NCBI GenBank assembly: GCA_018969785.1
Contig: JAGWXR010000008.1
Span: forward strand, 1 to 38,171
Length of the DNA stretch: 38,171 bases
Source of the DNA: Alphaproteobacteria bacterium
GTDB lineage: Bacteria > Pseudomonadota > Alphaproteobacteria > Micropepsales > Micropepsaceae
Direction of reading: 5' to 3'
Within the stretch, counting starts at the first letter, position 1, and each line of letters begins with the position of its first letter. The notes under the pieces are model-generated. The model saw only the letters and a list, made by a program, of their open reading frames with translations. It searched no databases and was not told the DNA's origin. Made by a program: the position numbers and the translations under genes. Shown here in pieces: positions 1 to 38,171 of this stretch.

Positions 1-1
1 A

Positions 2-508
2 GGGGCCATCGCCGCCGTCAACGCATTTGGTTCGGCCGTGATGCCAGGGACCTCAACGCTCTGGGCCTGGCCCTTCGAGCAGGGGGGCGAACTGGGCCAC
101 CAGCACCCGCCGCAGGCGCAAGCATCAGCTGCCGGCATGCCCGACGACATCAAGCGCCCTGCGCAACCCGCACAGAACACGACCATCGCCTGCATTGCCG
201 TCAACGCAAGCCTGACCCCGGCACAGGCCCGGCGCATCGCCATCATGGCGCATGACGGCATGGCCCGCGCCCTGAGGCCCGTACATGCCCCCTTCGACGG
301 CGATGTCGTCTTCGTGCTGGCAACCGGGGCAAGGCCGCTGGACGAACCGCACCCCTGGCACCTCGCAAGGCTGGGCACGCTCGCGGCCGACTGTCTCGCG
401 CGCGCAATCGCCCGCGGCGTATTCGAGGCACAGGCGCTTGGCGGCTGGCCCGCCTACCGCGACCGGCACGCAAGCGGGTTCGGGCGCGTCGGTCTGAGGC
501 AAGCCTAG
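2..508 (+). CDS. P1 (S58) family peptidase, C-terminal part
   Basis: The reading frame is open from the window edge, so only the C-terminal 168 residues are present. The segment NTTIACIAVNASLT, with Asn at 176-178 and Thr at 179-181, resembles the self-cleavage site of the DmpA/NylC family, in which the precursor is cut before a Thr or Ser that becomes the N-terminal nucleophile. The following AHDG, PVHAPFDGDVVF and LATGARP segments are typical of the small subunit of these Ntn-type aminopeptidases or amidases. The upstream AAVNAFGSAV fits the end of the large subunit. Substrate cannot be told: D-amino acid peptides, beta-peptides and nylon oligomers are all known in the family. Its TAG stop overlaps the stop of the convergent lipoprotein gene. 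Confidence 0.8.
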   Translation, partial: GAIAAVNAFGSAVMPGTSTLWAWPFEQGGELGHQHPPQAQASAAGMPDDIKRPAQPAQNTTIACIAVNASLTPAQARRIAIMAHDGMARALRPVHAPFDGDVVFVLATGARPLDEPHPWHLARLGTLAADCLARAIARGVFEAQALGGWPAYRDRHASGFGRVGLRQA

Positions 509-1506
509 CGGACGTAGATCCGCACCTCGTGCGCGCCGATCGTGGGGCTCGACGAGTTGAACACCCGGATCTTCACCGGATCGACCCCAAGGCTCGTGAG
601 CGTGTTCACCACATCCGTTGCATTCGCCGTCGCTTCAGGCACGACACTGCGCCCGGCCGACACGCCGACGACATCAAATACCGCATCAGGCTTGCGCCGG
701 CGCGCCGTCGAAACGGCGCTCGCCAGCGTCTCGCGATAGGCGACGCTCGCGCTGTCGAACTTGATCTTGACGAAGGCCGGCTGCGACATCGACGGCGGCG
801 GCAGGCTTGAAGCAACGCCTGTCGAAGGCGTCACGGGCGGCGCTGGAAGGCCAAGTGCCGCCAGCGCGGCACGCTCCTTCGCAAGGAACGCCGACTGCGC
901 CGCCCACTCCGTCGAGATCTCGTTGACCATGCGGTCGAGCTGGTTGGCCGTCTGCCCGATTTCGCCCCTGAGCGTATTGAGCTGCTGCTTGTCCTCGTCA
1001 TTGCCTTCGCGGATGCCGACCGTCTCGAGCATCAGCTTGTTGGCCTCCGCCGAGCCGCGCGCAATGATCCGCATCTCGCCGTCGAGCGCGTTCGTGGCAG
1101 CTGCCAGTCGCTCGAGCGCAGCCGTCGCCTTCTGATAGGCTTGCGGCGAAGGTGTGGCGGTTGCCGACATCTCGTTGCGGGCAATCCGGTAGGTCGCCCC
1201 CTCGCCCGCCGCCCGCTGCCGGATCTCCGAGAGTGTGGCATTGCGCGCCGACACCTCGCCCTGCAGCGCCACGAGCCGGCTGCGCAGCGAGGCGATCTGC
1301 ATGCTCTGGGGAGAACCGCTGTTGACCCCCGGCGTCACGCCCACCGGCGTGAAGATGGACGTCCCGGTCTGAGGCATCGGCGCGGTCGGGCCTTGCGGCG
1401 TAGGCGCCGCATCGGGAAACAGGCCACTGCTGACGGTCGAGCACCCCGCAAGCGTCGCGCACGCGAGGGCGCCGGCAGCAAGGCGCACGGATTTCAGGCG
1501 AAGCAT
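505..1506 (-). CDS. OmpA-like envelope lipoprotein with coiled-coil middle
   Basis: This 333-residue protein begins with a lipoprotein signal peptide; the lipobox is LAGC with the lipidated Cys at residue 22. A Pro/Thr-rich linker (about 25-65) precedes a long Ala/Glu/Arg-rich helical region (about 70-215) likely to form a coiled coil. Residues from about 245 to the end resemble an OmpA-like fold: a VKIKFDSASVAY strand, AVFDVVGVSAG, then repeated Ala and GVDPVKIRV. This domain in other proteins binds peptidoglycan, but the usual Asp/Arg peptidoglycan ligands are not clearly visible, so binding is an inference. Gene name unknown. It reads away from the tRNA gene and meets the peptidase gene tail to tail in a shared CTAG. 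Confidence 0.72.
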   Translation of the reverse strand: MLRLKSVRLAAGALACATLAGCSTVSSGLFPDAAPTPQGPTAPMPQTGTSIFTPVGVTPGVNSGSPQSMQIASLRSRLVALQGEVSARNATLSEIRQRAAGEGATYRIARNEMSATATPSPQAYQKATAALERLAAATNALDGEMRIIARGSAEANKLMLETVGIREGNDEDKQQLNTLRGEIGQTANQLDRMVNEISTEWAAQSAFLAKERAALAALGLPAPPVTPSTGVASSLPPPSMSQPAFVKIKFDSASVAYRETLASAVSTARRRKPDAVFDVVGVSAGRSVVPEATANATDVVNTLTSLGVDPVKIRVFNSSSPTIGAHEVRIYVR

Positions 1507-1682
1507 CGTGTCTACCCCACGGGATTGGACAGCTTTTCAGCCCGGACTGCCATGCAGGCCGGGCCGCAACCGGTCAGCTCTGGGCTTTCGTTTCGGCGAC
1601 AATAAGGCCGATTCCGTGCGATGCAATCGGGCGCAGTGCCATGGCCCGCGTCGAAAGGCCCGGAATTCCCCCTTTTCTGCCC

Positions 1683-1711
1683 TTGCGCAAGCAGCGTACC
1701 CGCACTAAGTT
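1683..1711 (+). promoter_or_regulatory. sigma-70 type promoter of tRNA-Arg
   Basis: TTGCGC at 1683-1688 and TAAGTT at 1706-1711 are separated by 17 bases. The predicted start near 1718 lies about a dozen bases before the mature tRNA 5' end at 1730, a normal layout for a single tRNA gene. Predicted from sequence only. Confidence 0.5.
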
Positions 1712-1729
1712 CCGCGCCTCCTGCGGCAG

Positions 1730-1806
1730 GCACCCGTAGCTCAGCTGGATAGAGCACCAGACTACGAATCTGGGGGTCGGACGTTCGAATCGTTCCGGGT
1801 GCGCCA
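1730..1806 (+). tRNA. tRNA-Arg(ACG)
   Basis: A full cloverleaf can be drawn. The acceptor stem GCACCCG (1730-1736) pairs with CGGGTGC (1796-1802), followed by discriminator G and an encoded CCA (1804-1806). The D-arm is AGCTCAGCTGGATAGAGC. The anticodon stem CCAGA (1757-1761) pairs with TCTGG (1769-1773), and the anticodon ACG is at 1764-1766. The T-arm contains GTTCGAATC. ACG is normally edited to ICG by TadA to read CGU, CGC and CGA. Confidence 0.97.
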
Positions 1807-1824
1807 TTTCCTGCGCCGAGCCAT

Positions 1825-2253
1825 TCAGCCGGCGGCGCGCGCCGGATGCAGGACCGGAATCAGCGCAAAGCAGACCTGACCCAGCAGCCCCAGCCCATGG
1901 CTTGCCTCGCCATAGAGCGCGACATGCGCCTCCAGCGTGCGTCCCATGAGCACGACCGAAAGCCCGGCCTCCGCTGCCATGAGCAGCAGGAACGCCACGC
2001 CACCCATCGCCAGCCGCGGCGCCAGTCCGTCTCCCACCGACAGGCGGCGAACCACGAACCCGGCAACCAGCCAGCTCGCCCCAAGCATGATCGGCAGCTC
2101 GATGACCACGGCCATTAGCCGCCCGACCCCAAGACCAGCCTCGATGCCAAGTGTTCGGACGGTCCCAATCGGAAAACCGACTGCAAACACGAGGAGGAAA
2201 TAAAGGAACCCCGCCCAAACCGGGGAAACGGAATGTCCACCGCCACGAGCCAT
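1825..2253 (-). CDS. small integral membrane protein of unknown function
   Basis: A 142-residue hydrophobic protein with about four predicted membrane segments (roughly residues 12-32, 46-66, 80-102 and 120-136) and short polar loops. No family motif was recognised. The start at 2253 is supported by a GGAGTGG sequence a few bases upstream. It lies 29 bases after the stop of the TrmO-like gene on the same strand, so the two are probably co-transcribed; whether they are functionally linked is unknown. Confidence 0.65.
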   Translation of the reverse strand: MARGGGHSVSPVWAGFLYFLLVFAVGFPIGTVRTLGIEAGLGVGRLMAVVIELPIMLGASWLVAGFVVRRLSVGDGLAPRLAMGGVAFLLLMAAEAGLSVVLMGRTLEAHVALYGEASHGLGLLGQVCFALIPVLHPARAAG

Positions 2254-2282
2254 CTGCCACTCCGCAATACGAGGAGGCCCCG

Positions 2283-2747
2283 TTACCAGTAATCCTTCAT
2301 GATCTCGCGCGCCCAGGCGGGCTCGCGAACCTCGCTGCGCGGCAGGAAGCCCGACATGACCGGCTTGATGTCGATCACGGGCGTTCCATCGATCGCATCA
2401 AGCCCGCTGACCTTGAGGACCCGCCCCTCGACGGCAACGATCCGGCAGATCGTGGCCCCGATCCGGTTGGGACGGTTCTTGCCGCGCTGCGCGAAGATGC
2501 CGACCCGGGGCCAGTCTTCCCGCCCGCGAGGATGCCGTGCCCCCGTGACCACCGCGTCTTCACCGACCTGGTCGAACAGGTAGATCACCTCCACATGCGA
2601 AAACGCGTCGAGCCCCGCAAGAGCATCCACCCCGAAAACCGCCGCATCGAGCGTGATCTCGGACGGAACCGAATCCCAGTCGTCATCGATCGCCTCCCGC
2701 CGCGCGCAGGACACGCGCCCGATGGCATTCACAGTGAACGATTGCAT
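2283..2747 (-). CDS. trmO: TrmO-like tRNA (N6-threonylcarbamoyladenosine-37) methyltransferase
   Basis: The 154-residue protein consists of just the TsaA/UPF0066 beta-barrel domain. Family signatures are the N-terminal IGRVSC, GLDAFSHVEVIYLFD (about residues 65-80) and the strongly conserved NRPNRIG stretch (about 90-97), followed by GLDAIDGTPVIDIKP. Characterised TrmO uses S-adenosylmethionine to methylate t6A37 of tRNA-Thr, improving decoding. E. coli TrmO carries an extra C-terminal domain that is absent here, as in many short homologues, so the exact tRNA substrate is inferred. The gene is divergent from the enoyl-CoA hydratase gene and probably leads a two-gene unit with the downstream membrane protein. 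Confidence 0.8.
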   Translation of the reverse strand: MQSFTVNAIGRVSCARREAIDDDWDSVPSEITLDAAVFGVDALAGLDAFSHVEVIYLFDQVGEDAVVTGARHPRGREDWPRVGIFAQRGKNRPNRIGATICRIVAVEGRVLKVSGLDAIDGTPVIDIKPVMSGFLPRSEVREPAWAREIMKDYW

Positions 2748-2844
2748 GCGCCGACACCCCGCCTTTCGTCACGGACATGACAGCATTACCGTTTTCCGGC
2801 AGCCGAAAACACTGGTTTGCACGCAGCGCCCACTTGCGTTTGAA

Positions 2845-2857
2845 TGTGTCCGACACA
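2845..2857. promoter_or_regulatory. perfect inverted repeat upstream of the crotonase gene
   Basis: TGTGTC-C-GACACA is a perfect 6-1-6 palindrome. It sits just before the Shine-Dalgarno sequence (AAAAGGA, from 2861) of the enoyl-CoA hydratase gene that starts at 2875. The position suits an operator that would block transcription; the binding protein is unknown. Confidence 0.4.
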
Positions 2858-2874
2858 CACAAAAGGAACTGCCC

Positions 2875-3675
2875 ATGACCGACCACCTCATCGAAACCTT
2901 CGAGGACGGCATCGCCATCCTGACCTTCAACCGGCCCGACGCGCGCAACGCCCTGACGCAGGAGATCATCGAGGCCCTGTCGAAGGCCGCACCACGCCTC
3001 GCCGTCGACCCGAAGGTGCGCGCCGTCGTGATCACGGGAACCGGCAGCGCCTTCTGCGCCGGCGGAGACGTTAAGGGCTTCGTGGCCACCAAGGCCGAAG
3101 GCGCCGTCGCACCCAGCTTCGACGAGCGCGTGAACAGCCTGCGTGCCGGTGCCGACTTTGCGCGCTGGCTCCACGAGATGCCAAAGCCAACGCTCGCCAT
3201 CATACCCGGCGCCTGCGCGGGCGCCGGCATGTCGATCGCGCTGGCCTGCGACATGCGCATTGCCGCCGACACCGCCAAGCTGACGACAGCCTTCTCGAAG
3301 ATCGGCGCATCCGGTGACTACGGCGGAAGCTATTTCATGACCAAACTCGTCGGCCCCGCCAAGGCACGCGAGCTCTATTTCACCGCCGACGTGATCACAG
3401 GCGCCGAAGCCGAGCGCCTCGGCATCGTCAATCGCGCCGTGCCCGCAGCCGACCTGCCCCGTGAAGGCGCCGCTCTCGCTAGGAAGCTCGCCGACTTGCC
3501 GACCGTTGCCATCGGCTACATGAAGAAGAACCTGAACATGGCCGAACACGGCACGCTCGCGAGCGTCCTCGACGTGGAGGCGATCCACATGGTGCGCACC
3601 ATGCAGACCGAGGACCACAAGCAGGCCTCCCTCGCCTTCGTCGAAAAACGTCCCCCGGTATTCCGCGGCCGCTGA
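2875..3675 (+). CDS. enoyl-CoA hydratase/isomerase (crotonase) family protein
   Basis: A 266-residue crotonase-fold enzyme acting on acyl-CoA thioesters, probably in fatty acid or related carbon breakdown. The two oxyanion-hole segments are clear: AFCAGGDVKGF (about 59-69) and PGACAGAGMSIALACDMRIA (about 111-130). By eye, the position of the first classical catalytic Glu is Ser141 (in FSKIG), while Glu166 occupies the second. The protein may therefore be an isomerase or another crotonase rather than a standard hydratase. The start at 2875 is chosen over longer in-frame options because AAAAGGA lies 8 bases upstream and the MTDHLIETFEDGIAILTFNRP beginning matches the family N-terminus. Length is normal. 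Confidence 0.88.
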   Translation: MTDHLIETFEDGIAILTFNRPDARNALTQEIIEALSKAAPRLAVDPKVRAVVITGTGSAFCAGGDVKGFVATKAEGAVAPSFDERVNSLRAGADFARWLHEMPKPTLAIIPGACAGAGMSIALACDMRIAADTAKLTTAFSKIGASGDYGGSYFMTKLVGPAKARELYFTADVITGAEAERLGIVNRAVPAADLPREGAALARKLADLPTVAIGYMKKNLNMAEHGTLASVLDVEAIHMVRTMQTEDHKQASLAFVEKRPPVFRGR

Positions 3676-3826
3676 TCCGCTGCCAGGGCGCCATCACGAG
3701 GTCCGTCAAGGCCGGGGGACGCGGCAGCGCAACCCGGCCAACACTTGACCTCACCCGATGACCTCCCGCGTAATTGTCCGGCCGCCGACCGCACGATAGT
3801 CAGCAAGACAGAAAGGATCTCAACCC

Positions 3827-4162
3827 ATGCTCATCCTGCGAACTGTCCTTGTAGTCCACCTCGCCGTGCTGACAGGCTATACGCTCATCGTGATCCAGAA
3901 CCACGGGATGAACCTCCTGCCCGTCTTCTTCGGCGACATGGCCGCCATGGCATGGCCCGGACAGTTCAACCTGGACTTCCTGGGCTTCCTCGTCCTGTCG
4001 GCCCTCTGGACCGCCTGGCGCAACGGCTTCTCGGCCCTCGGCCTCGTGCTCGCCGTCATAGCCTTCTTCGGCGGCATGGCGTTCCTGTCGATCTATCTGC
4101 TGATCCTCAGCCTCGGCACCGACAGCATCCGGGACATTCTCCTCGGTATCAACACGCGCTAG
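3827..4162 (+). CDS. small membrane protein of unknown function
   Basis: A 111-residue protein with three hydrophobic segments (about residues 3-23, 44-60 and 66-95) separated by short polar loops. The start is supported by AAAGGA at 3812-3817. No conserved motif was recognised; the order of segments and the QFNLDFLGF stretch recall small DUF-type membrane proteins, but no family can be assigned. It overlaps the next, convergent membrane gene by four bases in a shared CTAG. Confidence 0.65.
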   Translation: MLILRTVLVVHLAVLTGYTLIVIQNHGMNLLPVFFGDMAAMAWPGQFNLDFLGFLVLSALWTAWRNGFSALGLVLAVIAFFGGMAFLSIYLLILSLGTDSIRDILLGINTR

Positions 4163-4827
4163 GCACCGCCGGACTTTGCCAACCGCTGCGCCTCGCTGCT
4201 GAAGACAAGGGCCATCAGGAGGAAGCCCGAAAGCATGAGCACGTAGCGCGCGAGCCCCAGCATGGCATGATACGCCTCGGGCGTCGTGTAGTGCAGCACG
4301 CCAACGACGGGCAGCACAACGCGCATGCTCCAGACAAGCACGAAGCTCACGATACCGCGGACCGGAATCACGAAGCTCGCCGCGAACATGGCAGCATAGG
4401 CGATATGCCACTTCATGAGGCTTGACCACATGCGCGACCCGATTTCTGCCTCGCTGACCGGAATGCCCGCCGCAAGGTTGGCATACATTGTCAGGAAGTG
4501 CAGGTTTTCTGCATAATCGAGCAGTCCGGTCGCCACCATTCCAACCGCCGCAGCGCCGGCGATCCACGCGGTCTCGATCGTACGCAGGCCTGCCATCGCA
4601 AGGCAGATCGCGCCGACATAGGCGAGGATGAAAAGGTTATCGAAGGACAGCGTCACCATCATCGATTGGCGCGCAGCCTCAAGCTGCGCACTGTAGCTGG
4701 CGATGGCAATGACGGTCTCGAACCGTTGCTGCGTCACGCCCGCATCGAGCGCAACCACCAGCATCGCGCCGAGGATTCCCGCCGCCAGAACCGCAAGATA
4801 AGACGCAATCCCCAGTAAACGCACCAT
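4159..4827 (-). CDS. polytopic membrane protein of unknown function
   Basis: A 222-residue protein with about six predicted membrane helices. The ATG at 4827 is preferred over the GTG immediately before it, with GAGGGG a few bases upstream. No enzymatic motif is seen; the overall look (YAENLHFLTMYANLAAG and similar amphipathic stretches) is that of uncharacterised DUF-type inner-membrane proteins. It is divergent from the TetR gene, with a 54-base spacer that holds possible operator half-sites, which suggests it is that regulator's target. No transporter signature supports calling it an efflux pump. Confidence 0.62.
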   Translation of the reverse strand: MVRLLGIASYLAVLAAGILGAMLVVALDAGVTQQRFETVIAIASYSAQLEAARQSMMVTLSFDNLFILAYVGAICLAMAGLRTIETAWIAGAAAVGMVATGLLDYAENLHFLTMYANLAAGIPVSEAEIGSRMWSSLMKWHIAYAAMFAASFVIPVRGIVSFVLVWSMRVVLPVVGVLHYTTPEAYHAMLGLARYVLMLSGFLLMALVFSSEAQRLAKSGGA

Positions 4828-4851
4828 CACACCCCTCGTAATGATTTTTCT

Positions 4852-4876
4852 ATCACCTTAATTGATGCTTATATCA
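4852..4876. promoter_or_regulatory. possible TetR operator half-sites
   Basis: Between the divergent membrane gene and the TetR gene, ATCA (4852-4855), TGAT (4863-4866) and ATCA (4873-4876) form two overlapping inverted repeats with spacers of 7 and 6 bases. TATCACC also occurs twice as a direct repeat. TetR proteins usually bind such short palindromes in their own divergent promoter; this assignment is inference. Confidence 0.3.
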
Positions 4877-4881
4877 CCAAT

Positions 4882-5502
4882 ATGGACAGAGTCAAATCCC
4901 GCAAGCGGCCCGATGGTACCGCCCGCAAGCCACGGCCCCGCAACCCTGCCGCCACGCGCGAGGCGCTGATGACCGCCGCCGCCCGCATCTTCAACCGCGA
5001 GGGTTACTTCGCAACCGACACGAACGCGATCGCACGCGCCGCCGGCTACGCGCCGGCAAGTTTCTACAAGCACTTTGCCGATAAGGCCGCGATACTGCTC
5101 GCGGTCTACGAGGACTACGTTCGCCGCGAATGGGCAGGGCTCGAGGCGGCCATGGCAGGCGAAACCGTGCTGCAGAAGCGGTTGCGCCGCGCACTCGGCT
5201 TCATCATCGGCTTCCACGGCGAATGGGCGGCATTCAGGACGACCCTCAGGGCCGTGGCCCGCATCGAACCGGCGGTGGCCGAAGCGCTGAAGGCCTCCCG
5301 CGCGCGCCAGCTCGGCTATCTCGCGGCGGCCACAGGCCTCTCGGCGCAGCGCCACCGCGCAACACTTCTGATGATCCTGGGCATCGTGGAACGCCTCGCC
5401 GAGACGGTGCAGGACGCGGAGGCAACGAGCCCGCCGATCAGGCGGGAAGTACTGCTGGAAGAAGCCGAACGCGCCCTGCTGGCGCTGGTCGAACGTCAAT
5501 AG
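4882..5502 (+). CDS. TetR/AcrR family transcriptional regulator
   Basis: A 206-residue protein of normal TetR size. After a basic tail (residues 1-20) comes the three-helix DNA-binding domain, about residues 23-70, with the family pattern AARIFNREGYFATDTNAIA, AGYAPASFYKHFADKAAIL. The C-terminal two thirds are helical and would hold the ligand pocket and dimer interface; the ligand cannot be predicted. The ATG at 4882 has no good ribosome-binding site and may be translated from a short leader. It is likely to control itself and the divergent membrane protein gene. It converges with recR, with 18 bases between stops. Confidence 0.88.
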   Translation: MDRVKSRKRPDGTARKPRPRNPAATREALMTAAARIFNREGYFATDTNAIARAAGYAPASFYKHFADKAAILLAVYEDYVRREWAGLEAAMAGETVLQKRLRRALGFIIGFHGEWAAFRTTLRAVARIEPAVAEALKASRARQLGYLAAATGLSAQRHRATLLMILGIVERLAETVQDAEATSPPIRREVLLEEAERALLALVERQ

Positions 5503-5520
5503 CCGCATCCATGGCGTCGG

Positions 5521-6126
5521 CTACATCGCCCGCCGTGCTGCAAACGCCGCCGCCAGCGTACCCTCGTCGAGATAGTCGAGCTCCCCGCCAACCGGCACGC
5601 CATGCGCAAGCCGTGTCACGGAAACGCCGCTGCCGGCTATCAGGTCGGTGACATAATGCGCCGTCGTCTGCCCCTCGACCGTCGCGTTGAGCCCGAGCAC
5701 GACCTCCCGCACCCCGCCCGCCTTCACCCGCTCGACGAGGCCTGCAAGATTGAGCTGTTCCGGACCGCGGCCATCCAGGGCCGACAGCGTCCCACCGAGC
5801 ACGTGATAGCGCCCGCGGAATACACCCGCCCGCTCGAGCGCCCACAGGTCGGCGACATCCTCCACCACGCAGATCAGACCGGAATCGCGCCTGGGATCGG
5901 TGCAAACCGAACAGGTCTCCGCCGAATCGAGGTTGCCGCAGGTCTGGCACGACTTGATCTTGCGCCCCGCCTCCTCGAGCGCAGCGGTCAGCGGCACCAG
6001 CAGCGCTTCCTTCTTCTTGAGGAGGAACAGCACCGCACGCCGCGCCGATCGCGGACCGAGCCCCGGCAGGCGCGACAGCAATTGCACGAGACGCTCGATC
6101 TCGGGTCCGGAAAGCGCACCCGCCAT
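5521..6126 (-). CDS. recR: recombination mediator protein RecR
   Basis: RecR acts with RecO (and RecF) to load RecA onto SSB-coated single-stranded DNA during gap repair. At 201 residues it has the standard size and all domains: an N-terminal helix-hairpin-helix ([14 protein letters not shown], about 17-30), a zinc finger with Cys60, Cys63, Cys72 and Cys75, a Toprim domain (about 81-175, with VVED and VEGQTTAHY) and the C-terminal [20 protein letters not shown] segment. It starts three bases after the YbaB stop and ends the dnaX-ybaB-recR unit, an order widely conserved in bacteria. Confidence 0.97.
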
Positions 6127-6129
6127 GCG

Positions 6130-6447
6130 TCAGAACTTCATGCCGGGCGGGAGCGGCAGGCCGCCCGTGACCTTCGCCATCTCGTCCGATACGCGCGCAT
6201 CGACCTTCGTGCGCGCATCGTTGATCGCGGCAAGCACGAGGTCTTCCAGCATGCCGACATCCTTGGGATCGGCGAGCGAAGGATCGATCTTCACGCTGCG
6301 CGCAAGCCCCTTCCCGTTCAGCGTCACCTTCACCATGCCGCCACCCGACTGCCCCTCGGCCTCCACCAGCGCCACCTTGTCCTGCGCCTCCTGGAAGCGC
6401 TGCTGCAGCACCTGCGCCTGCTTCATGAGTTCGTTGAAGTTCTTCAT
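6130..6447 (-). CDS. YbaB/EbfC family nucleoid-associated protein
   Basis: A 105-residue DNA-binding protein. The family features are the N-terminal helix MKNFNELMKQAQVLQQRFQ, the GGGMVKVTLNGKG strand region (about 55-67), LEDLVLAAINDA (about 85-97) and the C-terminal GLPLPPGMKF. YbaB/EbfC forms dimers that bind DNA broadly and shape the nucleoid. Its ATG overlaps the dnaX stop in ATGA, so translation is probably coupled, and it is followed by recR three bases later. Confidence 0.93.
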   Translation of the reverse strand: MKNFNELMKQAQVLQQRFQEAQDKVALVEAEGQSGGGMVKVTLNGKGLARSVKIDPSLADPKDVGMLEDLVLAAINDARTKVDARVSDEMAKVTGGLPLPPGMKF

Positions 6448-8240
6448 TCGCCCTCCCCGCCTTCACCCGGCGCGCCATACCCGTCCTTGTCGCGGACAGC
6501 CACAAGCCGGGCGCCCGGGAACATCGCAATGGCCGCCTTCAGCAGCGGATCCTGCTCGGCCGCCTCGCGCCGGGCCTGTTCATGCGCCGCACGCTGCGCC
6601 GCGACAGTAGGCGCACCTTCTGCACCCGAAACCGTGACGATCCAGCGCTCGCCCGTCCACTTCGACAGCCGGTCCGAAATCTCGCCGGGCAAGGTGGCTG
6701 GCGCTGCAGGCGCAAGCCGCACTTCAAGCCGCGTCCGCTCGAACCCGACAAGATGCACCTGGTTCTCGAGCGCGTAGAGAAGCCGCATCTCCCGCTTGTC
6801 CCGCACGTAGGCGAGCACATCGGCAAAACTCTCGAGCCGTGGGGCCGCATCAGCCTCGGCGCGCACCACCGGCACGGGCGCCACGCGCGGCTGCGACGAC
6901 ACAAGGCTGGCGCTGGGCTCGCCCCCCGATGAGGCCGAGCGAAGGGCAGGTGCCGGCGGCGGCGGCGCGGGCGTGGCAGCCGCTGGCGCCCCTGCACTGC
7001 CGCGCGGCGCGGCCGTGCCGCTGCCGGATCCGAGCGACCGGATGATCTGCTCCGTAGGCGGAAGTTCAGCCACAAACCCGATCCGGATCATGGCCATCTC
7101 GGCAGCAGCGGCGGCATCGGGTGCAGACTGCACCTCAGTCAGCGCCTTCAGCAGCAACTGCCAGGTGCGCGCCAGCTGCGGCACCGAGAGTTTTGCGCCA
7201 AGCTCGCCAATCCGCCGCGCCTCTTCGGCAGGGGCCCCCGAAATCGAAAGTCCGCCCGTGACCTTGACGCGCGTGACTTCGTGGCAGATCTGCGCGAGGT
7301 CCTGCATCACCGACAGCGGATCAGCACCTGAATCATACTGGCTGCGGAACTCGGCCAGTGCCTCGGGCACCGCACCGCGCATCAGCCGCTCGAAAAGCTC
7401 AAGCCCGCGGCTGCGGTCCGCCAGCCCCATCATCTGCCGGACCGGTTCCTCCTCGATCCGCGACCCGCCGGCATGCGCAAAAGCCTGGTCGAGAAGCGAC
7501 AGCGCATCGCGGACCGAACCCTCGGCCGCGCGCGCGATCAGCCCCAGCGCCTCGGGCGCGGCAGGCTGGTTTTCAAGATCGCAGATGCGCGCAAGATGCG
7601 CCGCCAGCTCGTCCACACCCACCCGCTTCAGGTCGAAGCGCTGGCAGCGCGACAGCACGGTGATGGGAACACGGCGAATTTCCGTCGTGGCGAAGGCAAA
7701 CTTCACATGGCCCGGCGGCTCCTCGAGCGTCTTCAGGAGCCCGTTGAACGCTGCCTTCGACAGCATGTGCACTTCGTCGATGATGTAGACCTTGTAGCGC
7801 GCCTGCGCCGGGGCATAGCGCACGCCCTCGATGATCTCGCGGATGTCGTCGATGCCCGTGTGCGACGCCGCATCCATTTCGTGCACGTCGACATTGCGCG
7901 ACTCCGCGATGGAGACACACGGCTCGCAGACGCCGCACGGCGTCACGGTCGGCGCGGTGCGGGTCCCGTCAGGCCCGATGCAGTTCAGCGCCTTGGCGAT
8001 GATGCGCGCGGTGGTCGTCTTGCCGACCCCGCGCACGCCCGTCAGCATGAAGGCATGTGCAATGCGCCCTGCCGCAAAGGCATTGGCCAGCGTGCGAACC
8101 ATGGCCGACTGGCCGATGAAGGCATCCTCGAACGTCTGCGGACGATATTTGCGTGCAAGTACCCTGTAGGCGCCTTCAGCCCTCGCCGGGGCCGTCGCGG
8201 CATCGGCCTGCGCCGAACCCTTGTCCTTCTTGTTCGCCAT
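6444..8240 (-). CDS. dnaX: DNA polymerase III subunits gamma/tau
   Basis: The clamp-loader ATPase of the replicative polymerase. Of 598 residues, about 25-390 form the AAA+ and collar region: Walker A GVRGVGKTT (68-76), a zinc module with Cys87, Cys102, Cys105 and Cys108, the DEVH Walker B (about 155-158) and the sensor segment TTEIRRVPITVLSRCQRF. A Pro/Ala/Ser-rich linker (about 400-460) leads to a C-terminal domain (about 470-570), so the full-length tau form is encoded. No obvious slippery sequence for making gamma was seen. It follows the SRP RNA gene by 22 bases, has a weak ribosome-binding site, and may share the SRP RNA promoter. Confidence 0.97.
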   Translation of the reverse strand: MANKKDKGSAQADAATAPARAEGAYRVLARKYRPQTFEDAFIGQSAMVRTLANAFAAGRIAHAFMLTGVRGVGKTTTARIIAKALNCIGPDGTRTAPTVTPCGVCEPCVSIAESRNVDVHEMDAASHTGIDDIREIIEGVRYAPAQARYKVYIIDEVHMLSKAAFNGLLKTLEEPPGHVKFAFATTEIRRVPITVLSRCQRFDLKRVGVDELAAHLARICDLENQPAAPEALGLIARAAEGSVRDALSLLDQAFAHAGGSRIEEEPVRQMMGLADRSRGLELFERLMRGAVPEALAEFRSQYDSGADPLSVMQDLAQICHEVTRVKVTGGLSISGAPAEEARRIGELGAKLSVPQLARTWQLLLKALTEVQSAPDAAAAAEMAMIRIGFVAELPPTEQIIRSLGSGSGTAAPRGSAGAPAAATPAPPPPAPALRSASSGGEPSASLVSSQPRVAPVPVVRAEADAAPRLESFADVLAYVRDKREMRLLYALENQVHLVGFERTRLEVRLAPAAPATLPGEISDRLSKWTGERWIVTVSGAEGAPTVAAQRAAHEQARREAAEQDPLLKAAIAMFPGARLVAVRDKDGYGAPGEGGEGE

Positions 8241-8262
8241 GCGTGTCGTGGAGATCCAAGGT

Positions 8263-8358
8263 GAGAGGCTGACGAACGACCCGAGTCGAAACTCGTTGCG
8301 GCTGCTTCCTTCCGGACCTGACCGGGTTGGCGAGGAACTCGTCCGCCGCCAACCTCCC
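8263..8358 (-). ncRNA. ffs: signal recognition particle RNA (small bacterial, 4.5S type)
   Basis: The minus strand holds the highly conserved apical domain of SRP RNA, GGAAGGAAGCAGCC within 8300-8323, which is the Ffh-binding site. The ends pair over 12 bases: GGGAGGTTGGCG (8358-8347) with CGTCAGCCTCTC (8274-8263), including two G-U pairs. This defines a hairpin of about 96 bases, the size of the short SRP RNA without Alu domain. It works with Ffh and FtsY to deliver membrane proteins. The ends are set from the pairing and from the promoter position, and may be off by a few bases. Confidence 0.95.
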
Positions 8359-8364
8359 GGGGGA

Positions 8365-8395
8365 AGTATATCGGCTCAGGCGCGGCAAAACGCAA
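8365..8395 (-). promoter_or_regulatory. promoter of the SRP RNA gene
   Basis: On the minus strand a strong -10 element, TATACT (8370-8365), lies 6 bases before the predicted RNA 5' end at 8358. TTGCGT (8395-8390) is the best -35 candidate, with a long 19-base spacer. The close fit of -10 and RNA start supports both calls. Confidence 0.6.
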
Positions 8396-8472
8396 GCGCC
8401 CCGACATTGCAGCGCCAAGCCCCGGCATGCGAAGCTGACCGCGTCGAAACCTGTGGAAAGACACCCCGCCAG

Positions 8473-9411
8473 ATGCGCCTGGTCCTGCCCAAGAATCCCA
8501 ATGTTTTCGCAAATTCGCAACTGGACAGGGCGGCCCACCGGCGCAGCGACGGGGCGTGGCTCTCGAGCGCGATGTCGCAGGGAAATTCCGTGTTCATGCC
8601 GCTCTGGAAGCTGAACCCCTTCGTCATTCGCGGTCGCGAGGGAAGGTCTGAAGCCGGCTGGGTCACGCCGGAACTTGCCCGCCCGCTCATCCGCCCCGGG
8701 ACGCTCACGATCTTCCTGGGCGAGCACAGGAACAGCGCACATTTCGCCATCGACATCTCGGCCGAGGCCGACCCGGAACGCACCGGCCCGCTCGCAAGCC
8801 TCGGCACCTTCGCCGACCTGCGCACCATCGCCGAGGAGATCGATCCGTCGGACGCCGCCATCCTCGCGCAGGCGAAGTCGCTCGTTGACTGGCACCAGCG
8901 CCATCGGTTCTGCGCCAATTGCGGTAACCGCACCGAGCCCGCGGAAGCCGGCTACAAGCGTGTGTGCGCATCATGCAGCACCGAGCACTTCCCGCGCACC
9001 GACCCGGTCGTGATCATGCTGCCGACGCACGGCGACACCTGCCTCATGGGCCGGCAGCCGAAATGGCCACCCGGGTTCTACTCGGCACTCGCAGGCTTCA
9101 TCGAGCCCGGCGAGGCCATCGAGGAAGCGGTCATTCGCGAATGCAAGGAAGAAGCCGGCATCGAGGTCGACGAGGTGGCCTTCCACTCGACGCAGCCCTG
9201 GCCCTACCCCTCTTCGCTGATGATCGGCTGCTACGCGCGCGCGAAGACGACCGACATCCATCTCGACGGCAACGAGCTCGCAGACGCAAGATGGTTCACG
9301 CGCGACCAGATCAATGCCGCCATGCAGCGCGGCTCGCGCGAGTTGCGCCTGCCGCCGCCGCTCGCCATCGCCCACCAGCTCGTCAAGACCTGGGCGAACG
9401 AGGCAGGCTGA
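8473..9411 (+). CDS. nudC: NAD(+) diphosphatase NudC
   Basis: NudC hydrolyses NADH/NAD to NMN and AMP and removes NAD caps from RNA. The 312-residue protein has an N-terminal domain, a zinc ribbon with Cys147, Cys150, Cys165 and Cys168, and the Nudix box (about 208-230: GFIEPGEAIEEAVIRE, then EEAGI). It also has the diagnostic QPWPYPSS motif (241-248) that separates NudC from other Nudix enzymes. The start at 8473 is chosen because upstream in-frame codons lie inside the divergent SRP RNA promoter region; GGAAAG at 8455-8460 is a possible ribosome-binding site. It converges with pheA. Confidence 0.95.
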   Translation: MRLVLPKNPNVFANSQLDRAAHRRSDGAWLSSAMSQGNSVFMPLWKLNPFVIRGREGRSEAGWVTPELARPLIRPGTLTIFLGEHRNSAHFAIDISAEADPERTGPLASLGTFADLRTIAEEIDPSDAAILAQAKSLVDWHQRHRFCANCGNRTEPAEAGYKRVCASCSTEHFPRTDPVVIMLPTHGDTCLMGRQPKWPPGFYSALAGFIEPGEAIEEAVIRECKEEAGIEVDEVAFHSTQPWPYPSSLMIGCYARAKTTDIHLDGNELADARWFTRDQINAAMQRGSRELRLPPPLAIAHQLVKTWANEAG

Positions 9412-9415
9412 AGCC

Positions 9416-10282
9416 TCAGCCGCCCGCCTGCACGATCGTCTTGCGGAAGGGATGGGCCGGATAGACCCCGAGCACCCGCAGCGACGACGAGAAGAACTGC
9501 AGCTCCTCCAGCGCGAGGCGCACATTGCGCTGCTCGGGATGGCCCTCGATGTCGGCGTAGAACTGCGTCGCGTTGAACGAGCCCTCGAGCTGGTAGGATT
9601 CCAGCTTCGTCATGTTCACGCCATTTGTCGCAAAGCCGCCCATGGCCTTGTAGAGCGCCGCCGGCACGTTGCGCACCCGGAACACGAAGGTCGTGACCAC
9701 ATCCCCGCTGCCCGGCTCCGCGTCATCTGCCTCGCGCGCCATGATGAGGAACCGCGTCGTGTTGTGCGGCGCATCCTCGACATCGGCTTTCAGGATGTCG
9801 AGGCCATAGATCTCGGCCGCAAGCCGCGAGGCGAGCGCCGCGACGGTCGGATCCTTCGTCTCGGCGACCTGGCGCGCCGATCCGGCCGTGTCAGCCCCGA
9901 TGACCATCTTCAGCCCGAGGCTGCGGATGATGTTGCGGCACTGCCCGAGCGCCGGAATCTGGCTCATCACCGACCGGATGCCCTCGAGCTTCGCACCCTT
10001 GACCGCCATGAGCTGGTGATGGATGCGCAGGAAGTGCTCACCCACGATGTAGAGCCCCGACTCCGGCAGGAGGTGGTGGATGTCCGTGATGCGCCCATGC
10101 AGCGAGTTCTCGATAGGCAGCATTGCAAGCCGCGCCTGCCCGTCCTTCACCGCCGCGAACACGTCCTCGAACGTGGCGCAGGGCAGCGCATTCATGCTGG
10201 GAAAGACCTCAAGGCACGCCATGTGCGAGTTCGCGCCGCGCTCGCCCTGGAAGGCAATCGTGTTGTTCGGGTCAGACGTCAT
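9416..10282 (-). CDS. pheA: prephenate dehydratase
   Basis: Converts prephenate to phenylpyruvate in phenylalanine synthesis. This is the monofunctional type, without a chorismate mutase domain: 288 residues with the two-lobed catalytic part (about 8-185) and a C-terminal ACT regulatory domain (about 195-280). Visible signatures are [25 protein letters not shown], the catalytic NTTRF (174-178) and, in the ACT domain, [16 protein letters not shown], which in homologues forms part of the phenylalanine feedback site. The ATG at 10282 overlaps the kdsB stop in ATGA; longer reading-frame extensions lie inside kdsB and are rejected. Confidence 0.95.
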
Positions 10283-11031
10283 CTTGTCGTTTTCTTCCTG
10301 CGGCCAATGAGATCGCGCGCCCGCTCGAGGTCGGCGGGTGTATCGACGCCCAGCGGAACGGCATCGACAACCCGGACGGCAACCGGCATGCCCGCCTCGA
10401 GCGCGCGCAGTTGCTCGAGCTTCTCGCGCAACTCGAGCGGCGACGGCGGAAGCTTTACGAACCGCTCGAGTGCAGGCCGCCGATAGGCATAGATGCCGAT
10501 ATGATGGTAATGGGGCCCCTCGCCCCAAGGTGCGGTCGCCCGTGTGAAATAGAGCGCGCGCCCCTCCTGCCGTCCCGGTGGCAGCGCAACGACTGCCTTC
10601 ACGACATTTGGATTGGTGCGCTCCGGCTCTTCCACGATTTCTGTGACAAGGGTGGCGAGGTCCGCACCCGACTGCTGCAGCGTTTCGATCACGCCGCGCA
10701 CCAGCGCCGGGTCGAGCGTGGGAAGGTCACCCTGCACATTGACGACAACCTGGTGGCGCCGATCCGGATCAAGCCGCGACAGCGCCTCGAAGATCCGGTC
10801 CGACCCGGAGGGGTGGTTCGGATGGGTCAGCACGGCCTCTCCGCCGGCGGCCGTGACGACGTCGACGATTTCGGGCTCGGCTGCCGCAACGGCAACGCGA
10901 CCCGAACCGGCCTCGCGCGCGCGTTTCCACACATGGACAATCATCGGCTCGCCGAGGATGTCCGCGAGGGGCTTCCCGGGCAGGCGGGTTGATGCCATCC
11001 GGGCAGGGATCAGGATCAGTGGTTCGCTCAT
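10279..11031 (-). CDS. kdsB: 3-deoxy-manno-octulosonate cytidylyltransferase
   Basis: KdsB activates Kdo with CTP to CMP-Kdo for the inner core of lipopolysaccharide. The 250-residue protein shows the nucleotide-binding [18 protein letters not shown] near the N-terminus, [23 protein letters not shown] (about 75-90), [13 protein letters not shown] (about 103-115) and [10 protein letters not shown] (about 180). The start at 11031 gives [12 protein letters not shown], the usual family beginning; an ATG four codons upstream is the alternative. It is translationally coupled to pheA, and the cytochrome c gene lies divergently upstream. Confidence 0.95.
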
Positions 11032-11219
11032 GGTCAGGACCATGTGTTCTAGGCTTCTGCGGAGAACCAAAATGCGACGTTCCGCCGCAATGACCATGCA
11101 ACGCCCGAAGCTATTGTCGGGCCGCGCATTTCAAGGTGTTGCGTAAGCGCTGTCCGGCGCGCTGCATCGCATGGAATCCGCCGCCTCTTCCGCCAAAGCT
11201 ACCCTGCAAGGATTGCGCA

Positions 11220-11975
11220 ATGGACTCCTTCGAGTGGAACAAGATCTTCGGCGCCGTGCTCGGCACCGTGCTGTTCGTGGCCACGCTGAACATCCTGATC
11301 AACGGACTGATGTCGCCCCACAAGGCGGAAAAGCCAGGAATGGAAGTCGCTGTTGCTGAAGACACCGAACCATCTGCAGGGGGCGGAACAGAGCCGGTTG
11401 CCGACGTGAAGCCCGACTGGGGCACGGTCATTCCCGTCGCCGACCTCGCGGCCGGCGAGAAGGTCCACACGCGCTGCCAGCAGTGCCATGACTTCTCCAA
11501 GGGCGGTCCCAACAAGATCGGTCCGAACCTCTGGGGCATCATCGGTGCCAAGCACGCGCACATGGCGAACTATCCCTACTCGCCCGCCATCGCCGCACTG
11601 AAGGACAAGGACTGGGGCTACGACGAGTTCTACGCTTTCATGAAGAACCCCAAGGTCGCGATCAAGGGCACCAAGATGTCCTACGCGGGCCTGTCGAAGC
11701 AGGAAGACCGCATCAACCTGATCGCCTACCTGCGCACCCTGTCGGATGCACCGCTCGCAATCCCCGCACCGAACCCGGCGGCGCCGCCGCCAGCCGAAGG
11801 CGCAGCTCCTGCAGAAGGCGCAGCCCCTGCCGATGGCGCGACGCCGGCGGAGGGAGCAGCTCCGGCCGAAGGCGCAGCCCCCGCGGCAACCCCGCCGGCG
11901 GCAACACCAGGCACGGCGCCTGTAGCGCCGGCAGCCCCCGCAGCACCGGCAAAGCCAACCGGCGCGCCGAAGTAA
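11220..11975 (+). CDS. membrane-anchored cytochrome c (CycM/c552 type) with repetitive tail
   Basis: A monohaem cytochrome c that in other alphaproteobacteria passes electrons from the bc1 complex to the terminal oxidase. The N-terminal helix (about 9-30) is an uncleaved anchor. The haem site is CQQCH (86-90) and the likely axial Met is Met153 in TKMSYAG. The domain ends near residue 175 with IAYLRTLSD. Then comes an unusual Ala/Pro/Glu-rich tail of about 75 residues, with five hexapeptide repeats, that is not part of the catalytic fold. The ATG at 11220 has AAGGA 7 bases upstream (11208-11212). It is divergent from kdsB and followed after 16 bases by the reductase gene. Confidence 0.9.
   Translation: MDSFEWNKIFGAVLGTVLFVATLNILINGLMSPHKAEKPGMEVAVAEDTEPSAGGGTEPVADVKPDWGTVIPVADLAAGEKVHTRCQQCHDFSKGGPNKIGPNLWGIIGAKHAHMANYPYSPAIAALKDKDWGYDEFYAFMKNPKVAIKGTKMSYAGLSKQEDRINLIAYLRTLSDAPLAIPAPNPAAPPPAEGAAPAEGAAPADGATPAEGAAPAEGAAPAATPPAATPGTAPVAPAAPAAPAKPTGAPK
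11790..11879 (+). repeat. five tandem 18-base units in the cytochrome c tail
   Basis: Codons 191-220 of the cytochrome gene encode PAEGAA, PAEGAA, PADGAT, PAEGAA, PAEGAA, five in-frame 18-base units with mainly silent differences. A less regular Ala/Pro stretch follows. The unit number may vary between strains by slippage or recombination. Confidence 0.85.
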
Positions 11976-11991
11976 CGCGCGCGCATCAGCC

Positions 11992-12930
11992 ATGGCCAAT
12001 GGGGCACTGCTGTTCCAATCCATTGGCTATCCGCTTGAGCTCTGGACGCCACACCTTTCAAGGTTGCGCCCGGATCTCGACATCAGGACAGAAGAAAACC
12101 CCGGCCGCGCGGACCAGATCCACTACTGCATCGCGTGGAAGCCGAAGCCGGGATCCCTCGCGGCACTGCCGGCGCTGAAAGTTGTCTTTTCCATGGGCGC
12201 CGGCGTCGATGCGATCGTCGCCGACGCAACCTACCCCCGCCACGTGCCTCTCTCCCGCGTCGTCGACCCGACGCTGAGCCAATCCATGACCGAATACGTC
12301 GTCATGAGCGTCCTTTACTGGCACAGGCGCATGCACGACCTCCAGTCATTGCAGCGCCTGCGCAAGTGGCGCCAGATCGCAAGCCCGCGGGCCGAAAATG
12401 TCCGCGTCGGCATCCTGGGCTTCGGGGCCCTCGGCCAGGCGGCGGCAACGGCGCTGCAGGCCCTGAACTATCGCCTCTCCGGCTGGAGCCAGACGCCGAA
12501 GCAGGCTCAAGGTGTCACCACATTCCACGGCCGGGAGGGCCTCGAACCCTTCCTGAACCAGGCGGACATCCTCGTCTGCCTTCTGCCACTGACGCCCGGC
12601 ACGCGCGGCATCCTCGATGCGCGCCTCTTCGCAAGCCTTCCGCCAGGCGCCTGCGTGATCAACGCAGCCCGCGGCGGACATCTCGTCGAAGACGATCTCA
12701 TCCGTGCCCTCGACTCAGGGCACTTGCGGGGCGCAACGCTTGATGTGTTCGCGACCGAACCCCTGCCCGAGACGAACCCGCTCTGGGTCCACCCCAAGGT
12801 CGTGGTCACGCCGCATTCCGCCGCCGCAACCGACCCGGCCGCGTTCATGGCCCATGTCGCCCGCACCATTGCGCGCGTGGACCAGGGCCTGCCGCCGGAA
12901 AACCTCGTCGACTTCGCCCGCGGCTACTGA
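11992..12930 (+). CDS. ghrA: GhrA-like glyoxylate/hydroxypyruvate reductase
   Basis: A 312-residue NAD(P)-dependent D-2-hydroxyacid dehydrogenase of the GhrA subgroup, expected to reduce glyoxylate to glycolate and hydroxypyruvate to glycerate. The Rossmann motif GILGFGALGQ is at 140-149. The catalytic Arg227 (NAARGGHL), Glu256 (ATEPLPETNP) and His275 (TPHSAA) are all present. The early MGAGVDAI and LSQSMTEYV stretches are typical of GhrA. The gene starts 16 bases after the cytochrome stop with only a weak ribosome-binding site, so it may depend on the upstream transcript. It overlaps the convergent aminopeptidase gene by seven bases. The substrate is inferred from the subgroup. Confidence 0.87.
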   Translation: MANGALLFQSIGYPLELWTPHLSRLRPDLDIRTEENPGRADQIHYCIAWKPKPGSLAALPALKVVFSMGAGVDAIVADATYPRHVPLSRVVDPTLSQSMTEYVVMSVLYWHRRMHDLQSLQRLRKWRQIASPRAENVRVGILGFGALGQAAATALQALNYRLSGWSQTPKQAQGVTTFHGREGLEPFLNQADILVCLLPLTPGTRGILDARLFASLPPGACVINAARGGHLVEDDLIRALDSGHLRGATLDVFATEPLPETNPLWVHPKVVVTPHSAAATDPAAFMAHVARTIARVDQGLPPENLVDFARGY

Positions 12931-14318
12931 CGCCGCCCGTGACGGGACTGCAGCACGCTGAAGATGGCGCGGATCGCCTGCGCTTCTGCGCCGATCGGCC
13001 GCCCCGGACGGGCACGGTCGTTCCAAGCCGCGATGTCGAAATGCGCAAAGCTCTTCGCCTTCTCGACAAATCGCTCGAGGAACAGCGCCGCGGTGATCGC
13101 CCCGCCATTCGGGCTGCCGGGGCTGTTGGTCAGATCGGCGACCTTGCTCTCGATCAACTCGCCGTAGCCGCGCCACAGCGGAAGCCGCCACATCGCATCG
13201 CTCTCGCGTGCAGCAGCCGCAGAAAGCTCGCCGGCCAGCGCATCATCCTGCGTGAAGAAGGGCGGCAGGTCGAACCCCGTGGCAACCCGCGCCGCTCCCG
13301 TCAGCGTCGCCATGCAGATGAGAAGGTCCGGCGCCTCGGCATCGGCCTCGGCCAGCGCATCGGCAAGAACCAGCCGTCCCTCGGCGTCTGTATTGCCGAT
13401 CTCGACGGTCAGGCCCTTGCGGCTGCGGAAGACGTCACCCGGACGATAGGCGTCCCCGGAAATGCTGTTCTCGACAGCAGGGATCAGCACGCGCAGGGCA
13501 ACCGGAAGCTTCGCATCCATCACCATATGCGCGATGCCAAGCACGGCCGCGGCCCCGCCCATGTCCTTCTTCATCGTCAGCATCGCGCTCGACGGCTTGA
13601 TGTCGAGCCCGCCGGAGTCGAAGCAGACGCCCTTGCCCACCAGCGTTACCCGCGGATGCCGCGCCTCGCCCCAGCGCAAGTCGATCAGCCGCGGCGCACG
13701 CGTGGATCCCGCGCCCACCGCCCAGACGAGGGGGAAATCCTTCTCAAGCAACTGCCGCCCTTCGATCACCGACGACGTCGCGCCATGGGCAGCCGCCAAT
13801 TGCAGGGCCGCCGCAGCAAGTTCCGCAGGCCCCATCTCGTTGGCGGGCATGTTCACGAGATCGCGCGCGAGGAACAGCCCGTCGGCCACGCGCAGCACCT
13901 GTGCACGATCGGCATCCGCGGGCCACGCAAGGACGGGACCATCCTTCGGCTTGTCCGCACCCTTGAAGCGCGAGAACCTGTAGTGCCCCATCGCCCACGC
14001 AAGGGCCAGCATCGTGCCTGATCGCCCGGCAGGTACGGTTGCCAGACGATAGCGTCCGTCCGGCAGCAACCCCGGCAGGGCCGCGCACTGGAATGCATCC
14101 TCATCCCGCCCGACGCCGAACACGACACCCGCCACCCCGCCATCCGTGCCAGGCAGATACTGCACCTTTCCCGCCGTCGCCCGGAAGCCGCAGGCCTTCA
14201 GCCACGTTGCATGCGCCAGGAGTTCGCCCTTCAGGCTCGCCTCCAGCATGGACGGTGTCAGCACATGGATGGGAATGGCGCCTGTGGCATCGGCGGTGAA
14301 GTGGCTTTGGTTGCGCAT
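12924..14318 (-). CDS. M17 family leucyl aminopeptidase
   Basis: A cytosolic two-metal aminopeptidase that trims N-terminal residues from peptides. Of 464 residues, the C-terminal half is catalytic: VGKGVCFDSGGLDIKP (about 227-242, with the metal ligands Lys229 and Asp234), MKKDMGGAAAVLG (about 249-261) and the family signature NTDAEGRL (309-316). The N-terminal half is the usual non-catalytic domain. The ATG at 14318 is preferred over one six codons upstream because AGGAAG lies 7 bases before it. It is a shorter, divergent member rather than PepA itself. It lies downstream of, and on the same strand as, the DUF1648-like and TAXI genes. Confidence 0.92.
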   Translation of the reverse strand: MRNQSHFTADATGAIPIHVLTPSMLEASLKGELLAHATWLKACGFRATAGKVQYLPGTDGGVAGVVFGVGRDEDAFQCAALPGLLPDGRYRLATVPAGRSGTMLALAWAMGHYRFSRFKGADKPKDGPVLAWPADADRAQVLRVADGLFLARDLVNMPANEMGPAELAAAALQLAAAHGATSSVIEGRQLLEKDFPLVWAVGAGSTRAPRLIDLRWGEARHPRVTLVGKGVCFDSGGLDIKPSSAMLTMKKDMGGAAAVLGIAHMVMDAKLPVALRVLIPAVENSISGDAYRPGDVFRSRKGLTVEIGNTDAEGRLVLADALAEADAEAPDLLICMATLTGAARVATGFDLPPFFTQDDALAGELSAAAARESDAMWRLPLWRGYGELIESKVADLTNSPGSPNGGAITAALFLERFVEKAKSFAHFDIAAWNDRARPGRPIGAEAQAIRAIFSVLQSRHGRRQ

Positions 14319-14372
14319 CGCGAGGCTTCCTGGCATGCGGTGGATGACGGATCGGAAAGAGGAGCCGGCGCT

Positions 14373-14966
14373 TCAGCCTGCCCGCGCCGGAAGGGCGGCA
14401 GCGGCCATGGCCAGAAGCGCGAAGGCGGTTGCGTAGTAGCCCACAACCTGGGGCGAGGCAAAGCCATTGAAAACCAGCAACCCGCAGCCTGCCCCACCAA
14501 GCAGCACACCTGCAGCCCGCGTCACGCTGAAGCGCTGAACCCCTTCCGCGCGCCACAGCAGCACACCCGCGGCAAACAGCAGCACCGCCATGGCCGGCAG
14601 GATCATGGGCTTGATGGCAAGCTTCAGGCCCAGCGCCTGCGTGACAAGCATGATGCAGGTCAGGTTGATCGCCACGATCTGCGACAGGTTGAGGATCAGG
14701 AACGGCCTGAGGCTTTGGGCGGCCGCCAGCGCCTGGTGGCGCCACAGGGCGAGGAACGCGCCCGCAAGGCCCGCCAGCGCAGCGAAATTGGCAACGAGCA
14801 GCACCGAGCTTGCGCGGGTGCCGATGACGGTCATGCGCCCCAGCACGTCCCACTGGATCACCGTCCGGTTGGGAATGATGTCATAGTACTGCGTCACCAG
14901 AACCGTCGGCGCCAGCCCGAGGATGACCATCACGATGCAGCTGAACACTGGCACCTTGTGCTTCAC
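14373..14966 (-). CDS. DUF1648-like membrane protein
   Basis: A 197-residue protein with five to six predicted membrane helices. After the first helix, a short loop YYDIIPNRTVIQWDVLGR resembles the DUF1648 pattern (a Pro followed by a polar residue, then HWN or similar, then Gly), known from SdpI-type and other small membrane proteins, but the match is imperfect. The GTG start at 14966 is chosen because the upstream AAAGGGGGG is well placed and because longer versions would overlap the TAXI gene by nearly a hundred bases. It is 25 bases downstream of the TAXI gene. Function unknown. Confidence 0.6.
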   Translation of the reverse strand: MKHKVPVFSCIVMVILGLAPTVLVTQYYDIIPNRTVIQWDVLGRMTVIGTRASSVLLVANFAALAGLAGAFLALWRHQALAAAQSLRPFLILNLSQIVAINLTCIMLVTQALGLKLAIKPMILPAMAVLLFAAGVLLWRAEGVQRFSVTRAAGVLLGGAGCGLLVFNGFASPQVVGYYATAFALLAMAAAALPARAG

Positions 14967-14991
14967 GGATGCGGCCCCCCTTTGGCGTCCG

Positions 14992-16035
14992 TTACGGGCT
15001 CTGGCCACCGTAGAAGCGCTGAGCCCCTTCATGCAAGGGCAGAGGGCCGACAACGGCAGCCTTCCTGGCATCGAGGAGGGCAGCAAAGTCCAGCCGTGTC
15101 TCCAGGTCAGCCCTGTTTTCTGGCGCCCAGAAGGCCTTCAGGATTTGCGTCACGATGGCTGCATCCTGCGACCGGTGCACGACCCAGAAGCTGGCAACGC
15201 CGAGCGCCTGCACCTGGCGCGACGAGCGATAGGCACCCGCCGGAAGACTGGCCTTTGCATAGAAGGCACTCCCGCGGACGAGGCGCTGCAGGGTCCGGTT
15301 GTCGACGCCGACAAGGCGGGCCTGCCCGCGGCGAAACAGTGGCTCGAGGCTGCGCACGGGCGTGAGGCCCAGCACCAGGATCGCATCGACCTTGCGCGCC
15401 CTGAGGCTCTCGGCCGCCTGCTCCGCCGGCAGGCGGCGAACGGTCAGCGATGAAAATCGCACCCCGGCTGCCGCAAGCAGGTTGCGCGCGGTGACCTCGG
15501 TGTCGCTTGTCGAGGCGTCGATCGCAATGCGCCGGCCCTTGAGGTCCGCAAGCCGGCGGATGGAGGATTGCGATGATACGACGACATGCATGACCTCGTC
15601 ATGCAGCCGCGCGACCACGCGCAGGTTCGACAGCGCGCCCGCCTTCACAAACGGACCGGAGCCTTTCACGGCGGCGGCCAGCACATCGCCCTGCACCAGC
15701 GCGGCCTGCACAGTCCGGGCCTCGACAGCCAGCGCATTGGCGACCGACCCGCCGGATGAGCGCGCCGTGGCGATCAGGCCCCGCGGTCCGCAGATTCCGG
15801 CGCCCTCGCAGCGCCCAAGCCCCGGCGGATGGCTGATGGTGATGGCAATCGCTTCCCCGGCCCGCATGTAGGACCCGCCCACGGGCCCCGTCGCAATCAC
15901 GAAGGCAATGCGGTCCATTTCGGGCGGTTCCTGCGCAAGCCCGGTAGCAATACCCGCCGCAGCGACCAACGCCACAACCAGCACGCCCCGCACGATCGCC
16001 TTGATCAAACCAGTCGCAAGCATGGCGCCGATCAT
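14992..16035 (-). CDS. TAXI family TRAP-type solute-binding protein
   Basis: A 347-residue exported protein. The signal peptide or anchor spans about residues 10-34 (ending GLAQEPPE). The mature part shows the TAXI pattern: FVIATGPVGGSYMRAGEAIA (about 45-64), the RSSGGSVANALAVEA stretch, then LKGRRIAIDASTSDTEVTARNLL (about 165-187) and the later AILVLGLTP. Family members bind dicarboxylates or amino acids and feed a TRAP permease. No permease gene is present here, so it is an orphan component or a sensor-like protein. The start at 16035 sits right behind AAAGGGG; the ATG at 16023 is an alternative. It is divergent from tadD. Confidence 0.82.
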   Translation of the reverse strand: MIGAMLATGLIKAIVRGVLVVALVAAAGIATGLAQEPPEMDRIAFVIATGPVGGSYMRAGEAIAITISHPPGLGRCEGAGICGPRGLIATARSSGGSVANALAVEARTVQAALVQGDVLAAAVKGSGPFVKAGALSNLRVVARLHDEVMHVVVSSQSSIRRLADLKGRRIAIDASTSDTEVTARNLLAAAGVRFSSLTVRRLPAEQAAESLRARKVDAILVLGLTPVRSLEPLFRRGQARLVGVDNRTLQRLVRGSAFYAKASLPAGAYRSSRQVQALGVASFWVVHRSQDAAIVTQILKAFWAPENRADLETRLDFAALLDARKAAVVGPLPLHEGAQRFYGGQSP

Positions 16036-16065
16036 CCCCTTTGCAGGCCCCTTCGGTCAAACCGC

Positions 16066-16098
16066 GTTTACGCGGGATTAGGCTTAAACATTTGTTAT
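16066..16098 (+). promoter_or_regulatory. CtrA-like boxes upstream of tadD
   Basis: Two sites with the TTAA-N7-TTAA layout lie 90-120 bases upstream of the tadD start. GTTTACGCGGGATTAG (16066-16081) is TTTA-N7-TTAG. TTAAACATTTGTTAT (16084-16098) is TTAA-N7-TTAT, seven of eight key bases matching the CtrA consensus. The first shares GTTTACG-N5-TTAG with two sites in the pilin region. Binding is inferred from sequence only. Confidence 0.45.
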
Positions 16099-16186
16099 GC
16101 GCTTGGAAGCCAGATTGGGGCGCTTTCGCCGGGCGCCATGCGCGCCGTCGCCATCGTCCGGCATGTCTGTCCAGGAGTGACAAGAG

Positions 16187-17536
16187 ATGGGTACGAATAT
16201 TCGCCGCCGCCTGACCCTTACTGCCAGCCGCATTGCGATTGTTGCAGCCGCCATGGCCCTGAGCGGTTGCAGTGGCTTGGGGTTCCTCGCCGGCTCGGAC
16301 GAGACGGAAGCCCCACAGCTCGTGATGCCGAACCCGCAGGACGCCGCGGGCAGTGCGGCCTATTGGGGCGCCCTCTATGACGCCGACCGCAACAATATTG
16401 ACGCAGCCGTGCAGTTTGCGCGCCACCTGCGCCAGGTTGGCGGCGCCGCCCAGGCCGTGACCCTCCTCAAGGAGGTCGTCATGCGCGCCCCTGACAACGC
16501 GTCCGTCCTGTCCGAATACGGCAAGGCGCTGACCGAAGTCGGTCGTCCGGCCGACGCAGTCCCCTTCTTCTCGCGCGCCCTCCAGTCGGAGCGTCGCGAC
16601 TGGACCGTTCTGTCGGCCTACGCCGTCGCCCTCGACCAGACAGGCAACCACAAGCAGGCGCAGGCCAATTACGACAGCGCCCTCAAGATTTCGCCGCGCA
16701 ATCCCATCGTGCTCGCCAATCTCGCGATGTCGTTCGTGCTGGAGGGGAACCTCGGCCGGGGCGAGGAAATCCTGCGCGAGCTTGTGTCGCGCCCCGACGC
16801 AACCCCGCAGGCCCGCCAGAACCTGGCCATGATCGCCTCGCTCAGGGGAAACCGCGCCGAGGCCGAAAACCTCCTGCGCCAGGACCTGTCGCCGGCCGAC
16901 GCCCGCAACAACATGGCCGTGATGCAGCAACTCGGCAGCGCGACCACGCCGGCCCCGAAACCCCAGGCCGGCAGCGAGCCCGTCGTGAAGGTCGCCCCGC
17001 CTGCAGAGAAAGCCAAGCCCGCGGTTGCGGCAAGCACGTCCGGCGCCGTCACCGCCCCGACACCGGTCATTCCCTCCGGCCTGCCGGCAGCCACCAAGCC
17101 CGCAACGGTGACAACGGAAGCAGAACAGGCCGACAAGTCAGCCGCCCTGACAAGCCCCCCGGCAAGCCTGCTCGAGCGCCCCGCCGACAGCGTCATTCCG
17201 CTGGCCAAGCCGAAGGATACGTCCTCGCTTCCCTTGCCGGCCCGGATGCGCACCGACACCGTGGCGCAGCAGGCGGTTTCCATGACGCCCGCCCCCAGCA
17301 CTGCGCCGGTCACCCCACGGCGGCCCGTTGCCACCATGCAGCCGATCCGCGACGACGCCACGGCCTCTTCATCCGCAGCACCAACGCCCGTTCAGGCGGC
17401 CCCGGCCCCCGCACAACCGGCGCCCAAGGTCACCATGACAGCCCCGGCGCCTGCCCCGCTCGCCCTGCGCCGCTCCCTCGCGCCCGACACGCTGTCAGGC
17501 AACGAAGGCATCGAGGTCGCCGCCAGCACCTACTGA
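16187..17536 (+). CDS. tadD: TadD-like TPR lipoprotein of the Tad pilus system
   Basis: A 449-residue outer-membrane lipoprotein with signal peptide and lipobox LSGC (Cys28). Residues about 45-235 form tetratricopeptide repeats (for example VLSEYGKALTEVGRPADAVPFF, then WTVLSAYAVALDQTGNHKQA). In characterised systems TadD is the pilotin-like factor that supports secretin assembly. The last 210 residues are a low-complexity Ala/Pro/Thr/Ser/Lys region, longer than in a typical TadD. AGGAG lies 9 bases before the ATG. It converges on tadC, with a shared hairpin terminator between them, so it is a separate unit from the main tad operon. Confidence 0.85.
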   Translation: MGTNIRRRLTLTASRIAIVAAAMALSGCSGLGFLAGSDETEAPQLVMPNPQDAAGSAAYWGALYDADRNNIDAAVQFARHLRQVGGAAQAVTLLKEVVMRAPDNASVLSEYGKALTEVGRPADAVPFFSRALQSERRDWTVLSAYAVALDQTGNHKQAQANYDSALKISPRNPIVLANLAMSFVLEGNLGRGEEILRELVSRPDATPQARQNLAMIASLRGNRAEAENLLRQDLSPADARNNMAVMQQLGSATTPAPKPQAGSEPVVKVAPPAEKAKPAVAASTSGAVTAPTPVIPSGLPAATKPATVTTEAEQADKSAALTSPPASLLERPADSVIPLAKPKDTSSLPLPARMRTDTVAQQAVSMTPAPSTAPVTPRRPVATMQPIRDDATASSSAAPTPVQAAPAPAQPAPKVTMTAPAPAPLALRRSLAPDTLSGNEGIEVAASTY

Positions 17537-17563
17537 TCCTCAGCCACCCCGCCAACCCAAAGC

Positions 17564-17592
17564 AAAGGCCGCGCCTTCCGGGCGCGGCCTTT
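17564..17592. terminator. hairpin between convergent tadD and tadC
   Basis: AAAGGCCGCGCC (17564-17575) and GGCGCGGCCTTT (17581-17592) form a perfect 12-base stem with loop TTCCG. CTGCATTTT follows on the plus strand. It sits 28 bases after the tadD stop and 38 bases after the tadC stop, so it can serve both strands. Confidence 0.8.
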
Positions 17593-17629
17593 CTGCATTT
17601 TACGGATCAGCGCCGTGCCGGCGCCTTCC

Positions 17630-18592
17630 CTAGAGCTTCATGATCTTGATGACCGCAGGCCCGATGATCACCGCGAACAGGACCGGCAGGAAGAAGATGA
17701 TCATGGGAACCGTCAGCTTCGCCGGCAGGGCGGCCGCCTTCTTCTCGGCCTCCGTCATGCGCATTTCACGGTTCTCCAGCGCCATGACGCGCAAGGCCGT
17801 GCCCAGCGGTGTACCATAGCGCTCCGCCTGGATCAGCGACGTGCAGACCGCCTTGACGCCCGGATGGCCGCAGCGCCTGGAAAGGTTCTCGTAGGCCTGC
17901 CGTCGGTCCGGTAGGTACGACAGTTCCGCCGTTGTCAGGGCAAACTCCTCGGCAAGTTCGACCGATTGCGACCCGATCTCGTTGGCCACCCTGTTGAACG
18001 CGCTTTCGACCGACATGCCGGACTCCACGCAGATCAAAAGCAGGTCAAGGCCGTCAGGGAAAGCTTTCATGATCGACGCCATGCGCTTGTCGATCACGTT
18101 CTGCACGAACAGGTCTGGCAGGTAGAACCCGAGGAATGCGACGCCAACCGCGATGGTCACCTTCACAATGGGCGCCATCCCGAGCTTCGCGATGAAAAAG
18201 AGATAAAGGATCCCCGCCACGAACATGATGATCGGCATGACGAAGCGGAAGAAAAGGAACGTGTAGACGGCCGACGGGCTCCGGAAGCCTGCACGCCCGA
18301 GCTTCTCTTTCGTCGTGGCCGTTTCCATCAGGCTGCGCAGGTTCAGCCTCTCGACGATCTGTCGAATGAAATTGACCGATGCCGGACGCATCTGTGCCCG
18401 CCGGCCGGTCGAATCGCGCAGTGACGCCCGCAGTTCATCACGCCGCGCCGCGACCGACTTCATGCGCGCGGCAAGCCTGTCGGTCTCGAAATAGGGCAGC
18501 AGCATGGTGATCACGGTGGCAAAAACGGCCACCATGACAAGCGCCGTAACCATGAACTCCGGATCGAGAAGCTGCCTGATGATCTTGTCCAT
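17630..18592 (-). CDS. tadC: Tad pilus inner-membrane platform protein TadC
   Basis: A 320-residue GspF-domain protein that with TadB forms the inner-membrane platform on which the CpaF ATPase acts. A first helix (about 14-34) and a cytoplasmic stretch precede two central helices (around residues 110-165). The T2SS-F core is at about 170-290 (DLLLICVESGMSVESAFNRV, SLIQAERYGTPLGTALRVMA), with a last helix at about 295-318. The ATG at 18592 has GGTGGGGCAGG just upstream; a GTG five codons earlier touches the tadB stop and is the alternative. It is the last gene of the operon before the shared terminator. Confidence 0.93.
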   Translation of the reverse strand: MDKIIRQLLDPEFMVTALVMVAVFATVITMLLPYFETDRLAARMKSVAARRDELRASLRDSTGRRAQMRPASVNFIRQIVERLNLRSLMETATTKEKLGRAGFRSPSAVYTFLFFRFVMPIIMFVAGILYLFFIAKLGMAPIVKVTIAVGVAFLGFYLPDLFVQNVIDKRMASIMKAFPDGLDLLLICVESGMSVESAFNRVANEIGSQSVELAEEFALTTAELSYLPDRRQAYENLSRRCGHPGVKAVCTSLIQAERYGTPLGTALRVMALENREMRMTEAEKKAAALPAKLTVPMIIFFLPVLFAVIIGPAVIKIMKL

Positions 18593-18608
18593 GTTCGCCT
18601 GCCCCACC

Positions 18609-19613
18609 TCAGAACTTGAAGTTGATCATTTTCTTCATCACGAAGATGCCCATCGACATCCACACGAGGCTGCACAGCAGCACGAAGTTGCCGACCCGCT
18701 CCGTGAACAGCAGGACGATGTAGTCCGGCGACGTGAAATAGACGAGCAGGCCGACAATGAACGGCAGCGAACCGATGATGCCTGCCGAGGCCTTGGCTTC
18801 CGATGACAGTGCCTGGATCTTGCCCTGCAGGCGCTTGCGGTCGCGCAGCACCGCCGAGAGATTGCTCAGCGCCTCTGCAAGGTTGCCGCCCGTCTTTTGC
18901 TGGATGACAAGCACAATCTGGAAGAAGTTCACCTCCGCCAGCGGCATGCGCTGGTACATGCGCCTGAGGCCCTCTTCCAGCGTGACACCGACCTTCAGGC
19001 CCTCGATGATGCTCTTGAACTCCGGCCCGACGGGCTCAGGCGATTCCGCCGCGATGATCTTGAGGCATTCGTTCAGGGGCAGGCCCGATTTCACGCCGCG
19101 CACGATGACGTCGATCGCGTTTGCGAATTCGCGCAGGAACGCCTTCTTGCGCCGGCCAACCGAAAACATCAGGAACCAGCGCGGGAACCCAAACCCGGCA
19201 ACCGCGCCCGCACCCAGCGCCACATAGAACTCATAACCCATCAAGACGAAAAGCAGGATCGCGCCAATGCCCAGCGTTGCCGTCATGATCACGAAACTGC
19301 GCGGATCCATCGACCAGTCGGCCTGCTGCAAGAGCCCCGACAGTGTCGGCTTTGGATTGGTCTGACCCTGCTTGCGCTCGGCTTCCTTCAGCGAGGCTTC
19401 CACCTGCTTGCGCCGCTTCGCCGCCAGGTCGCCGGCAGACTCTCCCCGCCCCGGCGCATTGTTGCGCGTGCCCGAACCGCGCGTCACCGCGGCCACGCGC
19501 TTTCCCTTGCGGACAGCCGGTTCTGCAGCCTCCACAAGGAACAGCGCCATGCCGCCGACGAACAGGCCGACCGATACCGCCGTGAAGAGCATGACAAGGA
19601 TGATGGTATTCAT
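18609..19613 (-). CDS. tadB: Tad pilus inner-membrane platform protein TadB
   Basis: A 334-residue GspF-domain protein. An N-terminal helix (about 3-28) is followed by a basic linker rich in Arg, Lys and Gln (about 35-85), then a pair of helices (about 105-150). The T2SS-F core (about 165-290) shows AIDVIVRGVKSGLPLNECLKI and VLVIQQKTGGNLAEAL, with a final helix pair. It partners with TadC 17 bases downstream. It lies 29 bases after cpaF in the same operon. Confidence 0.94.
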   Translation of the reverse strand: MNTIILVMLFTAVSVGLFVGGMALFLVEAAEPAVRKGKRVAAVTRGSGTRNNAPGRGESAGDLAAKRRKQVEASLKEAERKQGQTNPKPTLSGLLQQADWSMDPRSFVIMTATLGIGAILLFVLMGYEFYVALGAGAVAGFGFPRWFLMFSVGRRKKAFLREFANAIDVIVRGVKSGLPLNECLKIIAAESPEPVGPEFKSIIEGLKVGVTLEEGLRRMYQRMPLAEVNFFQIVLVIQQKTGGNLAEALSNLSAVLRDRKRLQGKIQALSSEAKASAGIIGSLPFIVGLLVYFTSPDYIVLLFTERVGNFVLLCSLVWMSMGIFVMKKMINFKF

Positions 19614-19642
19614 GGCGGAAACAGGCCTCTTTCGATAAACGC

Positions 19643-21076
19643 CTAACTCTTGCGCGAGGCCGCCTCGATCGCCTCAAGCAATTCCTGCTCGCGGTTGTAG
19701 TAGCGCGCCCGCTCCCAGAACGCCGGCCGCGAAATGCCCGTGCTGACATGCCGCCCGCGAACCCGTCCGCTCTCGTCCTCACCCTGGATCTCGTAGAGGA
19801 ACAGGTCCTGCGTGATGACGACATCGCCTTCGAGGCCGATGACCTCGGTGATGTGTGTGATGCGTCGCGAACCATCGCGCAGGCGCGCCGCCTGCACGAT
19901 CACGTCGATGGCGCCCACAACCATCTCGCGGATGGTCTTGGAGGGCAGGTTGTACCCGCCCATCGTGATCATGGACTCGATGCGTTGCAGGGCCTCGCGG
20001 GGGGTGTTGGCATGCAGCGTGCCCATCGATCCGTCATGGCCCGTATTCATGGCCTGCAGGAGGTCGAAGGCCTCCGGTCCGCGGACTTCGCCGACGATGA
20101 TGCGTTCAGGACGCATGCGCAGACAGTTCTTGACGAGGTCACGCATGGTGATTTCGCCTGTACCCTCGAGGTTCGGCGGGCGCGTTTCAAGCCGCACCAC
20201 ATGCGGTTGCTGCAGCTGGAGTTCCGCCGCGTCTTCGCAGGTGATGACGCGTTCATCCGAATCGATGAAGCCGGTCATGCAGTTCAACAGCGTCGTCTTG
20301 CCCGAACCCGTACCACCCGAGATCAGCACGTTGCAGCGCACATTTCCGATGATCCCGAGGACCGCCGCACCTTCGGGCGAGATCGAGCCGAACCGCTGGA
20401 GGTCCGACATCTTCAGCTTGTCTTTCTTGAACTTTCGGATGGTCAGTGTGGGACCATCGATCGCCAGCGGCGGCGCAATCACGTTGACACGGCTGCCGTC
20501 GGGAAGGCGGGCGTCGCATATCGGCGAGGATTCGTCGACGCGCCGGCCAACCTGGCTCACGATGCGCTGGCAGATGTTCATCAGCTGCGCATTGTCGCGG
20601 AAGCGGACATTGGTCAGCTGCACCTTGCCCGAGACTTCGATGAACACCCGGTCGGCACCATTGACCATGATGTCGGCGATATCATCGCGCGCCAGCAGAG
20701 GTTCGAGCGGTCCATAGCCAAGGACGTCGTTGCAGATGTCCTGCAGCAACTGTTCCTGCTCGGCAATCGACATCGCCACGTTCTTGATGGCGATGATCTC
20801 GTTGACGATGTCGCGGATTTCCTCGCGCGCCGAGGCCGCATCGAGCTGCGCCAGCTGCGCCAGGTCGATCGTGTCGATCAGCGCATTGAAGATCGTCGTC
20901 TTGACTTCGTAGTATTGTGACGAGCGACTGTCGACATGAACCGGTGGTGGCGGAAGATCGGCGGCACGCGGCGGCGGCTTGACCCCGCCGGCCTTTGCGG
21001 CGGGGGGTGGCGGCGGCGCAGGCGCACGCTCACGCTGCGCAGTTTCGGCACCGGGTCCTGATCGCTTGCCGAACAT
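19643..21076 (-). CDS. cpaF: Tad secretion ATPase CpaF/TadA
   Basis: The hexameric ATPase powering pilin assembly (and, in some Tad systems, retraction). The 477-residue protein has a Pro/Ala-rich N-terminus (about 15-48), an N-terminal helical domain (about 50-130) with YGPLEPLLARDDIADIMVNG, and the GspE-type core. Walker A GGTGSGKT is at 254-261; the Walker B region RPERIIVGEVRGPEA follows at about 320-335, then the His box NTGHDGSMGTLHANTPREAL. The C-terminus VIVQAARLRDGSRRI is typical. It starts 6 bases after the cpaE stop, so the two are tightly coupled. Confidence 0.97.
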   Translation of the reverse strand: MFGKRSGPGAETAQRERAPAPPPPPAAKAGGVKPPPRAADLPPPPVHVDSRSSQYYEVKTTIFNALIDTIDLAQLAQLDAASAREEIRDIVNEIIAIKNVAMSIAEQEQLLQDICNDVLGYGPLEPLLARDDIADIMVNGADRVFIEVSGKVQLTNVRFRDNAQLMNICQRIVSQVGRRVDESSPICDARLPDGSRVNVIAPPLAIDGPTLTIRKFKKDKLKMSDLQRFGSISPEGAAVLGIIGNVRCNVLISGGTGSGKTTLLNCMTGFIDSDERVITCEDAAELQLQQPHVVRLETRPPNLEGTGEITMRDLVKNCLRMRPERIIVGEVRGPEAFDLLQAMNTGHDGSMGTLHANTPREALQRIESMITMGGYNLPSKTIREMVVGAIDVIVQAARLRDGSRRITHITEVIGLEGDVVITQDLFLYEIQGEDESGRVRGRHVSTGISRPAFWERARYYNREQELLEAIEAASRKS

Positions 21077-21082
21077 GAGCCG

Positions 21083-22345
21083 CTACGCCCTCTTGCGCCG
21101 CAGGAAATCGAGGCTGATCCCCCGCGTCGGTTTGGCGTCAACGCGCGGCGCACGTCCGGTCAGCACCTGCCCGAGGTCGCGGAAGAGCTGCGCCGGCCGC
21201 GACTGCGCATTCAGTTCGGCAAGCATCTGACCGTTGTTGTTGGCCGTGGCAAAGATCTGCGGATCAAAGGGCATGACGACCGAGGGATCACAGCCCATGG
21301 CATTGGCGAAATCCTTGACGGGAATCTCGGGCCGCTTGGGCACGCCAACCTGGTTCAGCGCAAACTTCAGCGGCTGGTCATTCGGTCTCGACTGCGTCAG
21401 CATCTCGTGCAGGTTCTTGCCGTTGCGCAGGCTCGACAGCTCGGGCGTCGCCGTGATCACGATTTCGTCGGCGGACGACAGGACCTGCTTGACCCAGTTC
21501 GACCAGCTGTGCGGCAGGTCGATGATCACACAGGGCGAAATCTGGCGCACGGCATCGATGATGATGTCGACGGCCTCAGGCGAGATGTCCATCTCCCGGT
21601 CGACCAGCGCCGGCGAGATCAGCAGGCTCAGCCGGTCCGTATGCTTCAGGAGCAGGCGCTCGAGCATCACCTCGTCAAGCCGCTCCGGACTCGTCAGCGC
21701 TTCCGCGATGCCCTGCCCGATGTCCTGGTTGAAATCGAGACCTGTGGTGCCGAACGGCACGTCGAAATCGATGACGGTCGTGGCAATCCGCTGGTCTTCC
21801 GCGATCGACCACGCCACATTGTGCGCGAATGTCGAGGAGCCTGAGCCACCACGCGCCCCGTAGAACGCAAAGACCTTCCCGATCGGCCCTGAAGACTGCC
21901 CGTGATAGAGCGATGCAACCGCCTCGATGACCTGGATCGGATTGAGCGGAGACACAAGATACTCGCTGATCCCCTGCCGGATGAGCTCGCGGTAGAGTGC
22001 CACGTCGTTCGACCGCCCGATCACGATGACCTTGGTTCCCGGATCGCAGACCTGCGCAAGCTTCTCGAGTTCCCCGAAGATGGCATTCCCCTGCTCGCGT
22101 GTCTCGACCATGATCACGTTGGGCGTTGAGGAGTCGCCGAAGTATTCGACGGCCCCGAAAACGCCGCCCATGTGCACCGTAAGATGCGCCTTCGCCAGCC
22201 GTCGGTCCTGTCCCGCGCGCTGGATGACCGCACCGGTCTCCGGCGACTCGCAGAAGGCATGGATCGACACCCGCGGGATCGGTCGGTCCTGCAATGCGGC
22301 ACCGAACGGTGTCTCACCCCTGTCCTGTGACCTCGACTTGCTCAT
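21083..22345 (-). CDS. cpaE: Tad pilus localisation ATPase CpaE/TadZ
   Basis: A 420-residue protein with a receiver-like N-terminal domain (about 50-150: VIMVETREQGN, VIVIGRSNDVALYRELI, GISEYLVSPLNPIQVIEAV) and a MinD/ParA-like domain from about 155. CpaE positions the pilus machinery at the cell pole in Caulobacter. The nucleotide loop is GARGGSGSST (163-172): it lacks the Lys of a normal Walker A motif, as described for the TadZ/CpaE clade, so ATP hydrolysis is doubtful. Later landmarks are VIDFDVPFGTTGLDFNQD and CVIIDLPHSW. It lies 41 bases after cpaD and 6 bases before cpaF. Confidence 0.94.
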   Translation of the reverse strand: MSKSRSQDRGETPFGAALQDRPIPRVSIHAFCESPETGAVIQRAGQDRRLAKAHLTVHMGGVFGAVEYFGDSSTPNVIMVETREQGNAIFGELEKLAQVCDPGTKVIVIGRSNDVALYRELIRQGISEYLVSPLNPIQVIEAVASLYHGQSSGPIGKVFAFYGARGGSGSSTFAHNVAWSIAEDQRIATTVIDFDVPFGTTGLDFNQDIGQGIAEALTSPERLDEVMLERLLLKHTDRLSLLISPALVDREMDISPEAVDIIIDAVRQISPCVIIDLPHSWSNWVKQVLSSADEIVITATPELSSLRNGKNLHEMLTQSRPNDQPLKFALNQVGVPKRPEIPVKDFANAMGCDPSVVMPFDPQIFATANNNGQMLAELNAQSRPAQLFRDLGQVLTGRAPRVDAKPTRGISLDFLRRKRA

Positions 22346-22386
22346 GATGCGCGATACCTCAGATGTCAGACTTGCTCAGGCGACCA

Positions 22387-23067
22387 TCATTCCTTGGCAA
22401 CATTCGAGACCTCGCCACTCTCCTTGGAGGTGTCGGTCTGCGTTGCGGTCGGCTCGCCCTTGCGATACTTGTCAAGCACGACGCCACGGCGCATGGCATC
22501 CGATGGATCCTGCTGGCGCGGCTGTATGAGGTCGCGCGGATCCTCGAGGATCGCAGCAAGGTTCTGCTGGCTGCTGCAGGCGAAGTTCGGATAAGGCAGG
22601 TTCCGCGGCTCCTCGCCCATGTCCTCCGACCAGTTCCCCGCGCAGCTCTCGGCAACAGCCGTGTCCGTCATGAAGGTAAGTGATACGCTCGCACCCCGTC
22701 CGGCATCGCCTGCACGATCCCCCGACACACGCATGGAGTTCTCGCCCACATTGGCGGCCGCAAGGATAGCGCGCACGTCACGCAGGGCGACCTCGGGTGC
22801 GACCGGCCCCTCTGACGACACGCCGAGAAGACCATAGCCACGCAGTTTCCACGCATCCGCAAAGACCCGGACCCGGTCGCCATCGCGTGCCTGCAGGCTG
22901 CCATCGGCACCCACCGGCACCACGATCGTCGCAACTTGCGGCTCCACCCGGATGGGGAAGCGGTTTTCCACCAGCGGGAGTTGGTCCTCGCTGTTCGCCA
23001 ACGGCAACGTGCACCCGGCAACCGATGTGGCCAGCAGCAGCACGCAAATCCTGGACGTGATCCTCAT
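22387..23067 (-). CDS. cpaD: Tad pilus assembly lipoprotein CpaD
   Basis: A 226-residue lipoprotein with lipobox VAGC (Cys19). The body carries the CpaD pattern: FPIRVEPQVATIVVPVG, VRVFADAWKLRGYGLLGV, then CAGNWSEDMGEEPRNLPYPNFACSSQ split over about residues 140-170. The paired Cys in that last segment are conserved in the family. The protein probably assists the CpaC secretin in the outer membrane. The C-terminus (about 195-226) is polar and disordered. AGGATC lies just before the ATG. It follows cpaC after 68 bases. Confidence 0.92.
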   Translation of the reverse strand: MRITSRICVLLLATSVAGCTLPLANSEDQLPLVENRFPIRVEPQVATIVVPVGADGSLQARDGDRVRVFADAWKLRGYGLLGVSSEGPVAPEVALRDVRAILAAANVGENSMRVSGDRAGDAGRGASVSLTFMTDTAVAESCAGNWSEDMGEEPRNLPYPNFACSSQQNLAAILEDPRDLIQPRQQDPSDAMRRGVVLDKYRKGEPTATQTDTSKESGEVSNVAKE

Positions 23068-23135
23068 GATCCTGATCCTAATCCTGTCTCAATTGCCAAA
23101 GTCTTGAACGATGCGAAAACCATTGTTTATCGGGG

Positions 23136-24614
23136 TTACTGGATCGTGAACCCGGCCGGTCCCTTGAGCTTTCCGTCAACCTTCTCGCCCTTCCCGTAGA
23201 CGGCATTCAGCCGGGACAGGAAAACGGTCTCCGCATCGGTGGGAGGCACGAAACCGTCGGCCGGCGTCGACAGCGCAGTCCGCGCAGCCGGTTTGACGAG
23301 GTAAGGCGTGACAATGACGACAAGCTCGGTCTCGCCCGACTGGAAGTCGCGGCTCTGGAACAGCGCCCCGAGGATCGGGATGTTGCGCAGCCCCGGCAGG
23401 CCGTCGATATTCTGCTTCATGTCCTGCTTGAGCATGCCTGCCATGACCATGCTGCCACCGGACGGCAGCTCGACAGTCGTCTCGGCCCGCCTGACCCTCA
23501 GCGCCGGTATGGCAACATCGCCCAGGATCAGCGCGTCCTCTGCCGAAAGCTCGGAGACCTCTGTCGAGATCCGGAGGCTGATGCGTCCGTCCGAAAGCAC
23601 GACCGGCGTGAACCCGAGCCCGACACCATAGGGCTTGAACTCCAGCGTGATGTTTCCATCCTGGTCGCGCCCCACCGGCACCGGATACTCGCCGCCCGCA
23701 AGGAACTTCGCCGACTCGCCGGAAATGGCCGTCAGGTTGGGTTCTGCAAGCGTCTTGATCATGCCCGATCGTTCGAATGCCCTGATGACGGCCGCCGCCG
23801 GAGAGATTGCATTCCCAAGCGCGTCAAACTCGCCCAGCACGATGTTCGATCCCGGTGCCAGCGCCGACCCGAGGAGCGAGAACGGATTGACGTTGGTGAT
23901 GCTGCCGGGCGCGCCATTGCCAAGGTCAAAGCTGCCATAGACATTGGTGCCGATCTGCTTGGACAGGGTCCGCTGCATCTCGGCGACACGCACGCTCAGC
24001 ATCACCTGCTCGCCGCTGCGGATGCCCACGCGGTTCACGACCGACGTGTCGACGGGTTCCTTCCCCGCCTCCGTGATGTAGCGCATGGCAATCTGGCGGG
24101 CGGCTTCGGCATCGCTGGCGCTCTTGACAGAGCCGTTCAGCACGACGCTGTCATTGATGGTTTCCACGTCCACCGTGGAGCCCTGCACATTCCGCTCGAT
24201 GATGTTCTTCAGTTCCGTCATGTCGCGTTCGACGCGGATCTCCAGGTTCAGGATCTGCTTGCCGTTCGCCGCGAAGAAGAACGCATTCGTCGGCCCGGTC
24301 TTGCGGCCGACGAGATAGATCTGGCGCGGCGTGCGAACGATGGCATCAACAATGTCAGGGTTGGACACAAGCACGTCGCGTGCGTCCTGTGGCAGTTCCA
24401 CGATCATGCCCTTTCCGGCCGACATGGTGACACGGCGCGATTGTGTACCCGAGCCGCCCGCATCGATCTTGAGGTGTTGCTCGGGAACGGCAACCGGCTT
24501 GGTCGGAGCGCCGGTCGGCTTGGCGGGCGCGGCCACCTTCATGCCATCCGCCTGCGCAGCAAGCGCAAGTACGAGGCTGGCAACCGAAGCAGTGAAGAGA
24601 CGCAGCATGGTCAT
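23136..24614 (-). CDS. cpaC: Tad pilus outer-membrane secretin CpaC/RcpA
   Basis: The channel through which the pilus leaves the cell. The 492-residue protein has a signal peptide (cleavage near AAQADG, about 20-24) and a pilus-specific N domain (about 60-130: VLVSNPDIVDAIVRTPRQIYLVG). A BON-like region (about 135-185) and the secretin core (about 270-445) follow, the core showing NLTAISGESAKFLAGGEYPVPV, GVGLGFTPVVLSDGRISL and SGGSMVMAGMLKQD. The ATG at 24614 is preferred to a GTG three codons upstream because AGGTGA is well spaced before it. Only 12 bases separate it from the cpaB stop. Confidence 0.96.
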   Translation of the reverse strand: MTMLRLFTASVASLVLALAAQADGMKVAAPAKPTGAPTKPVAVPEQHLKIDAGGSGTQSRRVTMSAGKGMIVELPQDARDVLVSNPDIVDAIVRTPRQIYLVGRKTGPTNAFFFAANGKQILNLEIRVERDMTELKNIIERNVQGSTVDVETINDSVVLNGSVKSASDAEAARQIAMRYITEAGKEPVDTSVVNRVGIRSGEQVMLSVRVAEMQRTLSKQIGTNVYGSFDLGNGAPGSITNVNPFSLLGSALAPGSNIVLGEFDALGNAISPAAAVIRAFERSGMIKTLAEPNLTAISGESAKFLAGGEYPVPVGRDQDGNITLEFKPYGVGLGFTPVVLSDGRISLRISTEVSELSAEDALILGDVAIPALRVRRAETTVELPSGGSMVMAGMLKQDMKQNIDGLPGLRNIPILGALFQSRDFQSGETELVVIVTPYLVKPAARTALSTPADGFVPPTDAETVFLSRLNAVYGKGEKVDGKLKGPAGFTIQ

Positions 24615-24626
24615 CGTTGTCACCTG

Positions 24627-25436
24627 TTATTGGCTGGGTGTCGCAGTGGACATGCCCTTGATCCCGTATCGCACGACGGTCACACCCGCCGCGGCGCCCT
24701 GGTTGAGTGCATCTTTTTCGTTGCCACCCTCGCCCTGCTCGTCCGCCCGCGCCAGCGACCGCAGTGTCAGCGACAGGTCTCCCATCGCGTCCGCAAGCGC
24801 CAGCGTCTCGGCTTCCCGTTCGCTGACTTCAAGCGTCGCCGTCTTTGCCACGATCGCCTTCGAGTCCGCGTCCTCATCCGAAGTCTGGTCTACCGCCAGC
24901 ACCCGGACATTCCGCAGGACCGTGATCGCCTGATAATTGCTCTCGCCCGACGAGTCTGTTCCCAGCTTGCGCGTCATGAGCACATCGACGCGGTCATTGG
25001 GAAGGATGAAGCCACCCGCACCGCGCTCGGCGTTGAGCTCGATGCCATAGGCGCGCTTGCCGGCACTCAGCGTCGCAGCCATGAAGCCACCGCCATCCGC
25101 CTTGACAACATTCTGGCCCGTGATGGGCTGCCCCTGGCTCAGCGGCGAGCGCGCAACTGCGCCCAGCGCCACCTCTTCAATCGCGGTCGGCTGGGCATCC
25201 TGCGTGATGAACGTCGAGCCCACCGCAGTTTTCGGCCAGTCCATCCAGCGCACGTCAGGAACGGTCAGCCGCGTTCCAACCTCGATCTCGCGGGCCGCAA
25301 CAAGCACTTGGCTGAGCTCCATCTTCGGCGCCGCTTCGGCTTCCGATTGGGTGCCCATGAAGTTGCGAACCAGCAGCGCGGCAATGCCGGCAGCTGCAAC
25401 GGCGGCAACCAGAACGAGGATCCTCGTCAGGCTCAT
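24627..25436 (-). CDS. cpaB: Tad pilus assembly protein CpaB/RcpC
   Basis: A 269-residue periplasmic protein with an uncleaved or cleaved N-terminal helix (about 3-25) and an SAF domain (about 40-110: VLVAAREIEVGTRLTVPDVRW, ALGAVARSPLSQGQPI). The RcpC domain (about 112-200) shows RAYGIELNAERGAGGFILPNDRVDVLMTRK. CpaB is thought to link the secretin with peptidoglycan and the inner machinery. The ATG at 25436 is preferred to one three codons upstream, because GGAGA then has a normal 9-base spacing. Its 133-base upstream gap carries the best CtrA-like box of the window. Confidence 0.94.
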   Translation of the reverse strand: MSLTRILVLVAAVAAAGIAALLVRNFMGTQSEAEAAPKMELSQVLVAAREIEVGTRLTVPDVRWMDWPKTAVGSTFITQDAQPTAIEEVALGAVARSPLSQGQPITGQNVVKADGGGFMAATLSAGKRAYGIELNAERGAGGFILPNDRVDVLMTRKLGTDSSGESNYQAITVLRNVRVLAVDQTSDEDADSKAIVAKTATLEVSEREAETLALADAMGDLSLTLRSLARADEQGEGGNEKDALNQGAAAGVTVVRYGIKGMSTATPSQ

Positions 25437-25502
25437 GGGTGTCATTCTCCGGTCGGTTCAGGCGGTTTCACGCCATCGGCACGATCTATGGGGCAGCAAG
25501 TC

Positions 25503-25519
25503 TCAAGCTATGGTTAATT
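25503..25519 (-). promoter_or_regulatory. strong CtrA-like box between cpaA and cpaB
   Basis: On the minus strand AATTAACCATAGCTTGA (25519-25503) contains TTAACCATAGCTTGA, that is TTAA-N7-TTGA. It also has the AATTAACCAT core often reported for alphaproteobacterial CtrA sites. It lies about 67 bases before the cpaB start and suggests an internal promoter. Sequence match only. Confidence 0.5.
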
Positions 25520-25569
25520 CTGGCAGTACATTTGTGAATGCATCGGAAACGCGTGTCCGGCATGCACCA

Positions 25570-26073
25570 TCAGGCTGGCAGCAGTGCGGGGGCGAACAAC
25601 TGTGTCTCGGGCAGGACGACCAGCGCGCCCACGGCAATGGCAATGCCATAGGGGATCACCGAGCCATCCCGCGTATGCTTCAGGAACCAGTCCATGGAAA
25701 CCCCGAAACCCGCGATTTTCTTGGCGGCCATGATAAGCAGAGCGAGTACGCCACCAGCCAGGATGACGACCACCGCATAGCTCGCCAGGTCCGACAGCCC
25801 GACATACAGGGACACGGCCGCGAAGAATTTCGCATCCCCGCCCCCGATGAGATTGAAGGCAAAAAGGATCATCCCCGCCAGCAGGGCGGCGAAACCGATC
25901 GTGAGGTGGATGCCGATGGACGTGAAATCCGAACCGCTGCACAGCGCAACGACCGGAAAAAGCGCCACGAGCACCAGCGAAATCCAGTTCGGGATGGTCA
26001 GCGTCGCCGCATCATAGATGGCGGCGATCGTGACGATGAAGCCGACCGACAGCAAAAGCGCGAGCATGATCAT
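25570..26073 (-). CDS. cpaA: prepilin peptidase CpaA/TadV
   Basis: A 167-residue inner-membrane aspartic protease that removes the leader from Flp and TadE-type prepilins. It is the short type without a methylase domain. The two catalytic Asp are Asp21 (in IYDAATLTIPNW) and Asp80 (in GGGDAKF); six hydrophobic segments surround them. The ATG at 26073 is chosen because a strong GGAGGAGGG lies 8 bases upstream; a longer version would add 12 basic residues. It follows the Flp gene after 157 bases that contain two hairpins and a CtrA-like box. Confidence 0.95.
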   Translation of the reverse strand: MIMLALLLSVGFIVTIAAIYDAATLTIPNWISLVLVALFPVVALCSGSDFTSIGIHLTIGFAALLAGMILFAFNLIGGGDAKFFAAVSLYVGLSDLASYAVVVILAGGVLALLIMAAKKIAGFGVSMDWFLKHTRDGSVIPYGIAIAVGALVVLPETQLFAPALLPA

Positions 26074-26122
26074 CGAGAGGTCCCTCCTCCTTCGGAAGGA
26101 TGGGAGCATATCCGCGACATCG

Positions 26123-26137
26123 CTAACCGGGAATTAA
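26123..26137 (-). promoter_or_regulatory. CtrA-like box upstream of cpaA
   Basis: On the minus strand TTAATTCCCGGTTAG is TTAA-N7-TTAG, seven of eight consensus bases. It lies 50 bases before the cpaA start, downstream of the pilin-gene hairpins, so cpaA may have its own promoter in addition to read-through. Inferred from sequence. Confidence 0.4.
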
Positions 26138-26154
26138 GTGAGCGGAACGTGCAA

Positions 26155-26186
26155 ACGCCAGCCGCGGAAGCATCCGGGGCTGGCGT
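26155..26186 (-). terminator. second hairpin downstream of the first pilin gene
   Basis: ACGCCAGCC (26155-26163) pairs with GGCTGGCGT (26178-26186), a perfect 9-base stem with a 14-base loop. TTTGCACGTT follows on the minus strand. Together with the hairpin at 26203-26221 it would reduce read-through from the highly expressed pilin gene into cpaA. Confidence 0.5.
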
Positions 26187-26202
26187 TGGCAGTCGCAACC
26201 AC

Positions 26203-26221
26203 CCCCCGGCAAGGCCGGGGG
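26203..26221 (-). terminator. hairpin directly after the first pilin gene
   Basis: CCCCCGGC (26203-26210) pairs with GCCGGGGG (26214-26221) around a 3-base loop, starting nine bases after the Flp stop on the minus strand. No T-run follows, so it may act as an attenuator or an mRNA 3' stabiliser rather than a full terminator. Confidence 0.5.
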
Positions 26222-26230
26222 AAAGGCGAA

Positions 26231-26398
26231 TTACTTCGCCTTGATGTTCGTGCCGACCTTCGTGAACGTGCCGCTGAGTTCAGTACCCACGGTCGTCACG
26301 GCCGCGATGATCGCGGTCGAAATCAGAGCGGCAATCAGGCCGTACTCGATGGCCGTCGCACCAGACTCGTCCTTCAGGAAACGGGAAAAGAGATTCAT
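26231..26398 (-). CDS. flp: Flp/Fap type IVc major pilin, copy 1
   Basis: A 55-residue prepilin. The leader MNLFSRFLKDESG ends at Gly13, where CpaA should cut. The mature protein (42 residues) starts ATAIEYGLIAALIS with the family Glu and Tyr at +5 and +6 (Glu18-Tyr19), and continues as a hydrophobic helix ending in KVGTNIKAK. It is the structural subunit of the pilus. GGAGG lies 5 bases before the ATG. It differs from copy 2 at four positions (2, 4, 40 and 46), only two of them in the mature protein. It has its own CtrA-like promoter and is followed by two hairpins. Confidence 0.96.
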   Translation of the reverse strand: MNLFSRFLKDESGATAIEYGLIAALISTAIIAAVTTVGTELSGTFTKVGTNIKAK

Positions 26399-26472
26399 TG
26401 AGGCCTCCATTGAATGACACCACTACACCAGTCTTCCGAAGAGGGTTCATCCCGCTTTCGAAAACTGGGATC

Positions 26473-26504
26473 AGTGTAAGACGGGGCCCTTAACGGAACC
26501 TTAC
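26473..26504 (-). promoter_or_regulatory. promoter with CtrA-like box for pilin copy 1
   Basis: On the minus strand GTAAGGTTCCGTTAA (26504-26490) is GTAA-N7-TTAA, seven of eight consensus bases. Eleven bases later comes TACACT (26478-26473) as a -10 element, so the box covers the -35 region, the layout expected for activation. The leader would be about 68 bases. The gap 26399-26793 holds only this promoter, the copy 2 terminator and otherwise no gene that I can support. Confidence 0.5.
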
Positions 26505-26689
26505 TTCGGCGGCCAAAACACAGGAGGATGGCGTTGTACGTGACTTATCGCCGATCATGTTTAACAGCGCACTAACGACAACACGACAAACTGTTTCGAG
26601 GACCCATCCCCCCTCGCCAGGGCAGCTGCAAGCAAACGGCCTGTGGCAGGACGCAAGTCTGGCAACAAGGGAAAGTGGAACAGAAACGG

Positions 26690-26728
26690 GCGGGGCGCAG
26701 CGGCCAGATCAGTGGCCCTGCGCCCCGC
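26690..26728 (-). terminator. terminator of pilin copy 2
   Basis: GCGGGGCGCAG (26690-26700) and CTGCGCCCCGC (26718-26728) form an 11-base stem. It encloses an inner stem GGCCA/TGGCC (26702-26706 and 26713-26717) with loop GATCAG. On the minus strand CCGTTTCTGTTCC follows. It lies 65 bases downstream of the copy 2 stop. Confidence 0.7.
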
Positions 26729-26793
26729 AAGCGCTGCAGCGGTTCCTCGCAATCGGTCAACAGGCCGTCAGGACTGCCCCGATCCGTGCGAGA

Positions 26794-26961
26794 CTACTTC
26801 GCCTTGATATTCGTGCCGACCTTCGCGAAGGTCCCGCTCAGGTTCGTACCGACCGTCGTCACGGCCGCAATGATTGCCGTCGAAATCAGCGCCGCAATGA
26901 GGCCGTACTCAATCGCGGTCGCACCAGACTCATCCTTCAGGAAACGGGACACAAGCTTCAA
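26794..26961 (-). CDS. flp: Flp/Fap type IVc major pilin, copy 2
   Basis: A 55-residue prepilin: leader MKLVSRFLKDESG, then a mature part that differs from copy 1 only by Asn40 for Glu and Ala46 for Thr. I choose the TTG at 26961 as start. It aligns exactly with the ATG of copy 1 and gives the same length, and GGAGGG stands at the same place before it. The only upstream ATG (26973) is itself part of that ribosome-binding site (ATGGAGGG) and would add four residues. Many silent differences from copy 1 argue for an old duplication under selection. The gene has its own promoter and terminator. Confidence 0.93.
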   Translation of the reverse strand: MKLVSRFLKDESGATAIEYGLIAALISTAIIAAVTTVGTNLSGTFAKVGTNIKAK

Positions 26962-27031
26962 GACACCCTCCATTCTCAGACACCACCCAATGCACAGGAT
27001 CGGGATATTCCCGTCCTGCGACTTGCACGCA

Positions 27032-27065
27032 AGAGTAGTCGCCGGAATGCTAATGAGGCGTAAAC
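27032..27065 (-). promoter_or_regulatory. promoter with CtrA-like box for pilin copy 2
   Basis: On the minus strand GTTTACGCCTCATTAG (27065-27050) is TTTA-N7-TTAG. It is followed after 12 bases by TACTCT (27037-27032) as -10. This is the same layout as the copy 1 promoter, with a leader of about 64 bases. The GTTTACG-N5-TTAG motif recurs at 27121-27136 and upstream of tadD. Confidence 0.5.
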
Positions 27066-27120
27066 ACGGTCGTGAAAAGACGAACTTTCGGCATGCTGCC
27101 GGCAGACTATGGAATTATCC

Positions 27121-27136
27121 CTAACAGGACGTAAAC
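27121..27136. promoter_or_regulatory. second GTTTACG-N5-TTAG site in the pilin/27242 intergenic region
   Basis: The minus strand reads GTTTACGTCCTGTTAG, the same motif as at 27050-27065, 71 bases away and in the same orientation. It could serve the pilin gene, the divergent gene at 27242, or both. Confidence 0.4.
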
Positions 27137-27174
27137 GAGTGCCGTCTCCCTGCGCCATCGCATGGGCATCACGG

Positions 27175-27191
27175 TTCATGAAGCCTTAAAC
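27175..27191 (+). promoter_or_regulatory. CtrA-like box upstream of the secretin-N-domain gene
   Basis: TTCATGAAGCCTTAAAC (27175-27191) is TTCA-N7-TTAA, seven of eight consensus bases, 51 bases before the gene starting at 27242. GCCTTAAAC also resembles GGCTTAAAC in the tadD promoter (16082-16089). Confidence 0.4.
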
Positions 27192-27241
27192 GCTTTCGCG
27201 CACGATACCGGCTGCATCCATTTAGCGATCTGGAACCGAAA

Positions 27242-27760
27242 ATGACGTCAATGCGCAAGGCCCTGAGTGCGGCAGCCACCCTGTCCCTGCTGATCCACCT
27301 GGCCCCGGCCCATGCGACCGAGGCAGCCAGTGCCACGCCCGAAGCGCCGCCGGAGGCGCCGGTCGAAATGCAGTACATCCGCGTTGCCTATGACCAGGCC
27401 AAGCCTGTCCGTCTTGAGGTTCCCGTCAAGACAATCGTCATCGGCAATGCATCCGTTGCCGAGGCCATGCTGGTCAACGACCGCCTCATCTACGTGCAGG
27501 GCCGCATCTTCGGAACCACCAACCTCGTCGCGCTCGACCATAAGGGCAAGGAAATCTACAAGGCGCTTGTCACCGTTGGCGCCCCGGACACCGCGCAGGT
27601 CACTCTCTATCGGGGTCCCGCTCAGTTCACGATGGTCTGCTCGCCCCGCTGCGAGCGCACCGTCACGATGGGTGACGCAGACATGGAAGTCCAGGCCAAA
27701 TCCGGTACCGGCAAGATGGATGTTGCCAAGGTCGGCGCCGGCCTGTCGACGGCCCCCTGA
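27242..27760 (+). CDS. stand-alone pilus assembly N-terminal (secretin N) domain protein
   Basis: A 172-residue exported protein; the signal peptide ends near AHA (residue 24). Residues about 45-115 match the pilus/secretin N domain: PVKTIVIGNASVAEAMLVND, LIYVQGRIFGTTNLVALDHKG. The same domain precedes the secretin core in CpaC (VLVSNPDIVDAIV, IYLVGRKTGPTNAFFF), so this looks like a free-standing paralogue. A C-terminal part with two Cys (FTMVCSPRCERTVTMGD) may form a disulfide. It probably modulates or caps the secretin, but the role is inferred. It is divergent from pilin copy 2 and ends before a strong terminator. Confidence 0.82.
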   Translation: MTSMRKALSAAATLSLLIHLAPAHATEAASATPEAPPEAPVEMQYIRVAYDQAKPVRLEVPVKTIVIGNASVAEAMLVNDRLIYVQGRIFGTTNLVALDHKGKEIYKALVTVGAPDTAQVTLYRGPAQFTMVCSPRCERTVTMGDADMEVQAKSGTGKMDVAKVGAGLSTAP

Positions 27761-27772
27761 TCTCCAAAGGCC

Positions 27773-27799
27773 GTCAGGCCCGCAATCCGCGGGCCTGAC
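27773..27799. terminator. hairpin between the secretin-N-domain gene and tadG
   Basis: GTCAGGCCCGC (27773-27783) pairs with GCGGGCCTGAC (27789-27799), a perfect 11-base stem with loop AATCC. ATTCCCGTTTTCTTC follows on the plus strand. It is a good Rho-independent terminator for the gene ending at 27760. Confidence 0.85.
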
Positions 27800-27858
27800 A
27801 TTCCCGTTTTCTTCAAGTATCAGGCAGACAACCAGCGTCTGAGACCCGTCAGCAGGCG

Positions 27859-29301
27859 CTATTTCGTGATGCGCAGGTCGGTGACGCCGACCGCTATCGC
27901 CTCGAAGGCCTTGGTGAGCTGCGACGAGTTGCCGGCATCGAAGAAGAAGCCGCTGCCCGAACTGCACTTCTCGAGCATCTGCTTCGTTGCTGGATCGGTG
28001 ACCTCGAAGGCGATCGCATAGATCTCGATACCGTCCTGCTTGATGTTGCTGCAGATATCGCGCGTCACCTTGTCGGCCGCGACACGGTTTGTGCCGGTGT
28101 GTAGCGGACCGGTGCCTGTAAGCGAAAGCGAGTTTGTGCCATCCGTCATCAGCAGCATGACGCGCCGCGGCTGTGACGATGCCCCATAGGAGGTCGCCTC
28201 CGTGAAGGGGATCCGCGGGGTCAGCACATGCCACCCAATCTGCAGGCCCGCAGGAATGTAGGTACTCCCGCTGGCCGACAGCGCACTGATCGCATTGCGC
28301 AGCGTGGTCACCGAATTTGTCAGCAGAGTGACGGGCCTTCCGCACGAGACATTCATCAGTCCCGGCAGTGAAGTTCCCGGGAACTGCTGGTCCGATGCAT
28401 TCAGCGGCGGTGGGCGCGATCCGACGCAACCACTCCATGTCTGAGATGTGCACTGCTGCACAGGCCGCGTCGTCGTGGTGCAGCCGGTGCCGCGTGTCTT
28501 CGTGCAGGGATAGCTCTGGGTATCATAGACCGTGCAGGGAACCTGCGCACCATCGATCGTACAGGTCCCCGGACGCGGATTGATCTGACGTGTGCAGGTC
28601 GTCTGGTACTGCTCCGTCCCGGTGCACGTCGTCACATTCTGGTTGACGGTCGTGCAGTTCGACGTGTTGGGCGGAACCGAGACGCCAGCGATGGAACGGT
28701 TGCCGGTCCCGATGTTGACGTATTGGGCGAAAGGAACGATCGCAAGCCGGACCGAAGGATCGACGGCAACACTGTTGACAAGCGTGGTCGCCGCCGACCG
28801 TAGGGTGGTGATGCGCGGCCCCTGCATGGACGCCGTCGTGTCGAGCACAAGCGCCATCTCGAGCCCGCGTGCCGCACGCATCACTTCTGTCGTCGCGCTC
28901 ACCTCGACGTCGTTCAGGCCGGCAACGGACATGAACGCCGTCGAAACCCGGGAAGTTGCGGAAAGCTGATAACCGGACCCCGTGGCCGCCGGCACGACCG
29001 AAAGCGACGTGACGGTCCCGACGTCACTGCCGGCGTAATTCGAATAGAAATAGGCGTGGGCGACCTGTGTCAGGCTTGTCGTATTTGTTGTCGGCGTGCG
29101 GGCAACGGCAAGCGCTGTCGCATCGAGCGCATCCACAAGCCGGCTCTTGGCCGCAACCGCACGGCTGATGTCGACGCCGCACCCAATTGCCAGCACCATG
29201 GGAATGAGCGCCAGGCCAAAGGTGAGCGCAACCTGTCCCGACTCCGCGCCGGCCAGGTCTAGCAAGCGCGAACGAAGCCTTGAAAGCAGTGACAATCGCA
29301 T
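27859..29301 (-). CDS. tadG: TadG-like pilus protein with von Willebrand A domain
   Basis: A 480-residue protein. The N-terminal TadE/G-type helix (about 22-45: SGQVALTFGLALIPMVLAIG) lacks the Glu at +5, so it is probably not cut by CpaA. A linker region is followed by a vWA domain starting at ALVLDTTASM, a MIDAS-like site (Asp154, Thr156, Ser158), and later MTDGTNS (Asp387). Inserted in the vWA domain, residues 216-292 carry nine Cys at 8-11 residue spacing. TadG proteins are linked to pilus assembly or surface adhesion. The ATG at 29301 is preferred; a longer version would add an unlikely 18-residue leader. It is divergent from tadE. Confidence 0.86.
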   Translation of the reverse strand: MRLSLLSRLRSRLLDLAGAESGQVALTFGLALIPMVLAIGCGVDISRAVAAKSRLVDALDATALAVARTPTTNTTSLTQVAHAYFYSNYAGSDVGTVTSLSVVPAATGSGYQLSATSRVSTAFMSVAGLNDVEVSATTEVMRAARGLEMALVLDTTASMQGPRITTLRSAATTLVNSVAVDPSVRLAIVPFAQYVNIGTGNRSIAGVSVPPNTSNCTTVNQNVTTCTGTEQYQTTCTRQINPRPGTCTIDGAQVPCTVYDTQSYPCTKTRGTGCTTTTRPVQQCTSQTWSGCVGSRPPPLNASDQQFPGTSLPGLMNVSCGRPVTLLTNSVTTLRNAISALSASGSTYIPAGLQIGWHVLTPRIPFTEATSYGASSQPRRVMLLMTDGTNSLSLTGTGPLHTGTNRVAADKVTRDICSNIKQDGIEIYAIAFEVTDPATKQMLEKCSSGSGFFFDAGNSSQLTKAFEAIAVGVTDLRITK

Positions 29302-29582
29302 GTTTTCCGAGCCCTGCAGGATGCCCGCAGCACATGCCGCGGTCTTCTGGCACAAGGCTAGGCGCGGGATGCTTTACCGATCCTGTCTGGATTGGCGAGA
29401 GATGAACCTATTCCTGCAACAAGGTTACGCAATAGCAAACGATGCCGAAATGCGTTTACTCGACCGCAACCATCCCCGCAGGATCCGGGGCAAAGAACGC
29501 TGTCTTGCAGTATTTCTAACGAGGGGTGCGTCATCCTCATGGGGCCCACCTCTTCAACAACCATGGATCAGGCGTGTACGAC

Positions 29583-30113
29583 ATGAGCAAGAGATACGTT
29601 TTTGTCGCGTTCCTGCACCGTTTCGCAAGGCGAAAGGACGGCGCCGCCGCCGTCGAGCTGGCGATGGTTGCCATTCCCTTCTTCGCGCTGATCTTCGCGA
29701 TCTTCGAGGTAGCCCTGATCTACCTGGGAACCTCGTCTCTCGACAATGGCCTCACCGCGGCAGCACGACAGATCAGGACCGGACAGGCCCAGAGCAGCAA
29801 CATGACGGCGACACAGTTCCGCCAGCTCGTCTGTGACCGCATCACCCCGCTGCTCGCCTGCGACAGCAGGCTTGTGATCGACGTGCGTCGCTTCGGCAAT
29901 TTCGGCGGCATTGTCGTGCCGCCTCCGCTTGATGGAGCAGGAAACTTTGCCGGTGGCAACGTGTTCCAGGCAGGTGCTGCCGGCGACATCATCGTCGCCA
30001 GGGCCTACTACGCCTGGCCCCTGGTGTCGCCGACCAGCTACGTCTTCTCGAACATGACCGGCAACCAGTTCATGCTCTCGGCGTCGACCGCCTTCCGCAA
30101 TGAACCCTTCTGA
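29583..30113 (+). CDS. tadE: TadE-type pseudopilin
   Basis: A 176-residue minor pilin-like protein. The prepilin motif is DGAAAVELAMVAIPFFALIF: cleavage after Gly20, Glu25 at +5, then a hydrophobic helix (about 24-46). The rest is a periplasmic domain with two Cys (VCDRITPLLACDSRL) likely to form a disulfide and a YYAWPLVSP motif common in TadE proteins. CpaA should process it. The ATG at 29583 gives the basic leader MSKRYVFVAFLHRFARRKDG. The 281 bases upstream, shared with the divergent tadG gene, hold no further gene. It is followed after 16 bases by a second TadE-type gene. Confidence 0.9.
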   Translation: MSKRYVFVAFLHRFARRKDGAAAVELAMVAIPFFALIFAIFEVALIYLGTSSLDNGLTAAARQIRTGQAQSSNMTATQFRQLVCDRITPLLACDSRLVIDVRRFGNFGGIVVPPPLDGAGNFAGGNVFQAGAAGDIIVARAYYAWPLVSPTSYVFSNMTGNQFMLSASTAFRNEPF

Positions 30114-30129
30114 TAAAAAGGGGAAACCA

Positions 30130-30669
30130 ATGAAGACCTTCACGCGCAGGTTCCTGTCATCGGTCAGTGGCGTGAGCGCCATCGAGTTCGCCATCATCCT
30201 TCCCGTGATGGTCACGATGTTCCTCGGCATGGCGGAAGTCTCGAACTACATCGAGATGTCGCGCCGAACCGCATCCCTGGCGTCGACCGCCGCCGACCTT
30301 GTTGCCCAGGAAGCGAGCGTCGACACCGCCGACATCAACGACGTCTTCGCGACCATGGCCATCGTCGGGTCGCCAATGCCGGCAGGCAGCATCAGGATCG
30401 CCATCACCTCGGTCGTGGCGGACCCGGACGGCGTGACGAACCGCGTCGCCTGGAGCGATGCAAGGAACAGGACGCCCAGGGTCGTCGGAAGCGTGGTGTC
30501 CTCGGCCGAGTTCCCCAGCGGCATGCTGCTCGCGTTCCAGGGCGCAATCATGGTCGAGGTGGAGTATCCCTTCACACCCATGTTCACGGGCATCATCCCG
30601 AGCAGCACGCTGCGTAGCGTGTTCTACCTGAAGCCACGCCGCTCACTCACGGTGTTGCGCACGACGTGA
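30130..30669 (+). CDS. second TadE/TadF-type pseudopilin
   Basis: A 179-residue protein with prepilin motif SGVSAIEFAIILPVMVTMFL: cleavage after Gly14, Glu19-Phe20 at +5/+6, hydrophobic helix about 18-38. The periplasmic part lacks Cys and ends in YPFTPMFTG and a basic tail. AAAGGGG lies before the ATG at 30130; a longer version starting inside the upstream gene is rejected. Together with the upstream TadE it gives two pseudopilins, matching the TadE/TadF pair of other systems; which is which cannot be decided by eye. Confidence 0.88.
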   Translation: MKTFTRRFLSSVSGVSAIEFAIILPVMVTMFLGMAEVSNYIEMSRRTASLASTAADLVAQEASVDTADINDVFATMAIVGSPMPAGSIRIAITSVVADPDGVTNRVAWSDARNRTPRVVGSVVSSAEFPSGMLLAFQGAIMVEVEYPFTPMFTGIIPSSTLRSVFYLKPRRSLTVLRTT

Positions 30670-30763
30670 GGTGCTTTCACTTACGCACTCTTTACCTCTG
30701 CCCTCTAGCTTCAGGCTCTCCATTGGCCGTCCACGCGCACAGCGCCCGAGCAAGAACAGAAAA

Positions 30764-30985
30764 ATGACATCCGTGCACTCGTCGCCGAGCACCGCGCCCA
30801 CCTTCACACCGGCGGTCCCCGGCAACCTTGAAGCCGAAGCCTCGGAACTCGAAGCCCTCAACGCGGGCCTGAAACGTCATGTCATCGCATGGCGCACGGC
30901 ACATGACAGCGCGGTCTGCGAATTGACAGGCCTCCTCGCCCGCATGGACGCGCTTCTTGAGCGCGCCGAACGCAATTTGCGCTAG
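30764..30985 (+). CDS. small orphan protein, 73 residues
   Basis: A short soluble protein. The first 25 residues are Ser/Thr/Pro-rich and probably disordered. Residues about 27-73 form one or two strongly amphipathic helices (EAEASELEALNAGLKRH, then LTGLLARMDALLERAERNLR), suggesting a coiled coil. No family recognised. The ATG at 30764 follows a purine-rich GAACAGAAAA rather than a classic ribosome-binding site. It lies 94 bases after the second pseudopilin and before the HAMP protein, all on the plus strand, so it may belong to either unit. Codon use fits its neighbours, supporting a real gene. Confidence 0.55.
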   Translation: MTSVHSSPSTAPTFTPAVPGNLEAEASELEALNAGLKRHVIAWRTAHDSAVCELTGLLARMDALLERAERNLR

Positions 30986-31052
30986 CCGGAAATCGCAAGG
31001 CCGGGATTTTCGGTCGGCCGCGCCCTGAATTGGACGCTCCAGCCGGTAATTC

Positions 31053-31082
31053 TTCCACAGCCTGATTCCCCTCGCCTAGAAT
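31053..31082 (+). promoter_or_regulatory. promoter of the HAMP protein gene
   Basis: TTCCAC (31053-31058) and TAGAAT (31077-31082) are separated by 18 bases. The -10 covers an ATG at 31081 that could be mistaken for the start codon, which supports the GTG at 31135 as the true start. Confidence 0.45.
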
Positions 31083-31134
31083 GCAGGTACGAATCACAGC
31101 CTGCGCGGGCGAGTGTCCGTTTCCGGGGGGATCA

Positions 31135-33630
31135 GTGCGCACGCTTTCTTGGATCAGCCGCCTGTTTGCGGCAGGAGCCGCCGTCGCTGCGATGGCGCTG
31201 GTTGTCGGGGGCAGCTACTACGTCGGCTTCGTCGGCGAGGTCCAGCGCGGCCTCAGCGATCCCCAATCGGCAAGCGCGCTTGCCATCAGCAGGATTTCCA
31301 CGATCGAGCAGGCCCTCGGCTATCAGGGCTACCTGCGCGCCTACCGCAGTTTCCGACTGACCGGCGACATGACGGCACGCCAGCAATTGACCCAGCGCTC
31401 AATGGAAGCCGCGCGGACGCTCGACGGCTTGAGGAGCCTCTTTTCGGCCTCTCCCGCGGCGACGCTTGCGATCAAGGACATCGAGGCCGTGGTCGAGGAG
31501 TTTGCCCGCATCGCACGCAGCGCTCCCGAGACACCGCCGGCAGCGCTGCGCGGCTCTGCCTCGATGGATGCAATCGACACCATGCCGGCAGTACCCCAGC
31601 TTGAAGCCACCTATCTCACGCTCCGCAGCGGCCTCGATCGCCTGAGGGCACAGACCAGTTCCTACCAGATGGGCAGCATTGCCTGGGCACTGACCTGGAG
31701 CCAGATGTTGATCATCTGTGCCTTCGCCGCCATCGTCTGCGGTCTCTTGGCCGCGGCCAGCCTGTTGCAGATCGGAATCACGCAGCCAATAAATTCACTC
31801 GCCCGGAGCCTGAAGGGCGCTGCCGAAGGGCGCCTCGCCAATCCCATATGGGGAACGGACCGCTCCGATGAGATAGGCGAGATGGCGCGCGCCAGCGAAC
31901 AGATGCGCAAGTCGCTGACGGAAACCGAAGCCCTCCAGCAACTGGCCCGGAACGGACATCTGAGCATCCGCATCGAAGGCGAAGCCTCTGCCCTTCTCGA
32001 GCGGACGGTCGGTGAAGTCGTCGCCAATGTGCAGCAGGCCGCCGAAGCCCTCAGGCACGCAGCCGGCGAACTTCAGGAAACCCAGGCAACTCAGCGCGAC
32101 ATCATCGACGCCCAGAAGATCACGGTCGGAACCTACGGCGAGAGGCTCGAGGACATGGCCGCAGGCTTCTCGCGCGCCGCCTGGGGTGCCGTCGAGACGG
32201 CAACGTCCGACCTGCGCGCCGCCACGGGCCGGATCGTCGAGACCGCAGCGACACAGGGCACGGCACTCGCAGCTGTCACAGGCAGGCTCGATGAACGCAG
32301 CCGCGAGGCGTCGGACGCCTTCGACAACATCAGGTCCAGGACCGGAGCCGCCATTGACGGACTAACCGGCGCAATCACGGCCTTCAGCAAGGCCGCCGAA
32401 AGCACCGGCACGATCCAGGGCGCTCTCTTTGCTTCATGCGACCGCATCTCGTCGGATGCCGCGACCACCGCCGACACGATCCGCACGCTCGCCGGCAGGC
32501 TCGAGGACGTTGTCGCCACCGCCGAGACCAGGCTTCAAGCACTGCCGCAAACTGTCCCCGCGGCCAGTGCCGAACAGGACGAAATGGCGGCAATCCTGCG
32601 CCTGTTCACCGACGGGGCAACCGATGACACGGGCGGCACGCTTCGCGACCGGCTCGTCGACCGCATCGCCACGGCCCTGCGCGACCGCCTCACCCCGGAT
32701 GAAGCCCTGCACCAGCAGGTCGAGGCGATGCGCAGCGACATCCGCGAACTCGCCCTGCGCATGACCGAGGAACGCATCCTCATGACGGCCGAGATGCCGG
32801 CACCCGCGCTGGCCCCCGAGGCACCGATCCTGCCGTCAGGCCCGCAGCGCACGCTCGCAGACGTACCCGCGGACGAGATCCTCGAGCGCCTGCGCCGTCT
32901 CTCCGACGAAATGGCGGCACCGGCCGCATCGTCACCACAGCCTGAAGATGACAACGCCGATGACGACATCACCGGCCGCCCGCAAAGCCTGACCGACAAC
33001 CTCAAGGCCTTCGCCCTCAGCGTGAGGCCGCTGGTCTGCGCGCCCGAACCCGCCGGCGAACTGCGCGACATGGCACAGGATTTCGCAAGGCACGCCGAGG
33101 CCATCGCGCTGAGCGCCCGGGAAGTCGCCCACGCCGCCGCCCTGCGCACCGAAATCGACGCCATCACGTCCGGATTGCGCGAACTCGCCGCGAGCCTACA
33201 GGCGCCTGGCACCGAACCCGCCGAAAACCTGCAGGACACAGCGATCGATCTCGGCGCCCGCGCCGAGACGCTGTTCAGCTACCTCAACCAGCGCGAGGTC
33301 GCAGCCGGCAAAGGCGCCGTCGTCGAAACCGCGCCTGAGGCTGGCGGAACCGAAACGATCACGCGCGCGACGCAGGACCTGATGACCCTCGCCCGCATCA
33401 TCGGCTCGCTCGAGCAGCGCACAGCCCTGCTCTCGGACGCTGCCGTCGCCGCCAACATGTCCAGGCAGGCAAACGGCATCGATGCGCCGGAAACGGACGA
33501 GGCCGATGCCCAGGAAACCGAACAGGCGATCAGTGTCGTCTACGACGCCGTTGAGCGGCTGAACAACATCGCTTCAGCCCTCGCCCGCGCTGCCGACGCC
33601 GGCCACCAGCGCCGCGCCGCATCTGCCTGA
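31135..33630 (+). CDS. HAMP-domain membrane protein with long helical C-terminus
   Basis: An 831-residue protein. A first membrane helix (about 10-32) precedes a periplasmic helical sensor (about 33-185), whose IEQALGYQGYLRAYRSFRLTGD resembles the GYGGFIH-type sensor of some chemoreceptors and cyclases. A second helix (about 188-212) leads to HAMP (about 214-262: ITQPINSLARSLKGAAEGRL, DEIGEMARASEQM). The remaining 570 residues are Ala/Glu/Arg-rich helices. I see no chemoreceptor signalling hairpin, kinase, GGDEF or EAL motif. The GTG start has GGGGGG just upstream; an ATG at 31081 would overlap the promoter. Located next to the Tad genes, it may be a structural or sensing partner; this is inference. 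Confidence 0.75.
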   Translation: MRTLSWISRLFAAGAAVAAMALVVGGSYYVGFVGEVQRGLSDPQSASALAISRISTIEQALGYQGYLRAYRSFRLTGDMTARQQLTQRSMEAARTLDGLRSLFSASPAATLAIKDIEAVVEEFARIARSAPETPPAALRGSASMDAIDTMPAVPQLEATYLTLRSGLDRLRAQTSSYQMGSIAWALTWSQMLIICAFAAIVCGLLAAASLLQIGITQPINSLARSLKGAAEGRLANPIWGTDRSDEIGEMARASEQMRKSLTETEALQQLARNGHLSIRIEGEASALLERTVGEVVANVQQAAEALRHAAGELQETQATQRDIIDAQKITVGTYGERLEDMAAGFSRAAWGAVETATSDLRAATGRIVETAATQGTALAAVTGRLDERSREASDAFDNIRSRTGAAIDGLTGAITAFSKAAESTGTIQGALFASCDRISSDAATTADTIRTLAGRLEDVVATAETRLQALPQTVPAASAEQDEMAAILRLFTDGATDDTGGTLRDRLVDRIATALRDRLTPDEALHQQVEAMRSDIRELALRMTEERILMTAEMPAPALAPEAPILPSGPQRTLADVPADEILERLRRLSDEMAAPAASSPQPEDDNADDDITGRPQSLTDNLKAFALSVRPLVCAPEPAGELRDMAQDFARHAEAIALSAREVAHAAALRTEIDAITSGLRELAASLQAPGTEPAENLQDTAIDLGARAETLFSYLNQREVAAGKGAVVETAPEAGGTETITRATQDLMTLARIIGSLEQRTALLSDAAVAANMSRQANGIDAPETDEADAQETEQAISVVYDAVERLNNIASALARAADAGHQRRAASA

Positions 33631-33664
33631 GCGCACGAAACATCCACTGGACTGTTTCAGGGAG

Positions 33665-33866
33665 AAAAACAGGCGGGGGCGTGGATGCTGGGTACATCCA
33701 CGCCCGAATCCCATTGGCACTGGGGGGTGCCGTTTGGCCGCCTCTTTGCCGGTGAGCCGGATGAATGGGGGACGACTCGGCCGGCGGGGGACTTGCTGCC
33801 GGCATCAAAGGGGATACCGGCACCTGTTGAGGGAAGCCTAGACCCCAGGTCTTAACAAAGGACTAA
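33665..33866 (-). other. structured intergenic region, possible small RNA
   Basis: The 307 bases between two convergent genes (33631-33937) contain no credible coding frame but several hairpins. GGCAC/GTGCC is at 33716-33731, TGCCGGCAT/ATACCGGCA lies near 33796-33818 (nine pairs with one G-U), and a strong 11-base stem is at 33677-33705. On the minus strand a CtrA-like box TTAGTCCTTTGTTAA (33866-33852) stands at one end, and the strong stem followed by TTTTT (33669-33665) at the other. This would give a transcript of roughly 180 bases. No known RNA family was recognised. Confidence 0.35.
33677..33705 (-). terminator. terminator-like hairpin in the convergent gap
   Basis: GGGCGTGGATG (33677-33687) pairs with CATCCACGCCC (33695-33705), a perfect 11-base stem with a 7-base loop. 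On the minus strand CCGCCTGTTTTT follows, so the T-run starts seven bases after the stem. It could end tesB read-through, a small RNA, or both. Confidence 0.6.
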
Positions 33867-33937
33867 TTGGCAGCCCCGCGGCCAGCTTCGCGCGGACGGA
33901 GTAAACGCACCGGCAACCAGACAAAGCCTGCAGGATC

Positions 33938-34798
33938 CTAGCTCCGCAGGCGGATCAGCCCCTCCTGCGCCACCGACGCAACCAGCTTCCCCTCGCGCGT
34001 GAACATCATGCCCCGGTTGAAGCCGCGTGCGCCTCCGGCACAGGGGCTGTCATGCGAATAGAGAAGCCAGTCATCGACCCTGAACGGATGATGGAACCAC
34101 ATGGCATGGTCGAGGCTCGCCGACTGCAGGCGCCCCGAATACCAGCTGACGCCGTGCGGGATGAGACACGTGTCCAGCAGCGTCATGTCCGAGGCGTAGG
34201 CAAGCACGCACTGGTGCAGCGCCAGGTCGTCGGGCATCGTACCCTTCGCCTTGAGCCAGACATCATGGTACGGCGGCCCTTTCTTCGGATTGATGAGGTC
34301 GTCATCCTCCTCGAGTGGTCGCACGTCGATGGGACCGGGCTTCATGAAGTGCTCGCGCACGGCCTCGGGCAGCTGGTGCGCCAGTCGCCGCCGGCGCACA
34401 TCCTCCGGCTCGAGCGTTTCCGGACCCGGAACCTGTGGCATGTCGAACTGGTGCTCGAGGCCCGGTTCGGGCACGTGGAACGAGGCCGCAAGGTTGAAGA
34501 TCTGCTGCCCATGCTGGATGGCGACGACCCGCCGGGTCGTGAAGCTCTTTCCGTCACGCGACCGGTCGACCTCATAGAGGATCGGCACCCGCGGATCGCC
34601 CGGCCGGATGAAATAGGCATGCAGCGAATGGCAGACCCGCTGTTCAACAGTTCGTGAGGCAGCCACCAGCGCCTGCCCGAGCACCTGCCCCCCGAAGACC
34701 CGCTGCCAGCGATCTTTTGGGCTGATTCCGCGAAAAATATTGACCTCGATCTGCTCCAGATCGAGCAACTCCAGCACTTCCTGGATCGTGCCATTCAT
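33938..34798 (-). CDS. tesB: acyl-CoA thioesterase II
   Basis: Hydrolyses acyl-CoA to free fatty acid and CoA. The 286-residue protein is a double hotdog: first domain with FGGQVLGQALVAASRTV (about 35-52) and LHAYFIRPGDP (about 62-73), second domain from about 165. Catalytic-site segments of the TesB family are visible: ASLDHAMWFHHPF (Asp in about the usual place), DSPCAGGARGFNRGMMFTREG and VASVAQEGLIR, with the Gln near the C-terminus. Length equals that of E. coli TesB. It converges on the structured gap at its 3' end. Confidence 0.95.
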   Translation of the reverse strand: MNGTIQEVLELLDLEQIEVNIFRGISPKDRWQRVFGGQVLGQALVAASRTVEQRVCHSLHAYFIRPGDPRVPILYEVDRSRDGKSFTTRRVVAIQHGQQIFNLAASFHVPEPGLEHQFDMPQVPGPETLEPEDVRRRRLAHQLPEAVREHFMKPGPIDVRPLEEDDDLINPKKGPPYHDVWLKAKGTMPDDLALHQCVLAYASDMTLLDTCLIPHGVSWYSGRLQSASLDHAMWFHHPFRVDDWLLYSHDSPCAGGARGFNRGMMFTREGKLVASVAQEGLIRLRS

Positions 34799-34913
34799 GG
34801 GTCAGACGCTGCCTGTTTGTCGCAATTGGGCCTGAATTGTGGTTTCACACTGTTACGGGCTGATGGCGAAGCCGCGCAAGTGCGCGAATTCGCCCGCATG
34901 ACAAGGGGCAGGA

Positions 34914-35087
34914 ATGAACTGGCAGCAACACCTGACGGCCGCCCGGGACCAGGCCTCCTGGTTCGCAGGTGCGATCGACGAGGCCGTCAATGGCTACATC
35001 ATCGGCGGCTGGCAGGGCGTCGTCTCCTTCGCCCTCGCCATCCTGTTCATGTTCCTGCTGACAAGCCTCATCGCGCCGAGGCGCTGA
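34914..35087 (+). CDS. 57-residue single-pass membrane peptide
   Basis: A short reading frame, ATG at 34914 and TGA at 35085-35087, with AGGGGCAGGA directly upstream. Residues 1-30 are amphipathic (MNWQQHLTAARDQASWFAGA...), and residues 34-53 form one hydrophobic helix (GVVSFALAILFMFLLTSLIA) followed by the basic tail PRR, which predicts the C-terminus inside the cell. No family recognised. It fills the gap between tesB and the S9 peptidase gene, whose stop is 8 bases away on the other strand. Codon use is like that of the neighbours, so a real small protein is likely but unproven. Confidence 0.6.
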   Translation: MNWQQHLTAARDQASWFAGAIDEAVNGYIIGGWQGVVSFALAILFMFLLTSLIAPRR

Positions 35088-35095
35088 GCGCCCCG

Positions 35096-37060
35096 CTACT
35101 CAAGGCGCTGCCCGACCAGCTTGAGCTTCAGGAAGGCCGCGATCGCGGCATTCTGCGCGTCGCGGTTCGACTTCTTCTGGAAGCCATGCCCTTCGTCCTT
35201 GGCCAGCATGTACCAGGCCTCGGCCCCGTTCCCGCGAATGGCCTTCAGCATCTGGCTGGCCTCGCTGGCCGGAACGCGCGGATCATTGGCGCCCTGGATG
35301 ACCAGCATCGGGCGCTTGATGCGCGCGACATTGGTCAGCGGCGAGATGCGCTGCAGGAACTCGCGCATCTTGGCATCGCGCTCGTCGCCATATTCCACCC
35401 GCCGCAGGTCACGCCGGTACCCGCTCGTGTTGTTGAGGAACGTGACGAAGTTCGAAATGCCGACAATGCTGACGCCCGCAATCAGCCGGCTGTTGTACTC
35501 GATCATCGACGCATAGGACATGAACCCGCCATAGGACCCGCCATAGACCCCGACGCGCCTCACCTCGAACGCAGGCTGCGTCGCGATCCAGTCCAGCGTC
35601 GCCCCGATGTCGCGCACCGAGTCCATTCGCCGGAAACCGTTGTCCAGCTCGACATAGTACTTCCCGTAGCCGGTCGACCCGCGGACATTGGGCGCGACCA
35701 CTGCAATGTTCAGCTCCTGCACCATGTACTGGATGAAGGCGTTGAAATTGGGCCTGAACTGCGACTCCGGACCACCATGGATCACGACCAGCACCGGAAC
35801 CTTGCCGGTCACACCCGTGGGCTTGTAGACGAAGGCCGGGATCTTGCGCTTCTTCCCGTCGACGCTGTCGAACGTCTCGTAGGACACCAGCTCCGGGGTG
35901 ACGAACTGTGACTTGTCCAGCCCGCCAAGCTCGCTGTCGGTCCACTGAACCGCCGCCTTCTTGCCGATGTCCCAGACAAACGCATCACGCCCCGCCGTGC
36001 CGTTGAGCGTGAAGCCGAGCCGGCGGCTGTCGGGGCTGAAGCGGAAGTCCTCGATTTCGCCGGGCGCAATCCGCGGCCCGGGCGTACGGCGGAACTTCTT
36101 GGTGTCCATCAGGAACAGGCGTGAATAGCCGTTGTCGTTGATGGTGAACGCGAGCATCCGGCCATTCGGCGCAATCTGCAGCCCGTCCACATCGAAATCG
36201 AGGTCCTCGGTCAGCACCTCCTCGTCATCGGTCTTCAGGTCATAGCGCACGATCCGGCGGAACTCGCTGTCCTCGTCCGACACATAGAACAGCGCCCCAT
36301 TGTCAGGCGCGAACAGCGGCGAACTGCGGAAGATCTTCACCGGTGACGGACGCACCTGCACCTTGCGTCCGTTCATCACGTCCACCAGCCAGATCTCGCG
36401 CTCGCTCACCGAGATGTCGCGCGTGACCGCCAGCGTCAGCCCATCGGGCGAGAAATCCCCCGCCGACCAGCTGCCGTCTTCCTCCAGCACCACGCGGGCC
36501 GTCTTGGGATCGTTCACGTCCGCCACAAAGATCCGGTAGCGCGTCGAGTTCGAGCCGACACTCGTCCACGCGATCCACTTGCCATCGCGCGAGAACACGG
36601 CGTTGGTGTTGCGCGACTTGCCGTCGGTGATGCGCGTGACCTGCGCATTGCGCGCATTTTGCAGGTAGAGCTGGTAGAGCTCGTCCCCGCCCGTATCGCG
36701 CGCAAACAGGATCGTCGGCTGCGGCCACCGGCCGGGCCGGTACATCGCCATGTTGACAGGTTCGTCAAAAAAACTGATCTGCCGGCGCATGCCCATCGGC
36801 TGGTCGACACGATGCAGCTGGTTCGTCTCGCCGAAGCGCGTCTGGATCAGGATCGAGCGGCCATCGGGCGCAAAGTCCATCAACCCAGCCCCGCGCGCCG
36901 ACTGATAGAGCCGCAGCCGCTCCTGCATGGCGGCCGGCACGTCGGGGATGTTCTCCATCACGAGGCTTCCCCGCTCGACGCGTGAGACGTCCTGCGCCGA
37001 CACGGCTGGCAGGAAAGCAAGGGAGAGCGAAAGGACAAGGCTCGCAGCTAGGCGCTTCAT
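35096..37060 (-). CDS. S9 family (prolyl oligopeptidase type) exported peptidase
   Basis: A 654-residue serine peptidase with a Sec signal peptide (cleavage near AVSA, about residue 22), so periplasmic. Residues about 45-380 are a beta-propeller with repeated blades (for example FSRDGKWIAWTS, FSPDGLTLAVTRD, FRFSPDSRRLGFTLNG). The C-terminal alpha/beta hydrolase has the nucleophile Ser509 in GGSYGGFMS, Asp593 in GANDPRVP and His625 in DEGHGF, a complete triad. It probably cleaves dipeptides or acylated residues from peptides. The ATG at 37060 is preferred to an upstream TTG. It is divergent from the carboxylase gene. Confidence 0.92.
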   Translation of the reverse strand: MKRLAASLVLSLSLAFLPAVSAQDVSRVERGSLVMENIPDVPAAMQERLRLYQSARGAGLMDFAPDGRSILIQTRFGETNQLHRVDQPMGMRRQISFFDEPVNMAMYRPGRWPQPTILFARDTGGDELYQLYLQNARNAQVTRITDGKSRNTNAVFSRDGKWIAWTSVGSNSTRYRIFVADVNDPKTARVVLEEDGSWSAGDFSPDGLTLAVTRDISVSEREIWLVDVMNGRKVQVRPSPVKIFRSSPLFAPDNGALFYVSDEDSEFRRIVRYDLKTDDEEVLTEDLDFDVDGLQIAPNGRMLAFTINDNGYSRLFLMDTKKFRRTPGPRIAPGEIEDFRFSPDSRRLGFTLNGTAGRDAFVWDIGKKAAVQWTDSELGGLDKSQFVTPELVSYETFDSVDGKKRKIPAFVYKPTGVTGKVPVLVVIHGGPESQFRPNFNAFIQYMVQELNIAVVAPNVRGSTGYGKYYVELDNGFRRMDSVRDIGATLDWIATQPAFEVRRVGVYGGSYGGFMSYASMIEYNSRLIAGVSIVGISNFVTFLNNTSGYRRDLRRVEYGDERDAKMREFLQRISPLTNVARIKRPMLVIQGANDPRVPASEASQMLKAIRGNGAEAWYMLAKDEGHGFQKKSNRDAQNAAIAAFLKLKLVGQRLE

Positions 37061-37189
37061 CGTGGGCAAGGCTCCGCTATGCGTTGGATGGCACCACTCT
37101 AGCGTTTCCCGATTGCGCGCGTCGACTGCCCGTCATAAGAAAAGCCACACTTTGTTTCCGCCTTTTGCGAAGGGATAAGGGGTCACCTG

Positions 37190-38171
37190 ATGCCTGTGTT
37201 CGAAAGTCGCCTGGACCTCGGTTCCGACCAGGCCCGTGCCAACCGCGAAGGCCACCTCAGGCTGCTGGCCGAAATACGCGCGCTTGAAGCCAGGATCAGG
37301 GCCAATTCCGGAAAGTCAGCAAGGAAATTCGCCGAACGCGGCCAGCTCCTGCCCCGCGACCGCCTCGACCTTCTCCTCGACCGCGGCGCGCCTTTCCTTG
37401 AACTGTCGACCCTCGTGGGCCTGCGCATGCATGACGACGACGGCGCGGAAAACGCCTCCGGCGGCGGCGTTATCACAGGTATCGGCATGGTTTCGGGAAC
37501 ACGATGCGTCGTCAATGTCAGCGATGCCGGCATCAAGGGCGGCGCCGCCACCCCGCTCGGCGTTGACAAGACGCTGCGCGCCCAGGCCATCGCCCTCGAG
37601 AACAGGCTCCCTTACATCCAGCTCGTCGAGAGTGCCGGCGCCAACCTGCTGCGCCAGGCCGAGATGTTCGTCCGCGGCGGCCGCACCTTCGCCAACCTCG
37701 CACGCCTGTCGAAGGAGGGCATACCCGTGATCGCCGTCGTGCACGGCTCGTCAACGGCGGGCGGTGCCTACCAGCCCGGCCTCAGCGACTACGTCGTCGT
37801 CGTGCGCGACCGCTCCAAGATCTTCCTTGCAGGCCCCCCGCTGCTCAAGGCCGCCACCGGCGAGATCGCGACCGACGAGGAACTTGGCGGCGCCGAGCTT
37901 CACTACACCGTCTCAGGCCTCGCCGAATACATGGCCGAGGATGACCGCGACGGCGTCCGCCTCGCCCGCGAGATCCTGGAAAAGATCAACTGGGCCAGCA
38001 GCCGCCCCGCGCGAAGCTTCCGGCCGCCCGCCTACAACCCTGAAGAAATCCTCTCGCTCGTGCCCCTCGACTACCGCAAGCCCTATGACGTGCGCGAGTT
38101 CATTGCCCGCCTCGTCGACGGCTCGGAGTGGCTCGACTTCAAGCCCGACTATGGACCCCAGACCGTCTGCG
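37190..38171 (+). CDS. acyl-CoA carboxylase beta (carboxyltransferase) subunit, N-terminal part
   Basis: The first 327 residues of a biotin-dependent carboxyltransferase; the gene continues beyond the window. The start MPVFESRLDLGS has AAGGGG upstream. Family segments are FAERGQLLPRDRLDLLLDRG (about 47-66), GIGMVSGTRCVVNVSDAGIKGGA (about 96-118), QLVESAGANLLRQAEMF, and GSSTAGGAYQPGLSDY followed by FLAGPPLLKAATGE. The biotin-binding GGAY loop marks the methylcrotonyl-/geranyl-CoA carboxylase group; the GAYQPG variant reminds me of the geranyl-CoA (AtuC) side, but substrate cannot be fixed. It would act with an alpha subunit in leucine or terpene breakdown. Confidence 0.88.
   Translation, partial: MPVFESRLDLGSDQARANREGHLRLLAEIRALEARIRANSGKSARKFAERGQLLPRDRLDLLLDRGAPFLELSTLVGLRMHDDDGAENASGGGVITGIGMVSGTRCVVNVSDAGIKGGAATPLGVDKTLRAQAIALENRLPYIQLVESAGANLLRQAEMFVRGGRTFANLARLSKEGIPVIAVVHGSSTAGGAYQPGLSDYVVVVRDRSKIFLAGPPLLKAATGEIATDEELGGAELHYTVSGLAEYMAEDDRDGVRLAREILEKINWASSRPARSFRPPAYNPEEILSLVPLDYRKPYDVREFIARLVDGSEWLDFKPDYGPQTVC

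Follow-up and report, generated by a model that had tools for sequence, protein, structure and literature searches.

Convergent genes meet at their ends, and the question raised by the present locus is what the space between two such ends can carry. In the window, the whole 38,171-nucleotide stretch of DNA that was analysed, positions 33631-33937 lie between the stops of a plus-strand gene, p849, which ends at 33630, and a minus-strand thioesterase gene (33938-34798). An earlier note on this DNA had described a gap of 307 bases with a CtrA-like box, hairpins and a terminator-like stem, and had proposed a CtrA-linked small RNA; both flanking stops were located and the extent of the gap is as described. 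Our comparison of related genomes supports the view that the minus strand holds a genuine small RNA gene, whose structure is conserved and whose transcript is predicted here (Table 1).

Table 1. Coordinates of the predicted small RNA, its promoter elements, its neighbours and related features in the window.
Feature	Position	Strand	Evidence and remarks
Small RNA gene, predicted transcript ~165 nt	33660..33827	-	Covariance-model match 33825-33663; conservation, covariation, strand bias
Hairpin 1, CCCC in loop	33797..33822	-	Helices 1-2: both-side changes in 5/7 pairs
Unpaired linker CCCCC	33786..33790	-	C4-C5 in 12/12 sequences
Hairpin 2, loop with UCCCCCAUUCAUCC	33748..33785	-	3/11 pairs change on both sides; 98.6% of cells paired
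Hairpin 3, loop CCCCCC	33716..33731	-	6 pairs, 4 with both-side changes; C5 or more in 12/12 sequences
3' domain: AGGCGG/CCGCCU closing stem, hairpin 3, 11-pair hairpin (33705-33677) and U-tract (33669-33665)	33665..33743	-	Probable terminator
CtrA-like box TTAG-N7-TTAA (TTAGTCCTTTGTTAA)	33852..33866	-	N7 spacing in 12/12 loci (L001-L012); CtrA binding predicted
Candidate -10 element, CTA(A/G)-like	33836..33841	-	Putative; seen in alignments, weakly conserved
Acyl-CoA thioesterase II (TesB-like)	33938..34798	-	Pfam PF02551, PF20789, PF13622; upstream of small RNA; syntenic in L001-L012
p849, convergent neighbour, membrane HAMP/coiled-coil protein	31135..33630	+	HAMP-like match at residues 208-268
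GGGGGG at p849 ribosome-binding site, candidate target	31125..31130	+	
Second TTAR-N7-TTAA box, Flp pilin 1 promoter region	26561..26575	-	Motif scan
Flp pilin 1	26231..26410	-	Sequence DESGATAIEYGLIAALI
Flp pilin 2	26794..26973	-	Motif common to Flp pilin 1
Tad/Cpa genes	17630-26109		

Read from its 5' end, the predicted RNA consists of hairpin 1, a linker, hairpin 2, a closed domain that holds hairpin 3 and an 11-pair hairpin, and a U-tract. The nine-pair stem with a G-U pair that had been noticed before is real and corresponds to hairpin 1 (33822-33797), in which nine pairs, one of them U.G, are joined to a CCCC-containing loop. The terminator-like stem and the TTTTT that was said to follow it are likewise both present, but the U-tract (33669-33665) stands 7 nt away from the 11-pair hairpin, behind CCGCCTG, of which CCGCCT pairs with the upstream AGGCGG. 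Because of this distance, a strict terminator scan did not list the hairpin and U-tract. The size of about 180 bases given in the earlier note is close, but a transcript of about 165 nt is likelier; its 5' end is placed by the spacing from the box and by the start of the first hairpin.

The segment 33866-33655 of the minus strand folds 5.0 standard deviations below its dinucleotide shuffles. In 12 of 12 sequences, with the incomplete sequence L010 left out of the z-scores, the folding z-score of the minus strand is lower than that of the opposite strand, and the pair cells of the alignment contain 27 G-U against 5 A-C combinations. Since both the G-U excess and the folding scores point the same way, the minus strand assigned earlier is taken as the strand of the RNA. 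Protein coding was rejected for either strand, as the genomes differ from one another by one- and two-base indels and have stops in differing frames. The unpaired parts are rich in C: four to five runs of C4 or longer occur in each RNA, and no G4 run is found in the 12 sequences. Every sequence has such C-runs in its linker and in the loop of hairpin 3, while the loops of hairpins 2 and 1 have them in 11/12 and 9/12 sequences, respectively; several unpaired loop runs of this length are the feature by which sX13-type C-rich-loop small RNAs are recognised.

By blastn, the gap was recovered from 12 of 61 genomes, namely the window's own genome, all 10 other genomes of the same genus and one genome of another genus (G016). 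Covariance models were built from loci L001-L012 (R1) and with the locus of genome G018 added (R2). The RNA was recognised in 13 of 96 family genomes, which were also all the genomes examined in the order-level search: 11 of 11 in the genus, G016, and G018 from a third genus. The G018 locus (L106) is the most distant homolog, and the gene upstream of the RNA there differs from tesB. No convincing covariance-model match was obtained in the second genome of G018's genus or in 82 further family members. Weak matches at L107, L108, L109 and L110 were rejected, having neither a CtrA-type box nor a clear p849 or tesB neighbour, and a laxer search of 30 family genomes returned three weak matches, none with context. 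Among 386 class-wide genomes, only the window and L110, a GC-rich hairpin judged to be spurious, gave a match, and among 80 named thioesterase loci the RNA was present only in L014, from the MAG 'Alphaproteobacteria bacterium isolate S-RSF-IL-04', so that the window is taken to come from an alphaproteobacterium not yet in culture.

The structure is conserved together with the sequence. In an alignment of 13 sequences fitted to the model, which by its construction favours the modelled structure, 96.3% of the cells are paired and 18 of 41 pairs change on both sides; in 500 shuffles, such values were not attained once. RNAalifold, applied to a plain and unfitted MAFFT alignment of 12 sequences, gives both-side changes in 9 of 36 pairs. 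The 11-pair hairpin at 33705-33677 changes on both sides in six of its pairs. A strong terminator is what one might expect between convergent genes, where a 3' hairpin could stand by itself and the C-runs could have arisen by chance. That the gap holds only such a terminator is nevertheless scarcely credible, being contradicted by the ∼110 nt upstream of the 3' hairpin, which are as conserved as the hairpin, and by three more stem-loops that covary. Two doubts raised together with the original proposal, that conservation might not go beyond the terminator and that the stems might lack covariation, are answered by these results: conservation reaches well past the terminator, and pairs change on both sides in the fitted and in the unfitted alignment alike.

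The neighbouring genes suggest two other origins for the RNA. The thioesterase gene adjoins the RNA in 12 of 12 loci (L001-L012), directly upstream and on the same strand, so that the RNA could be a piece of 3' UTR processed from the thioesterase mRNA. We consider this very unlikely because the RNA has a conserved promoter-like box of its own and because another gene takes the upstream place in L106. On the downstream side, some members of the genus (L002, L004 and L008) have a small gene, TonB-like as read from its sequence, that separates the RNA from p849; it lies on the same strand as the RNA and after its terminator, an arrangement in which the RNA could act in cis as a leader or attenuator. 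This role is highly improbable because the RNA is kept in the window and in genomes G003, G001 and G018, where the convergent p849 lies directly beyond it and no same-strand gene comes next; same-strand frames in G003 and G001 lie opposite p849. The reading that we prefer is that of a free-standing RNA.

We would also like to point out that one to three GANTC sites are found inside the RNA in all sequences of the genus that were compared for strand (33778-33774 in the window), usually in the linker and hairpin 2, and that none is found inside the RNA of L012 and L106. GANTC is the type of site methylated by CcrM.

Is the RNA controlled by CtrA? The box TTAG-N7-TTAA reported earlier at minus 33866-33852 is confirmed. 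Of 12 aligned loci, 11 have this motif and L012 has the variant TTAACCATTTGGTAA. Few parts of the promoter are as well kept, the 60 nt upstream being hardly alignable; two TTAR-N7-TTAA sites occur in the window, as against 0.03 expected by shuffling. The distance from the box to the first hairpin, ∼24-30 nt, is consistent with transcription beginning near 33827, provided that the box lies in the -35 region. In 8 of the 11 genomes of the genus a CtrA ortholog could be identified, including 6 of 6 of good quality; none was found in the window's own assembly, which is incomplete. A TTAA-N7-TTAA-like box thus stands at the promoter in genomes that have ctrA, as it does in members of the CtrA regulon. 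Judged from these promoter sequences, CtrA control of the small RNA is likely. The box of a conserved small RNA might instead serve another regulator, or be a TTGTTAA-type -35 element that works constitutively: no part of the box is more constant than the half TTTG.TAA, which could belong to such an element, and L106 deviates, with no N7 box and with CTAACCAATCTCTTAAC (CTAA-N8-TTAA, an 8-base spacer). We regard this as rather unlikely, as conservation covers both half-sites together with their N7 spacing, and the motif recurs at the promoter of Flp pilin, the pilin being a classic CtrA target in Caulobacter.

The second exact site of the window lies before the first of two genes that we take, by their motif, to be Flp pilins. 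The two are near-identical tandem genes on the minus strand, and two CtrA-like sites are located upstream of Flp pilin 1. When ten stretches of 10.5-40 kb from ten genomes were surveyed, exact TTAR-N7-TTAA was found only at the RNA (seven genomes) or before a Flp pilin (three: the window's genome, G002 and G009); in this survey the G005 stretch begins inside the RNA, the G010 stretch is limited to the p849 side, and the G003 stretch yielded no pilin. With one mismatch allowed, nine of these stretches have 17 sites in the 2700 bp before flp, whereas the rest of their sequence has 0.062 per 300 bp; a single repeated site, TTAAGGAT(G/A)TCTGAA, which may be coding, accounts for seven of the 17. 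The proposal of a CtrA-linked small RNA next to a Tad locus therefore holds for the conserved RNA, for the kept box and for the motif common to the Flp pilin promoter, while the link to CtrA itself is probable in the sense given above. Several conserved TTAA-type sites are also present in the ctrA promoter of the genus (upstream regions L111-L117), one of which (TTAAGCTTTGTTAAG in most) has CTTTGTTAAG in common with the small RNA promoter.

If the C-rich loops act by base pairing, G-rich sites near start codons are the places to look. The convergent gene p849, in which no Pfam domain is found at E 0.001, could be one such target. Its mechanically called ATG start at 31081 (31081-33630) is probably wrong; comparison with orthologs favours GTG at 31135, which stands behind a G6 ribosome-binding site. 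A run of G4-G6 precedes the p849 start in nine of nine same-genus orthologs (11 genomes searched) and is G5 or longer in eight of them; in two of the nine it ends 15 nt before the start. The run is absent at the p849 start of G016 and at the p849-like neighbour in L106 (G018). A second candidate is ctrA, which is preceded by GAGGGGAG in all seven upstream regions read (8 orthologs). As background, such runs are by no means scarce at ribosome sites: among 351 genes called crudely from 400 kb of G002, positions -20 to -4 contain GGGG in 38, GGGGG in 8 and GAGGGGAG in none. Upstream of the start region of gcrA, no GGGG was found in the last 25 nt (0/11). By duplex energy p849 ranks 17 and ctrA 99 of 355, and the latter rank weakens the idea of ctrA as a target. 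Moreover, of two control genes picked from 8 with G5 sites, one has at least four G in 4 of 7 orthologs and the other in 5 of 5, these 5 being the closest of 16 matches. Since a control gene also keeps G4 or more, conservation of a G-run alone is not strong evidence; G-runs at the ribosome sites of the control genes are partly kept by descent. Given these controls, the sequences are no more than suggestive of p849 and ctrA, which as targets are guesses, and pairing of C-runs with G-runs at ribosome-binding sites would, by analogy, be the likeliest mode of action.

The analogy comes from RNAs already described. According to PMC8959179, CcnA of Caulobacter crescentus is 182 nt long, is sited at the replication origin, has CtrA boxes in its promoter at -23 bp, and pairs through a CCCC loop with GGGG in the 5' UTRs of ctrA and other genes, and also with gcrA. 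The present RNA resembles it in size, in its CCCC loops and in a CtrA-type promoter box, here predicted from the motif and its N7 spacing. In contrast to the origin (hemE region) location of CcnA, however, our RNA has tesB and p849, a gene on the Tad side, as neighbours, and in G002 and G005 hemE is on contigs other than that of the RNA. Furthermore, GGGG is reported in both the ctrA and the gcrA 5' UTRs for CcnA, whereas here it is found before ctrA (7/7) and not gcrA (0/11). With model R2 as the query, no match was found within 1.5 kb of hemE in Caulobacter endophyticus (L134). Identity as CcnA is not supported, in view of the other genomic location and of a gcrA without GGGG at its ribosome site.

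A second parallel is sX13 of Xanthomonas, which in the part of PMC3771888 available has three stems with apical C-rich loops that act on G-rich motifs near start codons. The C-rich loops of our RNA are predicted to act on similar sites; sX13, on the other hand, is gammaproteobacterial, that part of the paper does not mention a CtrA box, and the two RNAs are compared here by description. We argue by analogy that the small RNA may work like CcnA and sX13, while its identity with either is not supported.

No Rfam family reaches its gathering score in the gap; elsewhere in the window, Rfam matches a Small SRP RNA (8261-8357, minus) and a tRNA (1730-1803, plus). A family of similar build is BjrC80 (RF02354), whose loops are likewise rich in C and whose terminator hairpin carries a loop of the CCCAGC type; it gives a weak full-length match of 18 bits, far under its gathering score of 80. 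Two true copies examined, at Bradyrhizobium loci, differ in lying directly after degP and in having no CtrA-type box, and no Rfam family, RF02354 included, matches the loci of nine relatives at E<=1. GsrN of Caulobacter, EcpR1 and GspS of Sinorhizobium and the 6C RNA of Actinobacteria are cell-cycle or stress RNAs or RNAs with multiple C-loops; where an Rfam family exists for them, it has no match here. In the literature collection searched, no paper was found that combines a small RNA, CtrA and Tad pili. It would appear that the locus represents a new RNA family, though one of a familiar type: that of C-rich-loop small RNAs, here with a CtrA-type promoter. The earlier claim of a new regulator stands as far as the family is concerned, but C-rich-loop small RNAs and CtrA-controlled CcnA were already known kinds.

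The explanation that we favour, and consider reasonably probable, is a free-standing, CtrA-activated and trans-acting RNA with its own terminator, whose C-rich loops and linker pair with G-rich Shine-Dalgarno sites. It builds on what is observed: a conserved RNA, its structure and strand, a conserved box, and the occurrence of that box before flp. CtrA would activate the minus-strand RNA from a promoter with the same type of box as the Flp pilin gene, and transcription would end at the RNA's own terminator. The C-rich hairpin loops and the C-rich linker could then pair with the Shine-Dalgarno sites of targets in trans, p849 and ctrA being the candidates, and the pairing would change their translation, most likely by repression. 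In this way, CtrA activity would gain a post-transcriptional arm.

A further-reaching version is conceivable, in which CtrA turns on the Flp pilin and the RNA together, and the RNA in turn shuts off translation of ctrA and of the convergent HAMP/coiled-coil gene through repeated C5:G5 Shine-Dalgarno contacts. This would amount to a feedback loop around Tad pili that is timed by the cell cycle and that evolved independently of CcnA; taken as a whole, we hold it to be distinctly doubtful.

The locus adds a family of RNAs that Rfam does not contain, whose regulatory box is common to a pilin promoter, and could serve as a compact test system for the post-transcriptional control of pili and cell cycle. 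Taken with CcnA, it would suggest that CtrA-controlled C-loop RNAs have emerged or been retained more than once among the Alphaproteobacteria.
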